Below are positions 1-64,000 of a stretch of 64,000 nucleotides of DNA, in pieces. The notes beneath the pieces are model-generated. The model saw only the letters and a program-made list of their open reading frames with translations. It searched no databases and was not told where the DNA came from. The translations under genes and the position numbers were made by a program. Origin of the DNA: Aneurinibacillus thermoaerophilus (GTDB lineage: Bacteria; Bacillota; Bacilli; Aneurinibacillales; Aneurinibacillaceae); the NCBI RefSeq assembly GCF_900099925.1, contig NZ_FNDE01000012.1, positions 1-64,000 on the forward strand, given 5' to 3'. Position 1 is the first letter of the stretch. Each line of letters begins with the position of its first letter.

Positions 1-107
1 TTAAGTGCTGCCTTTTTTCGATAAATGAGGCATCTTAATTTCCAATTTCGTAGTTTGAGGAACTTGACATATTACCGCAGGACTTACGCTTTCTTTTCTT
101 CTCAATT
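1..107. other. Window edge downstream of spoIVFB, no gene called
   Basis: About 100 bases remain after the spoIVFB stop codon. The minus strand has a short open frame of about 35 codons ending at position 1, but it has no ribosome binding site and no recognisable product. I see no clear terminator. Confidence 0.5.
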
Positions 108-980
108 TTACCGCAAAAGTTCCTCTACTGCACAATGGGGTGATCGTCCGGAAAAATAATAGGCAAGCAGCACTTTTTCTGAAAATACGGTACCAGAACT
201 AGGCAGCGAGCGTCCGTGCACAATAAAAAATTGGTAAGAATTGCGCTTGATTTTTTTTACTGCCTGAGCGAGCGTGAGCGTAGGTGGTACGGATACTAAA
301 CGTTCTATTTCCGGGCCTAATCCTTCCTCTAATTGCGTCTTTCGTGCAAGCAAAAACCTTATAAATTGAACATGACGCTGCCGATACGCCATCCACGCGC
401 TAAACAGCAGATAAAATGCCACCGCCAACCCGTTCAAATGCGGCGATGGTTCAAAAGACAAACTCCACGCAATCAATCCGGCCGCCCCTGCGCCGCTTAT
501 ATATATCGACCATAGCATCGCCTGGCGGTAAGGCAAAACAAGACTCAAAGCGGTCTGCATTACCCTCCCCCCATCAAGCGGCCAGATAGGAAGCAAATTA
601 AACCCACCAATTAGCAAATTACTGTACACAAAAAAAGCCGTCCAAACAGACGACCATATTTCAAGCTGCATCATCGCCAAGCCGAAAACGATGAGCAACG
701 CATTGACAAGCGGGCCCGCCAGCGCTACGACGAATTCCGCCCCCGGCATCGTATTTCCCCACTCTTCGATCTCCAACACGCCACCAAACGGAAGCAATTC
801 AATACGTTTAACCCGCCATCCATACCAGCGGGCGGCTGTAACATGTCCCAATTCATGCAGTAACACAATGCTAAACAGCGTAATGACCTCCATAAACTGA
901 CCGACAAGCAACGCGCCGAGCATAATTAGCCAGAACAGCGGGTGTACATGTAGTGAGATATTATTCAAAATGAACCACAT
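108..980 (-). CDS. spoIVFB: SpoIVFB, intramembrane metalloprotease that processes pro-sigma-K
   Basis: Site-2-type zinc protease (peptidase M50) of the outer forespore membrane. In the known family it cleaves pro-sigma-K in the mother cell. The 290-residue protein is close to the usual length. The zinc motif HELGH lies near residue 43 inside a hydrophobic segment, and the second conserved motif, LPIWPLDGGR, supplies the third metal ligand around residue 135. Several membrane segments fill the N-terminal two thirds, and the soluble C-terminus matches the CBS-like part of the family. The ATG overlaps the end of spoIVFA by 20 bases, which suggests coupled translation. Its place right after spoIVFA is as in B. 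subtilis. Confidence 0.95.
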   Translation of the reverse strand: MWFILNNISLHVHPLFWLIMLGALLVGQFMEVITLFSIVLLHELGHVTAARWYGWRVKRIELLPFGGVLEIEEWGNTMPGAEFVVALAGPLVNALLIVFGLAMMQLEIWSSVWTAFFVYSNLLIGGFNLLPIWPLDGGRVMQTALSLVLPYRQAMLWSIYISGAGAAGLIAWSLSFEPSPHLNGLAVAFYLLFSAWMAYRQRHVQFIRFLLARKTQLEEGLGPEIERLVSVPPTLTLAQAVKKIKRNSYQFFIVHGRSLPSSGTVFSEKVLLAYYFSGRSPHCAVEELLR

Positions 981-1806
981 CCTGTGGATTCACGAATTGC
1001 CCATTTTTCTTCACTGCGAAATATACCGGCTTAATCAAGTGTCCTTCTTTCGCCGCTTTTCCGATAGTGTGTTGAATCTCCACCCAATCATTTTGCTTTA
1101 CTTCCACTTCCGCAAGCCCTGCGTACCATGTTTCCATTCCTTTAGCATGCTGGATAATCACCGTGTTGCCTAGCCCTTCTTTTTGGCCCACGAAGGTGAC
1201 CCATCCTTGATCGACCGCACGGATAGAAGTTTCACCTGGCGTGAAATAAATCCCGCTCCCCTGTTCGGCAAACGTCTGTACGACTTTGCCCGAAGCAGGC
1301 GCTTTTAATAGCATATTCTGCGCTCGCAGCACAGGTTGTACTTCGTTGCCAAGACCGCCCACATTTGGCAGCAAGGTGGGCACAGAGCCGAAATTCTTTT
1401 CATACCAGGCCGACATACCGGCGAAATCATACGAACGGTGCATAACCTCATTCATTACTGTCCGGTATTTCTCAGCTCCCGGAAAAGAAACATTGTTAAT
1501 GACATACGCCAAACTAAGCAAAAAAAACGACGCTATAATTTTAATAAATAATTTGTCTCTCCGTTTCACTGTTTTGTGAGACATTCCAAAGCTTAACATA
1601 GAACGTGAACTGCTTTCCTTGTGCCCATAGCGCTCCCACGGCTCTTCCCACTCCCGCTGGCGATATATAGGTTCTTTATACACCGGCGGCAACTCGCCAC
1701 TATCCTCAAAAAAATAAGAAGAATACGTATCTTCCATCTGTTCTCTTAAACGGCGAAGCCTTTCCTCCCTGCGTCGCTTAATGCCATCCATATCAAAACG
1801 CGCCAT
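961..1806 (-). CDS. spoIVFA: SpoIVFA, regulator of SpoIVFB with M23-like domain
   Basis: Anchors and inhibits SpoIVFB in the engulfed forespore membrane until signalled (known role). I place the start at the ATG giving MARFDMDG (281 residues), which has a GAGGGG ribosome binding site. An upstream in-frame start would add 23 implausible residues. The N-terminus is highly charged and cytoplasmic, one membrane segment lies near residues 90-105, and the C-terminal 100 residues form a LytM/M23-like fold (GSGIYFTPGETSIRAVDQGW) without an obvious full set of zinc ligands, as expected for SpoIVFA. Confidence 0.92.
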   Translation of the reverse strand: MARFDMDGIKRRREERLRRLREQMEDTYSSYFFEDSGELPPVYKEPIYRQREWEEPWERYGHKESSSRSMLSFGMSHKTVKRRDKLFIKIIASFFLLSLAYVINNVSFPGAEKYRTVMNEVMHRSYDFAGMSAWYEKNFGSVPTLLPNVGGLGNEVQPVLRAQNMLLKAPASGKVVQTFAEQGSGIYFTPGETSIRAVDQGWVTFVGQKEGLGNTVIIQHAKGMETWYAGLAEVEVKQNDWVEIQHTIGKAAKEGHLIKPVYFAVKKNGQFVNPQDVVHFE

Positions 1807-1842
1807 GCTTCCACACCCCTCGCTCCCTTTACCTTTTGTACA

Positions 1843-1871
1843 AGTGTATGAGGGAGGAAGGAAGGCTATTC
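1843..1871 (-). promoter_or_regulatory. Probable sigma-E promoter of spoIVFA-spoIVFB
   Basis: On the minus strand, CATACACT (1850-1843) matches the sigma-E -10 consensus CATACAMT completely. GAATAGC (1871-1865) gives a partial -35 at a 14-base spacing. It lies between the rodA terminator and the spoIVFA start, so the pair can be transcribed independently of rodA during sporulation, as known for B. subtilis. Confidence 0.7.
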
Positions 1872-1896
1872 CCACTTAAATCTTGTAGAAAGAAGG

Positions 1897-1936
1897 AAGC
1901 GCGCCTGTCCGTTTCGCGGGATGTACAGGCGCGCTT
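1897..1936 (-). terminator. Hairpin after rodA
   Basis: A perfect 12-bp inverted repeat (AAGCGCGCCTGT / ACAGGCGCGCTT) begins 10 bases after the rodA stop. The following tract is only moderately T-rich, so termination could be partial. Confidence 0.7.
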
Positions 1937-1946
1937 CCCTTCGCAC

Positions 1947-3083
1947 TTATTCAAACATCAATTTTTTCCGCCGCATTCCAATGCTGAGGACAATCCCCAT
2001 CACAAAAAAGTTCGTCACAAGCGAACTTCCACCATAACTGATAAACGGCAATGGAAGTCCGGTGATCGGCATCAGCTGAATCGTCATCCCGATGTTCTCG
2101 AAAATCTGAAACACATACATTCCGATAACCCCGGCAATGACATACATGCCGAATGTATCTTTTGCTTCCATAGCGATGCGGAGCATCCGATAGATAAAGA
2201 AGAAATAAATAAAAATCAAAATGCTGGAGCCAATAAAACCTAGTTCCTCAGCGATTACAGTGAACACAAAGTCGCTCTCCCCAACCGGAACCCAACCGTT
2301 GCGTGCCTGTGTTCCTTGGTTAATCCCTTTTCCCAGAAGCTGTCCGGAGCCGACAGCTGTCAATGACTGTCTAAGCTGGTAGCCGTCATCCTTGTATTTC
2401 GGGTCATAAGGATCCAGCCAAACCTCAATCCTCTTCCATTGATATGGTTTCATAATATGGTCAAAAAAGAAATCCTTATGAAACATAAAAATATAAGCGA
2501 TTGAAGCAAAAAAAATCGCGCCTAAAAGGCCAAGCATTACGAAATAACGCATAGGAACACCGGCCACGATCAGCATGCAAAACAAAATTCCGATGAATAC
2601 GAGCGATGTTCCTAAATCCGGCTGAATAAGAATTAACAACAGCGGCACGCCAATCAGCAGAAAAATCGGAAGCATCGCTTTTAGATTATCGATCTTCTCT
2701 TCCTGCTCATCCTTTTTGGAGATGTATTTGGCAACCGCGAGAATGGTAAAAATCTTCATCAATTCGGAAGGTTGAAAGTCAAATAGACCAAGCTGGTACC
2801 AGCTGTGCGCACCGCTCTTCTCGGGCGTGAACAGTACGCCAATAATAAGCACCAGCCCAATACCGTAAAGCACATAGGCAAGATTGCCGAATGAATGATA
2901 ATCAAACAAAAGAACGGTGGCCAGAATCAGAAAGCCAATGGCATACCATACTACCTGCTTCCATTCGTAATTGGCGGTTGTTGTCGCGCCGGAAATCCCG
3001 ATAAAACTAAAGATTCCCAAGCACACCAGAAGCAAAATTAAGAGCCAATCCAAATTCCGTATATATTTTTTTTCAAAATCCAT
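1947..3083 (-). CDS. rodA: RodA/FtsW/SpoVE-family peptidoglycan glycosyltransferase
   Basis: SEDS polytopic membrane protein that polymerises lipid II in complex with a class B penicillin-binding protein. The 378-residue product has about ten hydrophobic segments, the family signature ITGLPLPFISYGGSS near the C-terminus, and the conserved loop GWVPVGESDFVFTVIAEELG. A GGAGG site precedes the ATG. It sits directly after minCD in a shape/division operon, which favours RodA (elongation) over FtsW or SpoVE. The subfamily cannot be fixed from sequence alone. Confidence 0.88.
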   Translation of the reverse strand: MDFEKKYIRNLDWLLILLLVCLGIFSFIGISGATTTANYEWKQVVWYAIGFLILATVLLFDYHSFGNLAYVLYGIGLVLIIGVLFTPEKSGAHSWYQLGLFDFQPSELMKIFTILAVAKYISKKDEQEEKIDNLKAMLPIFLLIGVPLLLILIQPDLGTSLVFIGILFCMLIVAGVPMRYFVMLGLLGAIFFASIAYIFMFHKDFFFDHIMKPYQWKRIEVWLDPYDPKYKDDGYQLRQSLTAVGSGQLLGKGINQGTQARNGWVPVGESDFVFTVIAEELGFIGSSILIFIYFFFIYRMLRIAMEAKDTFGMYVIAGVIGMYVFQIFENIGMTIQLMPITGLPLPFISYGGSSLVTNFFVMGIVLSIGMRRKKLMFE

Positions 3084-3112
3084 GCTTCATCCTCCGATGC
3101 ATGCACCACACC

Positions 3113-3910
3113 TTATCTAATGCCGAATAAACGCTTCACTTTCTTGAAAAATCCTTCTGGCTCATCCATATTTAGAAACGGCACCGAATCGCCCAAAATG
3201 CGGCGCGCGATATTGCGGTATGCAAGTCCGGCTTTCGCTTCGTGATTCATTGCGACCGGCTCTTTTAAATTTAAATGCTTGATTACTTCTTCGTCATCCG
3301 GCACATATCCGATCGGATCGATCGACAGCATCGCAACCACGTCATCTACATCAATCATATCGCCTGTACGCGTCATATGCGGCCGGATACGGTTTACGAT
3401 CAAATAGGTGCCTTCCAGGTTTTCCCTCTCTAATAAACCAATGACTCGATCCGCGTCACGAATAGAAGAAACTTCAGGTGTTGTGACAACAATTGCCTTA
3501 TCGGCGCCGATGACCGCATTTCTGAATCCTTGTTCGATTCCTGCCGGGCAATCAATCAACACGTAATCAAAATCCGCCTTGAGCTGGTCGATAAGTTCTT
3601 TTACTTGTTCGGGCGTAACCGCTGATTTATCTTTTGTCTGGGCAGCGGGAAGCAAGTATAATAAATCATCAAAACGCTTATCTTTAATCATCGCCTGATG
3701 AAGCTTACAATTTCCTTCCACAACATCCACCAGATCAAAAATGATACGGTTCTCCAGTCCCATCACAAGATCAAGGTTACGCAATCCGATATCAGTATCC
3801 ACCAGACAAACGCGTTTGCCCAGCTGCGCCAAAGCCGTGCCAATATTGGCCGTTGTCGTCGTTTTGCCGACCCCGCCTTTTCCCGATGTAATCACAATGG
3901 CTTCACCCAT
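3113..3910 (-). CDS. minD: MinD, septum site-determining ATPase
   Basis: ParA/MinD-type ATPase that recruits MinC to the membrane and restricts FtsZ rings away from the poles. The deviant Walker A motif GKGGVGKTTTT is at residues 10-20. The switch region VLIDCPAGIEQG follows around residue 118. The last dozen residues (FFKKVKRLFGIR) form the amphipathic membrane-targeting helix. At 265 residues it is of standard length, and it starts 11 bases after minC in the same operon. Confidence 0.97.
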   Translation of the reverse strand: MGEAIVITSGKGGVGKTTTTANIGTALAQLGKRVCLVDTDIGLRNLDLVMGLENRIIFDLVDVVEGNCKLHQAMIKDKRFDDLLYLLPAAQTKDKSAVTPEQVKELIDQLKADFDYVLIDCPAGIEQGFRNAVIGADKAIVVTTPEVSSIRDADRVIGLLERENLEGTYLIVNRIRPHMTRTGDMIDVDDVVAMLSIDPIGYVPDDEEVIKHLNLKEPVAMNHEAKAGLAYRNIARRILGDSVPFLNMDEPEGFFKKVKRLFGIR

Positions 3911-3921
3911 AAGGATCCCCC

Positions 3922-4596
3922 CTATATGACAAACCGACCCAATTCAGGCCGGATTTTATGCAATTGATTCATTTTTTCGATCACCAGACGCTCCTCGGCA
4001 ACATACGCAAATTCCATCCAAGTCAGCTCTTCAGGCTCCCTTCCATCCGAATTACGGTTCACGATCCCGGCGATACGGATTTGTGCGGGAAACATTTCAA
4101 ACGCGGCAATTACGGATTCCTTGTTGCCGTTGCATCCGGCATGCGCCGTTCCGCGCAACGACCCAAGTACAAAAATATTTCCTGTACACATGACAAGCGC
4201 TCCGGGGTTGACATCACCAATCAGCAATAAATCGCCTTCATGACGTATTACCTGTCCAGAACGTACCGTACGCGTATAAATTCGTACCTGGGAGGCCAAT
4301 TTGTCGCGCAATGCCTCTTCCTTTGTAATTACATCGGATTCAATCGCCTTCACAACTAGATTGCCGCGCATTCTGAGAATGTCCCGAATCTGCTGCTCCT
4401 GTTCTTCCGACACATAGCGCATCCCCAACTTAACCGTAATCCCAACGGTAGGGCCGGTCAAAATCCGCTGATGGCTGTTCTCGACTTTCTCTCGTAATTC
4501 TTGAAGCAGACTGTCAAACGAACAGGTGTCATCCATGTGAAACACGAGGCCCTCTTTGGTTCCTTTGATCATCACTTTTTGTTTTATTTTCGTCAT
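3922..4596 (-). CDS. minC: MinC, FtsZ assembly inhibitor
   Basis: Division inhibitor acting with MinD. The start is taken at the ATG of MTKIKQKV (224 residues), preceded by GGTGG; a TTG two codons upstream is less likely. The N-terminal FtsZ-inhibiting domain covers residues 1-105. The C-terminal beta-helical MinD-binding domain shows GDLLLIGDVNPGALV and GSLRGTAHAGCNGN, both diagnostic of MinC. It is followed by minD. Confidence 0.95.
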   Translation of the reverse strand: MTKIKQKVMIKGTKEGLVFHMDDTCSFDSLLQELREKVENSHQRILTGPTVGITVKLGMRYVSEEQEQQIRDILRMRGNLVVKAIESDVITKEEALRDKLASQVRIYTRTVRSGQVIRHEGDLLLIGDVNPGALVMCTGNIFVLGSLRGTAHAGCNGNKESVIAAFEMFPAQIRIAGIVNRNSDGREPEELTWMEFAYVAEERLVIEKMNQLHKIRPELGRFVI

Positions 4597-4659
4597 AGCC
4601 AAAGATCCACCCCATATCCTTATTATTCGCTACGAAAGCGAAGGTCTCCTGCACAATGC

Positions 4660-5175
4660 TTACGTAAGCTCCTCGATCCGCGATTGCTTAAGCAGCTTGC
4701 TCATCGGTCGGAAAATGAGTACAGCATACAGCGCATTAACAATAACGGTGGGGATTATCTCTTTCGTGAATAAATGAATCCAGCTCATGTAGACTATATT
4801 AAATAAATGATAAATCTCATATACAAGCAACTCGTTTACAAAAATAACGAGCAGCACAGTAAAGAACACAAGCAACCAATTCTGGTGAAAATACCGGGTC
4901 GCAAGTCCAGCCAGATATCCCAAAAGCGCTGTTGAAAACGCGTACACACCAATAACCTGAGCATAAACAATATCATAAAGGAGTCCGAAACACAGGCCGA
5001 AAAAAAATCCCCTTCTTCTGCCTCCATATAACCCGATAAACACGACCCCCACCAAAACGAAACGAGGGACGATAAGCCAAGGAAGATCCCATACTTCCGA
5101 AGCGAACACCTGGGCAATCGTACCTTCAATTAAAAACAGAAAAAACATGACAACGGATATTGCGCCAATTCTCAC
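4660..5175 (-). CDS. mreD: MreD, rod-shape membrane protein
   Basis: Small polytopic protein (171 residues) with five or six hydrophobic helices and the family pattern around GGRRRGFFFGLCFGLLYD. It works with MreB, MreC and RodA in the elongasome. It lies 30 bases after mreC. Family sequence conservation is low, so the call rests on hydropathy, the short motif and the mreBCD-minCD order. Confidence 0.92.
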   Translation of the reverse strand: MRIGAISVVMFFLFLIEGTIAQVFASEVWDLPWLIVPRFVLVGVVFIGLYGGRRRGFFFGLCFGLLYDIVYAQVIGVYAFSTALLGYLAGLATRYFHQNWLLVFFTVLLVIFVNELLVYEIYHLFNIVYMSWIHLFTKEIIPTVIVNALYAVLIFRPMSKLLKQSRIEELT

Positions 5176-5205
5176 TTGCCAAGCCCTGCCTTTCTAAAGG
5201 TTCCG

Positions 5206-6111
5206 TTACTTGTTAGCCTTCTTCGCACGTTGTTCTTTTTCCTGCTCTATCGATTCCGGCTTGGCGACAAAATCGCGCTTAACCACGAACACCTGTTCAA
5301 TCTGATAGAAATTCGCCAACGGAGTGATGCGCGCGGTCTGTGTTAATCCGTAATCTCCCTCCTCGACGGAACTTACACGTCCGATAACTAAGCCCGGTGG
5401 CATCACGCCTCCCATACCGGAAGTGGTCACGTATTGACCCGGCACAATCTTCAAATCTTTTGTTTTTGGAATTTTACGCATGATAAGTTCATGCTTTTCT
5501 AAGTCATAGCTCTCGATGACTCCGTAAATCGCCTGACTCCCTTGAATCACTGCTGAAATGTGATTTGCCTGTTCGATATCCATCAACAATTCAACCTGCG
5601 AAGAAAAATGGGAGACGTTCTTGATGCGCCCGATAAGCGCGCCCTGTGACGATATGACGGCCATATCCGGTTCGATACCATCGTTTTTTCCTTTGCTGAT
5701 AATCAGCGTGTTGTTCCAGCGATCTGGTGTACGTGCGATGACATCGGCCGCATACCACTTATACCCTCTCAGTTTGTCATCTTTAATATTAATCATGGAA
5801 CGCAAGCGGGCATTTTCGCGGCGAAGTTCTTCCACTTCCCCCTTCAGCTTCGCGTGCTTATCCAGTTCCGCTTTCAATGCCTTGTTCTCTTCGTATACGT
5901 TATAAATGTCCCTAACATCTTGAAAAAAACCGGAAACAAGCATGGTCGGCTTGTAAAAGAGTCCCTGAACAAATGAAACGGAGTCTTTCACCAACCGTTC
6001 CGGCCATGTGGGAAAAGGGCGCTCCTTTAACGTAGCACCCATCACCACAATCAGCACAATCAACCCCATGAGTATCGCAATTAACCGCTTATTGCCAAAG
6101 AAACTGGACAC
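5206..6111 (-). CDS. mreC: MreC, rod-shape scaffold protein
   Basis: Single-pass membrane protein (301 residues): transmembrane helix at about residues 9-26, coiled coil at about 70-110, then the extracellular beta-rich MreC domain with VISSQGALIGRI and VTTSGMGGVMPPGLVIG. In the known system it links MreB filaments to the peptidoglycan synthases. It starts 14 bases after mreB. The tail after residue 280 is lysine/glutamate rich. Confidence 0.95.
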   Translation of the reverse strand: MSSFFGNKRLIAILMGLIVLIVVMGATLKERPFPTWPERLVKDSVSFVQGLFYKPTMLVSGFFQDVRDIYNVYEENKALKAELDKHAKLKGEVEELRRENARLRSMINIKDDKLRGYKWYAADVIARTPDRWNNTLIISKGKNDGIEPDMAVISSQGALIGRIKNVSHFSSQVELLMDIEQANHISAVIQGSQAIYGVIESYDLEKHELIMRKIPKTKDLKIVPGQYVTTSGMGGVMPPGLVIGRVSSVEEGDYGLTQTARITPLANFYQIEQVFVVKRDFVAKPESIEQEKEQRAKKANK

Positions 6112-6125
6112 TCCTCAACACCTGC

Positions 6126-7163
6126 TTACTTGCGGCTGGAACGCATCGTGATGCCAGATTTTGATTTAAATAAATGAAGATTTTCAAGCGCACGGCCTGT
6201 ACCAATTGCCACGCAATCAAGAGCATTTTCCGCTACAAGCACAGGCATACCTGTCTCTTCCGCCAGAAGTTTATCCAGATTGCGCAACAGCGCGCCACCG
6301 CCAGTCAGTACAATACCGCGATCCATAATATCGGCCGCCAGCTCCGGCGGGCTTTTCTCCAGGGTAATTTTCACCGCGTCCACAATGCTTGTCACGGTCT
6401 CACTCAGCGCTTCAGCAATTTCCTCAGCTGTAATTTCGATTGTCTTCGGCAAACCAGAAATCAAATCGCGGCCACGAATATCCATTTTTTCCGGCTGCTC
6501 TGGCGGAATGGCGGAACCGATTTCCATCTTCAGCGTTTCCGCTGTCCGCTCCCCGATCATCAAATTATATTTCTTCTTAATATATTGGATAATTGCTTCA
6601 TCCATTTCATCGCCAGCAACACGGATGGATTTGCTTGTCACAATTCCGCCCAGCGAAATGATCGCTACTTCTGTCGTACCGCCGCCGATATCAACAACCA
6701 TGCTTCCGGTCGGTTCCCATACAGGAAGATCTGCGCCAATAGCCGCAGCAAACGGCTCCTCAATCGTAAACGCTTCACGCGCACCTGCAAGCTTTGTCGC
6801 GTCTTCTACTGCGCGTTTTTCTACCGCAGTAATACCGGAAGGAACGCATACCATCACATTCGGCTTGCGCGAAAACAGGCCACGGTTTTTCTGCGCCTGC
6901 TCAATAAAGTAGCGCAACATCGTAGCCGTCGTTTCAAAATCGGCAATAACACCGTCTTTCATAGGACGAACCGCCACAATATTGCCCGGCGTTCTACCGA
7001 TCATGCTTTTGGCTGAATTCCCTACCGCTTCAATACTCCCGGTATCTGTGCGCAGCGCGACAACAGATGGTTCACGAACAACAATTCCTTTCGACTTCGC
7101 ATATACAAGCGTATTGGCCGTACCAAGGTCAATACCCATATCTCTATTAAAGCTACCAAACAT
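6126..7163 (-). CDS. mreB: MreB, actin-like cell shape protein
   Basis: Bacterial actin that organises lateral wall synthesis. The start is set at the ATG of [10 protein letters not shown] (345 residues), which has a GGGAG site 8 bases upstream; an earlier in-frame ATG is poorly spaced. The actin phosphate loops are clear: [14 protein letters not shown] at the N-terminus, [15 protein letters not shown] near residue 160, and [14 protein letters not shown] near 285. It is the first gene of the mreBCD-minCD-rodA run and has its own promoter. Confidence 0.97.
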
Positions 7164-7222
7164 CGGTGTAATTTCTCCCTTCATGTTAAGCGCATATGTA
7201 ATCTTGCGACAACAACTATAAA

Positions 7223-7250
7223 ATTATACTGAAACCCTATACTTTTTCAA
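7223..7250 (-). promoter_or_regulatory. Sigma-A promoter of the mreBCD-minCD operon
   Basis: On the minus strand TTGAAA (7250-7245), 16 bases, then TATAAT (7228-7223). It lies in the gap between radC and mreB, so the shape/division genes can be transcribed separately from maf-radC. Confidence 0.75.
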
Positions 7251-7267
7251 TAAGGAAAAGGATAGCA

Positions 7268-7981
7268 TTATGCTAAATGCCCCTTCTCTTTCATACTGTA
7301 AAATCGTCCATCACCAATAATAACGTGATCAAGCAATTCAATGCCAAGAATACGCCCCGCTTCTTGAAGACGACGCGTTACGTCAATATCTTCCCGGCTC
7401 GGTGCGGGATCACCACTTGGATGATTATGAAGACAAATCACGGAGGCACTGCTGCGGCGAATCGCTTCTTTGTAGACTTCACGTGGGTGAACAATGGATG
7501 AATTCAAGCTTCCAATAAAAATTGTTTCTCTGCCGATAATGTGATTCTTTGTATTGAGGTACAAGCAGACAAAATGTTCTTGTGTGTGGTAACGCAACTC
7601 TTCCATCATAACATCGGCGACGTCTTTCGGCGAACGAATGGCAAAACGGTCGGACGGAAGGGCAGTGCTCATGCGTTTTCCCAGCTCAAGACCAGCCATA
7701 ATCAGCAAAGCTTTTGCCGGACCGATTCCCTTCATCGCGATCAGTTCTTCGAACGAAGCCGATTTTAAACCACGCACCCCTTCAAACCGGTTTAATACCC
7801 GGCAGGCAAGCGACATCACCGACTCTTCCGCAGACCCGGTGCGCAAGAGCAGGGCCAGCAATTCCGCGTCAGAAAGCGCGCCTGGCCCTACCCGCATCAT
7901 CCGTTCCCGCGGCCTGTCTGATTCCGGCATATTTTTCAGCATAGGATAATAGTCTTGAGACAGCATGTCCCTCTGTTGCAT
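7268..7981 (-). CDS. radC: RadC, JAB/MPN-domain protein
   Basis: The 237-residue protein has an N-terminal helix-hairpin-helix region (FEELIAMKGIGPAKALLIMAG) and a C-terminal JAMM metal motif, HNHPSGDPAPSREDI. A GGGGGAG site precedes the ATG. The family is universal in Bacilli, and the gene sits between maf and mreB as in B. subtilis. The historical DNA repair role is not well supported, and the true substrate is unknown. Confidence 0.95.
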   Translation of the reverse strand: MQQRDMLSQDYYPMLKNMPESDRPRERMMRVGPGALSDAELLALLLRTGSAEESVMSLACRVLNRFEGVRGLKSASFEELIAMKGIGPAKALLIMAGLELGKRMSTALPSDRFAIRSPKDVADVMMEELRYHTQEHFVCLYLNTKNHIIGRETIFIGSLNSSIVHPREVYKEAIRRSSASVICLHNHPSGDPAPSREDIDVTRRLQEAGRILGIELLDHVIIGDGRFYSMKEKGHLA

Positions 7982-8071
7982 ATGGACTCCCCCATTCGTA
8001 AAAATACGGGGCCATTCCTGCTGCCTTCCTAATGGTGCATCCCCATAGGCATATCCGGCATAGGCGGACGC

Positions 8072-8677
8072 CTATAGTAATTTTACACCAAATTCTTCCA
8101 GAAAGTCACTAACCAATGCGACTGGAAGTCCGACTACAGAAAAATAATCTCCCTCAAGATGGGATACAAGCATCGCTCCATACCCTTGAATACCGTACGC
8201 GCCCGCTTTATCCATCGGCTCGCCGGTAGCGATGTAGCGGCGAATCTTATCCGGTGTTAGCTTCCGCATGGTAACTTTCGTAGCCCGGTATCCGCTTTTC
8301 TCTCTGCCTGTCGCAGTTTCGACAATACAGACGCCAGTATAAACCGTATGCGTCCTTCCCTGCAGGCTTGACAGCATACGGAACGCTTCTTCTTCATGTC
8401 CGGGCTTACCCAGAATGGTATCGTCCAATACCACTATGGTGTCGGAACCGATGACGAGAAACGATTCATTCTCATTGTCCGCAAGCGAAAATGCCACATC
8501 TCTAGCCTTGCGCTGTGCAAGAATGGTCACGTACTCCTCAGGGGATACTTCTTCCTCCACCACTTCGCTCGCCACGCTCGGCTGCACGGTAAACGTAAGG
8601 CCCAATCCGGCCAGCAATTCTTTGCGCCGAGCAGACGCCGACGCGAGAACAATGGAAGGCTGGTTTGTTTTTGCCAA
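8072..8677 (-). CDS. maf: Maf-family nucleoside triphosphate pyrophosphatase
   Basis: House-cleaning pyrophosphatase acting on dTTP/UTP or modified nucleotides; linked to septation control in B. subtilis. The hallmark LASASARRKELLAGLG is at the N-terminus and VIGSDTIVVLDD near residue 72. The length of 201 residues is normal. The start appears to be TTG with an AGGTG site upstream; no better in-frame ATG exists close by. Confidence 0.95.
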   Translation of the reverse strand: MAKTNQPSIVLASASARRKELLAGLGLTFTVQPSVASEVVEEEVSPEEYVTILAQRKARDVAFSLADNENESFLVIGSDTIVVLDDTILGKPGHEEEAFRMLSSLQGRTHTVYTGVCIVETATGREKSGYRATKVTMRKLTPDKIRRYIATGEPMDKAGAYGIQGYGAMLVSHLEGDYFSVVGLPVALVSDFLEEFGVKLL

Positions 8678-8817
8678 AGTGATTCACCTGCTCCTACTTG
8701 GGTACTGTAAAGATATGCTTCTTCTTCCTTATCGACTTATATCATATTAAGTTTAGCAAAGACCTTTAAGCAGCACAATAACGAAAAGCGAAACGTTTAG
8801 TCATGTAAAAACAAACA

Positions 8818-8840
8818 GAACAGGAAATAAAATCCTGTTC
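8818..8840 (-). terminator. Terminator after spoIIB
   Basis: An 8-bp stem GAACAGGA / TCCTGTTC lies just past the spoIIB stop, followed on the minus strand by a T-rich tract. It probably ends the long pilus operon before maf. Confidence 0.65.
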
Positions 8841-8844
8841 TTTT

Positions 8845-10044
8845 CTAAAAGGGAGAAGAAGATGCGGCCGGTGTTGCCATCGCTTCCTGCCATTGCTTAT
8901 AAAAAGCGATAAACCGTAATATTTTTTCCTCTGCCTGCCATAAATATGTCCTGTTCGGCTGGGATGAGAACTGCTGCAATGTGGTGACGGCGGTCGTCAT
9001 TTCATTTAAAGCACTTTGCAATAATGTTTTCTGTTGCTCAGCAAGTACGGTTGTCAAGCTTCTTCCCTGCTGCAACAACTCCCGGTGTTTGGCCATCATT
9101 TTTTGAATGGCGGCCTGCTCGATTTTTCCTGTCTTAAATCCTTCTCCGGTAAGGAGCGACACATTCTGAAACAAATCCGCCTGTGTCTGACCAAAACGCT
9201 TGATTTCTTCCATCGTTGAGGATGTTAGCTCCTCCGGTACCGCAACCGTTATTGTTCCCGCAGGCAGACTCTTCTCTTTAATATAAACCTCCTGCTTGTC
9301 CGCGCGATACACTTGGGCAAGCGCAAGCGCATCATCCCGCAAAGCGCTAACTCCGAGAAACAGCATTTGTTTGCCCGCTTCTTCCACCATATGCACCGGC
9401 CAACCTTTCTCCCGCAAAGCGGCGGCTTCCTGTTCCGCTCCCGCCCTGGTGCTAAACACGCCCCCCTGCACCATATACAAGGACATAACCGGAAGTGTGA
9501 GCGTTAAGGATTTTCTCTTGGGCACGGCCGACTGCCCTTGCACGGAAGCTTGCGTGCCTATTTCTGTGCTTGTCCGCCCTGCTGCTCCGTTTTCCCCTTT
9601 CTGTGTCAAAGCTACAGACGGCTTTGTCATATCTTCTACGGTTGGCGTCGACCCGGTCGTAAATGTGTGCAAGATAACATAGCCGAACAAAAGCCCGACG
9701 GATACAGCGCCTCCGACAACTGCGGACAGTTGAAAAAAATTCCGCGGCGGCTTGAAAGAACGACCTGAGCGCTTTTTGTGTCCGAATAACGGTGTAATGG
9801 GCGCACGAAAACCTATACTTTCTACTTCTTCTATTTCCTTATGATTCATCATGCTCTCTGTTACTGCGGCAGCTACAGGCGGAGATAACGGTTCGTTCTG
9901 CTCCTCCGCTTTCGCTGGAATAACAGAAACAGGCGAACAATTTAGCTTGATTTTCGGGCGCGACGCAGCAGACGCCTTCACCTCCGATCGGGACAGCTCT
10001 TCCCGTGGCCTTATGCGAATCGTATAGTCCGGTCTTTTCTTCAT
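8845..10044 (-). CDS. spoIIB: SpoIIB-like SPOR-domain membrane protein
   Basis: The start is set at the ATG of MKKRPDYTIRIR (399 residues) with a GAGGGAGAGG site. The cytoplasmic N-terminus is basic and proline-rich. One transmembrane helix lies at about residues 110-130. A SPOR-type domain with YMVQGGVFSTRAGAEQEA (residues ~190-260) would bind denuded glycan at septa, and the C-terminal ~130 residues are helical. Position directly before maf matches spoIIB of B. subtilis, which is needed for septal peptidoglycan dissolution during engulfment. Overall identity to SpoIIB cannot be judged here. It is the last gene before the terminator of the pilus operon, 63 bases after pilO. Confidence 0.75.
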   Translation of the reverse strand: MKKRPDYTIRIRPREELSRSEVKASAASRPKIKLNCSPVSVIPAKAEEQNEPLSPPVAAAVTESMMNHKEIEEVESIGFRAPITPLFGHKKRSGRSFKPPRNFFQLSAVVGGAVSVGLLFGYVILHTFTTGSTPTVEDMTKPSVALTQKGENGAAGRTSTEIGTQASVQGQSAVPKRKSLTLTLPVMSLYMVQGGVFSTRAGAEQEAAALREKGWPVHMVEEAGKQMLFLGVSALRDDALALAQVYRADKQEVYIKEKSLPAGTITVAVPEELTSSTMEEIKRFGQTQADLFQNVSLLTGEGFKTGKIEQAAIQKMMAKHRELLQQGRSLTTVLAEQQKTLLQSALNEMTTAVTTLQQFSSQPNRTYLWQAEEKILRFIAFYKQWQEAMATPAASSSPF

Positions 10045-10107
10045 GTGAAGCCTCTCCCTCTCTTGGATAAGTATCGTTACTTTATCCATATGAGGCAGGC
10101 TCTTACA

Positions 10108-10878
10108 TTATGAATGGGGTTGTACATCTTCTTTTTCAATAACTGGATATTGTGTCGGGTCCCATTTACCCGACGGCGGGTCTGTATGAACAGAAGGAAG
10201 TTTGTCCAGAAGCGATGCATACTGCGGCGCGTAATATCCAGTTAGCTCTAAGTTAGCTTCAATCCCCTTTTCTTTTGGAATTTTGAAATCATCCTCTTGT
10301 TTCTGTTTAAACATAAGCTTATCTACACGCAAATACCTGGACATCTGCTGAATCTCAGTAACAAACCTGTAAACGTCTTTATATTCCCCTTTTATGCTCA
10401 GCTTAATTTTCATATTCCGAATCGAAGAACGGGGCAAATACTTCTCAAGCTCCGCACGCGTAACTTTTGGCGCTTGTTCTTTCGGTATATCAGCCGTCTT
10501 CTCTTCGACTTCTTCAGAGACAATTTCTTTTGCCAGATCCGCCGCGTTTATCTCTTTATTTTCCTCAAACGACGCATCCTCTATCGCTATCTTGCTAATA
10601 GACTGCAACTTTCCAAACTCTTTAACCAGCTGCTCATCGTAAGATTTTACCGGAAACAGTTCAGCGATCTGCCGCAATTTCTCCTGCGGTGGGCGCGTAT
10701 CTGCTTCTTTCTTTTGCTTTGTGGCCAGTTCAAGCTCTGCTTTCTTCTGTTGCAGCTGTATCTCCGCCTCCCGCTTTTGATTTAGTACCGGCATAACATA
10801 CAAATAATAGAACACAGCTAGCATCAAAAATAATAGAGCCAATCCAAGCAAAACATATTGACGCTGCTTTTCCTCCAT
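10108..10878 (-). CDS. pilO: PilO-like type IV pilus inner membrane platform protein
   Basis: The 256-residue protein has a short cytoplasmic tail, one membrane helix (residues ~9-28), a coiled coil (~30-75) and a C-terminal alpha/beta domain. That is the PilO/GspM architecture. It starts three bases after the PilN-like gene and follows PilM and PilN in the canonical order. In the known machine PilN and PilO pair and link PilM to the pilus. The family is weakly conserved, so the call rests on architecture and order. A residue 130-150 stretch rich in Glu/Lys is unusual for the family. Confidence 0.82.
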   Translation of the reverse strand: MEEKQRQYVLLGLALLFLMLAVFYYLYVMPVLNQKREAEIQLQQKKAELELATKQKKEADTRPPQEKLRQIAELFPVKSYDEQLVKEFGKLQSISKIAIEDASFEENKEINAADLAKEIVSEEVEEKTADIPKEQAPKVTRAELEKYLPRSSIRNMKIKLSIKGEYKDVYRFVTEIQQMSRYLRVDKLMFKQKQEDDFKIPKEKGIEANLELTGYYAPQYASLLDKLPSVHTDPPSGKWDPTQYPVIEKEDVQPHS

Positions 10879-10881
10879 TTT

Positions 10882-11544
10882 CTACTCCCTCTCTCCTGCC
10901 TGTTTAGTCGCTCCGCTTTGCTTGTTAGGCGAAGTGTTTTTGCGGAAATTTTTTTCATCTATCGTCTGAGTAATGAATTCAAATCGGGCCTGATAATAAG
11001 GGAGAATTTTGCCGCCCATAAGTCGCAGCGAGAGGGAAAGCGGGTTGCCTTTCTCATCTCTAGGTCCAATCCATTCCGTCTTAACTATTGTAATCCTTTT
11101 AACATCCGCCTTCATAACGCGCGGTAACTGTTGCACATTATATAAATACGCCGCAATATCCTCATACTGTTCAAAACGGCCTTCTACTTCGATTTTTCCG
11201 TCCATATTATAGGAAAGAGACATTACTTTTCCTTGTTCAGGCAATTGGGAAGCCAGTTCATCGAGCAGCAGAGTTGTCGGATAGAATACATGTTGCAGCT
11301 TATTAGACAAATCCAGATAATCGTCAACCGTCACAGCTTGTCCCTGCCGTTGTTGCATAGCGCTCAATTGCTTTTCAATCCTTTCTATCTCCGCCTGCAT
11401 GCTGGCCGTTTCTTTCTTGCCTGTCACATATAACATCCCTAAATATCCGGCTGCTAACAGCCAAAAAACACCGATTATGCTAAACACAACAACCATGCGA
11501 GAAACGCTCGTTTTTTTTCGGGGAAGAAGATTAATATCTACCAT
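10882..11544 (-). CDS. pilN: PilN-like type IV pilus assembly protein
   Basis: The N-terminus MVDINLLPRKK contains the INLLP motif through which PilN binds the groove of PilM. A membrane helix follows (residues ~18-38), then a coiled coil and a ferredoxin-like C-terminal domain. The 220-residue length fits. It is 5 bases after pilM and 3 before pilO, so translation is probably coupled. Confidence 0.88.
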   Translation of the reverse strand: MVDINLLPRKKTSVSRMVVVFSIIGVFWLLAAGYLGMLYVTGKKETASMQAEIERIEKQLSAMQQRQGQAVTVDDYLDLSNKLQHVFYPTTLLLDELASQLPEQGKVMSLSYNMDGKIEVEGRFEQYEDIAAYLYNVQQLPRVMKADVKRITIVKTEWIGPRDEKGNPLSLSLRLMGGKILPYYQARFEFITQTIDEKNFRKNTSPNKQSGATKQAGERE

Positions 11545-11549
11545 TTCCG

Positions 11550-12617
11550 CTACCCTCTCATCGCTAAACCAATCGGAGCCATATACGCTTGAACTTCATC
11601 CTGCCCGGTAAAAGGATGGAAAATATGCTCGGCAGGAAACCGCGTAACCTCCGCATGCTTAATATTTTCCTGTAAAATAGAAATTATTTTTTCGATATTT
11701 GGAAAATCACCGGTAAGATACATCTTGCTAATGCGTGTACCATCTTTTTTCATATTAAATTCATAAAACGTAAGCACACGTTCCAGTTCTCGTATTAAAT
11801 CCCTCGCAAATCCGTCAAACATCCCTCTATCTTCCATATATTGAATGAGAGAATAAGACTGCATGCCTCTTTCATCTAATGTAATGTTATAGTTTGTTAA
11901 GTCAATCGGGATGTTGCGAACAAACTCCGGAATGTCACCTTTGAAAAAGAAAACATTGACCGAGTGAAGCCCAAGCTGTACAATGATAAATTCTTCTTCC
12001 TCAGCCCGGTATTTAGCAAGGACACGATATAGCGCCAGCGGCTCGATTTCTGCCGCAACGAGTTCGATACGCAATACGGAAAACAGTTCAATATATTGAT
12101 CGACTAAATCTCCCGGTGCAGCAACAACCCAATACTGTTCCTGCTCTTCTTCCGCTTCACCGTTTGGCGCTTGTTCCAATTTGTAATAATCAAAGTACGG
12201 GCGCTGGAACGGAACATGAACCGTGGACTCCAGCTCCACTTCCAACAACATCCGCACTTCTTTTTCCGGAACGGGTGGCAAGAGAACTTTCCGGATAAAA
12301 ACAGAAGAGCTTGGAAGCGAAATGATTGCTTTTTTTCCTTTTAGTCCTTCTTCCTGTACCTTTGTGCTCAATTCACTTTCGATGCGCGCACAGTCAATCA
12401 GCTTGCCCCGTTCAATTAAACCGCTATCCAGTTCAAAAAAGCCGGCTTTTTTAATATGAATCGTCTGGGCATCATGGTGTACTTCCGCATACCGCAATCC
12501 TCTATCTTCCAGCACCATCCCGATATGGCCGGACTTTTTCCGCAATAAATAAGAAGGGACTTTGAAATCTTTGAGCGAAAATCTGGGGAATGTTATCCTC
12601 GGTAACGTTCGTTTCAC
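11550..12617 (-). CDS. pilM: PilM-like actin-fold pilus assembly ATPase
   Basis: Cytoplasmic actin-like protein of the type IV pilus platform. Family landmarks include AIISLPSSSVFIRKVLLPPVPEKE, EVELESTVHVPF and a late phosphate loop region near MYLTGDFPNIEKI. I choose the GTG start (VKRTLPRIT, 355 residues), which has GGAAGAGG upstream; the longer open frame would run into the prepilin peptidase gene. It binds the PilN tail and lies upstream of pilN and pilO. Confidence 0.88.
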   Translation of the reverse strand: MKRTLPRITFPRFSLKDFKVPSYLLRKKSGHIGMVLEDRGLRYAEVHHDAQTIHIKKAGFFELDSGLIERGKLIDCARIESELSTKVQEEGLKGKKAIISLPSSSVFIRKVLLPPVPEKEVRMLLEVELESTVHVPFQRPYFDYYKLEQAPNGEAEEEQEQYWVVAAPGDLVDQYIELFSVLRIELVAAEIEPLALYRVLAKYRAEEEEFIIVQLGLHSVNVFFFKGDIPEFVRNIPIDLTNYNITLDERGMQSYSLIQYMEDRGMFDGFARDLIRELERVLTFYEFNMKKDGTRISKMYLTGDFPNIEKIISILQENIKHAEVTRFPAEHIFHPFTGQDEVQAYMAPIGLAMRG

Positions 12618-12651
12618 AGCAATCCCTCTTCCGTCTTTTTGTATCCATGCA

Positions 12652-13410
12652 TTAGTAAAAAAAACTGAAATACCACGCAATCAGATCATAGCCTTTGAAC
12701 AAAGCAAGCAACGCGCCCAGCGCAATGAACGGCCCGAACGGCACTTTCGTCTTTCGCCCGGCTCCCCGAAATATCATCAGCAATACCCCATAGAACGCCC
12801 CGAAAAAGGTAGAAAGAAGAATCGTCAACAGAAGCAAAGGGTAGCCGAGGAAAAGGCCAACAACAGCAAACAACTTAATATCCCCGCCTCCGATGCCGTT
12901 TCCTGAAACAATCGCAATTATATAGAAAATGGTAAACCCGAGCACCATGCCGATCAAATGCGAAAGATACGTTTCGTCCGGATGAATAAAGAAACGAAGC
13001 ACAAGAAACACGAGAAAAAATGGCAGCAGTACTTTATCCGGAATGATCCGGTATGCCAGGTCTGAAACTGTAATGATCACCAGCAAAGAGATAAATAACA
13101 AATAGAGCCACGCTACTGGAGTAAAATCATATACAGCGTACACCGCAGCGAATAAAATTCCGGTTGCCAGCTCGATCAGCGGGTATACCGGAGAAATCGG
13201 GGCGCGGCAATACCTGCATTTTCCGCGCGCAATCAAATAAGAGAGAATCGGAATTAGATCGATCGGTTTGAGCTGTTTTTTACATGTCGGGCAATGTGAC
13301 GGCGGAGCAAGCAGCGATTGTTCTTGCGGCACCCGCAACCCGACGACATTGAAAAATGAACCGAAAAGAAGACCGAAAAGAAAAACGAGCAAAAGAATAG
13401 CGAAATCCAT
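12652..13410 (-). CDS. pilD: Prepilin peptidase / N-methyltransferase (PilD, ComC)
   Basis: Type IV prepilin leader peptidase (A24 family). The start is the ATG of MDFAILLL (252 residues) with AAAGGAG upstream. Residues ~10-60 hold the N-methyltransferase part with two cysteine pairs, CPTC and CRYC. The two catalytic aspartates are visible in VSDLAYRIIPD and GGGDIKLFAVVG. Eight or so membrane segments. This is the positional equivalent of comC in B. subtilis. It would process the major pilin and the PilV/PilW-type pseudopilins of this locus. Confidence 0.95.
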   Translation of the reverse strand: MDFAILLLVFLFGLLFGSFFNVVGLRVPQEQSLLAPPSHCPTCKKQLKPIDLIPILSYLIARGKCRYCRAPISPVYPLIELATGILFAAVYAVYDFTPVAWLYLLFISLLVIITVSDLAYRIIPDKVLLPFFLVFLVLRFFIHPDETYLSHLIGMVLGFTIFYIIAIVSGNGIGGGDIKLFAVVGLFLGYPLLLLTILLSTFFGAFYGVLLMIFRGAGRKTKVPFGPFIALGALLALFKGYDLIAWYFSFFY

Positions 13411-13443
13411 AGTGCTCCTTTCTTCATGATCCACGTATTTTGG

Positions 13444-13484
13444 AAAAAACAAGGCTCCGCGCTTTTGTGCGTGCGGAAGCCTTG
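13444..13484 (-). terminator. Terminator or attenuator after the major pilin gene
   Basis: Stem AAGGCTCCGC (13451-13460) with GCGGAAGCCTT (13473-13483), one bulge, followed on the minus strand by six Ts. It lies between the pilin gene and pilD inside the operon, so it probably lets pilin mRNA accumulate above that of the assembly genes. Confidence 0.8.
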
Positions 13485-13502
13485 GAAATTCATGATATAT
13501 GC

Positions 13503-13949
13503 CTATTTATTACCGTCCCTTAATATGTCTTGTCGAGTCATGTCTTTAATCTCTTTTTTATCTTTTCCTAATTTAGCTCCTCCTAACGTTATCATAAGAT
13601 CACCGTTATTATACTTAATTGTACCATTAGTATAAGGTTGGTTCGTTTCTGGATTTATAGGTATAGCATCAAGATATTTTTTACCATTATTTGCATTAGC
13701 TTGAGCTAAATCTTCCAACTCTACTTCTTTGTCGACTTGTTCAGGATTATCCAAATAATATAATTTTGCTGCATCAAGTACCATAATCGCATTCGCCTTA
13801 TGCGTCTTTAATTTCTGATTTTCAATAATGTTTCCAATCGCTGGTACGGCAATGGCCGCAATAATACCAAGAATAACAACAACTGCGAGCAATTCAATCA
13901 ATGTTAAACCGCGTTGCTCTTTCCACACTTTTTTCATTTGAGTCAGCAT
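13503..13949 (-). CDS. pilA: Major type IV pilin candidate (ComGC/PilA-like)
   Basis: 148 residues. The class III prepilin signal is clear: a short basic leader, then the cleavage site RG|LTLIELLAVVVILG with Glu at +5, and a hydrophobic helix. The C-terminal domain is small, about 100 residues, with no cysteines, so no disulfide D-region. An AGAGG site precedes the ATG. The gene is visibly more AT-rich than its neighbours. It lies directly downstream of pilC and is followed by a terminator, as expected for a highly expressed structural subunit. ComGC-like identity is also possible, but a retraction ATPase gene in the same operon favours a true pilus. Confidence 0.88.
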   Translation of the reverse strand: MLTQMKKVWKEQRGLTLIELLAVVVILGIIAAIAVPAIGNIIENQKLKTHKANAIMVLDAAKLYYLDNPEQVDKEVELEDLAQANANNGKKYLDAIPINPETNQPYTNGTIKYNNGDLMITLGGAKLGKDKKEIKDMTRQDILRDGNK

Positions 13950-13973
13950 GTGTTTTCCTCTCCCTCTTTTCTT

Positions 13974-15182
13974 TTACTTAATATGTGAATACATTTCAAA
14001 CATTGGAACCATAATCGATATGACAATGGTTCCGATGAGTACGGCAAGGACAACAATCATAATCGGTTCAATCAACGCCTTCACTTTGTCCACCGTATTT
14101 TCCACTTCGGCCTCGTAAAAGTCCGCGACCTTGTCAAGCATCGTCTCCAGCGCCCCCGTCTCTTCACCGATGGCGATCATCCGCGTAACGAGCGGCGGAA
14201 ACACCCACGACTCTTTCAGCGGTTCGGACAAAGGCCGTCCCTGCCGCAAACTCTCTTTCGCGTCTGCTAACGCCTTGCCTATGATTTGATTATGCATCAC
14301 CTCCTCCACGATTGTTAAAGCTTGCAAAATGGGCACCGAACTAGAAAAAAGCGTACTCAACGTACGGCTCATTCGGGCCAGCAACCCCTTCTGGTATAAT
14401 GAACCAAAAATAGGGACTTTCAACTTGAGATAACTTGTGACTTTCTGCCCATATTCCATTTTTACTAAAATAAGAGAAAAAATGGATAATAAAAGCATGG
14501 TAATAGTATAAATGTACCAATAATGCACTAAACTATTGCTTACTGCCAGCACGAACTTCGTAATCGCAGGCAACTCAGCATTCAAGCTTTGAAACATCCC
14601 AACAAAAGTAGGAACGACGCTTGTAAGCAAATAAACGGTAACCCCTATCGCCAGCACAAGCAGGACGAGCGGGTATGTCATCGCTGATTTTACTTTTTCC
14701 TTCGTATAATGAGACTTCTCATAAAACAGCGCCAAACGCTCCAGAATGACTTCCATATTTCCGGAGGCTTCACCGGCTTTTACCATGCTCAAAAACAATG
14801 GCTCAAAAATTTTTGAGTGTTTCGCCGCCGCCTCGGACAATTGAATCCCATTGCGAATATCCGATTTAATGTCTTCTAATGCTTTCCGAAATTGCTTATT
14901 TTCCGTTTGGGCAGCCAGCGTATGCAGCGAATCCACCAATCCGACGCCAGCGCGGATGAGGGTCGCAAATTGCCGCAAAAACACGACAAAATCACGATTT
15001 TTTACAGGACGGCCAAACGTAATCTCTTTATGCAAAATCGTTTTTTTCTCTTCTTTCACAGCCAGCACAATCAGGCCACGCTTTTTGAGTTCGGCAATGG
15101 CCGCACTTTGGGTCGCCGCAGTAATCGTCCCCTTTTTCTTTTTGCCACCACGTTCCCTTGCTTCATAAGCGAACGTTGTCAT
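13974..15182 (-). CDS. pilC: PilC, type IV pilus inner membrane platform protein
   Basis: GspF/PilC family, 402 residues. Two repeated T2SF domains (residues ~65-190 and ~270-395) each end in membrane helices. Typical motifs are FVVFLRQFATLIRAGVGLVD and MSRTLSTLFSSSVPILQAL. It would form the platform rotated by PilB and PilT. It abuts the pilT stop codon with no gap. Confidence 0.95.
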   Translation of the reverse strand: MTTFAYEARERGGKKKKGTITAATQSAAIAELKKRGLIVLAVKEEKKTILHKEITFGRPVKNRDFVVFLRQFATLIRAGVGLVDSLHTLAAQTENKQFRKALEDIKSDIRNGIQLSEAAAKHSKIFEPLFLSMVKAGEASGNMEVILERLALFYEKSHYTKEKVKSAMTYPLVLLVLAIGVTVYLLTSVVPTFVGMFQSLNAELPAITKFVLAVSNSLVHYWYIYTITMLLLSIFSLILVKMEYGQKVTSYLKLKVPIFGSLYQKGLLARMSRTLSTLFSSSVPILQALTIVEEVMHNQIIGKALADAKESLRQGRPLSEPLKESWVFPPLVTRMIAIGEETGALETMLDKVADFYEAEVENTVDKVKALIEPIMIVVLAVLIGTIVISIMVPMFEMYSHIK

Positions 15183-16226
15183 CTACTCCAGCACCTTTTC
15201 ATTCATATAGTTCTGTGCCGACTCTTTCATAATAATGCCCCTTGTGATCAAATCTTTAATAGACATCTCCAGCGTATGCATACCAAAATCGCGTCCCGTC
15301 TGCATCATGCTGCGAATCTGATGCACTTTTTCCATCCGAATTAAATTGCTGACTGCGGGTGTATTAATCAAAATTTCCGTTGCCGCGATACGTCCGCCGC
15401 CAATCTTGGCAAACAGCCTCTGTGAAATTACGCTAAGCAAAACGGAAGACAACTGAATGCGCATCTGCGTCTGCTGGTTGCCAGGAAACACGTCAATAAT
15501 GCGATCGATCGTCTGCGGTGCGTCCGGTGTATGCAGTGTAGCAAACACCAGGTGCCCGGTTTCAGCTGCGGTGATCGCCGTACTGATCGTTTCCAGATCG
15601 CGCATCTCGCCCACCAGAATAACATCCGGGTCTTGACGGAGCGAGGCGCGAAGACCTGTGGCAAAATCAGCAGTATCAAAGCCGATCTCCCGCTGATTAA
15701 TAATCGAGAGCTTATGCCGGTGTAAATATTCAATAGGGTCTTCCAATGTAATAATATGTTTGCGCATCGTGCGGTTGATATAATCGATCATCGCCGCCAG
15801 CGTCGTCGATTTCCCGCTGCCTGTCGGCCCGGTTACAATAATCAGCCCCTGCGGTTTATGACAAAGCTTTTCTAAAACTTTCGGCATGTTTAGCGATTCT
15901 AGCGTTGGAATTTGCGTCGGAATGACCCGGAAGACAAGACCGACGCTTTTCCGCTGATGGTACGCATTCACGCGAAACCGGGAAACTCCCGGTAAACCAT
16001 AAGAAAAGTCAGCTTCTCCCTTTTCCTTAAACCGGGTAAAAAGCTCCTCGCCCATTACCTCTCTAGCGATCGCTTCCGTAGCCGACGGCATTAATGGCTC
16101 CATATCAAGTCTGTACAATTCGCCATCCATGCGAAAGATCGGAGCGGATCCGGCAGTAATATGTAAATCGGAGGCTCTTTTTTCAAAGGCGTATCGCAAT
16201 AACTTCGCAATATCAATTGCGGACAT
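15183..16226 (-). CDS. pilT: PilT, pilus retraction ATPase
   Basis: Hexameric secretion-type ATPase powering pilus disassembly and twitching. I choose the ATG of MSAIDIAKLL (347 residues) with AAGGGG upstream. Visible motifs: Walker A GPTGSGKSTTLAAM, Asp box IITLEDPIEYLH, Walker B VILVGEMRDLETI, His box TGHLVFATLHT, and near the C-terminus AVSNLIRMEK, equivalent to the PilT AIRNLIRE signature. Its presence argues for a retractile pilus rather than a simple ComG competence pseudopilus. Confidence 0.95.
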   Translation of the reverse strand: MSAIDIAKLLRYAFEKRASDLHITAGSAPIFRMDGELYRLDMEPLMPSATEAIAREVMGEELFTRFKEKGEADFSYGLPGVSRFRVNAYHQRKSVGLVFRVIPTQIPTLESLNMPKVLEKLCHKPQGLIIVTGPTGSGKSTTLAAMIDYINRTMRKHIITLEDPIEYLHRHKLSIINQREIGFDTADFATGLRASLRQDPDVILVGEMRDLETISTAITAAETGHLVFATLHTPDAPQTIDRIIDVFPGNQQTQMRIQLSSVLLSVISQRLFAKIGGGRIAATEILINTPAVSNLIRMEKVHQIRSMMQTGRDFGMHTLEMSIKDLITRGIIMKESAQNYMNEKVLE

Positions 16227-16251
16227 CCCTATCACCCCTTATACCATCTTG

Positions 16252-17910
16252 CTATTCCCGCGTCGTAATGCGATACAGCTCTTCAAGCGTCGTTAATCCC
16301 TGCTTGACTTTCAGCAGCCCGTCATCAAACAGCAAAATCATGCCATGCTGCAACGCGTATTTTTTGTATTCTGACGCCGGCATTTGCCGCACGATCATCC
16401 GGCGCAACGTATCATCCATTCGGAAAACTTCATGAATGGCGAGCCGTCCCCGGTACCCGCTGGAATTACAGCTGCCGCAACCTGTTCCACGCCACAGCTG
16501 TTCGATGGTTAACCCCCGTCTAGCAAACACCTCTTTTTCATCTTCCCGCGGCGCATAGCTTTGTTTGCAATGCGGACACACCCGGCGTACAAGCCGCTGC
16601 GCAAGGATACCATTTATAGAAGAAGCAATAAGAAATGGAGGAATTCCCATATCAACCAAACGGGTAATGCTGCTAACCGCATCATTCGTGTGAAGCGTAC
16701 TGAGTACAAGATGCCCGGTCAACGCCGCCCTGATAGCAATTTCAGCTGTTTCCGTATCGCGAATCTCACCAACCATAATGATGTCAGGGTCTTGACGAAG
16801 AATCGACCGCAAAGCGGAGGCAAACGTCATACCGATACTCGTATTTACTTGTACCTGATTAATTCCTTCCAACTGGTACTCAACCGGATCTTCAACGGTA
16901 ATAATATTAACCGTATCGTTATTCAAGTGATTAAGCGCCGCATAAAGGGTGGATGATTTTCCGCTGCCCGTCGGTCCGGTTACAAGCAAGATCCCATTTG
17001 GGCGGCTGATCAGATCGCGAAAAACAGCCAAATTACGCTTCGTAAGTCCAAGCTTATCCAGTTCAAGCAACGCGGTTGTCGTATCCAACAAACGCATCAC
17101 AATTTTCTCCCCGTACACCGTCGGAAGCGTGGATACCCGTACATCAATCGCCTTAAGCCCTACGTGCATTTCGATTCTGCCATCCTGAGGCAAGCGGCGC
17201 TCCGCAATATTAAGGTTGGACATAATTTTAATTCGCGCAGTCAAAATGCCCATCATATGACGTGGGAGCATGCGCTCCGTCCGCATCACGCCATCAATCC
17301 GGTAGCGGATTTTGATCCCCTCCTCCTGAGGATCAATATGGATGTCGCTCGCCCGTAACTGTATCGCCTGTTCAAACATCTGAGTAACGAGTCTGACGAT
17401 CGGAGAATCTTCGGCCGATAATTCTTCTTCTTCTACCGTCATATGGCCGCTTATATCATCCATCAGCTCTTTTACCGAATCCTGCATGCCATATATTCGG
17501 CTGATGGCACGCTGTACCTCTTCTTTTGTGGCAATGACAGGAACAATCATGCAGCCGGTGCTGATCCGCATTTCGTCAATCGCAAAATAGTCGAGCGGAT
17601 CAACCATAGCCACGGTCAGTTGATCTCCGTCGCGTTTTAAAGGAACGACCTGATAACGCCTTGCGATTTCTTCAGATAATAGGCCTGATAAGGCCGGTTC
17701 TAACTTATAACGATAAAGACTCACATGGGGAATACCAAGTTGAAACTCAAGAATTTCGATAAGCTGCTGCTCATTTATGAATCCCTTTTTTAGAAGAACA
17801 TCGCCTAATTTCATCTTTGTATTTTTCTGTTCTTCTAGCGCCTCTTGCAACTGCGCTTCGGAAATGATCCGCATTTCAATCAAAATATCGCCCAGCCGCT
17901 TTTTCTCCAA
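16252..17910 (-). CDS. pilB: PilB, pilus extension ATPase
   Basis: GspE/PilB family, 552 residues. The N-terminal ~150 residues form an MshEN domain (LGDILIEMRIISEAQLQEAL and a second copy at ~LGDVLLKKGFINEQQL), a type that can bind cyclic di-GMP. Then come Walker A GPTGSGKSSTLYAALN, Asp box, Walker B IIMVGEIRDTETAE, His box, and a zinc-binding tetracysteine (CPHC and CGSC) in the C-terminal part. It is 25 bases upstream of pilT. Confidence 0.95.
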   Translation of the reverse strand: MEKKRLGDILIEMRIISEAQLQEALEEQKNTKMKLGDVLLKKGFINEQQLIEILEFQLGIPHVSLYRYKLEPALSGLLSEEIARRYQVVPLKRDGDQLTVAMVDPLDYFAIDEMRISTGCMIVPVIATKEEVQRAISRIYGMQDSVKELMDDISGHMTVEEEELSAEDSPIVRLVTQMFEQAIQLRASDIHIDPQEEGIKIRYRIDGVMRTERMLPRHMMGILTARIKIMSNLNIAERRLPQDGRIEMHVGLKAIDVRVSTLPTVYGEKIVMRLLDTTTALLELDKLGLTKRNLAVFRDLISRPNGILLVTGPTGSGKSSTLYAALNHLNNDTVNIITVEDPVEYQLEGINQVQVNTSIGMTFASALRSILRQDPDIIMVGEIRDTETAEIAIRAALTGHLVLSTLHTNDAVSSITRLVDMGIPPFLIASSINGILAQRLVRRVCPHCKQSYAPREDEKEVFARRGLTIEQLWRGTGCGSCNSSGYRGRLAIHEVFRMDDTLRRMIVRQMPASEYKKYALQHGMILLFDDGLLKVKQGLTTLEELYRITTRE

Positions 17911-17927
17911 GTTCCTCCCTCCTGCAT

Positions 17928-19451
17928 TTAATCCAAAATATAAACGTTCCCCTGCTGTTCCGACTGCTCTTTATTCTGACCATTCGGCTTTTCAGTTTTA
18001 TTCTTTTGCTCGCCTGCTGAAGAACTGGCGGTATCCTGCCTTTCCGCTGTGTTCTTCTTGTCTGCTTGCTCCGTTTCAAGCGCCATTCCCTCATAAACCG
18101 GGCCAAATGCTACGATGTTGTGCAACGGCCTATAATAATCATCCGACAATAGCTCAGTCTTTAGGCTTCCATCCTCTTTATAACAGGAAACAAACACTTT
18201 AACCCTGAGCCCTGCTTTACCGCGTCGAATGATTTTTTCTGCTCTTGGAGGTAGCGTATTATCGCTGCGAACAATCGTTTCCGGAGCGATCTGCTCCTCT
18301 TCTTTTGCCTCAATGGTAACAGGAGGAACCGGCTTGGCTCCAAAAATAGCAATCCTAAGCTGCCGGTTTTTAATTTCTGCATGAATGTAAATCGGTTGCT
18401 TCATCCGATTCACAAAGCGCAAATCAAATTCTTTCCCTCTGACAAAAGCATCATATCCTGCCGGAATAAACTCAACCGGGCGCACATTATTGTGTCGTTC
18501 GATGATCGGCAGACCGCTCTTGACCGCTGCAATATATAAAGTAGACGCAACTTGCACCGCTCCTCCCGCAACACCGTCTTGCACGTTTTCATCCTTAAGA
18601 ATGGGAACAGATAAATACCCTTTTCCTTCTGTATAAGGACCTGCTGTTTGGTAAAAAGAGAAGGTTTGATCCGGCAACAGTACGGTTCCATTAATGAGCC
18701 GAACAGCCTGCTCCGCATTCAAAAGACGATTAGGTACGGAAGGGGAAATGGTGGTGCTATACTCAGCCAGCATTACTTTAATATCTTTTACAGTTTCTTT
18801 TGTTATCTTGGGTATATCTTTTTCTACGACAAGCGGAACGCGCAAATGCCGGCTTTGCCTTTGCAATTCATCATCAATCGCAGAAACCGTCTGCGGCACA
18901 TCCACTTTATATCCCTCTACTTCCGGGACAATCGTAATTTTTGTTTCGGACACTTTCGCCGTAGCAGGTACGGCCGGTCGGTCTACATTTTTCGCAATCT
19001 CCGTGATCATGTCCGTCAATTTTTCCCGATTAAACGTTACGCGCAAAGGCAATTCAGGTGAAGGCGCTGTCCCGCGCCATCGCTTCCACATGCCCCATAT
19101 GCCTGACCGTTCCTCAGATGCTTTGCGGGCTTCCAAAAGCGAGCCAGGCACATCATACTTGACGTTGATATCCTTTAATAAAACAGGAAAGGATTTTCCG
19201 TCTATCGTTACCTGAAGCGATCCCCCTGCCCTTGTTTGCAAGAAGCTATTCAGCTTTGCCTCAGCTTCCGTAAACGTAAGACCGCTAATATCAACTCCCG
19301 CGATCGTGATTCCTGGGGAAAATGTTTCCGCCTTCGGCTTACTTTTCCATCCCCCTGATAAATAAAAGGCTCCTCCGCTAAACAAGAGAGCAGGTGTCGC
19401 TATCAGCAAAAAAGCAAACAAAAATCGTAAGTTATGTATTCGCTGGAGCAT
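17928..19451 (-). CDS. VanW-family protein with peptidoglycan-binding-like N-domain
   Basis: Chosen start MLQRIHNLRF (507 residues, GGAG upstream). One membrane helix at ~residues 12-32 places the rest outside the cell. Residues ~55-230 match the YoaR-type repeat seen before VanW domains (ITIAGVDISGLTFTEAEAKL). The VanW domain follows with QTFSFYQTAGPYTEGKGY and the conserved ERHNNVRPVEFIPAGYDA. The normally invariant Cys of the VanW core (GGGxCQVSSTLY) is replaced by Val in GGAVQVASTLYIAA. A G5-like beta domain and an acidic, low-complexity tail end the protein. Function is unknown; location directly upstream of pilB suggests a wall-side role in pilus passage or anchoring (inference). Confidence 0.8.
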   Translation of the reverse strand: MLQRIHNLRFLFAFLLIATPALLFSGGAFYLSGGWKSKPKAETFSPGITIAGVDISGLTFTEAEAKLNSFLQTRAGGSLQVTIDGKSFPVLLKDINVKYDVPGSLLEARKASEERSGIWGMWKRWRGTAPSPELPLRVTFNREKLTDMITEIAKNVDRPAVPATAKVSETKITIVPEVEGYKVDVPQTVSAIDDELQRQSRHLRVPLVVEKDIPKITKETVKDIKVMLAEYSTTISPSVPNRLLNAEQAVRLINGTVLLPDQTFSFYQTAGPYTEGKGYLSVPILKDENVQDGVAGGAVQVASTLYIAAVKSGLPIIERHNNVRPVEFIPAGYDAFVRGKEFDLRFVNRMKQPIYIHAEIKNRQLRIAIFGAKPVPPVTIEAKEEEQIAPETIVRSDNTLPPRAEKIIRRGKAGLRVKVFVSCYKEDGSLKTELLSDDYYRPLHNIVAFGPVYEGMALETEQADKKNTAERQDTASSSAGEQKNKTEKPNGQNKEQSEQQGNVYILD

Positions 19452-19488
19452 TTCCGCTCCATCCTCCTCCCTCACTCCTTCGCCTCTT

Positions 19489-20352
19489 TTACTCAGCAAG
19501 TTTCAACGTTAATTCAAAAAGCTTGTTTCTGCCAAGCTGCTTTACTTGCTCCATAACTTCGGCTGTAATAACGTCCCCTTTCGCAAGCAGGAGTTTCCCC
19601 TGTTCATCATATAAATCTGTTGTCAGCCTCTTGCCTGTTAAATTGGGCAAATTTTTGAAAAGAGGAAGCGGCTGCTCCTTTGCCATCCATTCCTTTTCAA
19701 ACGGTATTTCTTTCTTGATCGTACCTTCTTCCTGTGTCACAGTGTCCCCTGCCACTTGTTGTTCTTCCTTCACAAATGATTGTTCGTCACTTATTAAGGT
19801 TTTTTCTTCCCTTCCAAATGGATGTTCTTCACTGATTAAGGGTTGTTCTTCACCTGCAAACTGTTGCTCATCCAACAGATTGGCGTTGCTTTCTTCTTTC
19901 ACAACCAGAATTTCTTTTCCAATCGTAATAATAAACGCTGAAGCTAATACGCCCGGTTCATTCCCTTCTTTTTCAACAACATATCCTTCAATCTTTCCGT
20001 TCTCCTTATTTACGTAATACTCCGTCACCGTTCCTAAAAGCTGGCCTGCTGTTGTAATGACTTTGCTATCAATAATCTGGATGCCTTTCGCTTTTAATTC
20101 GTTGGCCAACGTATCTTCGGATAGGTCGATTACAGACGATTCGTTCTCCGTCATCACGGCGTAATCGCCCAATCCTCCCACATGAGCGAACGGAAGCACC
20201 TTGATCCCCAGCGTCCAACGTTCATTATGAACAGTCAAAAAGTCAACAACCCCGGACGCCGGATTCACTAGAAGATTCTTCACCTTTCCAATTTCTTTAC
20301 CATCCATAATGCTAATAATAGGCATCCCGATTAATTCCTGGCTTCGTTTCAT
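19489..20352 (-). CDS. PRC-barrel domain protein in pilus operon
   Basis: 287 residues from the ATG of MKRSQELIG (AAAGGAG upstream). Two PRC-barrel units occupy residues ~4-80 and ~88-165 (IMDGKEIGKVKNLLVNPASG and TTAGQLLGTVTEYYVN). A Glu-rich linker has degenerate repeats of the EEQ/SEE type. The C-terminal ~65 residues contain a small beta module, LYDEQGKLLLAKGDVIT. No signal peptide or membrane segment, so it is likely cytoplasmic. PRC barrels are scaffold or RNA/protein binding folds. It precedes the VanW gene by 37 bases and could regulate pilus assembly, but this is inference. Confidence 0.75.
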   Translation of the reverse strand: MKRSQELIGMPIISIMDGKEIGKVKNLLVNPASGVVDFLTVHNERWTLGIKVLPFAHVGGLGDYAVMTENESSVIDLSEDTLANELKAKGIQIIDSKVITTAGQLLGTVTEYYVNKENGKIEGYVVEKEGNEPGVLASAFIITIGKEILVVKEESNANLLDEQQFAGEEQPLISEEHPFGREEKTLISDEQSFVKEEQQVAGDTVTQEEGTIKKEIPFEKEWMAKEQPLPLFKNLPNLTGKRLTTDLYDEQGKLLLAKGDVITAEVMEQVKQLGRNKLFELTLKLAE

Positions 20353-20423
20353 TGGCTTTGCACTCCTTTTCATACGTTTATCTATTTGTTTATCCCAACA
20401 TGAATGGCAGCAGGGATGAACGT

Positions 20424-21587
20424 TTAAAACTGATACTTGTTCTCCTCTGTTTCCAGCGAACGAAGCTTCGTTTCAAAGTAATGAATTTGTTGCATAATGT
20501 CAGCTTTGTACTTGCTGCGCTGTTCCTCTTCCAGCTCCGCCTTTTCCAGTTCAAGCAACAAACTTTGTAGTTCCTGAATGCTCTGTCCATACAGCCCCAT
20601 TTCATGCAATACTTTGATGTAATCTTCCATAATCATCAACCTGGCGGCAAAAGGTATCTTGTAAGCCAATGCCTTTTTTAAGCTCTGCAAAGCATTTTCA
20701 TGCTTTCCTTCTGCCAGCTCCGTATGTGCTGCAAGAAAATGCCGTTCCACTTCTTCCATCTCTTGCGCTTTTTGCTCCACATGTTCCGCCGAAAAAACTG
20801 CAAGGACATCATCTGCCAGTTGGCAATCTCCCTCTTCGCCATCATGTTCTTCGTTTCTCTCGGACACCTCTAACGCATCACTTGCTGTTTCTTCCTTATT
20901 GGTCTCCTCCAAAGGAAGCTCTAACAAGAAATCATTTTGTTGTTGCTGTTCACTCTCCTCTTCAGCCGCCTCTCTTAAAACAGAATAGTATAGCTCTTCT
21001 TCGCGCGAAGCGTCCGGGCGAGCGTCTTCGAGCCCTGTCGGCTCGCTATCCGCCATTTCTGTCTCATTCTCAGCAAAATGGTAAAGAGGATTATCCTCAT
21101 TCGCTACCTGAAAAGAGTGTGCCTCTTCTTTCCCTGTTTCCTCCATGTTTCGCATATTGTTCATCTCCCTCTCCTCCTTCTTTTCAACTGTAGCCAAATC
21201 ATTCTCCCCTCCCTTTTCTTTTGCTCTATCTTCTGCTCTATCTTCATCCTGAAATATGGATTCTACCATAAGAGGCGTTTCATCCGTCTCCTTAACACTG
21301 TGATGCTCACTAACACTTTCCTCTATCAATGAATCATGCTGCTCTTTTTCTTTGTAAATCTGAAAGAAAAACGAAAGAATCAAAGCGCCTGCTGTCAAAA
21401 CGAGAAAACCTATCACAAACCCAAACAGGAAAACGATGAAAGGCGCAATCATACCAAGTGCAATCGCACCGTAAAATAAACCTGCCGGTTTTCCCGCGAG
21501 ATAAACCTTTCTCTTTATGAAAACATAAAACAAAAAAGCAAAAAAAACATAGATAAGATAATATCCCCATACCCAAGATAATTCCAT
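20424..21587 (-). CDS. Membrane protein with acidic linker and TPR-like C-terminus, unknown function
   Basis: Not recognised as a named family. 387 residues: three hydrophobic segments in residues ~5-78, then about 190 residues dominated by Glu, Asp, Ser and Gln with no predicted fold, then a helical region (~265-375) resembling two or three TPR hairpins (EGKHENALQSLKKALAYK). It is the first gene of the minus-strand pilus operon and is divergent from the pseudopilin genes. The layout, membrane anchor plus flexible arm plus protein-interaction domain, would suit a cytoplasmic docking protein for the pilus machine, but nothing proves it. Confidence 0.65.
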   Translation of the reverse strand: MELSWVWGYYLIYVFFAFLFYVFIKRKVYLAGKPAGLFYGAIALGMIAPFIVFLFGFVIGFLVLTAGALILSFFFQIYKEKEQHDSLIEESVSEHHSVKETDETPLMVESIFQDEDRAEDRAKEKGGENDLATVEKKEEREMNNMRNMEETGKEEAHSFQVANEDNPLYHFAENETEMADSEPTGLEDARPDASREEELYYSVLREAAEEESEQQQQNDFLLELPLEETNKEETASDALEVSERNEEHDGEEGDCQLADDVLAVFSAEHVEQKAQEMEEVERHFLAAHTELAEGKHENALQSLKKALAYKIPFAARLMIMEDYIKVLHEMGLYGQSIQELQSLLLELEKAELEEEQRSKYKADIMQQIHYFETKLRSLETEENKYQF

Positions 21588-21784
21588 GAAATCACCAAAA
21601 TGATCGTTTTTTACTATTTACTTCTACAAACTATTATCAATATAGTACAATATTCCAGAGAAGAAAAGTATTTTTATGAACAAATTTACAAATTTATCAT
21701 AATTTCTATTTGAAACCAGCATATGTTCTTGCTATGCAGAGGGATTCACCAAAATTATCATCGTATATCGGGGGATAAAGAAAG
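21588..21784. promoter_or_regulatory. Divergent intergenic region of the two pilus operons
   Basis: 197 AT-rich bases separate the starts of the minus-strand pil operon and the plus-strand pseudopilin operon, so both promoters should lie here. TACAAT around 21646-21651 is a possible plus-strand -10, but no convincing -35 accompanies it. I found no strong consensus on the minus strand. A GGGGGA ribosome binding site for the first pseudopilin is at about 21771. Confidence 0.45.
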
Positions 21785-22252
21785 ATGGAGCGATTTTCGG
21801 ATGAGAAAGGAATAACTTTGCTTGAAGTGCTCGCCGCGATTGTCATATTTTCTATTTGTCTATTGCTCTTTAACGTATATTTTGTCAATAGTTTTTCCAC
21901 CGTTAAAAGACAAGACTCGCAGCTCGTTGCCATGAATATCGCAAGACAGGTGGCAGAACAATGGAAGACGGGAAACGGCTCGCTTGAGCTCGGAACAGAC
22001 ACGCTTCGCTCTACATATAAAGACATCCATGCACACAAGAATGATTGGCTTGATGACAAAGGAATGCCTGTTGAACGCCAGCTATCTACCGTTACACTGA
22101 ATGGCATTACGTATCAGCCATCCATAACGATTGAACCTTTCGAGGAAAACGATCAGCTTTATATCATTAAAGTTACGATCAAAAAACAAAATGATGACAA
22201 GGTATTAGCGACGCTGCACACTGCTATTGCCAATCCGCAGAAAGGAGAATAA
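21785..22252 (+). CDS. PilV-like minor pseudopilin
   Basis: 155 residues with a class III signal: short charged leader MERFSDEKG, cleavage before ITLLEVLAAIVIFS, Glu at +5. The C-terminal domain has no cysteines. GGGGGA precedes the ATG. Similar small prepilins (PilV/GspI type) form the tip complex that primes pilus assembly. It is the first of three plus-strand genes, PilV-, PilW- and PilX-like, in the usual order. It needs the PilD encoded in the opposite operon. Confidence 0.85.
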   Translation: MERFSDEKGITLLEVLAAIVIFSICLLLFNVYFVNSFSTVKRQDSQLVAMNIARQVAEQWKTGNGSLELGTDTLRSTYKDIHAHKNDWLDDKGMPVERQLSTVTLNGITYQPSITIEPFEENDQLYIIKVTIKKQNDDKVLATLHTAIANPQKGE

Positions 22253-22255
22253 TCA

Positions 22256-23041
22256 ATGTCTCTGTTTCGCAAGTTTGTCCATCAGAAAATTTTCAATGAA
22301 CGTGGCGTAACTCTTGTAGAGCTGCTAGTGGCGGTTGGCATTTTTCTTGCTATCATTCTTCCACTGTCCTCCATATATATATCTGGTATTTCACTTTATG
22401 ACCGTACACGCATTGAAACGGATTTACAAAATGAAACAGATTTTATTCTTTCAAACATTTTAAATACAGTGCAGGATGCTTCTTATTTCGAATTACCTAA
22501 TGACTCGTTCGATCCAACAAGGCACAACACATTGGTCGCTATTTTTAAAAATTCATTGGCTGGTAAAAGCTTGCTTCCGCCTGAAGATGAAGGCAAGAGC
22601 CGGGATGGATTGATTACGTATGATTTGAAGCTTGCCTACGATACCGAAACAAAAAAGCAACAATCGATGCTAAAACGAACGTTCTATCAATTCCCACAAC
22701 TCTCAAGCGGCGATTCACAAAGTAACCCAAACATAACAAACGATTCAAATAACGTCTGGAAAACATTTAAACATGATGAAGGGTATGTTGTTGGCGGATT
22801 GTTTACAGTGACCGAACATAATGACAAGCTGACCATTTATCTTGTCGTCGCACCGAAAGGAAAGAGTGGAACGATTCGCAATGGGCAAAAAGCTGAATTT
22901 ACCGATCTGAATGATGTATTGCATGAATTAAACCGGTTACAAACGGAGCGGAAGTCACTCGCTTCAAGCGATAACGAACCTTTGCATTTCATCCGTTTCG
23001 TGAAAACCGAGTTTGCTGTCAACAATATGAAGAATGGGTGA
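22256..23041 (+). CDS. PilW-like minor pseudopilin
   Basis: 261 residues. Prepilin signal ERG|VTLVELLVAVGIFLA with Glu at +5. AAGGAG lies 8 bases before the ATG and the gene begins 3 bases after the previous stop. The soluble part is large for a pilin (~220 residues), as in PilW/GspJ-type tip components. No cysteines are seen. It overlaps no neighbour; the next start is 7 bases downstream. Confidence 0.85.
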   Translation: MSLFRKFVHQKIFNERGVTLVELLVAVGIFLAIILPLSSIYISGISLYDRTRIETDLQNETDFILSNILNTVQDASYFELPNDSFDPTRHNTLVAIFKNSLAGKSLLPPEDEGKSRDGLITYDLKLAYDTETKKQQSMLKRTFYQFPQLSSGDSQSNPNITNDSNNVWKTFKHDEGYVVGGLFTVTEHNDKLTIYLVVAPKGKSGTIRNGQKAEFTDLNDVLHELNRLQTERKSLASSDNEPLHFIRFVKTEFAVNNMKNG

Positions 23042-23048
23042 GGCTGTA

Positions 23049-25037
23049 ATGAAAAAAGTTAAGGAGGAACAAGGGGGCGCCCTGTTAACAGTTTTTTTTA
23101 TTTTAATTTGTTTCGCCATACTTGGTTTATCAATTATGAGCGTTACGCTTCAATCGAGCAAAGTTCGCACATTTACTGACAACGAAATCAAGGGGAAAAT
23201 GCTGGCGGAAATCGGACTGCTCTATTTTCGGGAAACGCTGGAAAAAGAGCTGGCTCAAGCGCAAAAGGAAGGCGCTTTTGAAAAAAACACAAGCCATCCT
23301 GTAAGACAGGCGCTCGAGAACCCGCGTGATGATGATAAGATAATAGAGATCATAAACAAAATAGCTAAGAAAAATGATTTGCTAGATTCTAACAAACCAG
23401 AAGAATCTATTAAAAAATATGTATATATCCCGCTACCACAGCAAGAAGAAGGCGGGTTTGCCATCGGATATACCGCTTATGCTGCTATACCGTACAAAGA
23501 TAAATTCGCCGAACCGAGTCAACCATACTCGCGAAAAATTACTGTCTCTATTATTGGCATTCCGCCGGGGAGCGCTGTTATGCAAAAGGATGGAACGGTT
23601 CAACCGAACGGCCAAAAGCTAGAAAACATAACAGCCACGTTTTATATTAATACCGTTCCCGGCCCATTCCATTATGCGATCAGCACGCCGGGAGAGGTAC
23701 GCTTTTTCGGAGGAAGCAACATTATCGGAAACGTACGGGCGAACAAAGTACTCACTAGCCAGCAATACCGATATAAAAAAGAAAACAATTGGTACAGCGG
23801 AGGGGACGAGACAAACAAAACGTACATCGAGGGAAAAGTATTCCTTACCGATCAGGACGATGCAGGTGTCTATGATGTAACCAATTACCCGAAAGAAACG
23901 GATTCACCTGAAAAAGAAAACATTCCACCGGTGGATAAAGCGGAACGAAAAACGACCAAAAACGAGCTAAAAGCCAAGCAAATCTTTATGCCACAGGGGG
24001 ACATTCCTTCTCATATCGTTGATTTGCAAGCTAAGCAGCCTTTTCTGCCCGGTTGGGAGCCGCCTGTCATCGAAATCGTAGAGGATGAGTCTTTGTCTCT
24101 ATTTCATAATGAGACAGTTGGTGAATATATAAACAGGAAACTAGCAGAACGAAAAGAGGGCGCACCGGAGCCTGATGAAGTGGTAGATGAAACATCATTG
24201 TCTTCCGAAGAAGAAGGGGACGGTTTACGCAAAATAGATGAAAAGAAGCTAAAGGAGCGGATGTTCATTGAATCAAGACAGCCTAAGCCCAATGATCCGG
24301 AAATCGAGGCTCCTTCCTTAACCGTCCGGCTTACGGGAAAAACCCTTTACGACTATAACGTTTCAGAATTATTCATTGTTCCGCAAAATCCTTCCGAACA
24401 TAAAGTCACAGTCGAAATGGGAAAAAAAGGGCAATTTTCAGATGAGCCAACAAAAGAAGGGGAACCTTTCACATATAAAGGCACGATTTACATTCAGGGA
24501 GATCTGGATATTGTTAATGATATTGATATGACAGGTACGATTTATGTTGACGGCAATGTCACAATTCGTGAAGCGACAAATCAGAAGAAGACAAATCAGG
24601 GAACACAAAATTTGGCCATTATCGCTTCCGGAAAAGTTATCCTGACAAACCGTTATGAGGGAAAACCGATAGCAACACCTGACATTGACCTGTCCGCCTT
24701 TTTATATTCGGATTTTTCCTTACCTGAAACCGATGCCACAGATAGCAACAAAGCAGAAAAAGGAATGGAAATTTACTCTGTGGAATCGGTAAACCGTATT
24801 AAAGGCGGAATCGGAACAAGCGGAGGCTATATTGAATTAAATACAAAACGGGAAGGAGAGGCAGAAGAGCTCGCTTCTCACTTGAGCATTCAATTTAACC
24901 GGGGAATTTTTGAACAGGAAACACCTGGATTGCCTGCGGGAGACACTTTCTTTATCGACATATATGACACACAATATAAACAAATTGCAGGAAATGAGCA
25001 CATCGACATAATGAGCAAAAACGGAGGCAGCCGATAA
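23049..25037 (+). CDS. PilX/GspK-like large pilus-tip component
   Basis: 662 residues from the ATG of MKKVKEEQGG (GGTGAGG upstream). The N-terminus, EEQGG|ALLTVFFILICFA, looks like a prepilin signal but lacks Glu at +5, as in GspK and many PilX proteins that cap the tip. The very long extracellular part is unusual: residues ~200-290 and ~460-560 have beta-solenoid-like stretches (GEVRFFGGSNIIGNVRANKV; TIYIQGDLDIVNDIDMTGT) separated by an acidic, flexible middle. It is the last gene of the pseudopilin operon and ends in a hairpin that it shares with the convergent VWA gene. Confidence 0.78.
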   Translation: MKKVKEEQGGALLTVFFILICFAILGLSIMSVTLQSSKVRTFTDNEIKGKMLAEIGLLYFRETLEKELAQAQKEGAFEKNTSHPVRQALENPRDDDKIIEIINKIAKKNDLLDSNKPEESIKKYVYIPLPQQEEGGFAIGYTAYAAIPYKDKFAEPSQPYSRKITVSIIGIPPGSAVMQKDGTVQPNGQKLENITATFYINTVPGPFHYAISTPGEVRFFGGSNIIGNVRANKVLTSQQYRYKKENNWYSGGDETNKTYIEGKVFLTDQDDAGVYDVTNYPKETDSPEKENIPPVDKAERKTTKNELKAKQIFMPQGDIPSHIVDLQAKQPFLPGWEPPVIEIVEDESLSLFHNETVGEYINRKLAERKEGAPEPDEVVDETSLSSEEEGDGLRKIDEKKLKERMFIESRQPKPNDPEIEAPSLTVRLTGKTLYDYNVSELFIVPQNPSEHKVTVEMGKKGQFSDEPTKEGEPFTYKGTIYIQGDLDIVNDIDMTGTIYVDGNVTIREATNQKKTNQGTQNLAIIASGKVILTNRYEGKPIATPDIDLSAFLYSDFSLPETDATDSNKAEKGMEIYSVESVNRIKGGIGTSGGYIELNTKREGEAEELASHLSIQFNRGIFEQETPGLPAGDTFFIDIYDTQYKQIAGNEHIDIMSKNGGSR

Positions 25038-25047
25038 CGGCTGCCTC
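25024..25047. terminator. Bidirectional terminator between PilX-like and VWA genes
   Basis: Perfect 10-bp stem GAGGCAGCCG / CGGCTGCCTC with a 4-base loop that contains part of the PilX-like stop codon; the VWA stop codon abuts the other side. On the minus strand five Ts follow, on the plus strand a weaker T-rich run. Confidence 0.8.
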
Positions 25048-27942
25048 TTATTGCAGAGTTTCTGTTCCTTTTATCGTTAATTTTCCTGCATCTTTACTCG
25101 CTGTAAATTGTTTCAATCCCTCTTCTTTTACCGCATCAATTTTATCGACATTAAAATCTTCGGTAGACTGTAATGTTATGATTAATTTTATTTTCACATC
25201 ATACGTTGCTGTTTTGCCGTTTGGTGCTTTCAAAAGCTTCGGCACAGCCCACCCCTTATCGCCTTTACTTAGTTCTTTAGGTGGTGTAAATTCCGGTCGC
25301 ACCGATTGGGTGTTTTTCGTCTTTGTATTTTCCAGGATAATGCTCATATCTACAATTCGCAAATGTACTAATTGGGGCAGTTTCTTTACCTTATACCCTG
25401 CTTTCACGCTGGCGGCGCGGTTGTCCTTCGGTGACTTTGCTATCTCCGCTAGCGGCTCTATATAATCTTCAATTTTATTTCCTTCTGGATCTAACACATT
25501 TCTTATTTTTCGTTCACCATGTCGTTTGTCTTCAGGTATTTTGCTACCATCCGGGTTGCTGTCATCCTGCACGGTTTTATCTAATGTAACCGCCCAAATG
25601 TCCAAATCGGTCTTGACCGGCTGACCGTCTTTTTTATCCAGAACAACGACCATCTGTTTCTTCTCAAAATATCCGTTTTTTGCAGTAAGCTTTTTCCACT
25701 TGCCTTTTTCCTTAACATACCATGCCGTTGTCGGAAGGATTGTATCTTTTTGTGGCTGAATCACCACATATGCGTTGTCTCCGATTACATCAGATTTTAC
25801 TTTAAATAAAGGCGTCAACCGTACATGAACGTTACAGCGCGCTTCTTTGCCACCGTCCTCCGTTCTGGCAACAATTTGCGCGGTTCCAACTCCTTTGGCT
25901 GTTACCTTTCCGTTTTCATCAACCTTAGCAACCGATTCATCGGTCGAACTCCATATCACCTTTTTATTCGTAGCATTTGACGGTTTTACTTCAGCAGTTA
26001 ATTGTTCTGTCCAATGCGTTTCCGGAACGGTGTTTGGGTCAGGATCGATATCCATATCCAATTTTGTCTTGTTAAGGACAATGCCGCTAACCGGAATCCG
26101 TTGCGGAACGACCGTAATCGTAAACGCCTCTAACGGTTTCGTTACCACATTGCCATTGAACGTTTTATATGACAGAGAAACATCTGTAAAAGAGTACGTT
26201 CCTTCTTTTAAAAATTTCAATTTCAGCGCTTTTTTCAATTCGTTCGCATCTATCGCAGGGCCATTCTCTGTATAGGGCACATCTGGGAAACGTATCGTAA
26301 CATAGCCGGATTCATCAACAACTGCGTCCGTATCCGGCGCAAGCTGTACATCAGAAGAAGGCAGCTTCACTTTCACCTTGACTTCCCCCAGGGAAATCTG
26401 CTTAATTTTATTTGTAATTTGGGCGAAAAGGGACTTTAAATTGTCCATCGTTCCTTCGTAAGCAGCGCCGCCAGTAAGAGAAGAAAGCCGTTCTAGATTC
26501 TTCATGCGCACATCTCTGCCAAAACCTATCGAATACAATTTAATCGAGTTGTCTGCCAGTTCACGTGCTGCTTCCTCTGCATCCCGCAGCGCTTTTTCAA
26601 TTTGCCATTCTTCTGTTCCCCCATCTTTTCCCTTTCCGTGTGTCGGAACACCATCAGTTAAAAAGATAATATACTTACGGTTCGTACTATTTGCAAACAT
26701 AGACTTGGCCATATGTAGGGCAGCCCAGTAATTCGTCCATCCTACAGCATGAACCCATTCCACTCTCTTTTTTACGGTGTCAAAATGAGTAGTTAAATCA
26801 CTTAGCTTTTCAGCCTCTGTACTAAACGAAACAAGCCCAATTCTATCATCTGCGCTTTTGCTACCTGAGTGATCGGCCAGCAAATCAATGGCGTGCTTGG
26901 TTGCTTCTTTCGCCTTCGCCATCTTGTTTTCATTTCTTACCATAGAACCGGAGCGGTCGAGCACAAATACAATATCGACAGGTTCACGAACCAAATCAGA
27001 GGCGGTCGGCTTACCGTACGGCGTAAGTTGAACGTTCACGGCTCCTACAGCCGTCCCATCCTGCGTCTCGATTGTCTGCTGCTTCGGATCTATGGTGCCA
27101 TTCAGTCCGATGTGTGATTGCTCCTCCGCCGGCCCTACCTCTACAGTAATCGCTGCAGATAGAGTCTTCGTTTGAGCCATCGGTTCAATGTTTTTGGCAC
27201 ATGTAACATTAGGTTTTGTTTTCTTATAATATACGGTTCCCCGCACACAAATTTTTGGAAGACCGCTTACTACAACATCATCCAAAAAATAAGCATCACC
27301 TTCGATTGTAAGCTCCGCATTCCCGCTAATCGTAAGATTTTTAAAGAAAAAAGCATCTGCTCCAACAGTAGTAGTAGAGTTATCACTAATTTTCACCGTT
27401 TCAAAATAAGAATCTTTCCCGATGTTCACCTTAGGGTTGCCGCTTATAGCGGTGTTTCCTCTAAAATACCCATTATCGTTTACAGTGAAATCAGCATTAC
27501 CGCTAATTTCTGTCGTTTCTTCCACATACAAGGAAGAATACTGATGCGAACGATTCCCGGATTCTTTTAAATGTTTCTCTTTCTTTACATTCGATGGAGG
27601 CTCAGGAAATGAAAGATCCCCTCTACTTCCCTTTTCATAGTATACAGTAATCGTCGCCTTCCCTTCTTGCAGCGCAGTCACTTCAACAGAATTCCCCCTG
27701 TCATGACTTAACTGCAAAACGTTCGGATCGGAAACCGACCAGCGCACGGCGTCGGCCTTGCTCGGGTCAACATTGACGGTAAACGTTTCCTTGTGCCCTT
27801 TCTGCATTTTCGTTTTATACTGCATGAACGCTACATCGTTATCCGCAATATTTTCTGCACGTACGGAAACATTCCCAATGCTTGTAAAAAAAAGCATAAA
27901 CATCATACAAAACAACAGTCCCATAGATAATGCTTTTCTCAT
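25048..27942 (-). CDS. Secreted VWA protein with beta-solenoid repeats and BIG2 domain; pilus-adhesin candidate
   Basis: 964 residues from the ATG of MRKALSMG (GGGGAGG upstream). Signal peptide to about residue 29. Residues ~35-105 are Ig-like. Residues 146-240 hold five ~20-residue repeats of the pattern ISGNxxxxVxxDxYF, predicted beta-solenoid. The VWA domain spans ~322-515 with a complete MIDAS: DRSGSM at 329-334, T403 and D430. A BIG2 Ig-like domain follows at ~617-707, then a long beta-rich C-terminus. No LPXTG motif or C-terminal membrane anchor is present. Metal-dependent adhesion via VWA is known for pilus tip proteins of other bacteria. Position next to the pseudopilin genes makes a pilus tip or secreted adhesin role plausible but unproven. 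Confidence 0.8.
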   Translation of the reverse strand: MRKALSMGLLFCMMFMLFFTSIGNVSVRAENIADNDVAFMQYKTKMQKGHKETFTVNVDPSKADAVRWSVSDPNVLQLSHDRGNSVEVTALQEGKATITVYYEKGSRGDLSFPEPPSNVKKEKHLKESGNRSHQYSSLYVEETTEISGNADFTVNDNGYFRGNTAISGNPKVNIGKDSYFETVKISDNSTTTVGADAFFFKNLTISGNAELTIEGDAYFLDDVVVSGLPKICVRGTVYYKKTKPNVTCAKNIEPMAQTKTLSAAITVEVGPAEEQSHIGLNGTIDPKQQTIETQDGTAVGAVNVQLTPYGKPTASDLVREPVDIVFVLDRSGSMVRNENKMAKAKEATKHAIDLLADHSGSKSADDRIGLVSFSTEAEKLSDLTTHFDTVKKRVEWVHAVGWTNYWAALHMAKSMFANSTNRKYIIFLTDGVPTHGKGKDGGTEEWQIEKALRDAEEAARELADNSIKLYSIGFGRDVRMKNLERLSSLTGGAAYEGTMDNLKSLFAQITNKIKQISLGEVKVKVKLPSSDVQLAPDTDAVVDESGYVTIRFPDVPYTENGPAIDANELKKALKLKFLKEGTYSFTDVSLSYKTFNGNVVTKPLEAFTITVVPQRIPVSGIVLNKTKLDMDIDPDPNTVPETHWTEQLTAEVKPSNATNKKVIWSSTDESVAKVDENGKVTAKGVGTAQIVARTEDGGKEARCNVHVRLTPLFKVKSDVIGDNAYVVIQPQKDTILPTTAWYVKEKGKWKKLTAKNGYFEKKQMVVVLDKKDGQPVKTDLDIWAVTLDKTVQDDSNPDGSKIPEDKRHGERKIRNVLDPEGNKIEDYIEPLAEIAKSPKDNRAASVKAGYKVKKLPQLVHLRIVDMSIILENTKTKNTQSVRPEFTPPKELSKGDKGWAVPKLLKAPNGKTATYDVKIKLIITLQSTEDFNVDKIDAVKEEGLKQFTASKDAGKLTIKGTETLQ

Positions 27943-27989
27943 CTTCTTCCTCCCCTCTCTTGTTATATTTTTACTATATAACAGGGAAA

Positions 27990-28017
27990 ATTTTACCACA
28001 ATACATATCACTGTCAA
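27990..28017 (-). promoter_or_regulatory. Promoter of the VWA gene
   Basis: Minus-strand TTGACA (28017-28012), 16 bases, TAAAAT (27995-27990). The -10 and the following ~30 bases are nearly the same as at the chemoreceptor gene upstream (30146-30173), although the spacer differs. Confidence 0.8.
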
Positions 28018-28099
28018 CTTTGTTTTCCCGTGTATACATTTATATTATCTTTCATATTTATGAAATAATGGAACAACAATGAAGCGCGAAAGTTTGAAT

Positions 28100-28137
28100 A
28101 AAAAACGCCTTCTCTTGTCGTAAAGGCAAGAGAAGGC
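28100..28137 (-). terminator. Terminator after the chemoreceptor gene
   Basis: Perfect 11-bp stem GCCTTCTCTTG / CAAGAGAAGGC, followed on the minus strand by six Ts, 8 bases past the stop codon. It separates the chemoreceptor transcript from the VWA gene. Confidence 0.88.
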
Positions 28138-28144
28138 CGGTTTT

Positions 28145-30097
28145 TCACATTTTAAACCTATCTACATTATCTCTTAATTCTTCAGCGATCGTTGACAACG
28201 CAGCGGCCGATGAATAAATCTCTTCCATGGAAGCAAGCTGTTCTTCCATTGCGCTCGAAATGCTGCTCATTTTCTCCATGTTTTGTTCCTGAGAATACTT
28301 GGCATTTTTCGTGATTTGCATAACTTCTTCCGCTCCGGCTGAAATTTGCTGCACCGCCGCTGATACTTCCTGAACTTGTGTGGTTACTTCCGTAATGGAC
28401 TGCAAAATCGAACGAAATGCTTCGTCTGCCTCGCGGACATTTTTCATTCCCTTATGTACGACATCTGTACTATCCGTCATCGATTGAACCGCATATTTCA
28501 TTTCCTGCTGAATGGTAGCAATGAGCGCTTTGATTTTTTCTGCCGAATTTGATGACTGCTCAGCCAAACTCCGCACTTCATCGGCGACGACCGCAAAACC
28601 TTTTCCTTGCTCTCCAGCTCTTGCCGCCTCAATGGCCGCATTTAGCGACAACAAGTTTGTCTGGTTAGCGATTTCCGTAATCACTTCAACAATTTTGCCA
28701 ATTTGGTTAGAACGTTCACTAAGGCGTTCGATAACTTTGCTCAATTCTCCTACTTTATCGGTAATCATGCTCATATTTTCATTGATCGTTTGCAATGCCT
28801 GTTTTCCTTTTTCCGTCCGCTCCAACGCTTCAGAAGAGGCAAGAGAAACCGTTTGGGAATTTCCGGCGATTTGTTGAATCCCCCTCGACATTTCATCAAC
28901 AGATAAAGAAGCTTTCTCGATGCTCTTCGTCTGCTGTATCGTTTCTTCCGTTATATCTTGCGTCATCGCCGCCACATGTTCGGATGCCTGACTTGATTGC
29001 TCTGCGCTTGCAGCTAATTGTTCCGAAGAAGAAGCCAGCAGATGAGATTTCTCGCTAATCGTTTGCAAAACAGAATGCAAAGAATCGATCATATGATTAA
29101 AACTGGTTCCCACTACGCTTAGCTCATCCCGGCCCTTGCTTTGAACTTTGGACGTTAAGTCTCCCTCTTTGACTTTTTCGGCGACATTCCTCAAATCTTG
29201 CAAAGGCTGAGTAATGGAACGGATGACAATATACGCAAGCAATAAACTAAACACGAAAAACACAAGCACTACTACAAGTGTGGTGTAAAAAATAGGTGCC
29301 ACTTCCTGCTCGGCTTCCGACTCGGGCATTACACTTGCAATTTTCCAGCCAGTCAAAGGATTGACGGAAAATACGGCGTTCATCTGTTCCTCGCCTTCCA
29401 TGTATGTAAGTTCCCCTGAATTTTGTTTCATGATCTCTTCATATTGTACACCCGAGACTTTAGACCCATACTTTTCATGCGGATGAACAATCACCTCACC
29501 TTGCTCATCCAGAATAAAGGCATAGCCTTCTTTCCCGATTCTTACCTTTTTCACTTCATCTGTTAAATGGTTTAAATTTAAATCAATGCCTACGACTCCC
29601 TTGCCGTCCTTCGTTGTTTTAGCAATTGTTACCACTACAGCATCTACGGAAACGGCTTGATAAGGATTTGTAATAATAACTTCCCCTTTATTTTCCATCG
29701 CTTGCTTATACCAGGGTCGCTTACGCGGATCATACCCATCCGGCATTTTTACATTAGGCGCATTTACATAAGAGCCATTCTCGTTTCCTACAAATGCATT
29801 GATAAGCTCGGAATGAGCAGATTGAAAATCGTTCAATCGTTGTCTTAAACCTTCTGTTCCAACTTCAGCAGAGTTGATGTTTTGTGCCAGAAACTCAATG
29901 TTTTTTACCTGTGGATATATGACTCCGTTAACAAACGTATTCAATGTTTTATTGCTCTCTTGGCCACTATATAAAGTTTGCTCCATAACCTCTTTCTTCG
30001 CTACGTTATACGATACAAATCCTAAACAACTAGTAGAAATAAATACGATTAGTAAAAAAGAAATGATCAACCTCACTTTTACAGAGACATTTCTCAT
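28145..30097 (-). CDS. Methyl-accepting chemotaxis protein with dCache sensor
   Basis: 650 residues: membrane helix ~9-31, extracellular double-Cache domain ~35-275 (motif [30 protein letters not shown]), second membrane helix ~280-300, HAMP ~302-355, then the long helical signalling domain with the hairpin tip around [19 protein letters not shown]. Cache domains of this type commonly bind amino acids or organic acids; the ligand cannot be read from sequence. It is an orphan receptor: no che genes lie here. Its promoter matches that of the adjacent VWA gene. Confidence 0.93.
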
Positions 30098-30145
30098 GTA
30101 TTGAACCCTCTTTCTTTGTTACTTTTTTATGATATGACAGAGAAG

Positions 30146-30173
30146 ATTTTACTAAAAAATTCCCTCTTGTCAA
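30146..30173 (-). promoter_or_regulatory. Promoter of the chemoreceptor gene
   Basis: Minus-strand TTGACA (30173-30168), 16 bases, TAAAAT (30151-30146), then a leader shared with the VWA gene (CTGT, ATAT, TAAAAA, TAACAA in the same order and spacing). Confidence 0.8.
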
Positions 30174-30190
30174 CTTTTCTATCCACAGAA

Positions 30191-30229
30191 AAAGCCTTTT
30201 TTCAGCTCGTAAAAGTGAAAAAAGGCTCT
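30191..30229 (-). terminator. Terminator after murC
   Basis: Stem GCCTTTTTTCA (30194-30204) with TGAAAAAAGGC (30216-30226), followed by Ts on the minus strand. It lies about 45 bases beyond the murC stop. Confidence 0.75.
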
Positions 30230-30273
30230 TTATCGTTTTTAAGAAATTGTATTTTTTACAAAACGGAAAATAT

Positions 30274-31689
30274 CTATGCTTCTTTTAAATGCTTTACTAG
30301 CTGTTCCGCAACTTTCCAAATATCTCCTGCACCCATAGTAAGGACAAGATCGCCTGGCTTCACGGCTTGCTTCAACCGCTCCACTACTTTTTCCTTTGTC
30401 GGAATATAAGCGGCGTTTGGGTTGCTGTTCTCCCTAATCCGTTCTACTAACCTTGCAGCACTTACACCTTCAATTTCCGGATCATTTGCTGGAGAATAAA
30501 TATCAACGATAATGACTTCGTCCGCATCGCCAAACGCTTGGCTGAACGCATCCAGCAGGAAGAATGTGCGTGTATACCGTTGTGGCTGGAATATCGCTAT
30601 AATGCGACGATTCGTTGAACGGGCCGCTTCCAGCGTTGCCTCAATTTCAGTCGGATGATGTGCATAATCGTCTACTACGAGAATATCGTTAACTTCTCCG
30701 ATGACTTGGAAACGCCGTTTCGCCCCACGAAACGATATAATCGCTTCCGCAATTTGCTCAAACGTTAATCCGGCCTGCATGCACACCGCTGTCGTCGCTA
30801 ACGCATTATATACGTTGTGAAGCCCTGGTACTGAGAGTTTCATCCTGCCTAGCAATTTTCCATGATGGAACACATCGAACGAAATCGTACGGTCGCCTGG
30901 CTCAATATTGCTTGCAGTATAATCGGCTTCTTTGTTAATCGCGTACGTAACAAACGATACATTTTCCTTCTTTTCCGAAATCATCTCCGTCACATATTGA
31001 TCGTCAATGCATACAACCGCTGCCCCGTTCTCTTTCACTTGAGAAAGAAATTGACGATACGCTTTTTTTAAATTTTCAAAGTCTCCATCGTAATTTTCAA
31101 GATGATCCGGCTCAATATTGGTAACAACCGCAATATACGGGAAGTACTCGAGGAACGTGCCGTCGCTTTCATCCGCTTCCGCCACGACAAACTCGCCTCT
31201 GCCCGCTTTCGCGTTGCTTCCTATGTCCATGATTTCACCGCCGATAATATACGTCGGATCGATTTCAGCCTTCTCCATGACCAGTGCAATCATGGACGAG
31301 GTTGTTGTCTTTCCGTGCGCACCTGCCACCGCAATGCCTTTTTTCTCATTCAACAACCGCGCCAGCATTTTTGAACGATGAATGAGCGGAATCGCCTGTT
31401 CTTTCGCAGCCATTAATTCCACATTCTCCTGCGGAATGTCCGTCGAATAGATAACCAAATCCGCGCCCGTGATATTTTCCGCCTGATGACCGATGAACAC
31501 ACGAGCTCCTTTTTGTTGCAGTTTATCTGTCAGCTCTTTGCGAGCTACATCCGAGCCCGTGACATGACATCCCATATCCAGCATGACACGGGCAATAGCG
31601 CTCATTCCATACCCGCCAATGCCAATAAAATGAACATGTTCTCGCTTGTGTTCCTGCTGTTTTTCCACCTGAGTGTCCATCTTATTCAT
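30274..31689 (-). CDS. murC: MurC, UDP-N-acetylmuramate--L-alanine ligase
   Basis: Adds L-alanine to UDP-MurNAc in peptidoglycan precursor synthesis. N-terminal Rossmann motif VHFIGIGGYGMSAIARVM, ATP loop GAHGKTTTSSM and C-terminal ligase domain with DDYAHHPTEI are all present. The start is placed at the ATG of MNKMDTQV (471 residues), overlapping the folC stop by 8 bases with AGGAAAG upstream; a second ATG three codons later is also possible. Coupled to folC. Confidence 0.95.
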   Translation of the reverse strand: MNKMDTQVEKQQEHKREHVHFIGIGGYGMSAIARVMLDMGCHVTGSDVARKELTDKLQQKGARVFIGHQAENITGADLVIYSTDIPQENVELMAAKEQAIPLIHRSKMLARLLNEKKGIAVAGAHGKTTTSSMIALVMEKAEIDPTYIIGGEIMDIGSNAKAGRGEFVVAEADESDGTFLEYFPYIAVVTNIEPDHLENYDGDFENLKKAYRQFLSQVKENGAAVVCIDDQYVTEMISEKKENVSFVTYAINKEADYTASNIEPGDRTISFDVFHHGKLLGRMKLSVPGLHNVYNALATTAVCMQAGLTFEQIAEAIISFRGAKRRFQVIGEVNDILVVDDYAHHPTEIEATLEAARSTNRRIIAIFQPQRYTRTFFLLDAFSQAFGDADEVIIVDIYSPANDPEIEGVSAARLVERIRENSNPNAAYIPTKEKVVERLKQAVKPGDLVLTMGAGDIWKVAEQLVKHLKEA

Positions 31690-33010
31690 CACCAGCTTTC
31701 CTGTTTTCTTTCCACTCGTTTCGTATATCCGAAATAAAATATAAAGATCCGGCCACAAGCAGCACATCCTGCTCATGAACCGTATGTAGTGCCCGTCTCC
31801 AGGCTTCCTGCCATTCTGTTATAGCATAAATGTGCAGATCAGGCCGGGCGGTTCGGAACGCGTTAGCGAGCGCCTCCGGTTCAGCTGCTCGCGGATGGTC
31901 AGTTTTCGTCACCCACACCTGTTTGCACAGAGGGGCAAGCAGTTCTGCCATCTCTGTGTAATTTTTATCGACGAGCGCGGAAAAAACAAGAGAAACTTTT
32001 TGACCCGGATAATAGTCCTGCAACGTTTTTGTAAGCGCTTTTACTCCATCTACATTATGCGCACCATCTAAAATTACATCCGGATTTTCGGCAAGCTTTT
32101 CAAAACGGCCGGGCCATTTTGCTTCACGCAAACCGGTTCTAATGTGCTCCTCCTCTACATAGAGAGCAAAATAATTGGAAAGTACCTGCAAGGCCATTAC
32201 AGCTACAGCGGCGTTATGCATCTGGTGCTCGCCGACCAATCCGAGTTCGCACCTATTATAAATGCCAAACGTGCCGCTAAAATCAAGAATTTCTTTGTCT
32301 CCCTTTCGGATTCTCACCGCTTCGTATTCTTTGCCTTCCCGATACAGCGAAGCTTTTCGCTCACGGGCCACGCTTTCGATTACTTCCAGCGCTTCCTCGG
32401 ACATTTTCCCGGTAATAACCGGGACACCATTTTTGATAATCCCGGCCTTTTCCCGGGCAATAGCGTGAAGATCCCCTCCCAGTATATTCATATGATCAAA
32501 ACCGACATTAGTGATGATGCAAGCGAGCGGATGGACAATATTTGTCGAATCCAGCCTTCCTCCTAGGCCGGTTTCCCAAACTACGATATCCGGGTACGAC
32601 ACTGTAGCGAAATATAGGAGCGCCAGCGCAGTAACGACTTCAAATTCCGTTGGCGCGCCGCATGCTGCATCTTTCATCTCTTCCACGATCGGGCGAATTC
32701 TTTCAATAAGCGCAAGCAGATCTTCCGGCGCAATCGGTTCTCCATTGTGCTGAATTCTCTCGTGGAAAGAAACAACATAAGGCGATACAAAAAGTCCGAC
32801 TTCATGCCCGGCTTTTCGCAGGATCGATTGTAAAAAAGCAGCAGTCGAACCTTTTCCGTTCGTGCCGGCAATATGAATAAACTTTAAGCGACGCTCGGGA
32901 TGCCCGAGGCGCTCCATCATATATTCCATCCTCTCAAGGCCAGGCCGGACGGAGAAGCGCTCCAGTCCGGCCAGCCAGGAAAGGGCCTGTTCTAACGACT
33001 TAGCAGTCAA
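31682..33010 (-). CDS. folC: FolC, folylpolyglutamate synthase / dihydrofolate synthase
   Basis: 442-residue Mur-ligase-family enzyme that adds glutamate to folates. Signature FIHIAGTNGKGSTAAFLQSIL binds ATP, followed by the SPYVVSFHERI loop and VDFILDGAHN-type motif seen as DVILDGAHNVDG near residue 310. It follows valS by 7 bases, the same pairing as in B. subtilis. Confidence 0.96.
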   Translation of the reverse strand: MTAKSLEQALSWLAGLERFSVRPGLERMEYMMERLGHPERRLKFIHIAGTNGKGSTAAFLQSILRKAGHEVGLFVSPYVVSFHERIQHNGEPIAPEDLLALIERIRPIVEEMKDAACGAPTEFEVVTALALLYFATVSYPDIVVWETGLGGRLDSTNIVHPLACIITNVGFDHMNILGGDLHAIAREKAGIIKNGVPVITGKMSEEALEVIESVARERKASLYREGKEYEAVRIRKGDKEILDFSGTFGIYNRCELGLVGEHQMHNAAVAVMALQVLSNYFALYVEEEHIRTGLREAKWPGRFEKLAENPDVILDGAHNVDGVKALTKTLQDYYPGQKVSLVFSALVDKNYTEMAELLAPLCKQVWVTKTDHPRAAEPEALANAFRTARPDLHIYAITEWQEAWRRALHTVHEQDVLLVAGSLYFISDIRNEWKENRKAGDE

Positions 33011-33017
33011 CGTACCA

Positions 33018-35678
33018 TCACCCTCTGAGCTCTTGGATTCTTGCTTTTACTTTGGCTTGCTTTTCAAGATAGTCCGCTTCTTTCGCCCGCTCTTGTTCGA
33101 TAATATGGGCCGGCGCTTTTTCTACGAAGCCTTTGTTGGATAGTTTCTTCTGCACGCGTTCCACTTCGGCGTCCAATACCTTCAATTCTTTTTCGAGGCG
33201 AGCGATTTCCTGTTCAATATCAATCAAGCCTGCGAGCGGCAGGTACAATTCTGCCCCGCTTACGACGGCTGACATCGCTTTTTCCGGCGCCGGAATATCC
33301 GTTCCGATTTTCAGCACATCCGGATTGCAGAAGCGCTCAATATACGCTTTACCATCCTCAAGATAGCTGAGCGTTTCTTCGTCGTTTGCTTTGATAAACA
33401 GTTCAATTTTCTTGCTAAGCGGTACATTTACTTCCGCGCGAATATTGCGTACGTTGCGGATGACATCCATCAAAAGTTCCATCTGCTTCACAGACGCCGG
33501 ATTTTCTAGCTCAGGCTTGTATTCTGGCCAGGAGGCTACAATTAAGCTGTCACCTTTATGCGGCAAATGCTGCCAAATTTCTTCCGTAATAAATGGCATG
33601 AACGGATGCAAAAGACGCATCGTTTGATCAAGCACATATGCGAGTACCGAACGCGTCGTTTTCTTCGCCGCTTCGTCATCGCCGTACAGCGGAAGCTTCG
33701 CCACTTCGATATACCAATCGCACAATTCATCCCAGATAAAATTGTACAGCACGCGGCCCACTTCACCGTATTCAAAACTATCAAGCAAACGGGTCGTATC
33801 TTTAATCGTTTCATTCAAACGGTGCAGAATCCATTTATCTGCTATCCCAAGATTCCGGGTCACATCAATATCTTCATACGTAAAGCCTTCCATGTTCATC
33901 AGCGCAAAGCGGGACGCATTCCAAATCTTATTCGCGAAGTTTCGCGCCGCTTCCACACGTTCCCATCGGAAGCGCTGATCATTCCCCGGTGTGCAACCTG
34001 TCGCCAGCATAAAGCGCATCGCGTCCGCGCCGTACTTGTCGATAACTTCCATCGGGTCAACCCCGTTGCCAAGCGACTTAGACATCTTCCGCCCTTCTGC
34101 GTCGCGCACAAGACCGGTGATTAATACATACTTAAACGGATTTTTATCCGTAAATTCAAGCGCGGTGAAAATCATACGTGCAACCCAGAAATAAATAATA
34201 TCATAACCGGTTACAAGTACATCGTTCGGATAGAAATGCTTCATGTCTTCCGTTTCATCCGGCCAACCAAGCGTCGAGAACGGCCACAGCGCCGAGCTAA
34301 ACCATGTATCCAGCACATCCGGATCTTGTTTAATGTTTTGACTGCCGCACTTCGGACACTTGTGAATATCTTCGCGCGATACCGTCATTTCGCCGCAATC
34401 ATCACAATACCAGGCCGGAATGCGGTGTCCCCACCACAACTGGCGGGAAATACACCAGTCACGCACGTTTTCGATCCAGTGCAAATAAATTTTTTCGAAG
34501 CGTTCTGGCACGAATGTTACGCCCTCTTTTACCTTTTGTGCCTCGATGGCGCGCTCCGCCAGCGGCCTCATTTTCACAAACCATTGTGTAGACAAATACG
34601 GCTCGATAACTGCGCCGCTGCGCTCACTGTGCCCCACAGAGTGGGTGTGTTCTTCAATTTTGAACAGTACGCCCTGTTCTTGCAGGTCACGCACGATATT
34701 TTTGCGGCATTCAAAACGGTCCTGTCCCTGATAAGCTCCCGCGTTTTCATTCATTTTGCCCGCTTCGTCCATGACAAGGATTTGCGGCAGGTTATGACGC
34801 TGTCCGATTTCAAAGTCATTCGGATCGTGAGCCGGCGTAATTTTCACGGCACCGCTTCCAAATTCGCGGTCCACATAGTCGTCCGCTACAATCGGAATTT
34901 CTCGTCCAACGATAGGAAGAATAACCGTCTTGCCGATTAGATGCTTATAGCGCTCATCTTCCGGATGTACAGCGACTGCGGTGTCGCCAAGCATCGTTTC
35001 CGGGCGAGTCGTTGCTACCTCGATATAACCTGTGCCATCTTTAAGCGGATAGCGCATATGATAGAGCGCGCCCTGCACATCCTTGTACTCCACTTCAATA
35101 TCGGAAAGTGCTGTACGGGTCATCGGATCCCAGTTAATAATATATTTACCGCGATAGATAAGGCCCTTTTCATACAAGCGTACAAACACTTCGCGCACCG
35201 CGCGGGAAAGCCCTTCGTCAAGCGTAAAGCGCTCGCGGCTGTAGTCGAGGGAAAGTCCCATTTTTGTCCACTGTTCCCGAATCACATTCGCATAGTGTTT
35301 TTTCCATTCCCACACTTTTTCCACAAACTTTTCGCGGCCCAATTCATGACGTGTTACACCTTCTTCGCGCAGTTTGCCTTCCACGCGTGCCTGCGTCGCG
35401 ATACCGGCGTGGTCCATGCCAGGCAACCAGAGCGCATTATAGCCCTGCATTCTTTTAAAACGAATCATAATATCCTGTAACGTATTGTTCAGCGCGTGGC
35501 CGATATGCAGATTCCCGGTTACGTTCGGCGGCGGAATCACAATCGTGAACGGCTGTTTCTTCGGATTGCACTCCGCTTTAAAATAGCCATTGTCGCGCCA
35601 GAACGGATACCATTTCGCTTCCGTCTGTTTCGGTTCATATTTCGTCGGCATTTCAGTTTGATTGTGCTGATTCGACAT
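33018..35678 (-). CDS. valS: ValS, valyl-tRNA synthetase
   Basis: Class I synthetase, 886 residues from the ATG of [11 protein letters not shown] with GGAGG 8 bases upstream. HIGH signature [14 protein letters not shown] near residue 55, KMSKS loop [14 protein letters not shown] near 525, a four-cysteine zinc site (CDDC and CPKC) near 415-440, the editing domain between, and a C-terminal coiled-coil arm. Expression is controlled by the upstream T-box leader. Confidence 0.98.
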
Positions 35679-35747
35679 ACGTAATACCTCCATCAAAAAT
35701 TCCAAATAAATAGTATAGAAAGCTTACCTAAAATCTTCTGCTACATG

Positions 35748-36014
35748 AAAAAAAACTCCCTGCCCAGCCAAAGGACGAAGGAGTTTGTTCGCGGTACCAC
35801 CTTTGTTAGCCTGCACGTGCTTTTTACATGCCAGCTCGCTTTCTCATGATAACGGGATATCCCGGTCTACCCTACTTAATCTGTTCAGGCAGACAGCTCC
35901 AAGGCTACCTTCTATTAGTACTTCCATGCAGACCTTCCACCGCTGGCCCACTCTCTGGTATGGCATCCTAATATACTCTTCCTCTTCATCGCTGATTCTA
36001 TCGCTATAAACTTA
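35748..36014 (-). ncRNA. T-box riboswitch (valine, GUA specifier) upstream of valS
   Basis: tRNA-sensing leader on the minus strand. Stem I shows the K-turn GATGA, the loop E pair AGTA / GAA on either side of TATTAG / CTAATA, the conserved distal GGTGGAAGG, and a specifier loop with GUA (35908-35906), a valine codon followed by a purine. The T-box core AGGTGGTACCGCG lies at about 35803-35791. The terminator pairs AAACTCC (35786-35780) with GGGAGTTT (35760-35753) before eight Ts. Uncharged tRNA-Val should stabilise the antiterminator and allow valS transcription. Confidence 0.95.
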
Positions 36015-36020
36015 TTATTC

Positions 36021-36050
36021 ATTGTACCCAGTTTGTGAGAAAATAGTCAA
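36021..36050 (-). promoter_or_regulatory. Promoter of the T-box/valS operon
   Basis: Minus-strand TTGACT (36050-36045), 18 bases, TACAAT (36026-36021), placing the transcript start a few bases before stem I. Confidence 0.75.
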
Positions 36051-36153
36051 TACGAAGCTGTCACCGTCTTTTTTTCGTGCTTGTTGCCTTTTTTACATGA
36101 AGCCGTTTTTTGTTGACAAGGAAAGCAAAATGACAGAGCTTCTGCTATTCATT

Positions 36154-36825
36154 TCATATAGAGATTTTTAATCGTCCTTGCTCTAATTGGATAATACGAC
36201 CGGCTTCAGCAGCTAATTTCATATCGTGTGTCACCATAATGACCGTTCTGCCCTGAGCGTTCCATTCTTTGAAAAGTTCGATGATGATAATAGCATTATA
36301 TTCATCAACCGCCCCTGTTGGTTCATCCGCAAAAATCACGTCAGGCTTATTTATGAGCGCGCGGGCAAGTGCAACCCTTCGTTGTTCGCCCCCGCTCAAT
36401 TGATAAGGTAAATTGTCCAGCTTATCGTCCAGCCCTACCCGTGCAAGCAAATTCCGTCCCCATTCTTCATCGCTTTTTTTGTATGTGCGGCACAATGTTT
36501 TCGGCAGAAGTACATTTTCCAGCGTATTCAATGTCGGGATAAGGCTTGGAAACTGAAACACAAAGCCACATTGTTCTGCCCGGATGCGCGTCCGTTCCTT
36601 GTCGCTCAAACCGGTAACGTCTTTGCCATCGAAACGCACCGTCCCTTCTGTCGGACGCTCCAGAAGTCCTGCTATCGCAAGAAACGTCGATTTCCCGCTA
36701 CCGGAAGGTCCGACAACCGCGACAAATTCGCCGGCATGAATCGTTTCGCTTATGCCCTTAAGGGCATGAACTTTCCGCTCGCGCCCGATGCGGTATGTTT
36801 TATGAATATTCTCAAGCGAAATCAT
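36154..36825 (-). CDS. ABC transporter ATP-binding protein, LolD/MacB type
   Basis: 223 residues. Walker A GPSGSGKSTFLAIAG, signature LSGGEQRRVALARAL, Walker B VIFADEPTGAVDE and the H-loop VTHD are all intact. The close family is that of MacB/FtsE/LolD-like importers or mechanotransmitters. The start overlaps the permease stop codon, so both products form one transporter. The substrate is unknown. It lies downstream of the cbb3 oxidase operon. Confidence 0.93.
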   Translation of the reverse strand: MISLENIHKTYRIGRERKVHALKGISETIHAGEFVAVVGPSGSGKSTFLAIAGLLERPTEGTVRFDGKDVTGLSDKERTRIRAEQCGFVFQFPSLIPTLNTLENVLLPKTLCRTYKKSDEEWGRNLLARVGLDDKLDNLPYQLSGGEQRRVALARALINKPDVIFADEPTGAVDEYNAIIIIELFKEWNAQGRTVIMVTHDMKLAAEAGRIIQLEQGRLKISI

Positions 36826-38033
36826 TATTGCTCCCCCTCCCGAATCGCTTCATATGGCTGTAGCTTTAACGTAGAGCGCACGGGGAAGAACGCAGCCAGC
36901 ACCGCAATCAGCGCCGTTGCCGCCGTTGTGCCCGCGCCGATAAAAAAGCCGGTCACCCAATCAGGAAACAGCATCGGTAACTGTAACAGTTGCAAAAGTA
37001 AAATCCGATTATCGTACAAAGCCGCGCCAGCCAGTAAAGAGCCAATGGCCGCTCCGATCACGGAGGCAAAACCTGCTTCCATCAACAGTAAGCGGAACGT
37101 AACAGCGCGGGAAGCACCCATGGCACGCAGCATGCCGATTTCTTTCCGACGCTCGCTAATAAGCGCGGTAAACATGGTCATTACTTGCAGTGCGCTCATA
37201 ATAAGCACAAGACCAATCATCATATAGCTCATCATTTTCACGGGAAAAATCTGTTTGTTTACCGTTTCTTGCAATCCGCTCCCTTTAACCACATCAACTT
37301 CCAAGTTCATCCGCTCAATTTGACGCTTTACAAATTCCTCCATTCCTGGTTTTGTTTTTACAAGGATAATAGAAATAGAGTTTTCCGGAAAATCAAGCTT
37401 GCTGTCTTTATGATTTAGTTCGCGCGCCGCATCCAGCGTAATAAACAGCGTCCTGTCCGTTCCCATACCCGTAGGGAAAATCATGTTTTTTAATATAAAA
37501 TCCTTACCAAAAAGCGTAATCCATTCCTGCATGTATTCATTGTCAAAGTGGTAAATGTAATTTTTGCCGCCCGCCTCCGCGCCTGCAATTAGATCATATT
37601 TCCCTACTTTTTTGTCTGCGGCTGTCCAATTTTTCAGCGTAAAATCAGTCTCTGGGTCATAGGCGACTACCGGAAAATTCCCTGCCGTCTGACAGCATAC
37701 CGTCGAAACGGTTTCCAGATAAAGCTGAGGAGAAGCAATTTCCACTTCGCTGATGGTACGCACTTTATCAAGTATGCTTTCCGGCATATAAAATTTGGTC
37801 GGTGTTCCGGAAATAATCATATCGCCTGCCTGAGCGCCGAACCCCTTGGGCACGACCATTAAGCTGGCGCCCAAGCGGCTGGAACTCGCTTCGATGCTTC
37901 GCTCCATAGAAAGAACAAAAAAATAGCTTGCAAACAAAATAAAAGCGGTAATGGCAGCGCTTCCCGAAAGCAGTACGGTGCGCGATATTTTTCGCTTAAG
38001 ACTACGCCAGGCTACCGTGGAAAGTTTCTTCAT
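36825..38033 (-). CDS. ABC transporter permease, FtsX/MacB type
   Basis: 402 residues from the ATG of MKKLSTVAW; a GTG four codons upstream is an alternative. One membrane helix at ~residues 20-45, a large extracytoplasmic domain (~45-260) and three C-terminal helices with the FtsX pattern (ISERRKEIGMLRAMGASR). The extracellular domain contains an unusual adjacent cysteine pair (TVCCQTAGNF near residue 108), which might bind metal or heme or form a disulfide. Proximity to the cytochrome oxidase genes hints at a role in respiratory chain biogenesis, but that is inference. Confidence 0.88.
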   Translation of the reverse strand: MKKLSTVAWRSLKRKISRTVLLSGSAAITAFILFASYFFVLSMERSIEASSSRLGASLMVVPKGFGAQAGDMIISGTPTKFYMPESILDKVRTISEVEIASPQLYLETVSTVCCQTAGNFPVVAYDPETDFTLKNWTAADKKVGKYDLIAGAEAGGKNYIYHFDNEYMQEWITLFGKDFILKNMIFPTGMGTDRTLFITLDAARELNHKDSKLDFPENSISIILVKTKPGMEEFVKRQIERMNLEVDVVKGSGLQETVNKQIFPVKMMSYMMIGLVLIMSALQVMTMFTALISERRKEIGMLRAMGASRAVTFRLLLMEAGFASVIGAAIGSLLAGAALYDNRILLLQLLQLPMLFPDWVTGFFIGAGTTAATALIAVLAAFFPVRSTLKLQPYEAIREGEQ

Positions 38034-38155
38034 TGCTGTTCGCACCTCTTATATGCATCACATTCGGCGCTCGATATTCATGCGGTAATACGACCCGCTT
38101 TGAACCGCCGTTATCAAGCCAAACGTATAATATGAAATTCACTCAAATTGTTATG

Positions 38156-38254
38156 TTAATCGCGCGACGATAGGATTTTAACCATCATGAAGAGCAGACC
38201 TCCAATGACCGTAAACCAGAGAATATAGTAAACAATCTGTACGCTGTTCAGCAT
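38156..38254 (-). CDS. Tiny membrane protein downstream of the cbb3 operon
   Basis: 32 residues from the ATG of MLNSVQIVYY, with one membrane helix (~7-26) and a short basic end (MVKILSSRD). A purine-rich GAGTGGTGGG lies upstream. A longer open frame exists but its first 15 codons are the terminator hairpin of the preceding gene, so the short form is more credible. It resembles CcoQ/CcoS-type small subunits in size and position only. Transcription would need read-through of the terminator or a separate promoter. Confidence 0.5.
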   Translation of the reverse strand: MLNSVQIVYYILWFTVIGGLLFMMVKILSSRD

Positions 38255-38314
38255 GCTTGCCCACCACTCTTTTTCATATTTTCCATTTATTATATCACTG
38301 AGGTTATGAAAAAC

Positions 38315-38350
38315 AAAAAAGACCAGAAAAAGGCCTATCTGGTCTTTTTT
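38315..38350 (-). terminator. Terminator after the ccoP-like gene
   Basis: Perfect 12-bp stem AAAAAAGACCAG / CTGGTCTTTTTT three bases past the stop codon, with further Ts downstream on the minus strand. Confidence 0.9.
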
Positions 38351-38353
38351 CAT

Positions 38354-38776
38354 TTATTTCAACGTTTTCAGGAATTCAACCATGGAATCCTTCTGCTCTT
38401 CCGTCCAGGAAGCTCCCAACGCTGGCATACTGCCCCGTCCTTTGGTTAGAACATCCTTCACGCCTTCAGGCTTTAGCTTATCTACTATGCCATAAAGAGA
38501 CGGCCCCATGCCGCCTTTCAGATCGGCACCATGACAAGCTACACACTGTCCGGAAAGTCCTTTTCCTTTTTCCACGCTTACGCCCTGTGCCGCTTCTCCA
38601 CCGGCCGGACGTTCATCAATCCCTTTGGCGGTCAGCGCATACCCGACAGCCCAAACGGCTAACACGGCATACGTAATAATTAGGAAACGAGGTACTTTTC
38701 CGTGTCCTTGCTTCATTCCCATGACTTCATCATAATGCTCTTCGTGCTGTTCATGATTTTTGTGCTTATCAGACAT
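38354..38776 (-). CDS. ccoP: Mono-heme membrane cytochrome c, CcoP-like subunit
   Basis: 140 residues: charged N-terminus, one membrane helix (~30-50) and a single cytochrome c domain with heme motif CVACH and a later Met ligand region (GRGSMPALGAS). Typical proteobacterial CcoP has two hemes and about 300 residues, so this is a short variant. It follows ccoO by 22 bases and probably donates electrons to the oxidase. Confidence 0.85.
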   Translation of the reverse strand: MSDKHKNHEQHEEHYDEVMGMKQGHGKVPRFLIITYAVLAVWAVGYALTAKGIDERPAGGEAAQGVSVEKGKGLSGQCVACHGADLKGGMGPSLYGIVDKLKPEGVKDVLTKGRGSMPALGASWTEEQKDSMVEFLKTLK

Positions 38777-38798
38777 ATTATCGCCTCCTCCTCCCCGG

Positions 38799-39293
38799 TT
38801 ACTTCGCCGGAGCCGGCTTCAAACTCATCAAGTACGCAACAAGATTATTCATATCCTCATCACTCAAATAATCATACTTAGGCATAATGGAACCTTGGAC
38901 TATTTTTTGCGGATTTTTCAAATGTTCGATATGCCACTCTTTGCTTGTGCGTGCGCCCACCCACATCAAATCCGGGCCTGTGCGGTTAGAACCGAATAAA
39001 TGTGGGCGGTCATTTGCGTAATCACCAGGTACAGTTACAGGTCCAATATTCATCGCCAAATCGGCCTTCACCGGACGGACCACCTGTGTATGACAGGTAT
39101 TACATCCATTCTCAATATATACTTGGCGCCCTTTCGCCTCTGGAGAATCCGGCGCGTAATCGCGCGCTTCCGCATTCGCTGTTGGCATCATCATCTCTTT
39201 ATCGAAAAACGGCAAGATAATCGTCGCAAACGTCCCCATCATAAAAAGCACAATCGCAGCAAGATAAATAGCTAATGCATTTCTTTCCACCAT
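38799..39293 (-). CDS. ccoO: CcoO, mono-heme subunit of cbb3-type oxidase
   Basis: 164 residues from the ATG of MVERNALAIY (GGGAGGGG upstream). One N-terminal membrane helix, then cytochrome c with the FixO-type motif GCNTCHTQVVRP and a late methionine region (GSIMPKYDYLS). Shorter than the ~200 residues typical in proteobacteria. It lies 20 bases after ccoN. Confidence 0.92.
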   Translation of the reverse strand: MVERNALAIYLAAIVLFMMGTFATIILPFFDKEMMMPTANAEARDYAPDSPEAKGRQVYIENGCNTCHTQVVRPVKADLAMNIGPVTVPGDYANDRPHLFGSNRTGPDLMWVGARTSKEWHIEHLKNPQKIVQGSIMPKYDYLSDEDMNNLVAYLMSLKPAPAK

Positions 39294-39313
39294 CGTCCCC
39301 TCCCTGTCGTAAA

Positions 39314-40696
39314 TTAAGCAACGACACGTTCTTTCCCCGTCGCAAATTTCGTACCGGACTTCACGGTTTTCCAAATGTTAAATACGAAGAAGAACTGACC
39401 GATAATCATCATCGTGCCGCCAATCGCCCGCCAGATGATAAGCGAACGCACGGACTGAACCGTTTCCATGAATGGTTTTCCCTCCATCCACGCAAAACCC
39501 TGAATAACGCCCGCAATCCAGAGCGTGAAAGCAAACATCAAAAAGCCGATAACAGAAAAATAATAATGAAGATTCATTAATCTTTTGCTATAAATGTTGC
39601 GGCCCGTCAGGCGGGGGATGGCATAATAAATCGTCACAAAGCAAACAAATGAGAAAGCAGCAAATGGAGCCATATGCGCGTGACCGACAACCCAGTGCGT
39701 AAATTTAACGACTGCGCTTACCTGCATCAATGATTGAAAAGGCCCCTGCAAACACGCCATCAAATAGAAAATGGAAGCCGTAATAAGAAACTTCATGTTT
39801 ACGTCTTCGGATACTTTGTACCACATGCCACGCATTGTACCAAATACGTTGGCAAGCACTGTCCAAACCGGAATAATTAAAAGAACGGAAGGAATAATGC
39901 CCGCTTTCATCAACCATACCGGGATTGGACCGTTTACCAGATGATGGGGGCCGTTCCACACATAAATCGTGGCAATTGTCCAAAAACCGATAAGTGAAAG
40001 CTTATGGCTGTATAACGGTTTACCTGTTAATTTCGGCAGTAAGTAGTAGATTTGACCTATCCCCACTGTTGTAAACCATAAACCAAGAACGTTATGTCCA
40101 TAGAACCAGTTCATGTTGGCTTGCGCGGCGCCGCCAATAAGGGAAGATGGGATATTGCCGACCGTATAAACGAGCGGCAACCAGATCAAAGAGCCGATAA
40201 AATACCAAATCGAAACGTATAACTGTTTCTCCTGGCGTTTCGCAATCGTCATAAACAGGTTAACCGATATCAGCACACACAAAAGAACAACGCCCACATC
40301 AAGGAATAACGGCAGCTCCGCATATTCCACGCCGGTAGAATATCCCATACAGATAACGACAACAGCTGTAGCGATCGCCAGGTTCCAAATCAGACACGTT
40401 ATGTTGCCCAATTTTTCACTCCACAGCTGCGTGCGCGTAAGCTTCGGAATAATGTAAAACATAGCGCCGACCATCGCCATGGACAACCATGCGAGCAAAA
40501 CCCCGTTCGTATGGATGATGCGGATGTGTGCGTAAGTTAACGCGAAATTAAGAGCATCCGCCCCTGGGAAGTACAGAAAGTCAGGGTAAATTTGCTTGAT
40601 CGCCACAACAAGCCCGGCGATCATTGAAATGATGAGCCAGAACATCGCACTGTACCAGAAATTCTTCGCGCTACTGAATGGAGCATTACTTAACAT
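39314..40696 (-). CDS. ccoN: CcoN, catalytic subunit of cbb3-type cytochrome oxidase
   Basis: 460 residues, about 12 membrane helices. The low-spin heme and binuclear-centre histidines are visible: HIRIIHTNGV (helix 2), NWFYGHNVLGLW and YVWNGPHHL (copper-B ligands; the Tyr before WNGPHH suits the cross-linked residue of cbb3 enzymes), HWVVGHAHM (heme ligands). High-affinity oxygen reductase used at low oxygen. GGGGGAGG precedes the ATG. First gene of the operon with ccoO and ccoP. Confidence 0.95.
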   Translation of the reverse strand: MLSNAPFSSAKNFWYSAMFWLIISMIAGLVVAIKQIYPDFLYFPGADALNFALTYAHIRIIHTNGVLLAWLSMAMVGAMFYIIPKLTRTQLWSEKLGNITCLIWNLAIATAVVVICMGYSTGVEYAELPLFLDVGVVLLCVLISVNLFMTIAKRQEKQLYVSIWYFIGSLIWLPLVYTVGNIPSSLIGGAAQANMNWFYGHNVLGLWFTTVGIGQIYYLLPKLTGKPLYSHKLSLIGFWTIATIYVWNGPHHLVNGPIPVWLMKAGIIPSVLLIIPVWTVLANVFGTMRGMWYKVSEDVNMKFLITASIFYLMACLQGPFQSLMQVSAVVKFTHWVVGHAHMAPFAAFSFVCFVTIYYAIPRLTGRNIYSKRLMNLHYYFSVIGFLMFAFTLWIAGVIQGFAWMEGKPFMETVQSVRSLIIWRAIGGTMMIIGQFFFVFNIWKTVKSGTKFATGKERVVA

Positions 40697-40806
40697 GTTA
40701 TCAACCTCCCCCTCTACTGTTTAAGAAATTACCTTGTGCTTAAAAAGTACCTCTTCCTTCACAACATACTAAAACCCCCACAAAATATAAATAATGGAAT
40801 TTAACA

Positions 40807-40836
40807 ATATAAGGATAGTTTTAACTTGACATACAA
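40807..40836 (-). promoter_or_regulatory. Candidate promoter of the ccoNOP operon
   Basis: Minus-strand TTGTAT (40836-40831), 18 bases, TTATAT (40812-40807). It is only a fair match, but it overlaps the palindrome, so one regulator could act on both directions. Confidence 0.5.
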
Positions 40837-40841
40837 GTTAA
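40821..40841. promoter_or_regulatory. 21-bp palindromic operator candidate
   Basis: Perfect 8-bp arms TTAACTTG / CAAGTTAA separated by 5 bases. It covers the -35 of the plus-strand promoter and the -35 of the minus-strand ccoN promoter candidate. It does not match Fnr, CcpA or Rex consensus by eye. No regulator gene is adjacent. Confidence 0.65.
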
Positions 40842-40854
40842 ACAATGAGATAAT
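40826..40854 (+). promoter_or_regulatory. Strong sigma-A promoter, plus strand
   Basis: TTGACA (40826-40831), exactly 17 bases, GATAAT (40849-40854). It faces away from ccoN and toward the putative small RNA. Confidence 0.8.
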
Positions 40855-40860
40855 GTTGTT

Positions 40861-41016
40861 AAAGTATATCTTAGTGACTACTCCCTGCTACGATTTTAGG
40901 ATATATCGCCTACTTCTCGGGATCAACGATCATTTATCAAAAAAATTTGTCAACTTCGTTACAAAAATTTGAATTATATATACTATAAAAAGAGGAGCCT
41001 TATTTGCTCCTCTTTT
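40861..41016 (+). ncRNA. Putative ~155-nt small RNA divergent from ccoN
   Basis: A consensus promoter at 40826-40854 and a strong terminator at 40987-41016 bracket a segment with no ATG-started frame. A GTG frame of about 32 codons exists but has no ribosome binding site. The segment has a single-stranded-looking CTCCCTGCT stretch near 40880. The downstream hairpin would stop most transcripts before the small membrane protein gene. No RNA family is recognised. Confidence 0.5.
40987..41016. terminator. Terminator of the putative small RNA
   Basis: Stem AAAAGAGGAGC / GCTCCTCTTTT with an 8-base loop, followed by TTCTTT on the plus strand; also T-rich on the minus strand. Confidence 0.85.
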
Positions 41017-41116
41017 TTCTTTGTAGTATTAGGAAAGTAACGGTAGACGCGCACCTATTATTAGAAAGAGACGTATACTGGAAGCAGGAAAAAGCATGGA
41101 AAGGAGCCTAGCAAAA

Positions 41117-41299
41117 ATGAAAGGACGCTGGCGTTACCACCCGTTCTATCTAAAAATTCGCTTCGGTGCTTTGCAGCTCATTATTCCTTTTATCGTGTTC
41201 CAATTCATTCGCACGATCCTGTTTCCAACTTCATTTGATGTGGTGCTGCTGTCGCTACTTATTCTGATATACGCCGCCATTTTACTTGATTATATATGA
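41117..41299 (+). CDS. Small membrane protein of unknown function
   Basis: 60 residues from the ATG of MKGRWRYHPF with AAAGGAG 10 bases upstream; an ATG seven codons earlier has a weaker site. A basic, aromatic N-terminus is followed by two hydrophobic helices (~18-35 and ~40-58). No family is recognised. It is alone on the plus strand between the cco and spore coat genes and may be expressed by read-through from the promoter at 40826. Confidence 0.6.
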   Translation: MKGRWRYHPFYLKIRFGALQLIIPFIVFQFIRTILFPTSFDVVLLSLLILIYAAILLDYI

Positions 41300-41326
41300 G
41301 CCGCAACCGTCGCTTGTTTGCGGCTC
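41298..41326. terminator. Bidirectional terminator over two stop codons
   Basis: 9-bp stem GAGCCGCAA / TTGCGGCTC. Its left arm includes the stop of the small membrane gene and its right arm the stop of the convergent coat gene. Confidence 0.8.
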
Positions 41327-42332
41327 AATTTTGTTCGATTCCCAAAGCGAACTCATGCATCTTCGGCAAAAGCCGGAGATGCTTCTTCCATGCTAGGACT
41401 TGTTGTTGTTCCATTTGCTCTCGCCGTTCCTTTGAAGCGCGCACATATTTGCGCGCAAGTTCCATCAGCCGCTCCGGATACATAAGATAACACGCTAGAA
41501 GTCTTCGCTCTCCCTTCGTAAGACATCTCTCCGATTCGTAGGCGTACAGCCACTCCCTCCCCTTTCCTTTCCGCCATTCCCAAGCAGGTCCATAACGGCG
41601 GAAAAATAGCGTTACATCCCGCACCGGCGTATCGAAATTAGCACGCTCAAAATTGATAAAATAGATCTGTCGCCCGGCTCCGACAAGAATATTCCTGCTA
41701 TGGACGCGTCCGTGACACAGGGCGCGGGATAAATGTAAAACATCGCTACTCACGGCCACCTTCTCCAGTTCCTGTATGCCCCACTCGGCAAATTGCCGAA
41801 CCTGCTCCGCGCTATTTCTTACTGCTCTTTCAAACGCGGAAGCAGTCTTTCTTTTTCCTCCGGCTTCTGCTATCTCTTCGATTCTCGCGATTCCTTCTTC
41901 CCATCGCTGCCGAACTTGTCTAAGCGAAACCGGAGCATATCCCCGCCATTGTTCCCCGGCCTCCGCACTTATTTTATGAATGCGTGCCATCTCTTTTAAT
42001 ACTTTTATATCCCAATCCGGCAAATCTTTGATCATAGCTATCTGTTCAATCCAGGGAAGCAGCAAATACGTTCCTTCATACGTAACCACGCAGGGCTCTC
42101 CGTATTTCGTAAGACAAAAAGGAATCACGCTTCGCACACCGCGCGCCGAAAGATAGCGAAGCCAAGAAGCGACAAAGTTCAGCTGCAATGGGTGTTCATG
42201 CGTTACCTCAAGCCAAAAACTCCCGCAGTCTGTTTCCGCTTTCCAGCGGTTTTGCCCCTCCTGGACAAGATTATGCAGGCGTAAATCATATTCATGTAAT
42301 ACATGCTTTGTCCGCTGCTCTATGTTTTCCAT
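41325..42332 (-). CDS. ysxE: CotS/YsxE-family spore coat kinase-like protein
   Basis: 335 residues from the ATG of MENIEQRTKH (GGGAGGG upstream). Aminoglycoside phosphotransferase fold: N-lobe with LLPWIEQ hinge, catalytic loop LCHGRVHSRNILV and a metal-loop equivalent INFERANFD in which the usual DFE/DFD aspartate is altered. Located between spoVID and valS like ysxE in B. subtilis. ATGA overlap with the preceding gene gives translational coupling. Confidence 0.75.
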   Translation of the reverse strand: MENIEQRTKHVLHEYDLRLHNLVQEGQNRWKAETDCGSFWLEVTHEHPLQLNFVASWLRYLSARGVRSVIPFCLTKYGEPCVVTYEGTYLLLPWIEQIAMIKDLPDWDIKVLKEMARIHKISAEAGEQWRGYAPVSLRQVRQRWEEGIARIEEIAEAGGKRKTASAFERAVRNSAEQVRQFAEWGIQELEKVAVSSDVLHLSRALCHGRVHSRNILVGAGRQIYFINFERANFDTPVRDVTLFFRRYGPAWEWRKGKGREWLYAYESERCLTKGERRLLACYLMYPERLMELARKYVRASKERREQMEQQQVLAWKKHLRLLPKMHEFALGIEQN

Positions 42333-43318
42333 CAGTCGCTTCCCTCCCCGCATAACCCGTGCATTTCCATTACACATGCAAGCAATTGTTCCCTTTGATA
42401 TTGCAGCCGAAAGCCGGTAGCAATGCTTTCTTGTTCATCTTTCAGGGAGGTTGCGCTTTTTATTCGCAATAAAACAGGTAATGGATAAGCCAGCAGTGAA
42501 AGCAAATAATTTCTTTCTTCTACTGTCAACCTACGCTCATCCGCGTATGCGGAAAGAAACGCCTGCACACCGTCCGCCCCGCCTGCACGCCAGATTTGCT
42601 CAAGCAATGAAAGCGTATCTTCATGTCGCCGCGCAAGCACGGGTGCATGCAGTCCGGTAATGTACCATACTCCTTCCCAGCGCACAAGAGAAGCCAGCTC
42701 CATATACGCAAACGAAAGCGGGGTTGCATCATGTTCCACCCCGCTTGCTACGTATAATGCCTCCGCCATCCTCACCCTTTCCACTGTGCGGGAGAGATTG
42801 TAAAATAGCCATTTTTCCTCAGCGCTTTTCCTGTTATAAAGATTTTGCATTATAGTATCCAGATAACGATAACTATTCCTTAAGGCTGCTTCAGTAAGTA
42901 TTCCTTTTGTGCAATAGCGTCCGGGAACGATCCTGATTTTGTAGTCAGAGCAGGCATGAATACGGGCAAGAAGCATACCAAGCACAGAATATCCTTCCAT
43001 CTGCCAGAACGGATGCCTTACCCACGAATCGTCCTTTTCCCAGTAATCGGACAACGCATAGCAACCAGTATCATCAGAAATCCAATGCGTGCCGCTCCTT
43101 GTCGCTATATAACGTTCCACATACCGGAATCCACTGGCAGCCAAACACTCGCGCCAATGATGCGACCAACGTAGCAAGTTTTCATCTGTGCAATAAGTGA
43201 TACGCTTTTTGCCTCTGTCGGATAGCACATACCAATCGTTCTTTTCCTGCTTCACTTCAATAACAGCAAAAGGGTATTCTTCCAGATGACTGCGTAATGT
43301 CTCATGTTGCAGTTTCAT
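42332..43318 (-). CDS. Divergent CotS-like protein in spore coat operon
   Basis: 328 residues with the same overall layout as the following gene (N-lobe, YWEKDDSWVRHP hinge, helical C-lobe ending in LTVEERNYLLSLLAYP), but the catalytic loop is replaced by PLSFAYMELASLVRW, with no HGD/HGR. It is therefore probably a pseudokinase of the spore coat. Follows spoVID by 18 bases. Possibly an old tandem duplicate of its neighbour. Confidence 0.6.
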   Translation of the reverse strand: MKLQHETLRSHLEEYPFAVIEVKQEKNDWYVLSDRGKKRITYCTDENLLRWSHHWRECLAASGFRYVERYIATRSGTHWISDDTGCYALSDYWEKDDSWVRHPFWQMEGYSVLGMLLARIHACSDYKIRIVPGRYCTKGILTEAALRNSYRYLDTIMQNLYNRKSAEEKWLFYNLSRTVERVRMAEALYVASGVEHDATPLSFAYMELASLVRWEGVWYITGLHAPVLARRHEDTLSLLEQIWRAGGADGVQAFLSAYADERRLTVEERNYLLSLLAYPLPVLLRIKSATSLKDEQESIATGFRLQYQREQLLACVMEMHGLCGEGSD

Positions 43319-43336
43319 CTTTCTCCCCCTCTGCCG

Positions 43337-45007
43337 CTAAGCTTTAACAGGAATGTAAAGAACTTGCCCTTTCGCTACGGTTGCGCTTGAATGCAATCCG
43401 TTCGCTTGAGCGATATCTATCACACTTACATTGTATTTTTCCGCAATCTCCTCTAACGTTTCATCCTGTTGTGCAATGCACATTTTTAAACGAGTAAACT
43501 TCTCTTCCTTTTGCTTCATGAACGACATCAAATAAAACGCGCTGCCTTTTTTGTCCTCTTCTAGTGTTTCTTCTTCTTCCCCTGGCGCTTCTTCTTCGTC
43601 CCTTACTTCTTCAACCGCTTCTTCCTCTTCGGCACTTCTCTCTATTGCTTCATTTTCTCCACGCTGTCCATAAGAAGACAAAAATGGCGTCGTAACGGTA
43701 ACCGGGTCACGTTTTGTACCTTTCAACGTAATGGATACTTTTGCTTCTTCTCTTTCTTCGGCGCGGTTCTCTTTTTCTTCATTACATTCGTCGTGCGCCT
43801 TGCTTTGAACATCGGGCACAGTCACGGATGCAGACTCTTCGGTAAGCTCTGCCTCTGTTTCTGTACTTTGTACATCCGTTTCTTGTTGTTTCGTTTCCGG
43901 CGTGTGTGACCTTGCTTCTTCTTCCGTTCCATTCGCTTGTATAGTCTTTTCTACCGCCTCTGCCTGAACCGACTGTTCTTCCGTTTTCGCCGCCCCTGCC
44001 TGAACCGGCTGTTCTTCTGCTTTCACCGCCTCTGCCTGAACCGGCTGTTCTTCCGCTTTCACCGCCTCTGCCTGAATCGGCTGTTCTTCCGCTTTCACCG
44101 CCTCTGCCTGAACCGGCTGTTCTTCCGCTTTCACCGCCTCTGCCTGAACCGGCTGCTCTTCCGCTTTCACCGCCTCTGCCTGAACCGGCTGTTCTTTCAT
44201 CATCTTGGCTTCGACTGATGGTTCAGTTATCTCCTCGTCTTTTCTTCCTTCTTCCATCTTTACTGATTGGATAGTCGGTTGGGGAGGAGCCGCGGCATCT
44301 GTTTCCTGTACAACATCATCTTCCTTATCCGTTTCTGCTATAGCTTGTTCTTCTTTTGGAATGAATATCGCAGGGGTGGCCTCAGATTGCGTGGAATCTT
44401 CTTCTCCTTTGTCATCAGCTGGACGGGATGATGCCTCGCTTTCTTGCGTCTCTTCGGCTTCTTGATGGGAAGCAACATACTCAAATTTCGTTTGCAACAG
44501 TTTTGTTTCTTCAGTGGCAGAGCTTGCGAAACCTGCGTTTTTTACCCCGTTCAATGCCAATTCGGCGATAATAGATAATTTGCGTGTGGATTGGATTTCA
44601 TAGTCAAAGGACAAAATCGAAGCATACATTTGCTCTATGTCTTCGATTTTGCTGCGCGCAATGCAAATGTGAACCGGAATTTTTTCTATAAATGTGGTTC
44701 GTTCACTCTCCTCTTCAAAATCGTCCGGGTTCATAGCAAATGGATTAAATACAACAGAATCCACGTAACCAGTTACAGGCATTTCCTTTTCATTCGATGG
44801 AATATCTGGAAATTTGGGCGGTTTTCCGACATATTTCCCTTCTAATTTCAGATAACCTGAAACGATAACCTCATCCACCGTTTCCTGAATTTGAATGTGA
44901 GGTGTCAATTCTATCTCATCAATTTGTTCAATTTCACTCTGATCAGGAGAAATAAAAACCGAATGTTGCACCGGAAACGTCAAAATGGCGGCTCGATTGT
45001 TTTGCAT
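43337..45007 (-). CDS. spoVID: SpoVID-like spore coat encasement protein
   Basis: 556 residues. The N-terminal ~190 residues match the SpoVID beta-rich domain (VSGYLKLEGKYVG; PVTGYVDSVVFNPF). The middle is very acidic and includes seven 12-residue repeats (271-354). The C-terminal ~50 residues form a LysM domain (ETLEEIAEKYNVSVIDIAQANG) ending in VLYIPVKA. In the known system it lets coat layers surround the forespore. Upstream of the coat kinase genes and downstream of hemL, as in B. subtilis. Confidence 0.88.
   Translation of the reverse strand: MQNNRAAILTFPVQHSVFISPDQSEIEQIDEIELTPHIQIQETVDEVIVSGYLKLEGKYVGKPPKFPDIPSNEKEMPVTGYVDSVVFNPFAMNPDDFEEESERTTFIEKIPVHICIARSKIEDIEQMYASILSFDYEIQSTRKLSIIAELALNGVKNAGFASSATEETKLLQTKFEYVASHQEAEETQESEASSRPADDKGEEDSTQSEATPAIFIPKEEQAIAETDKEDDVVQETDAAAPPQPTIQSVKMEEGRKDEEITEPSVEAKMMKEQPVQAEAVKAEEQPVQAEAVKAEEQPVQAEAVKAEEQPIQAEAVKAEEQPVQAEAVKAEEQPVQAGAAKTEEQSVQAEAVEKTIQANGTEEEARSHTPETKQQETDVQSTETEAELTEESASVTVPDVQSKAHDECNEEKENRAEEREEAKVSITLKGTKRDPVTVTTPFLSSYGQRGENEAIERSAEEEEAVEEVRDEEEAPGEEEETLEEDKKGSAFYLMSFMKQKEEKFTRLKMCIAQQDETLEEIAEKYNVSVIDIAQANGLHSSATVAKGQVLYIPVKA
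43946..44197 (-). repeat. Seven tandem 36-bp repeats inside spoVID
   Basis: Exactly 252 bases coding for EEQPVQAEAVKA-type units, residues 271-354. The central five units are almost identical at DNA level, while the outer ones have drifted, which suggests recent slippage expansion. Confidence 0.95.
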
Positions 45008-45153
45008 GTTGATGAAATCCTCCCTCCTCTAAATTGCTTTCCTTAAAATATATAGAAAAAAAAAGAGGGATATGCTCATTTCCTACGGAAACTTTTACAC
45101 GACAAAATACTGTTTTCGCACAGCATCATAAAACGAAAGAAAGCCATAAACAT

Positions 45154-45192
45154 ATAAAAAAATACCCGAAACCGAAAAGGTCTCAGGTATTT
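45154..45192 (-). terminator. Terminator of the hem operon
   Basis: 14-bp stem with G-U pairs (45160-45173 with 45179-45192), then seven Ts on the minus strand, 12 bases past the hemL stop. Confidence 0.9.
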
Positions 45193-45203
45193 AGCACATC
45201 GAA

Positions 45204-46493
45204 TTATAGTTGCTTCAACGCATTGTAGTTCGCTGCAATCGTCCGTTCAATATCTTCGTCCGTGTGGGCCGTAGATACAAACATCCCTTCAAACTGTGAC
45301 GGCGGTAGCGAAATGCCTTCTTCTAGCATCAGACGGAAGTATTTGGCGAAACGATCCAGGTCAGACGTTTTTGCCGTTTCATAGTTGATTACTTTCTGAT
45401 CGGTAAAGAAGACGCCTATCATAGAGCCAACGCGGTTGATATGGATTGGAATACCCAGTTCTTTCGCGTTAGCGGCAATGCCTTCTTCCAGACGGGCGCT
45501 CTTACGTTCTAACTCTTCATACACACCTGGCTTGCTGAGTTCTTTCAATGTCGCGTAACCGGCTGCCATTGCCAACGGATTTCCCGACAATGTACCTGCC
45601 TGATACACGGGACCATCCGGTGCAATTTGGCGCATGATTTCTTCCTTGCCGCCGTACGCACCGACCGGAAGACCCCCGCCGATTACTTTTCCCATCGTCG
45701 TTAAGTCAGGCGTAATGCCGAAACGACCCTGGCCGCAGTTGTACGCCACGCGGAATCCGGTCATAACCTCATCAAAAATTAATATCGTTCCATATTCTTT
45801 TGTCAGTTTACGCAGCCCCTCCAAAAAGCCCGGCAGCGCCGGAACGACACCCATGTTGCCCGCTACTGGCTCGACGATAACAGCCGCCAATTCATGTCCA
45901 AAACGCTCAAATGCTAATTTTACGCTTTCCAAATCATTATACGGCACCGTAATGGTGTTGGCTGCCAGGGAAGCAGGTACACCCGGACTGTCCGGTAATC
46001 CTAGCGTTGCTACACCGGAACCGGCTTTGATAAGCAAACTGTCGCCATGTCCATGATAACATCCTTCAAACTTCATAATTTTATCACGCTTCGTGTACCC
46101 GCGCGCCAAGCGAAGCGCGCTCATCGTCGCTTCTGTTCCAGAATTAACCATACGCACAACTTCCACGGAGGGCACGATTTCGCATACAAGCTTGGCCATC
46201 TCCGTCTCAAGCACAGTCGGTGCACCGAAACTTGTGCCTTTTTCCAGCGTTTCTTTGAGTGCTTCCTGCACTGCTGGATGGCAATGCCCCAGAATCAATG
46301 GACCCCAAGAACATACATAGTCAATGTATTCATTTCCATCCACATCATAAATTTTTGAACCGACACCACGCTCCATATACACCGGGTTCATGCCAACCGA
46401 TTTGAAAGCGCGTACAGGGCTATTTACTCCGCCCGGCATATATTTTTTTGCTTCGGCGAAACTTTCGATTGATTTGTTGTACACTTTATGCAT
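45204..46493 (-). CDS. hemL: HemL, glutamate-1-semialdehyde 2,1-aminomutase
   Basis: PLP enzyme giving 5-aminolevulinate. Chosen ATG of MHKVYNKS has GGGGGG 7 bases upstream (429 residues). PLP lysine in [18 protein letters not shown], and the N-terminal [15 protein letters not shown] typical of the family. Last gene of hemAXCDBL. Confidence 0.97.
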
Positions 46494-46511
46494 TGTCATG
46501 CCCCCCTGTTA

Positions 46512-47498
46512 TTATTTATCTATTTCCTTCAACCAGCGGGCCGCATCTTTCGCTGAATACGTTAAAATCATATCAGCACCAGCACGCTTCAGTCCGGTGA
46601 GCAGTTCAAGCGTAATAGCCTTCTCATCAACCCAGCCTCGCAAAGCCGCCGCTTTAATCATAGAATACTCACCGCTTACATTGTAAGCTGCCACAGGAAG
46701 GTCAAAGCTGTCTTTTACTTCACGGATAATATCCATGTAAGCCATCGCCGGTTTCACCATTAGCATATCCGCTCCTTCTGCCACGTCGGAAGCCGCCTCA
46801 CGCAGCGCTTCGCGACGGTTGGCCGGATCCATCTGGTACGTTTTACGATCGCCGAACTGCGGCGCGGAATGTGCGGCATCACGAAACGGTCCATAGAATT
46901 GGGAAGCATATTTGACGGCATACGACATAATCGGCGTATTGATAAAACCAGCTTCATCAAGTCCTTGCCGAATTGCTGCAACAAACCCGTCCATCATATT
47001 GGAAGGCGCGATCATATCAGCGCCAGCCGCCGCCTGGGAAACCGCCGTTTTTACAAGCAATTCCAAACTCGGGTCGTTATCCACATAACCATCGCGCACC
47101 ACACCGCAATGGCCATGTTCAGTGTACTGACACAGGCAAGTGTCGGCCATCGTCACAAGTTGCGGTGCCCACTGTTTAATTTTTCGAATCGCCTGCTGCA
47201 CGATACCATTTTCCGCATAAGCCTCTGACCCGCATTCATCTTTATGGTTCGGCACACCAAATACTATCACCGACTGAATTCCCAGCTCCACCACTTCAGC
47301 AACTTCTTCTTCAAGGCGGTCTAAGGAATAATGGAACACGCCCGGCATGGAAGAGATCTCATGTTTTATATTATCGCCTTCCACAACAAATAACGGATAA
47401 ATAAAGTCATTCGTATGCAAATACGTCTCGCGGACAAGATTCCTCATCGCGGCTGTTGTACGCAGACGGCGATGGCGTTGAAAATGTAAAGACATCAT
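46512..47498 (-). CDS. hemB: HemB, delta-aminolevulinic acid dehydratase
   Basis: Condenses two 5-aminolevulinates to porphobilinogen. Active-site lysines are visible in [13 protein letters not shown] and [12 protein letters not shown]; the cysteine-rich zinc region is [14 protein letters not shown]. 328 residues, AAGGAGG upstream; the start may be either of two adjacent ATGs. Confidence 0.97.
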
Positions 47499-47514
47499 TC
47501 CATCCTCCTTCGGG

Positions 47515-48297
47515 TTACCACCCGGTATAATTCAAAATGGCCCGCAGCAGACCGTCAATGCTGTATTCGTCGCCCATCACATGGACAGAAAGTCCGGCAT
47601 CCTGCACCGCCTTCGCAGTAACAGGACCGATAACTCCGATATGTACTCCCGCCAGATACTCCTGCCTCTCTTGTTCGCTAAAACCAGCTAAAAAATGGCG
47701 TACCGTAGACGGACTGGTGAACGTGACCATGTCGACTTTCTTCTGCTTTAATTGCCTCTTCATTTGAGCAATATTTTCCTCTGCCCTTACCGTATCATAA
47801 GCGGGCGCATCTGTCACTTCCAATCCAAGCGCCCTAAGTCCTTCCGGAAGTACTTCACGGCCGATGTTTGCCCGGGGCAGCAGCGCTTTTTGCCCCGGCT
47901 CTAGCTTATCCTTCATTATCTCTACCAGATGTTCGGCAGTAAATTTACCGGGAATATGCGGCACGAAAAATCCTCTATCTGCAAGAGCGGCAGCTGTCTT
48001 TTTCCCTACGGCGGCAATCTGTCCATTAAAATCGTCCATGCTATACCCGAGTTCCGCAAGGCGCCGAAAGAAAAAAGCAACCCCATTTACACTGGTGAAA
48101 AACAGCCAGTCAAATGAGGGCAGAGCGCGCAAGGCGCGATCAAGCGGAGCAGGATCAGAAGGCGGCACAAACCGAATAACCGGACAGGCGATGGCCTCGC
48201 CACCCAGCCGCTCGATTTTGCGGATAAACTCTTCCGCTTGTTCCCGTGCTCTCGTCACGACAATACGCTTGCCTTCAAGTGGACGGACAGCGTTCAT
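47515..48297 (-). CDS. hemD: HemD, uroporphyrinogen-III synthase
   Basis: 260 residues, two similar alpha/beta domains linked by a hinge. Motifs: [11 protein letters not shown] near residue 68 and [13 protein letters not shown] near 175. Closes hydroxymethylbilane with ring inversion. Overlaps hemC by four bases (ATGA). Confidence 0.93.
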
Positions 48298-49220
48298 GCT
48301 TGGTTTTCCTTACTCACTTTTTCCAGAATGGTATCGGCGCCTTTTTCTTTTAACTTCCTGGCAAGCTGCACCCCAAGCTGCTCAGGATCGGTACCTTTGA
48401 TACTTTCTTTGAGTACATTCTCTCCATCCGGGTCAGCCACAAGGCCGGTCAGGGAAATGGCTCCATCCGTAACAATAGCATGAGCGGCAATCGGTACCTG
48501 GCAACCGCCTTCCAATGTGCGTAAAAAGGCGCGCTCCGCCCGGACGGCAAGCGCTGTTTCTTCATGATGAAGCTTACTTAACAATTCCAGCAGTTCTGTG
48601 TCGTCTTCGCGGCACTCAATCGCAAGCGCTCCCTGCCCAACTGCGGGCAGACTCACTTCAACCGGGAAAAATTCGGTAATTTCCCCGTTCCACTGCATCC
48701 GCTCCAGACCAGCTGCCGCCAGAACAATAGCCGAAAAGCTTTCTTCTTTCAGCTTACGCATGCGGGTATCAATATTGCCCCGAATCGGTTCAATAACAAG
48801 ATCCGGACGGAGCGCTTTCAATTGGGCCGCACGCCGGAGGCTGCTTGTTCCTACAACGGAACCCGCCGGAAGCTTATCCAGCGGAGTGCCGTGTTCGCTA
48901 ATGAGCACATCCCGCACGTCTACGCGTTGCGGCACGCAGCCGATAGTAAGACCTTTCGGCAATACGGCCGGCATATCTTTCATGCTGTGAACCGCCATAT
49001 CGATCTCTCCATCAAGTAGCGCCTGTTCAATTTCTTTGACAAACAATCCTTTGCCGCCTACTTTGGACAGGGTCACATCAAGAATACGGTCCCCTTTTGT
49101 CACAATTTTTTTAATCTCGAATTCAAAAGGAAGACCAAAGCTTTTTAGCCGGTCAACCACCCAGTTTGTCTGTGTTAACGCCAGCGCGCTTTGCCTGGAA
49201 CCTACAACAATTTTTCTCAT
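48294..49220 (-). CDS. hemC: HemC, porphobilinogen deaminase
   Basis: 308 residues. Catalytic aspartate region VHSMKDMPA, the arginine-rich [11 protein letters not shown], and the dipyrromethane cofactor cysteine in [14 protein letters not shown]. Order hemX-hemC-hemD as in B. subtilis. Confidence 0.97.
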
Positions 49221-49237
49221 TATTCATATCTCCCTTC

Positions 49238-50059
49238 CTACAGCCACTGATGAAAAGATAAGACAGACCCGGAAATGAAATAGTTCAGCAAAATCAGCAT
49301 AAACGCTCCCGCATTCCATAACGCCAGCTTGCGACCCATCCAGCCGTAAGTCACGCGCTGATACAAATAAAGGGAATAAGCGATAAACACAGCAACGGAT
49401 ACGAGCACTTTAGGGTCAAGCCAAATGCTAGCATTCACTTTTAGATGAGCCCAAATCGCTCCCAAAATTAGCGCCAGAAGTAAAAGCGGAACCCCTATCA
49501 TGTTCAGTCGATATGAATACAAATCAAGAAGTCCAAGTCCTGGTAGCCTTTGCAACCATTTATTCCACATTTTTTGCTTCAGCATCCTGTCCTCGACAAG
49601 ATACATAAGCGAAAAAATAAACGAAAGCGAGAACGCCCCGTATGAGACGAGCGCTAGACTGATGTGAATGAAGAGCAGTTCCGATGTAAGGCGCTCAGCC
49701 ACCATCGGCGACGCTTCTTTGTTGGCAAAGAAGTTGAGCGCCAGCACGGAAAATCCGAGAACATTCGTGAAGAATACCAGCAGATCCACCCTAAACAAAT
49801 AATTGATGACAAGGGAGAAAGTGACCAATATCCATGAATAAAAAAAGAGCGTTTCAAATAGTGTGAGTACCGGGAAATACTCTTTCTCAACCATGCTAAG
49901 GACAAAAAAGACGCTTTGCAGCGCCCAAACAATAGCAAGCAGCCAGAAGGCGATACGATTTACCTTCCGGCTGCGGTTTAGAAAATCAGCAAAATACAGC
50001 AGGATGCTGCAAGCATAAATATAGATAATGACATCATAAATTAAGCTTTCATGAAACAA
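49238..50059 (-). CDS. hemX: HemX, CcsA-like membrane protein
   Basis: 273 residues, eight hydrophobic segments, related to cytochrome c assembly proteins of the CcsA group. In B. subtilis HemX lowers HemA levels. It follows hemA by 30 bases. No tryptophan-rich heme motif as strong as in true CcsA is visible. Confidence 0.9.
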   Translation of the reverse strand: MFHESLIYDVIIYIYACSILLYFADFLNRSRKVNRIAFWLLAIVWALQSVFFVLSMVEKEYFPVLTLFETLFFYSWILVTFSLVINYLFRVDLLVFFTNVLGFSVLALNFFANKEASPMVAERLTSELLFIHISLALVSYGAFSLSFIFSLMYLVEDRMLKQKMWNKWLQRLPGLGLLDLYSYRLNMIGVPLLLLALILGAIWAHLKVNASIWLDPKVLVSVAVFIAYSLYLYQRVTYGWMGRKLALWNAGAFMLILLNYFISGSVLSFHQWL

Positions 50060-50089
50060 TGGACATAACTCCTCTCCTCAGGAGCAAAA

Positions 50090-51439
50090 CTAGAAAGCTT
50101 GCTGCGCTCTGCGTTGTCGAAGCGGAATGTACGATTCTTCTGTTTCTTCCTCCGCTTGTGTCATCTCTTCAAACAAACCTTCAAGAGCAAACAGCTTCAC
50201 AAACATATTCAACGCCTCATCCGCCCCCGGCTGTCCTGCCATTTCCTTGAGACGGACGATCGGGTCGTGCATGATTTGGTTAATCAGACTACGGGTCTGC
50301 TTATTGATCATCCGAATTTCTTTCTCGGTTAACTCTGGACATTTGTTCTGAATATTACGCAGCGCTTCCTGCTGGTAAGCAAGCAGCTTTTCGCGCAGCG
50401 CCCCGATAAGCGGACCCACGCCAAGCGTATTTAGCCATGATTTGAAAGCGAGCCATTCCTCGTTGATCATTATGCAAATTTTCTCAGCTTCACGCGCACG
50501 CTCACGCAGGTTGGCCGCAACAATTCCTTCCAAATCATCGATATCGTACAGATAAACCCCATCCAAATCATTAATCTCCGGATCCAAATCGCGCGGCACA
50601 GCAATATCTATCATAAACAGCGGACGGTTACGGCGTTTTCGCATAATCGCTTCCACGTTCCGCCTCGTTACCACATAAGCGTCAGCACCCGTCGAACTGA
50701 TCACAATATCAGCAAGTACAAGCGCCTCGTCCAGCCGTTCCATCGGTAAGGCAACCCCGCGAAATTTATCGGCCAGCGCCAGCGCACGCTCGTACGTGCG
50801 GTTTACCACAAGCACGCGTGCGGCACCATTTGCATGCAGATGCTTCGCAGTTAATTCGCTCATCTTTCCCGCGCCAAGCACAAGAACGGTCTTGTCATTA
50901 AAATAACCAAACACTTTTTTGCCCAATTCAATCGCCGCATAGCTCGTCGAGACAGCATTTTTATTAATGTCCGTCTCCGAATGGGCACGCTTGGCCAATG
51001 TAATCGCCTGCTGAAACAGCTTGTTGAACACAATTCCCGTTGCGCCGTTTGTTTGCGCCAACTGGAATGCATCCTTTACCTGTCCAAGAATTTGTGTCTC
51101 ACCCAATACCATAGAATCCAAACCACAGGCGACACGAAACAGATGCTGCACAGCGTCATCATTTTCTTTTATATAAATATGGTCAATAAATTCTTCACGC
51201 GGTACACCAAACCATTCAGAAAGGTAATTCTTCATGAAATGGCGTCCCGTATGCAACTGGTCAACGACCCCATAAATCTCCGTACGGTTACAGGTGCCAA
51301 TAATTACACACTCTAATATGCTTTTCGTATTTTTTAGTTTCGTCAGCGCCTTCAGCCTGTCTTGTTCCGCAAACGCAAACCGCTCGCGGATTTCGACTGG
51401 CGCTGTGCGATAATTCAACCCGATTGTTAGAATGTGCAT
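50090..51439 (-). CDS. hemA: HemA, glutamyl-tRNA reductase
   Basis: 449 residues from the ATG of MHILTIGLN (AGGGG upstream). Catalytic cysteine in GTCNRTEIYG, NADPH site VLVLGAGKMSELTA, and the C-terminal dimerisation helix. First enzyme of the C5 heme pathway and first gene of the operon. Heme- or HemX-linked degradation signals cannot be judged. Confidence 0.97.
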   Translation of the reverse strand: MHILTIGLNYRTAPVEIRERFAFAEQDRLKALTKLKNTKSILECVIIGTCNRTEIYGVVDQLHTGRHFMKNYLSEWFGVPREEFIDHIYIKENDDAVQHLFRVACGLDSMVLGETQILGQVKDAFQLAQTNGATGIVFNKLFQQAITLAKRAHSETDINKNAVSTSYAAIELGKKVFGYFNDKTVLVLGAGKMSELTAKHLHANGAARVLVVNRTYERALALADKFRGVALPMERLDEALVLADIVISSTGADAYVVTRRNVEAIMRKRRNRPLFMIDIAVPRDLDPEINDLDGVYLYDIDDLEGIVAANLRERAREAEKICIMINEEWLAFKSWLNTLGVGPLIGALREKLLAYQQEALRNIQNKCPELTEKEIRMINKQTRSLINQIMHDPIVRLKEMAGQPGADEALNMFVKLFALEGLFEEMTQAEEETEESYIPLRQRRAQQAF

Positions 51440-51541
51440 AATTGACACCCCTACCTCTTTATATTTCCCGTTCCATCAAATTCATTTATTATTCTGTTCC
51501 CTTATCCGTCCGCAATATGCGCCTATTTTCACATGTTATTA

Positions 51542-51547
51542 ATTATA
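51542..51547 (-). promoter_or_regulatory. Extended -10 promoter of the hem operon
   Basis: Minus-strand TGATATAAT contains a perfect -10 with a TG extension; the -35 region is weak. It is about 100 bases upstream of hemA. Confidence 0.55.
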
Positions 51548-51657
51548 TCACTTTCTTTATCAAAAACTGAATCAAAATGTGAAAAATTTATGGAGACACA
51601 TTAAATTCCATGCATCATATTCCCAACATTTATTATATCAGAAAAGCGCACACAAAC

Positions 51658-51695
51658 AAACAGGCGTCCCGTGTCAATCTACGGAACACCTGTTT
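51658..51695 (-). terminator. Terminator after ppk
   Basis: 15-bp stem with two G-U pairs (51658-51672 and 51681-51695), then a TTTGTTTG tract on the minus strand, 5 bases past the ppk stop. Confidence 0.75.
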
Positions 51696-51700
51696 ATCCA

Positions 51701-53875
51701 TCATTCTTCTTCCACATGGGTTTTTGGCTTCAATTGCTTCATATAGGGAGTCTGCCGGATTTTTTTCGTGTTTTTTACCGCCAGTTCGTGAAAATACAAC
51801 TGGGCATGCACATGCGGCTCCCCTTCTCTTGGCTGTACTCTCGTATATGTGCCGTCCGGCTTCAGCGTCCTTGCCTTGACATTATCACTAAGTAATATAT
51901 GTAAAATATCTTTTACACGTTCTTTGAGCGATTTCACCTCAATCGGAAACATAATTTCCACACGCCGCTCCATATTGCGTGTCATCCAATCTGCGCTTGA
52001 TAGATACACCAGTTCATTGCCGCCATTTTGGAAATAGAAAACCCGTGAATGTTCCAGGAACCGATCCACAATGCTGCGCACGCGTATATTCTCGCTTATG
52101 CCCGGCATGCCAGGGCGCAGACAACAAATGCCCCGTACAATCATATCAATCTGCACACCTGCAATCGACGCTTTGAATAAAGCTTTAATTAACTTTTTAT
52201 CGGTCAGGGAATTCATTTTTAAAATAATGCGTCCTGGCTTTTCCAGTGTGCTTTTTGCAATTTCGTTGTCAATCAACTGCAAAATCCGGTTGCGCAAACC
52301 ATTCGGAGCAACCTCTATTTTTTTCTACTTGGGTGGCTTGGAATAACCGGACAAATGATTGAAAATATAGGACGCATCAATACCAAACTGTTCGTTGCAT
52401 GTAAACATCCCCAAATCGGTGTAAAGCCGCGCGGTGGAATCATTATAATTGCCTGTGCCAAGGTGAACGTACCGAATAAGCTTCTGCCCTTCCTGACGCA
52501 CAATAAGCGTAATTTTACAGTGAGTTTTTAACCCGACCAATCCGTAAATCACATGGCATCCCGCTTTTTCCAACTTCTTCGCCCAGACGATGTTGTTTTC
52601 CTCGTCAAACCGCGCTTTGAGTTCAACAAGAACCGTAACCTGCTTGCCGTTCTCTGCCGCTTTCGCGAGCGCATTTACGATGGGAGAGTCCCCGCTGACC
52701 CTGTACAGCGTTTGCTTGATTGCTAACACATTTGGATCATCCGCCGCCTGTTTAACAAAGTGGACGACCGGATCGAATGATTCATACGGATGGTGCACGA
52801 GAATATCCTTATGGGCAATGGCTTCGAAGATGTTATTTTCCCCGATAAAATCGGCCGGCGGCTGCGGCGGTAAACTGCGGTAGCGCAATTCGTTGTAGCC
52901 AGGTAACGACAGAACAAACTTCATTAGAAACGTTAAATCCAGCGGCCCTTCAACTTCATAAATATCGCACGCTTCGATTTCTAACGACTCTTGCAAAATT
53001 GCCTTCATGTACTCATCCATTTCACATGTTACTTCAAGCCGCACAGCAGAACTCCATCTGCGCTTTTTTAATTCTTTCTGGATTTCTTTCAATAAATCCT
53101 CCGTACCTTCTTCATCAAGCGTCAAATCGGCGTTACGCGTAATACGAAACGGTTTGACTGAAAGAATACGATTGCCCTTAAACAGGAAATCCACATAGTG
53201 GCAAATGACATCTTCAAGCAGAATAAACTGCGCGATTCCTTCCGGACTGGGCAGCTGAATATAGCGCGGCAATACCGAAGGCACCTGCACCACAGCAAAC
53301 AGCAACTTGCTTTTTCCATCTCGTTCACTGTCCAATGTTACGGCTAGATTAACACTTCTGTTCAAAAGCATTGGGAACGGACGGCTTGCATCAACCGCCA
53401 TCGGGGTCAAAACCGGATAAATGCGGTCATAAAAGTAGGTCCTCACAAATCTGTGCTGCTCTTCTGTCAACTCCTCAGGCTTTACAAACGAAATGCCGTA
53501 AGAGGCAAGCAACGGAATAAACGTTTCGTGCAATAGTCTATACTGCTTTTCCACCATTTTGTGCGCCTCCCGTGAAACGGCTTCCAGTTGCTGGCGAGGG
53601 GTCATGCCAGATTTGTTATCCGGGGTCGTAATTCCGTGCTTTTCCTGGTCTTTCATTGAGCCGACCCGGATCATAAAAAATTCATCCAGATTTGAGCTTG
53701 TAATCGCCAGAAACTTAAGACGCTCCAGCAACGGATTTTTTTCATCTTCCGCTTCTTCCAGCACGCGATGATTAAAGGCGAGCCAGCTTAGTTCACGGTT
53801 AATATAGTATTCCGTGCAATCAAAATCGATCGTATCACCTCTTTTATTTTCAAGACTTTTTCTTCCTTGCCCCAT
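51701..53875 (-). pseudogene. ppk: Polyphosphate kinase interrupted by an in-frame amber codon
   Basis: The frame encodes a normal-length PPK1 of 724 codons but carries TAG at codon 517 (plus 52325-52327). Both sides are well conserved. Before it: N-domain NRELSWLAFNHRVLEEA, ATP region, and the autophosphorylated histidine in GLKTHCK. After it, in the same frame: KKIEVAPNGLRNRI, then the second catalytic histidine in EHSRVFYFQ, ending ...KTHVEEE. The stop sits at the surface linker between catalytic domains C1 and C2, where relatives often have an aromatic residue such as Trp (TGG). The truncated 516-residue product would lack C2. Alternatives are sequencing error, recent nonsense mutation or suppression. 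Confidence 0.85.
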
Positions 53876-53909
53876 AATCTGATACCTCTTCTTTAATTAA
53901 TGATTTTTC

Positions 53910-55439
53910 TCATGGTGTTTTTGCCCACTTCACATGAAGCGGAATTCCAAATTGCTTTTTAAATTTCTTCCTATGTTCTTCAAGTGTTTGCGCTTCCAGC
54001 GAACGTTCATCCACCCCTTGACATCGCAGTATCACACACTTTCCTTCCCGCGTAAGCTTAACATTGGATACCTGCTGGCTTTCCGTACGGTCGAGCGCAC
54101 GGGCCATAAGCAAAAGCAGTCCAAGTTGTTCCACCATTTGCAAATCAGCTTCAGAAACGAGCGATTCATAAGGTGCGACAAGTCTCTGTAGCCGTTTTGC
54201 CCCTTTATAAGAAGCAATGAGCGCAGTGAGAAGCTGTTCTCTGTGGGTCAGACCCGGCAACAATACATGCATAAGTAAGTAAAAGGTATGTTGCTGCCAT
54301 TCACCAAGATTAATCATACGACCGATATCATGCAATCGGGCAGCAACACTCAACAGCCGCCGCTCTTCCTCGCCGTAGATATGAAGTCCCTGGCGGGCAA
54401 GCTGGTCAAACATTGTGCGACACACACTGTCCACATGCCGGGCATGTAAGACGTTAACGTTGTAATTAGCCATAAACATGGCTACCCCTTCTTCAACCAC
54501 ATCTTCAATTAAAGGCAAGTTCCTTGCTTGAAGACGCGCTTCCATATAAACGCCGTCTCTAAGACCTTTATTACTGATAATAAACTTACTCGTACCTATA
54601 TATTCCAACAAAATTTTAATAATAGAGATACCAGCGACAATAATGTCGGCTCTTTCCTTCGACAATCCCTCTACATTCTGCATCTGCGCTGGAGAAAGTT
54701 CTCTTAGATAATGGTAGACTGAATCAACCTGGTACTTCTTCATCTGGTAATAATGAAGACCGGGAAACGGATAACGTGTCATTTTTTGATGCACTTTTCC
54801 AAGGTTTCGTACTGTACCTCCTATACCGATGAGAGGATATTTTTTTTCCTTTATCCATGGGTAAGCGGAAAATTCTTTCCGCAAATACTCCTCCATCGCT
54901 GCTATTTCCGCCTCAGTTGGGGAAAAATGACCAAAAAAGCGCCTCGTTAACGTAACCGCTCCAAACGGAAAGCTATGGCTTTCCGCGAGCTTCCGACCGG
55001 AGATTTTAACCAATTCCGAACTTGCACCACCGATATCCACTGTCAACGCTTCGGTGATGTTCATTGTATTAACCACCGCCAAATATCCGTAATACGCTTC
55101 TTCTTCCCCTGAAAGCACGCGCAATGTAAAACCTGTTTCTTGATAAATTTGCTCAAGAAACGCTTCACAGTTCCGCGCATTGCGTACGGCTGCGGTAGCG
55201 ACGCCTGTTACCGCAGATACCTCACGTGCCTGACAAAGTTGACGATATTGTCGAAGAACGCGAATCGCTTCTTGAATCCCCTGTTCAGTAATATCGTTAT
55301 TTTCATCCAAAAAAGCGCCTAAACGAATCGTATTCTTAATATTATCAACTTCATAGACCGCGCCTCCAGCGGCTTCGTAATAAATAACAAGCCTCACAGA
55401 GTTAGAGCCCATGTCGATAACGGCACTATATTTTCCCAT
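53910..55439 (-). CDS. ppx: Exopolyphosphatase / pppGpp phosphohydrolase (Ppx/GppA)
   Basis: 509 residues from the ATG of MGKYSAVIDMG; a GTG two codons upstream is an alternative. ASKHA phosphate loops AVIDMGSNSVRLVIY and TVDIGGASSELVK, catalytic glutamate region LSGEEEAYYGYLA, and a C-terminal HD-like domain with RLHDIGRMINLG. Likely cotranscribed with ppk (34-base gap). Confidence 0.92.
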   Translation of the reverse strand: MGKYSAVIDMGSNSVRLVIYYEAAGGAVYEVDNIKNTIRLGAFLDENNDITEQGIQEAIRVLRQYRQLCQAREVSAVTGVATAAVRNARNCEAFLEQIYQETGFTLRVLSGEEEAYYGYLAVVNTMNITEALTVDIGGASSELVKISGRKLAESHSFPFGAVTLTRRFFGHFSPTEAEIAAMEEYLRKEFSAYPWIKEKKYPLIGIGGTVRNLGKVHQKMTRYPFPGLHYYQMKKYQVDSVYHYLRELSPAQMQNVEGLSKERADIIVAGISIIKILLEYIGTSKFIISNKGLRDGVYMEARLQARNLPLIEDVVEEGVAMFMANYNVNVLHARHVDSVCRTMFDQLARQGLHIYGEEERRLLSVAARLHDIGRMINLGEWQQHTFYLLMHVLLPGLTHREQLLTALIASYKGAKRLQRLVAPYESLVSEADLQMVEQLGLLLLMARALDRTESQQVSNVKLTREGKCVILRCQGVDERSLEAQTLEEHRKKFKKQFGIPLHVKWAKTP

Positions 55440-55658
55440 CCGCACACAACCTTATCGCTTCTTTTCATGTTCTACTGGTTATTGTAATAAAAAAATGTTG
55501 AAGTTTTGTAAATGTTTTGTGAAGACTCGCATTACCTTCCCAATTAAACGAACCGACACGATGCATATTTACAGAAAGTTCTCCTTATTTATTCTATACA
55601 TAATTCAGGTATAATAAAGATTATTTGTATATATCTAGAAAGAGCTGTATCATAGGGG

Positions 55659-56597
55659 ATGAAGGATGTGAGCGTGTTGAAAAAGTCTATAATTGCGGAT
55701 GGAATTTTATTGCTTGTCGCCCTTGTTTGGGGAGCGACCTTTGTTGTCGTGCAAAACGCAATAGCCAAGTTGCCACCTCTTACATTTAACGGCATACGCT
55801 TTTTTCTTGCTTCAATCTTTTTGCTTTTATTTTTGTTGCTTTTTTATCGGCCCCAGTTGCGCCAGATAAACGGCAAGTTAATACGGGCTGGCGTAATTCT
55901 TGGCGCTTGGCTGTTCTCAGGATATGCCTTTCAAACGATCGGCCTGTTATATACGACCTCTTCTAAAGCTGGTTTTATAACAGGTTTGTCCGTTGTACTT
56001 GTACCTGTATTTGCGCTTCTGATCTTAAAACAACGGCCAAGAATGCCTGCTATCATCGGGGCGCTCCTAGCCACAGCTGGCCTTTATCTTTTAACATTGG
56101 GCGATACATTTTCCATTAACCAGGGAGACCTGCTCGTATTTATGTGTGCCATTTGCTTCGCGTTGCAAATTATTTTCACCGGCCGCTACGCGCCGCATTT
56201 TCCTTCCTTGGCGCTTGCGTTCGTGCAAATTCTTACTGTAGCTGTATTAAGCGGAGGAGCGGCTTTCTTTTTCGAAGACTGGCAAAGCTCGCTAACATGG
56301 GAAACGCTAACGCTCCCTTCCATATACTGGGCACTGCTTATTACAGCCATTCCAGCCACCGCGCTGGCGTTTCTGGCACAAACAGAATGTCAGCGATTTA
56401 CGACTACAACCCGCGTCGCACTCATTTATGCAATGGAGCCCGTATTTGCTGCTATAACCGCCTACTTATTCAATGGCGAAATTCTCGGCGGACGAGCGCT
56501 TATTGGCTGTCTTTTCATCTTTACTGGCATGATTCTTTCGGAACTGCAAACCGAACAATTAACCAGTTGGATAAAAAAACGAAACACTTCATATTAA
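55659..56597 (+). CDS. EamA-family (DMT) transporter
   Basis: 312 residues with ten hydrophobic helices in two EamA repeats (WGATFVVVQNAIAKLPPLTF; the second ends ATALAFLAQTECQRFT). Such proteins export or import small metabolites; the substrate is unknown. The ATG has a poorly placed site; the GTG at 55674 with AAGGA 7 bases upstream is a good alternative start. A TATAAT lies at 55610-55615. Single gene on the plus strand, convergent with engB. Confidence 0.88.
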   Translation: MKDVSVLKKSIIADGILLLVALVWGATFVVVQNAIAKLPPLTFNGIRFFLASIFLLLFLLLFYRPQLRQINGKLIRAGVILGAWLFSGYAFQTIGLLYTTSSKAGFITGLSVVLVPVFALLILKQRPRMPAIIGALLATAGLYLLTLGDTFSINQGDLLVFMCAICFALQIIFTGRYAPHFPSLALAFVQILTVAVLSGGAAFFFEDWQSSLTWETLTLPSIYWALLITAIPATALAFLAQTECQRFTTTTRVALIYAMEPVFAAITAYLFNGEILGGRALIGCLFIFTGMILSELQTEQLTSWIKKRNTSY

Positions 56598-56604
56598 GAA
56601 TAAG

Positions 56605-56635
56605 AAAAACTCGCGGAGCGCACCCGCGAGTTTTT
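56605..56635. terminator. Bidirectional terminator between EamA gene and engB
   Basis: Perfect 12-bp stem AAAAACTCGCGG / CCGCGAGTTTTT with a 7-base loop, giving a T tract on either strand. Confidence 0.92.
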
Positions 56636-56643
56636 CACTGCTT

Positions 56644-57258
56644 TTATATTCCCTCTTCTTTTTCGCTTGAACCGTCACGAATTTTTTTCCAAATGGCCGT
56701 CCATGCTTCCTCTTTGCCCTGTCCGGTTTCAGCAGAGAAAAGAATAAGCGTGTCTTCTTTCTCCATTCCAAGTATCACACGAATCTCTTTCGCATGCTTC
56801 TGCCACTTGCCACGCGGAATTTTGTCGGTTTTAGTTGCGACAACGATAACCGGAATCTCATAATGTTTCAGATAGGAAAACATTTCTTGATCATCCTTCG
56901 TCGGCTTGTGCCGGATGTCGACAACGTGAATAACAGCCTTTAACTGCTGTCTTGTTTGAAAGTATTCCTCCATCATCCGTCCCCATTTTGCTTTTTCTGC
57001 TTTGGAGACTTTCGCATAGCCATACCCTGGCAAATCAACAAAATACAACGCTTTATTAATCAAGTAATAGTTCAATGTTTGTGTTTTTCCCGGTTTAGAA
57101 GATGTTCGAGCCAGATTTTTTCTGTTTGCCATTTTGTTAATAAACGAAGATTTTCCCACATTAGAACGCCCTGCCAGAGCGAGTTCCGGCAGGGAACCTT
57201 GGGGATATTGCTTGGGAGAAACCGCGCTGATCACGAATTCAGCCTGTGTCACTTTCAT
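56644..57258 (-). CDS. engB: EngB/YsxC, ribosome biogenesis GTPase
   Basis: 204 residues. GTPase motifs G1 [14 protein letters not shown]3 DLPGYGYAK and G4 TKTDK. Essential in Bacilli for 50S subunit assembly. The ATG overlaps the lon stop by four bases. Confidence 0.96.
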
Positions 57259-59585
57259 GCTTTCGCCGCCTTCAGAAGCGCCACATCGAGCACTTGGTCA
57301 AGATGTTCAACCGGAATAAATTTTAAATCCTGACGAACACTCTCCGGAATTTCTTCAATATCCTTCTCATTATCTTTGGGCAAAATCACTTTTTTTAATC
57401 CCGCGCGATGGGCAGCTAACGCTTTCTCTTTTAGTCCTCCGATTGGCAACACACGACCTCTCAGCGTAATCTCCCCCGTCATGCCAACCTCACGGGAAAC
57501 CGGCACACCGCTGAGCGCAGACACAAGCGCTGTCGCTATCGTGATTCCGGCGGACGGACCGTCCTTTGGAATCGCACCTTCTGGAACGTGAATGTGAATA
57601 TCAGACTTTTCATGGAAATCAGGATCAATATTTAATTCGCCGGATCGGGAACGAATATAACTGAACGCTGCCTGTGCCGACTCTTTCATCACATCACCTA
57701 ACTGGCCGGTTAACATCAGCTTCCCCTTACCGGGCACGACCGAAACTTCAATAGTGAGCGTATCGCCACCGGCCTCCGTCCAGGCCAACCCGGTAACCGC
57801 TCCTACTTGATCTTCTGTCTCGGCAAGGCCGTAGCGGAACCTCGGTTTGCCCAGCATATCCTCCAACGTTTTCACGGTTACAACGACACGCTTTTTCACG
57901 CCTGAGACGATCATGCGGGCCGCTTTACGACAAATCGTTTCCATCATCCGATTCAAATTACGTACGCCCGCTTCCCGCGTATACTGGCGGATGACTTTAA
58001 GCAGCGCTTCTTCCTGCACCTGTAGACGATCACGCCCAAGCCCATGCTCTTTCATCTGTTTCGGCAACAAATAGTTCTGGCAAATTTTCAGTTTCTCGAC
58101 TTCCGTATACCCTGGAATGTACAGAACCTCCATACGGTCAAGCAACGGGCGCGGAATTGTATGTACCGCGTTTGCCGTCGTGATGAACATAACGGACGAC
58201 AGATCATATGGCTCTTCAATATAGTGATCACTAAACGTGTCATTCTGGTTTGGATCAAGCACCTCCAGCAACGCTGCCCCCGGATCGCCACGAAAGTCTA
58301 TGGACATCTTATCGATTTCATCAAGCAAAAATACAGGATTCATCGTGCCTGCTGTCTTCATTCCTTGAATAATGCGGCCTGGCATTGCGCCTACGTACGT
58401 ACGGCGATGGCCACGAATTTCCGCTTCGTCGCGAACTCCACCAAGGGAAATACGGACAAACTTGCGGTTAAGTGCCCGGGCTACGGAGCGAGCCAGCGAC
58501 GTTTTACCAACACCCGGCGGCCCAACCAAGCACAAAATGGGACCTTTCAGCTTGTTTACAAGCTTTTGCACAGCTAGATATTCAAGTACGCGTTCTTTCG
58601 CTTTCTCCAACCCAAAATGGTCTTCATCCAATACCTTTTCTGCATGCTGCAAGTCGAGATTATCTTCCGTCCGTTTAGTCCACGGTAGAGAAATCAACCA
58701 TTCGATATATGTGCGAATTACGTTGCCTTCGGCGCTTGTCGGCGGGGTTTTCTCTAGGCGTTCCAGTTCGCGTTCCACCTTCTCAACAATATTAGCAGGC
58801 GGATTCGCTTCTGCTAATTTCTTGCGCAGTTCCTCCACTTCGCCAGCGCGCCCTTCTTTTTCACCCAGTTCTTTTTGAATGGCCTTCATTTGCTCACGCA
58901 GATAGTATTCTTTCTGCGTTCTTTCCATCTGTTTTTTCACGCGTTGCCCGATTTTCCGCTCCAGTTCCAGCACTTCACGTTCATTATTCAGGATAGTAAG
59001 CAGCTTTTCTAAGCGCTCCTTCACCGACACGGTTTCCAGTATATCCTGCTTGTCACGAATTTTAAGCGGAAGGTGGGATATAATGATATCCGCTAAACGG
59101 CCGGGTTCGTTAATATCAGCAACAGAAGCGAATGTCTCCGGAATAATCTTCTTCGATAAGTTGACATACTGCTCAAAGTTGGCAAGCACGGTTCGCATTA
59201 ATGCTTCAATTTCGGGGGTAATTGTCTGATCTTCTTCCAGATATGAAATCTGAACTTCAAAATACTCATCTTCTTGAACATAATTCTCTATTTTTGCGCG
59301 GCTGACCCCTTCCACAAGCACGCGAATGGTTCCATTTGGCAATTTGAGCATTTGCTTTACTCGTACTACAGTTCCGATGGTAAAGATCTGCTCTTTTTCA
59401 GGTTCCTCAATGTGCACTTCTTCCTGTGTAGAAAGAAGAACAAGATTATCGTCGACCATTGCTTTTTCCAGCGCTTTCACAGACTTGGGACGGCCTACAT
59501 CAAGGTGTAGAACCATGCCGGGAAACACCAGCAATCCTCGCAACGGGAGAAGAGGGATTCGTCTCTCTTTTTCGTTTGTTCCCAT
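57255..59585 (-). CDS. lon: Lon, ATP-dependent protease (LonA)
   Basis: 776 residues from the ATG of [10 protein letters not shown] (GGAGG upstream). N-terminal substrate domain, coiled coil, AAA+ module with Walker [14 protein letters not shown], and the protease domain with Ser in KDGPSAGIT and Lys in [14 protein letters not shown]. Degrades misfolded and regulatory proteins. Confidence 0.97.
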
Positions 59586-59653
59586 CTTTTCTACCTCCAA
59601 ATCCCTGTACCTTCGGCATGAAATGAGTACCAATACAAGGTTTTCTTCACTTC

Positions 59654-59683
59654 ATTTTAGCTTAACTGCTATTGGTTGTCTAA
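59654..59683 (-). promoter_or_regulatory. Candidate sigma-A promoter of lon
   Basis: Minus-strand TTAGAC (59683-59678), 18 bases, TAAAAT (59659-59654), between lonB and lon. No CtsR or CIRCE element was found by eye. Confidence 0.5.
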
Positions 59684-59705
59684 CCCTAGAGCAACATAAA
59701 CTACG

Positions 59706-61400
59706 TCAAATGGAGGTGGGAGATGGATTGAGCATTTCACCCGTATGGCGCAGAACGGTTTCAAGTGTCTGGGACGCCGTCTCGTTTTGTGGTACAATTG
59801 CATAGCGCAGCACTTCATCCAGCTTTTCTACTGCTACAACCTCGATACCTTCCATCTGCGCAAAAATATCCTGCCAGTTCTCTTTCGGCACCAGCACTTT
59901 TTTGACGCCAGCCAGGCGGGCTGCTTCCACTTTAGCAACCACGCCCCCAATCGGCTTGACTGTACCATGAATGCTTAACTCCCCTGTCATAGCGACGTAG
60001 TTATCCACCGGCTGTTTTGTGATCGCAGAATAAATAGCGGTTGCCATCGCAATTCCAGCTGAAGGGCCATCAATCGGAACGCCGCCTGGAAAGTTAACGT
60101 GCAACGTATAACCCAATGTATCTATTCCCTGCAACCGAAGAACGGTCAGCACATTTTCAAGCGAACTGCGCGCCATTGACTTACGACGCAGCGTTCTTCC
60201 TCTACCTCCTACCTCTTCTTCATCGACAACCCCCGTAATTGTGATCGTGCCCATTCCAGGGGCCGTAGCTTTCGCGGCCGTTACTTCAATTTCTAATAAA
60301 GCGCCCATGTTCGGTCCGTAGACGGCTAAACCGTTCACAAGTCCGACGTACGCTCCTCCCAACACTTTCTTGTCTGGACGTGGGGATTTTTGACTGCTGT
60401 TGACAACCCATTCGATATCCGCTTTCGTAATTTTTTGTCGCTGTTCCGTAATAGCGATTCCAGCAGCGATTTGCATCATATTGACCGCCTCGCGGCCGTT
60501 CGTAGCATAGCGGGTCAAAAACTCAATCGCTCCTTCTTCCGCTTCCATTTTCATTTTTTCCACCGCATTTTTTGCGATTGTATAAATTTCTGAAGGAACA
60601 AGCGGACGGAAGAAAATCTCCAAGCAACGCGAACGAAGCGCAGGGGGAAGTTCATCCGGCGTGCGCGTTGTCGCTCCTACAAGCCGGAAATCAGCAGGAA
60701 GGCCATTCTGAAAAATATCATGAATATGTTTAGGGATTTGCTGATTTTCTTCGCTATAATAGGCGCTCTCAAGAAACACTTTGCGATCCTCGAGCACTTT
60801 CAACAATTTATTAAGTTGCACAGGATGAAGTTCCCCAATTTCGTCTATGAATAAAATCCCACCATGCGCCTTCGTAACCGCGCCCGGCTTCGGTTGCGGA
60901 ATGCCTGCCTGTCCCATGGCGCCCGCGCCTTGGTAAATCGGGTCATGCACCGAACCGATGAGCGGATCAGCAATCCCCCTCTCGTCAAAGCGCGCAGTTG
61001 TAGCATCAATTTCCGTAAACTGTGCATCTTCTTTAAACGGAGAAGAAGACTGTTTTTTTGCCTCTTCTAAGATGACGCGGGCTGCCGCCGTTTTGCCGAC
61101 CCCAGGAGGACCATAGATGATAACGTGTTGCGGATTCGGGCCGCATAGCGCAGCACGTAAAGCACGAAGACCATCCTCCTGACCAATGATGTCGCTTAGC
61201 GTAGCCGGACGCGTCTTTTCAGCAAGCGGTTCAGAAAGAGAAATGGAACGCATCCTGCGAAGCTGCTCCATTTCTTTTCTCGATTCCCGATCTACATAGG
61301 TTCGGCTACTGCGCTGATTTTTGAGCAAGCTCATGAAATACATGCCGATAATCACAGCGAAAAAAACTTGAATCAATGTTAGTATAAGTGTCCAGTTCAT
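59706..61400 (-). CDS. lonB: LonB, forespore-type membrane-anchored Lon protease
   Basis: 564 residues. A membrane helix at ~5-25 (FFAVIIGMYFMSLL) is followed by an AAA+ module with [14 protein letters not shown] and the DEIGEL Walker B, then a Lon-type protease domain with GPSAGIAMATAI and the Lys in VAKVEAARLAGVKK. Lacks the LonA N-domain. In B. subtilis lonB is transcribed by sigma-F in the forespore; the promoter here agrees. Confidence 0.94.
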   Translation of the reverse strand: MNWTLILTLIQVFFAVIIGMYFMSLLKNQRSSRTYVDRESRKEMEQLRRMRSISLSEPLAEKTRPATLSDIIGQEDGLRALRAALCGPNPQHVIIYGPPGVGKTAAARVILEEAKKQSSSPFKEDAQFTEIDATTARFDERGIADPLIGSVHDPIYQGAGAMGQAGIPQPKPGAVTKAHGGILFIDEIGELHPVQLNKLLKVLEDRKVFLESAYYSEENQQIPKHIHDIFQNGLPADFRLVGATTRTPDELPPALRSRCLEIFFRPLVPSEIYTIAKNAVEKMKMEAEEGAIEFLTRYATNGREAVNMMQIAAGIAITEQRQKITKADIEWVVNSSQKSPRPDKKVLGGAYVGLVNGLAVYGPNMGALLEIEVTAAKATAPGMGTITITGVVDEEEVGGRGRTLRRKSMARSSLENVLTVLRLQGIDTLGYTLHVNFPGGVPIDGPSAGIAMATAIYSAITKQPVDNYVAMTGELSIHGTVKPIGGVVAKVEAARLAGVKKVLVPKENWQDIFAQMEGIEVVAVEKLDEVLRYAIVPQNETASQTLETVLRHTGEMLNPSPTSI

Positions 61401-61454
61401 ATGTCCCTCCTATGTATAAAGTCAAGAATTCCAACGCCCCGTGTTATCTAGGTG

Positions 61455-61484
61455 TATTATTGCCTATAAGGAGAGGGAATAAAC
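61455..61484 (-). promoter_or_regulatory. Sigma-F promoter of lonB
   Basis: Minus-strand GTTTA (61484-61480), exactly 15 bases, GGCAATAATA (61464-61455), which fits the sigma-F -10 consensus GGNNANANTR at every fixed position. Confidence 0.75.
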
Positions 61485-61537
61485 GAAAAGCAAATACGGG
61501 ACATATCTTCTGCTTTTGGATTACATCTTCCCAAAAA

Positions 61538-61570
61538 AAAAGACGCCGGAAAAAATTCCGACGTCTTTTT
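61538..61570 (-). terminator. Terminator after clpX
   Basis: 15-bp stem with one mismatch (61538-61552 and 61556-61570), A/T-rich ends, followed by Ts on the minus strand. Confidence 0.8.
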
Positions 61571-61586
61571 TCAACTTTTACTACAT

Positions 61587-62858
61587 TTACGCGCTTTCTG
61601 GTTTGCTGTCCGTGATGAGTTTACCCTGTTTGGTATACAATTCAGGGTTGCCTTTTTGTTTGACGGTCTCTTCCGTGATCACGCACTTAACAATATCATC
61701 GCGGGACGGGATATCAAACATGATATCAAGCATGATACTTTCAATGATGGAACGCAGACCACGCGCGCCTGTATTGCGCTTAATTGCTTCTTTCGCAATT
61801 TCGCGAAGCGCACCTTCCGTAAACACCAATTCGGCATTATCCATTTCAAGTAATTTTTGATATTGCTTGACAAGAGCATTTTTTGGTTCGGTTAAAATGC
61901 GAACCAAAGCATCTTCATCCAGCGGATCAAGCGTAGTAATTACCGGCAGACGACCGACAAATTCCGGAATCAAACCAAATTTCAGCAAATCTTCCGGGAG
62001 TACTTGCTTCAGGATTTCGCCGGATTTTAAATCTTTTTTGTTCGAGTCAGTTTCTGCCCCGAATCCGATAACCTTTTTACCGACACGACGCTTAATAATG
62101 GATTCGATACCGTCAAACGCGCCGCCTACAATGAACAAGATGTTCGAAGTATCAATTTGAATAAATTCTTGGTGCGGATGCTTGCGCCCGCCCTGCGGCG
62201 GCACGCTAGCCACCGTCCCTTCAAGAATTTTCAGCAATGCCTGCTGTACACCTTCCCCAGAAACATCGCGGGTAATGGATGGATTCTCGGATTTGCGCGC
62301 TACCTTGTCAATTTCGTCAATGTAAATAATGCCGCGTTCCGCTTTTTCCACATCATAATCCGCTGCCTGAATAAGCTTGAGAAGAATATTTTCAACGTCT
62401 TCGCCTACATATCCAGCTTCCGTAAGGGAGGTTGCGTCCGCAATTGCGAATGGTACGTTCAAAATGCGGGCCATCGTCTGGGCCAGCAACGTCTTTCCGC
62501 TTCCCGTAGGTCCAAGCATCAAAATATTGCTTTTTGCCAACTCTACATCGTCAATCTTTGCACCGGTATTGATTCTCTTATAATGGTTGTAAACAGCGAC
62601 GGATAACGACTTCTTCGCCTCGTCCTGACCGATAACATAATCATCGAGAAAAGCTCGAATTTCATGCGGTTTCGGAATTTCTTTCAGGTCAATTTCTTCC
62701 TCTGTACCCAATTCCTCTTCCACAATTTCCGTACACAACTCGATGCATTCATCGCAAATATATACTCCAGGGCCAGCCACAAGCTTACGGACTTGCTCCT
62801 GAGATTTTCCACAGAACGAGCACTTAAGTTGACCTTTTTCATCGTTGAATTTAAACAT
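61587..62858 (-). CDS. clpX: ClpX, unfoldase of the ClpXP protease
   Basis: 423 residues. N-terminal zinc domain [11 protein letters not shown]...CDEC, Walker [14 protein letters not shown], Walker [10 protein letters not shown], and the IGF-type ClpP-binding loop region ([10 protein letters not shown]). Adjacent to clpP. Confidence 0.98.
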
Positions 62859-62875
62859 GAAATCACCCCTTACTT

Positions 62876-63460
62876 TTAATCCCTACGAGTGATGACTTCG
62901 TCAATTAACCCGTATTCCTTCGCTTCAAGGGCAGACATAAAAAAATCGCGGTCCGTGTCGCGCTCGATTTTTTCAAGCGGCTGGCCTGTTCGCTGCGCAT
63001 AAATTTTATTTATCTTTTCTTTCGTCTTTAAAATCCAGTCCGCATGGATTTTAATGTCCGCTGCCTGCCCGCGGATTCCGCCGAGCGGCTGGTGAATCAT
63101 AACTTCGCTGTGCGGCAGCGCGAACCGCTTACCCTTAGCCCCGGCCATCAACAGGAACGAACCCATGCTAGCAGCCAGGCCGATGCAAATGGTTGATACA
63201 TCCGGTTTAATATATTGCATGGTATCGTAAATCGCCATACCCGCTGTAATCGAGCCTCCGGGAGAATTTATGTATAAGTGTATGTCCTTGTCCGGATCCT
63301 CAGCAGCTAAAAATAAAAGCTGCGCCACCACCGCATTCGCCACCTGGTCATCAATTTCAGAGCCGAGCATAACAATGCGGTCTTTCAATAAGCGGGAATA
63401 AATATCATACGCACGTTCTCCCCTGTTTGTACTTTCCACAACATAAGGTATAACACTCAT
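62876..63460 (-). CDS. clpP: ClpP, protease subunit
   Basis: 194 residues from the ATG of [10 protein letters not shown] (GGGAGG upstream, 10 bases). Catalytic Ser in [11 protein letters not shown], His in VMIHQPLGG, Asp in [10 protein letters not shown]. Standard length. Confidence 0.98.
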
Positions 63461-63507
63461 AGCGAGCAATCCTCCCTTCAACACTCATTATGTATTATGG
63501 TTTTGAA

Positions 63508-63537
63508 AAACAAGGCACGAAAATTCGTGCCTTGTTT
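63508..63537 (-). terminator. Terminator after tig
   Basis: 14-bp inverted repeat AAACAAGGCACGAA / TTCGTGCCTTGTTT, followed by Ts on the minus strand. Confidence 0.85.
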
Positions 63538-63560
63538 CTGGTTGTTGTTATATTATGACA

Positions 63561-64000
63561 TCATTTGCTGCTCTCGACAAGCAGATCGATGGTTTTGCGT
63601 ATGCGGATATCGTTTTTGAGGCTTTCCAAGTTGTCACGTGCTTCAAAGATTTTGCGCAGCTCTTCAACCGGACGATTGTATTGCTCGGACAGCTCTTCCA
63701 GTTCTTTATTCACGTCTTCATCCGTTACTTCCACGTTCTCAGCCTTTCCAATCGCTTCAAGCACTAATGTCGTGCGCACGCGCTTTTCAGCATCCGGCTG
63801 AAACTGTTCGCGGAGCTTTTCTTCGTCAAGACCTGTAAATTGATAGTACAGATCCAGGTTCATGCCTTGGAATTGAAGGCGTTGCGCAAAGTCATTCACC
63901 ATGTGATTCACTTCATGCTCTACCATCACTTCCGGCAGATCGATTTCCGCATTTTCTGTCGCTTTTTCAATCAGAGCTTCTTTTTTGTAGTTTTCGGCGT
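63561..64000 (-). CDS. tig: Trigger factor, C-terminal part (5' end outside window)
   Basis: About 146 residues are visible, running off the window edge. LPEVMVEHEVNHMVNDFAQRL and the helical arm sequence up to TIDLLVESSK belong to the C-terminal chaperone domain of trigger factor. tig precedes clpP-clpX, a common arrangement. Confidence 0.9.
   Translation of the reverse strand, partial: AENYKKEALIEKATENAEIDLPEVMVEHEVNHMVNDFAQRLQFQGMNLDLYYQFTGLDEEKLREQFQPDAEKRVRTTLVLEAIGKAENVEVTDEDVNKELEELSEQYNRPVEELRKIFEARDNLESLKNDIRIRKTIDLLVESSK

Follow-up and report, generated by a model that had tools for sequence, protein, structure and literature searches.

The window, by which we mean the whole stretch of 64,000 nucleotides that was analysed, carries a full type IV pilus cluster together with a gene for a secreted VWA protein. 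We consider this protein to be a modular effector, itself no pilin, at the tip of the Bacillales type IV pilus, with a role like that of PilY1 and an unrelated carrier end (probability roughly 0.7). The gene belongs to a family that is paired with a pilX-like gene and is defined by a conserved C-terminal end under interchangeable heads. In the following, ‘slot protein’ denotes the product of the gene that occupies the slot beside the pilX-like gene, that is, the VWA protein and its counterparts.

The VWA gene, its pilus cluster and the fold of its product

The pilus genes of the window and the elements of the VWA gene are:
10108–11544, minus strand: PilN and PilO
11550–12680, minus strand: PilM
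12652–13452, minus strand: prepilin peptidase-like protein (PilD), assigned from a weak family match
13503–13949, minus strand: major pilin-like prepilin
13974–15182, minus strand: PilC platform protein
15183–16235, minus strand: PilT retraction ATPase
16252–17910, minus strand: PilB extension ATPase with an MshEN domain (c-di-GMP-binding type)
21785–22252, plus strand: pilV-like minor pilin (N_methyl)
22256–23041, plus strand: pilW-like minor pilin (N_methyl)
23034–25037, plus strand: pilX-like gene for a ComZ-like minor pilin, modelled with a beta-solenoid inserted in the pilin fold; likely docking partner
25024–25047, unstranded: hairpin terminator
25048–27942, minus strand: gene of the VWA slot protein (964 residues, secreted, without wall anchor)
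27990–28017, minus strand: promoter-like site of the VWA gene, TTGACA-16-TAAAAT with an extended −10 TG

The VWA gene starts with an ATG at position 27942, upstream of which lies a ribosome-binding site (agagaggggagg), and its promoter-like site was called from consensus matching, with 11 of 12 positions in agreement. The sequence-only reading described the gene as convergent with the PilX-like gene, and this was borne out: the two stop codons are 10 bp apart and both genes have the hairpin terminator in common. A dCache methyl-accepting chemotaxis gene (28145–30097, minus strand) separates the VWA gene from murC; at this position the close relatives L009–L012 showed no match to it.

Within the VWA protein we distinguish the following parts, all encoded on the minus strand:
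27856–27942: signal peptide, residues 1–29, cleavage placed by eye after VRA; predicted helix 2–22
27631–27831: N-terminal Ig/BIG2-like domain, residues 38–104; strands, pLDDT 77–92
27223–27528: five-repeat beta-solenoid-like insertion, residues 139–240; strands, pLDDT about 72–85
26044–27111: beta-sandwich bearing the VWA domain, residues ~278–633 (AlphaFold2 model; VIA-align matches 276–614)
26395–26985: VWA domain, residues 320–516
26944–26958: MIDAS D329/S331/S333, the DxSxS motif of the VWA domain
26734–26736: MIDAS T403 of the VWA domain
26653–26655: MIDAS D430 of the VWA domain
25828–26031: BIG2 domain, residues 638–705 (Pfam Big_2, 6.6e-21 for the protein)
25051–25824: conserved C-terminal domain, residues 707–964, ending in a VKAKxNLx-type strand; candidate pilus-docking module

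Most of what had been read from the letters was recovered in this analysis. The signal peptide is visible in the sequence, and Pfam recovered the two Ig-like domains, one as the Big_2 match and the other as a weak T2SS-T3SS_pil_N/Ig-like match at residues 62–106 (5.1e-5). The VWA match itself covers residues 323–495 (2.4e-19) with an intact MIDAS, all of D329-x-S331-x-S333, T403 and D430 being present; these residues are mostly kept among relatives (D in 51/53, S in 53/53, S in 49/53, T in 48/53 and D in 62/68), and a few relatives have lost some of them. The five repeats of about 20 residues and of the ISGN..YF type, which start at residues 146, 166, 185, 205 and 225, gave a self-alignment score of 80 as compared to 24.4 ± 4.3 (maximum 43) in 300 shuffles, and the autocorrelation of the region peaks at lags 20 and 39. 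The parts missed at that stage were the C-terminal domain and the flanking beta-sandwich that carries the VWA domain. Residues 1–106 (27625–27942) also match NCBIfam NF053514, a BLB8/JUQZ-1 family protein model for a small-protein family, with an E-value of 1.8e-8, a match that falls short of the cut-off of this model.

The absence of a wall anchor was likewise upheld, there being neither an LPXTG motif near the C-terminus (an LPTTA string is internal) nor a TM-like segment after residue 60; among 76 slot proteins, a single one has an LPXTG-like string within its last 60 residues. We therefore rejected a sortase-anchored VWA tip pilin. A modular type IV pilin of the S. sanguinis PilB type, which has an N-terminal class III signal and a pilin helix within the one protein, was rejected as well, since Pfam gives no N_methyl match in the VWA protein, whereas the neighbours PilV and PilW have one.

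The AlphaFold2 model of the VWA protein has a mean pLDDT of 80.4 and a pTM of 0.49, with the last three residues under 50. Its top Foldseek matches in the PDB are the pilus tip adhesins SpaC, Mfa5, PitA, RrgA and GBS104; these matches have low TM-scores (0.15–0.20 over the query) and owe most to the VWA and Ig-like parts. With VIA-align the protein was matched to the bacterial VWA protein 4fx5 (Z 26.6, 292 residues, rmsd 5.0), to the VWA domain of Mfa5 (Z 25.3, 194 residues, rmsd 2.4) and to S. sanguinis PilB (7b7p; Z 22.7, 192 residues, rmsd 2.2), these matches being dominated by residues 316–598, i.e. mostly the VWA domain and the sandwich. A search against viral structures returned generic VWA and BIG2 matches. 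The model of the PilX-like protein (mean pLDDT 73.0, pTM 0.78) shows a beta-solenoid interrupting a pilin fold; it resembles ComZ (Foldseek E 1.4e-4; VIA Z 14.9, 347 residues, rmsd 13.3) and ice-binding solenoids (VIA Z 15.3, 195 residues, rmsd 3.1).

Pairing of the slot gene with pilX

To what extent the VWA protein is tied to pili was addressed in a homologue scan of 84,980 species genomes. The homologues do not lie mostly away from pilus genes: all 46 Bacillales homologues adjoin folC/murC inside the pilus locus, and pilus genes were found near none of the 33 VWA matches outside the Bacillales. Beyond the homologue, a pilX-like match was present on the opposite strand in 45 of the 46 Bacillales loci, the contig of the last one ending before that point. 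A profile of the C-terminal domain was found in 15 of 300 Bacilli genomes, as a single copy in each and always on the contig that carries pilX (74–601 bp away in 14 genomes and 4 kb away in one); no case away from pilX was seen among these 300 genomes. A search of plasmids returned only partial VWA or Ig matches, none of which spanned 80% of the VWA protein query.

Conserved gene order does not account for this pairing. In eight genomes the gene beyond the slot is pilB instead of folC, and three Brevibacillus-like genomes have neither of the two there; in all of these the slot protein is still beside pilX. Conversely, several genomes with folC/valS and a divergent pilX-like gene lack the slot protein and have a GGDEF diguanylate cyclase there. 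Synteny alone is thus insufficient as an explanation, because the pairing of slot protein and pilX outlives the folC/valS flanks and because the slot protein can be missing where folC/valS are kept.

These data also bear on the possibility that the VWA protein is a cell-wall or free secreted adhesin, the gene of which merely neighbours pilus genes and the C-terminal end of which binds the wall or the S-layer. Surface exposure of this kind would fit the signal peptide and the many Ig-like domains as well as the separate promoter-like site of the gene, and the interaction with the pilus is putative. However, the C-terminal domain is never apart from pilX in the 300 genomes, the link to pilX is kept where that to folC/valS is lost, and no known wall-binding domain or anchor was found in the protein. 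We regard this alternative as unlikely, though less so than the two that are considered below.

Some further features of the slot were observed. The slot-less loci with a GGDEF-type protein in its place are L165–L167 and L169–L171, where the assignment is confirmed by Pfam in L166 and L167 and made from a C-terminal motif in the others; together with the MshEN domain on PilB of the window, this replacement suggests that a link between the pilus tip and c-di-GMP signalling may merit testing. Three genomes, L070, L082 and L103, have a broken or shortened slot gene, through either sequencing error or real decay. In seven loci (L141, L143, L144, L161, L162, L174 and L175) an extra small ORF of 228–282 residues separates the slot gene from pilX and shares the strand of the slot gene; these loci are of the DUF5057 type and come from two families.

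Interchangeable heads over a conserved C-terminal end

Among 76 pairs of slot protein and PilX, the heads comprise VWA in 46, DUF5057 in 21 and neither in 9. Single proteins carry further modules, namely DUF5057 combined with an ice-binding-like adhesive domain, and cadherin-like domains. The Paenibacillus-like DUF5057 slot proteins with the ice-binding-like adhesive domain (pAdhesive_15) are those of L148 and L058. In NCBIfam, whole slot proteins stayed below the curated cut-off of every model, the one model to pass it being that of a domain, choice_anch_A, in L148; the pilX-like proteins passed none.

On a tree of PilX, the head label changed at least 10 times, at least four of these changes falling within the clade of the window genome, which shares one C-terminal domain, and the tail label changed 5 times; these counts are approximate because the tree is a quick build with some long branches. 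Outside this clade, the C-terminal domain gives way to a short tail in which Gly, Asn, Asp or Ser are often abundant. In 60 of the 76 slot proteins the chain stops precisely with W (35) or Y (25), and R or K stands before the terminal W in 34 of the 35. Such ends occur in 9 of 539 other ORFs of the same loci and in none of the 76 PilX proteins. The 76 slot proteins are not independent: clustering of their last 250 residues at 50% identity reduces them to 36 groups; counted in this way, W or Y ends are found in 22 of the 36. Since the W/Y tails and the strand at the end of the VWA protein are different sequences, a single docking mechanism for both types of end is an assumption.

The sequence-only reading had laid emphasis on the order Ig–solenoid–VWA–BIG2. 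This order is present in the window, yet it does not define the family: in an alignment of the seven closest VWA-type proteins the solenoid was shared with G005 only. The solenoid is a lineage-specific local insertion carried by two genomes, and we rejected it as the defining feature. A copying from the solenoid of PilX found no support in the sequence either, the local score being 33 versus 35.7 after shuffling. Of the earlier proposal of a pilus-linked tip adhesin, the linkage thus stands and the stress on the solenoid falls away, while the placement at the tip is presumed by comparison with PilY1.

A proposed PilY1-like role with a different carrier

PilY1 is a non-pilin tip effector of diderm pili in which a C-terminal propeller serves as carrier under swappable heads (PMC8179133), which include VWA (PMC11046646, PMC13190605, PMC8179133). 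Its C-terminal eight residues were modelled as a strand added to PilX (PMC11046646), and this strand addition was extended to other species (PMC13190605). The VWA protein is like PilY1/PilC of diderm type IVa pili in being a Sec-secreted non-pilin encoded beside pilV-pilW-pilX-like genes, and slot proteins likewise have variable N-terminal heads, VWA among them, and a conserved C-terminal end. They differ in that the slot protein lacks the PF05567 beta-propeller and has an unrelated C-terminal domain or W/Y tail; in addition, pilY1 lies in the minor-pilin operon, whereas the VWA gene is convergent, on the opposite strand and with a separate promoter-like site. PF05567 was detected neither in the VWA protein (hmmscan, E up to 0.1) nor in any of 300 Bacilli genomes, while an identical search was positive in 1 of 10 other genomes. 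Homology to PilY1 was rejected on these grounds, and the slot protein is best read as analogous, not homologous, to PilY1.

Other VWA-bearing pilus proteins are less close. S. sanguinis PilB (7b7p) also has a VWA domain with a MIDAS that is presented by a monoderm type IV pilus, but there the domain is fused to a pilin, whereas the slot protein is a separate non-pilin. SpaC, RrgA, GBS104 and PitA (sortase-type pili) and Mfa5 (type V) likewise combine VWA with Ig-like beta-sandwich domains; the slot protein, in contrast, lacks a C-terminal LPXTG and the filament is a type IV pilus. The pilX-like partner is predicted to share with ComZ of Thermus thermophilus a pilin fold with an inserted beta-solenoid. 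The likeness concerns the fold and not the role of ComZ as DNA receptor. A steric argument has been made for ComZ as a tip pilin (PMC6561018).

As the slot protein shares the logic of PilY1 with a different carrier, we infer that its C-terminal end docks on the ComZ-like PilX with the head outward. The VWA protein would be exported by Sec, and its C-terminal domain and terminal strand would hold it on the PilV/PilW/PilX-like tip complex, the ComZ-like PilX being the most likely docking partner. The MIDAS-bearing VWA head, with its lineage-specific solenoid, would then face outward for adhesion and perhaps for surface sensing, and would be presented during the PilB-driven extension and the PilT-driven retraction of the fibre.

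Two further explanations were weighed against this tip effector. In Myxococcus, PilY1 and minor pilins act as primers of pilus assembly (PMC7541494, PMC13190605), and the VWA protein could similarly be an assembly or priming factor, a checkpoint of the tip complex with a structural or sensory, not adhesive, head. Heads without VWA, the few without MIDAS residues and the MshEN domain of PilB would agree with this, but the diverse heads (VWA, ice-binding-like adhesive, cadherin-like) resemble adhesion or recognition modules, and the slot protein is missing from some genomes that have the pilX-like gene, so that we find a mere priming role improbable. It is more improbable by far that the protein is a cargo or substrate secreted by the pilus machinery and no part of the tip; its size, its secretion and the adjacent genes of a retractable type IV filament might suggest this, but the protein has its own Sec-type signal peptide and no enzymatic head occurs among the members scanned.

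A 2011 paper described a Geobacillus pil operon (PMC3244431); von Willebrand, adhesin and PilY1 were not found on searching its text. According to a 2023 review, PilC/PilY1 fills the place of a non-pilin effector at the tip of diderm pili, and the monoderm model S. sanguinis relies on adhesive modular pilins (PMC10191384). In the open-access literature searched, we found no paper on the Bacillales slot family, which may be described elsewhere, and none that names DUF5057.

A broader proposal, for which the chances fall somewhat short of even, is that Bacillales type IV pili have a widespread and hitherto undescribed class of plug-in tip effectors, in which interchangeable adhesive heads are set on a ComZ-like tip pilin. 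The conserved C-terminal end that joins them would be a dedicated domain in some and in others a flexible tail, with the aromatic last residue (W or Y) as docking tag and hence a new pilus-anchoring signal. With a secreted partner that is paired with pilX across the Bacillales, the carrier-plus-effector design would reach into the Gram-positives, where the carrier is another one. The family would also suggest a function for DUF5057 proteins, and the C-terminal tag could be deleted or grafted to probe the loading of the pilus tip.
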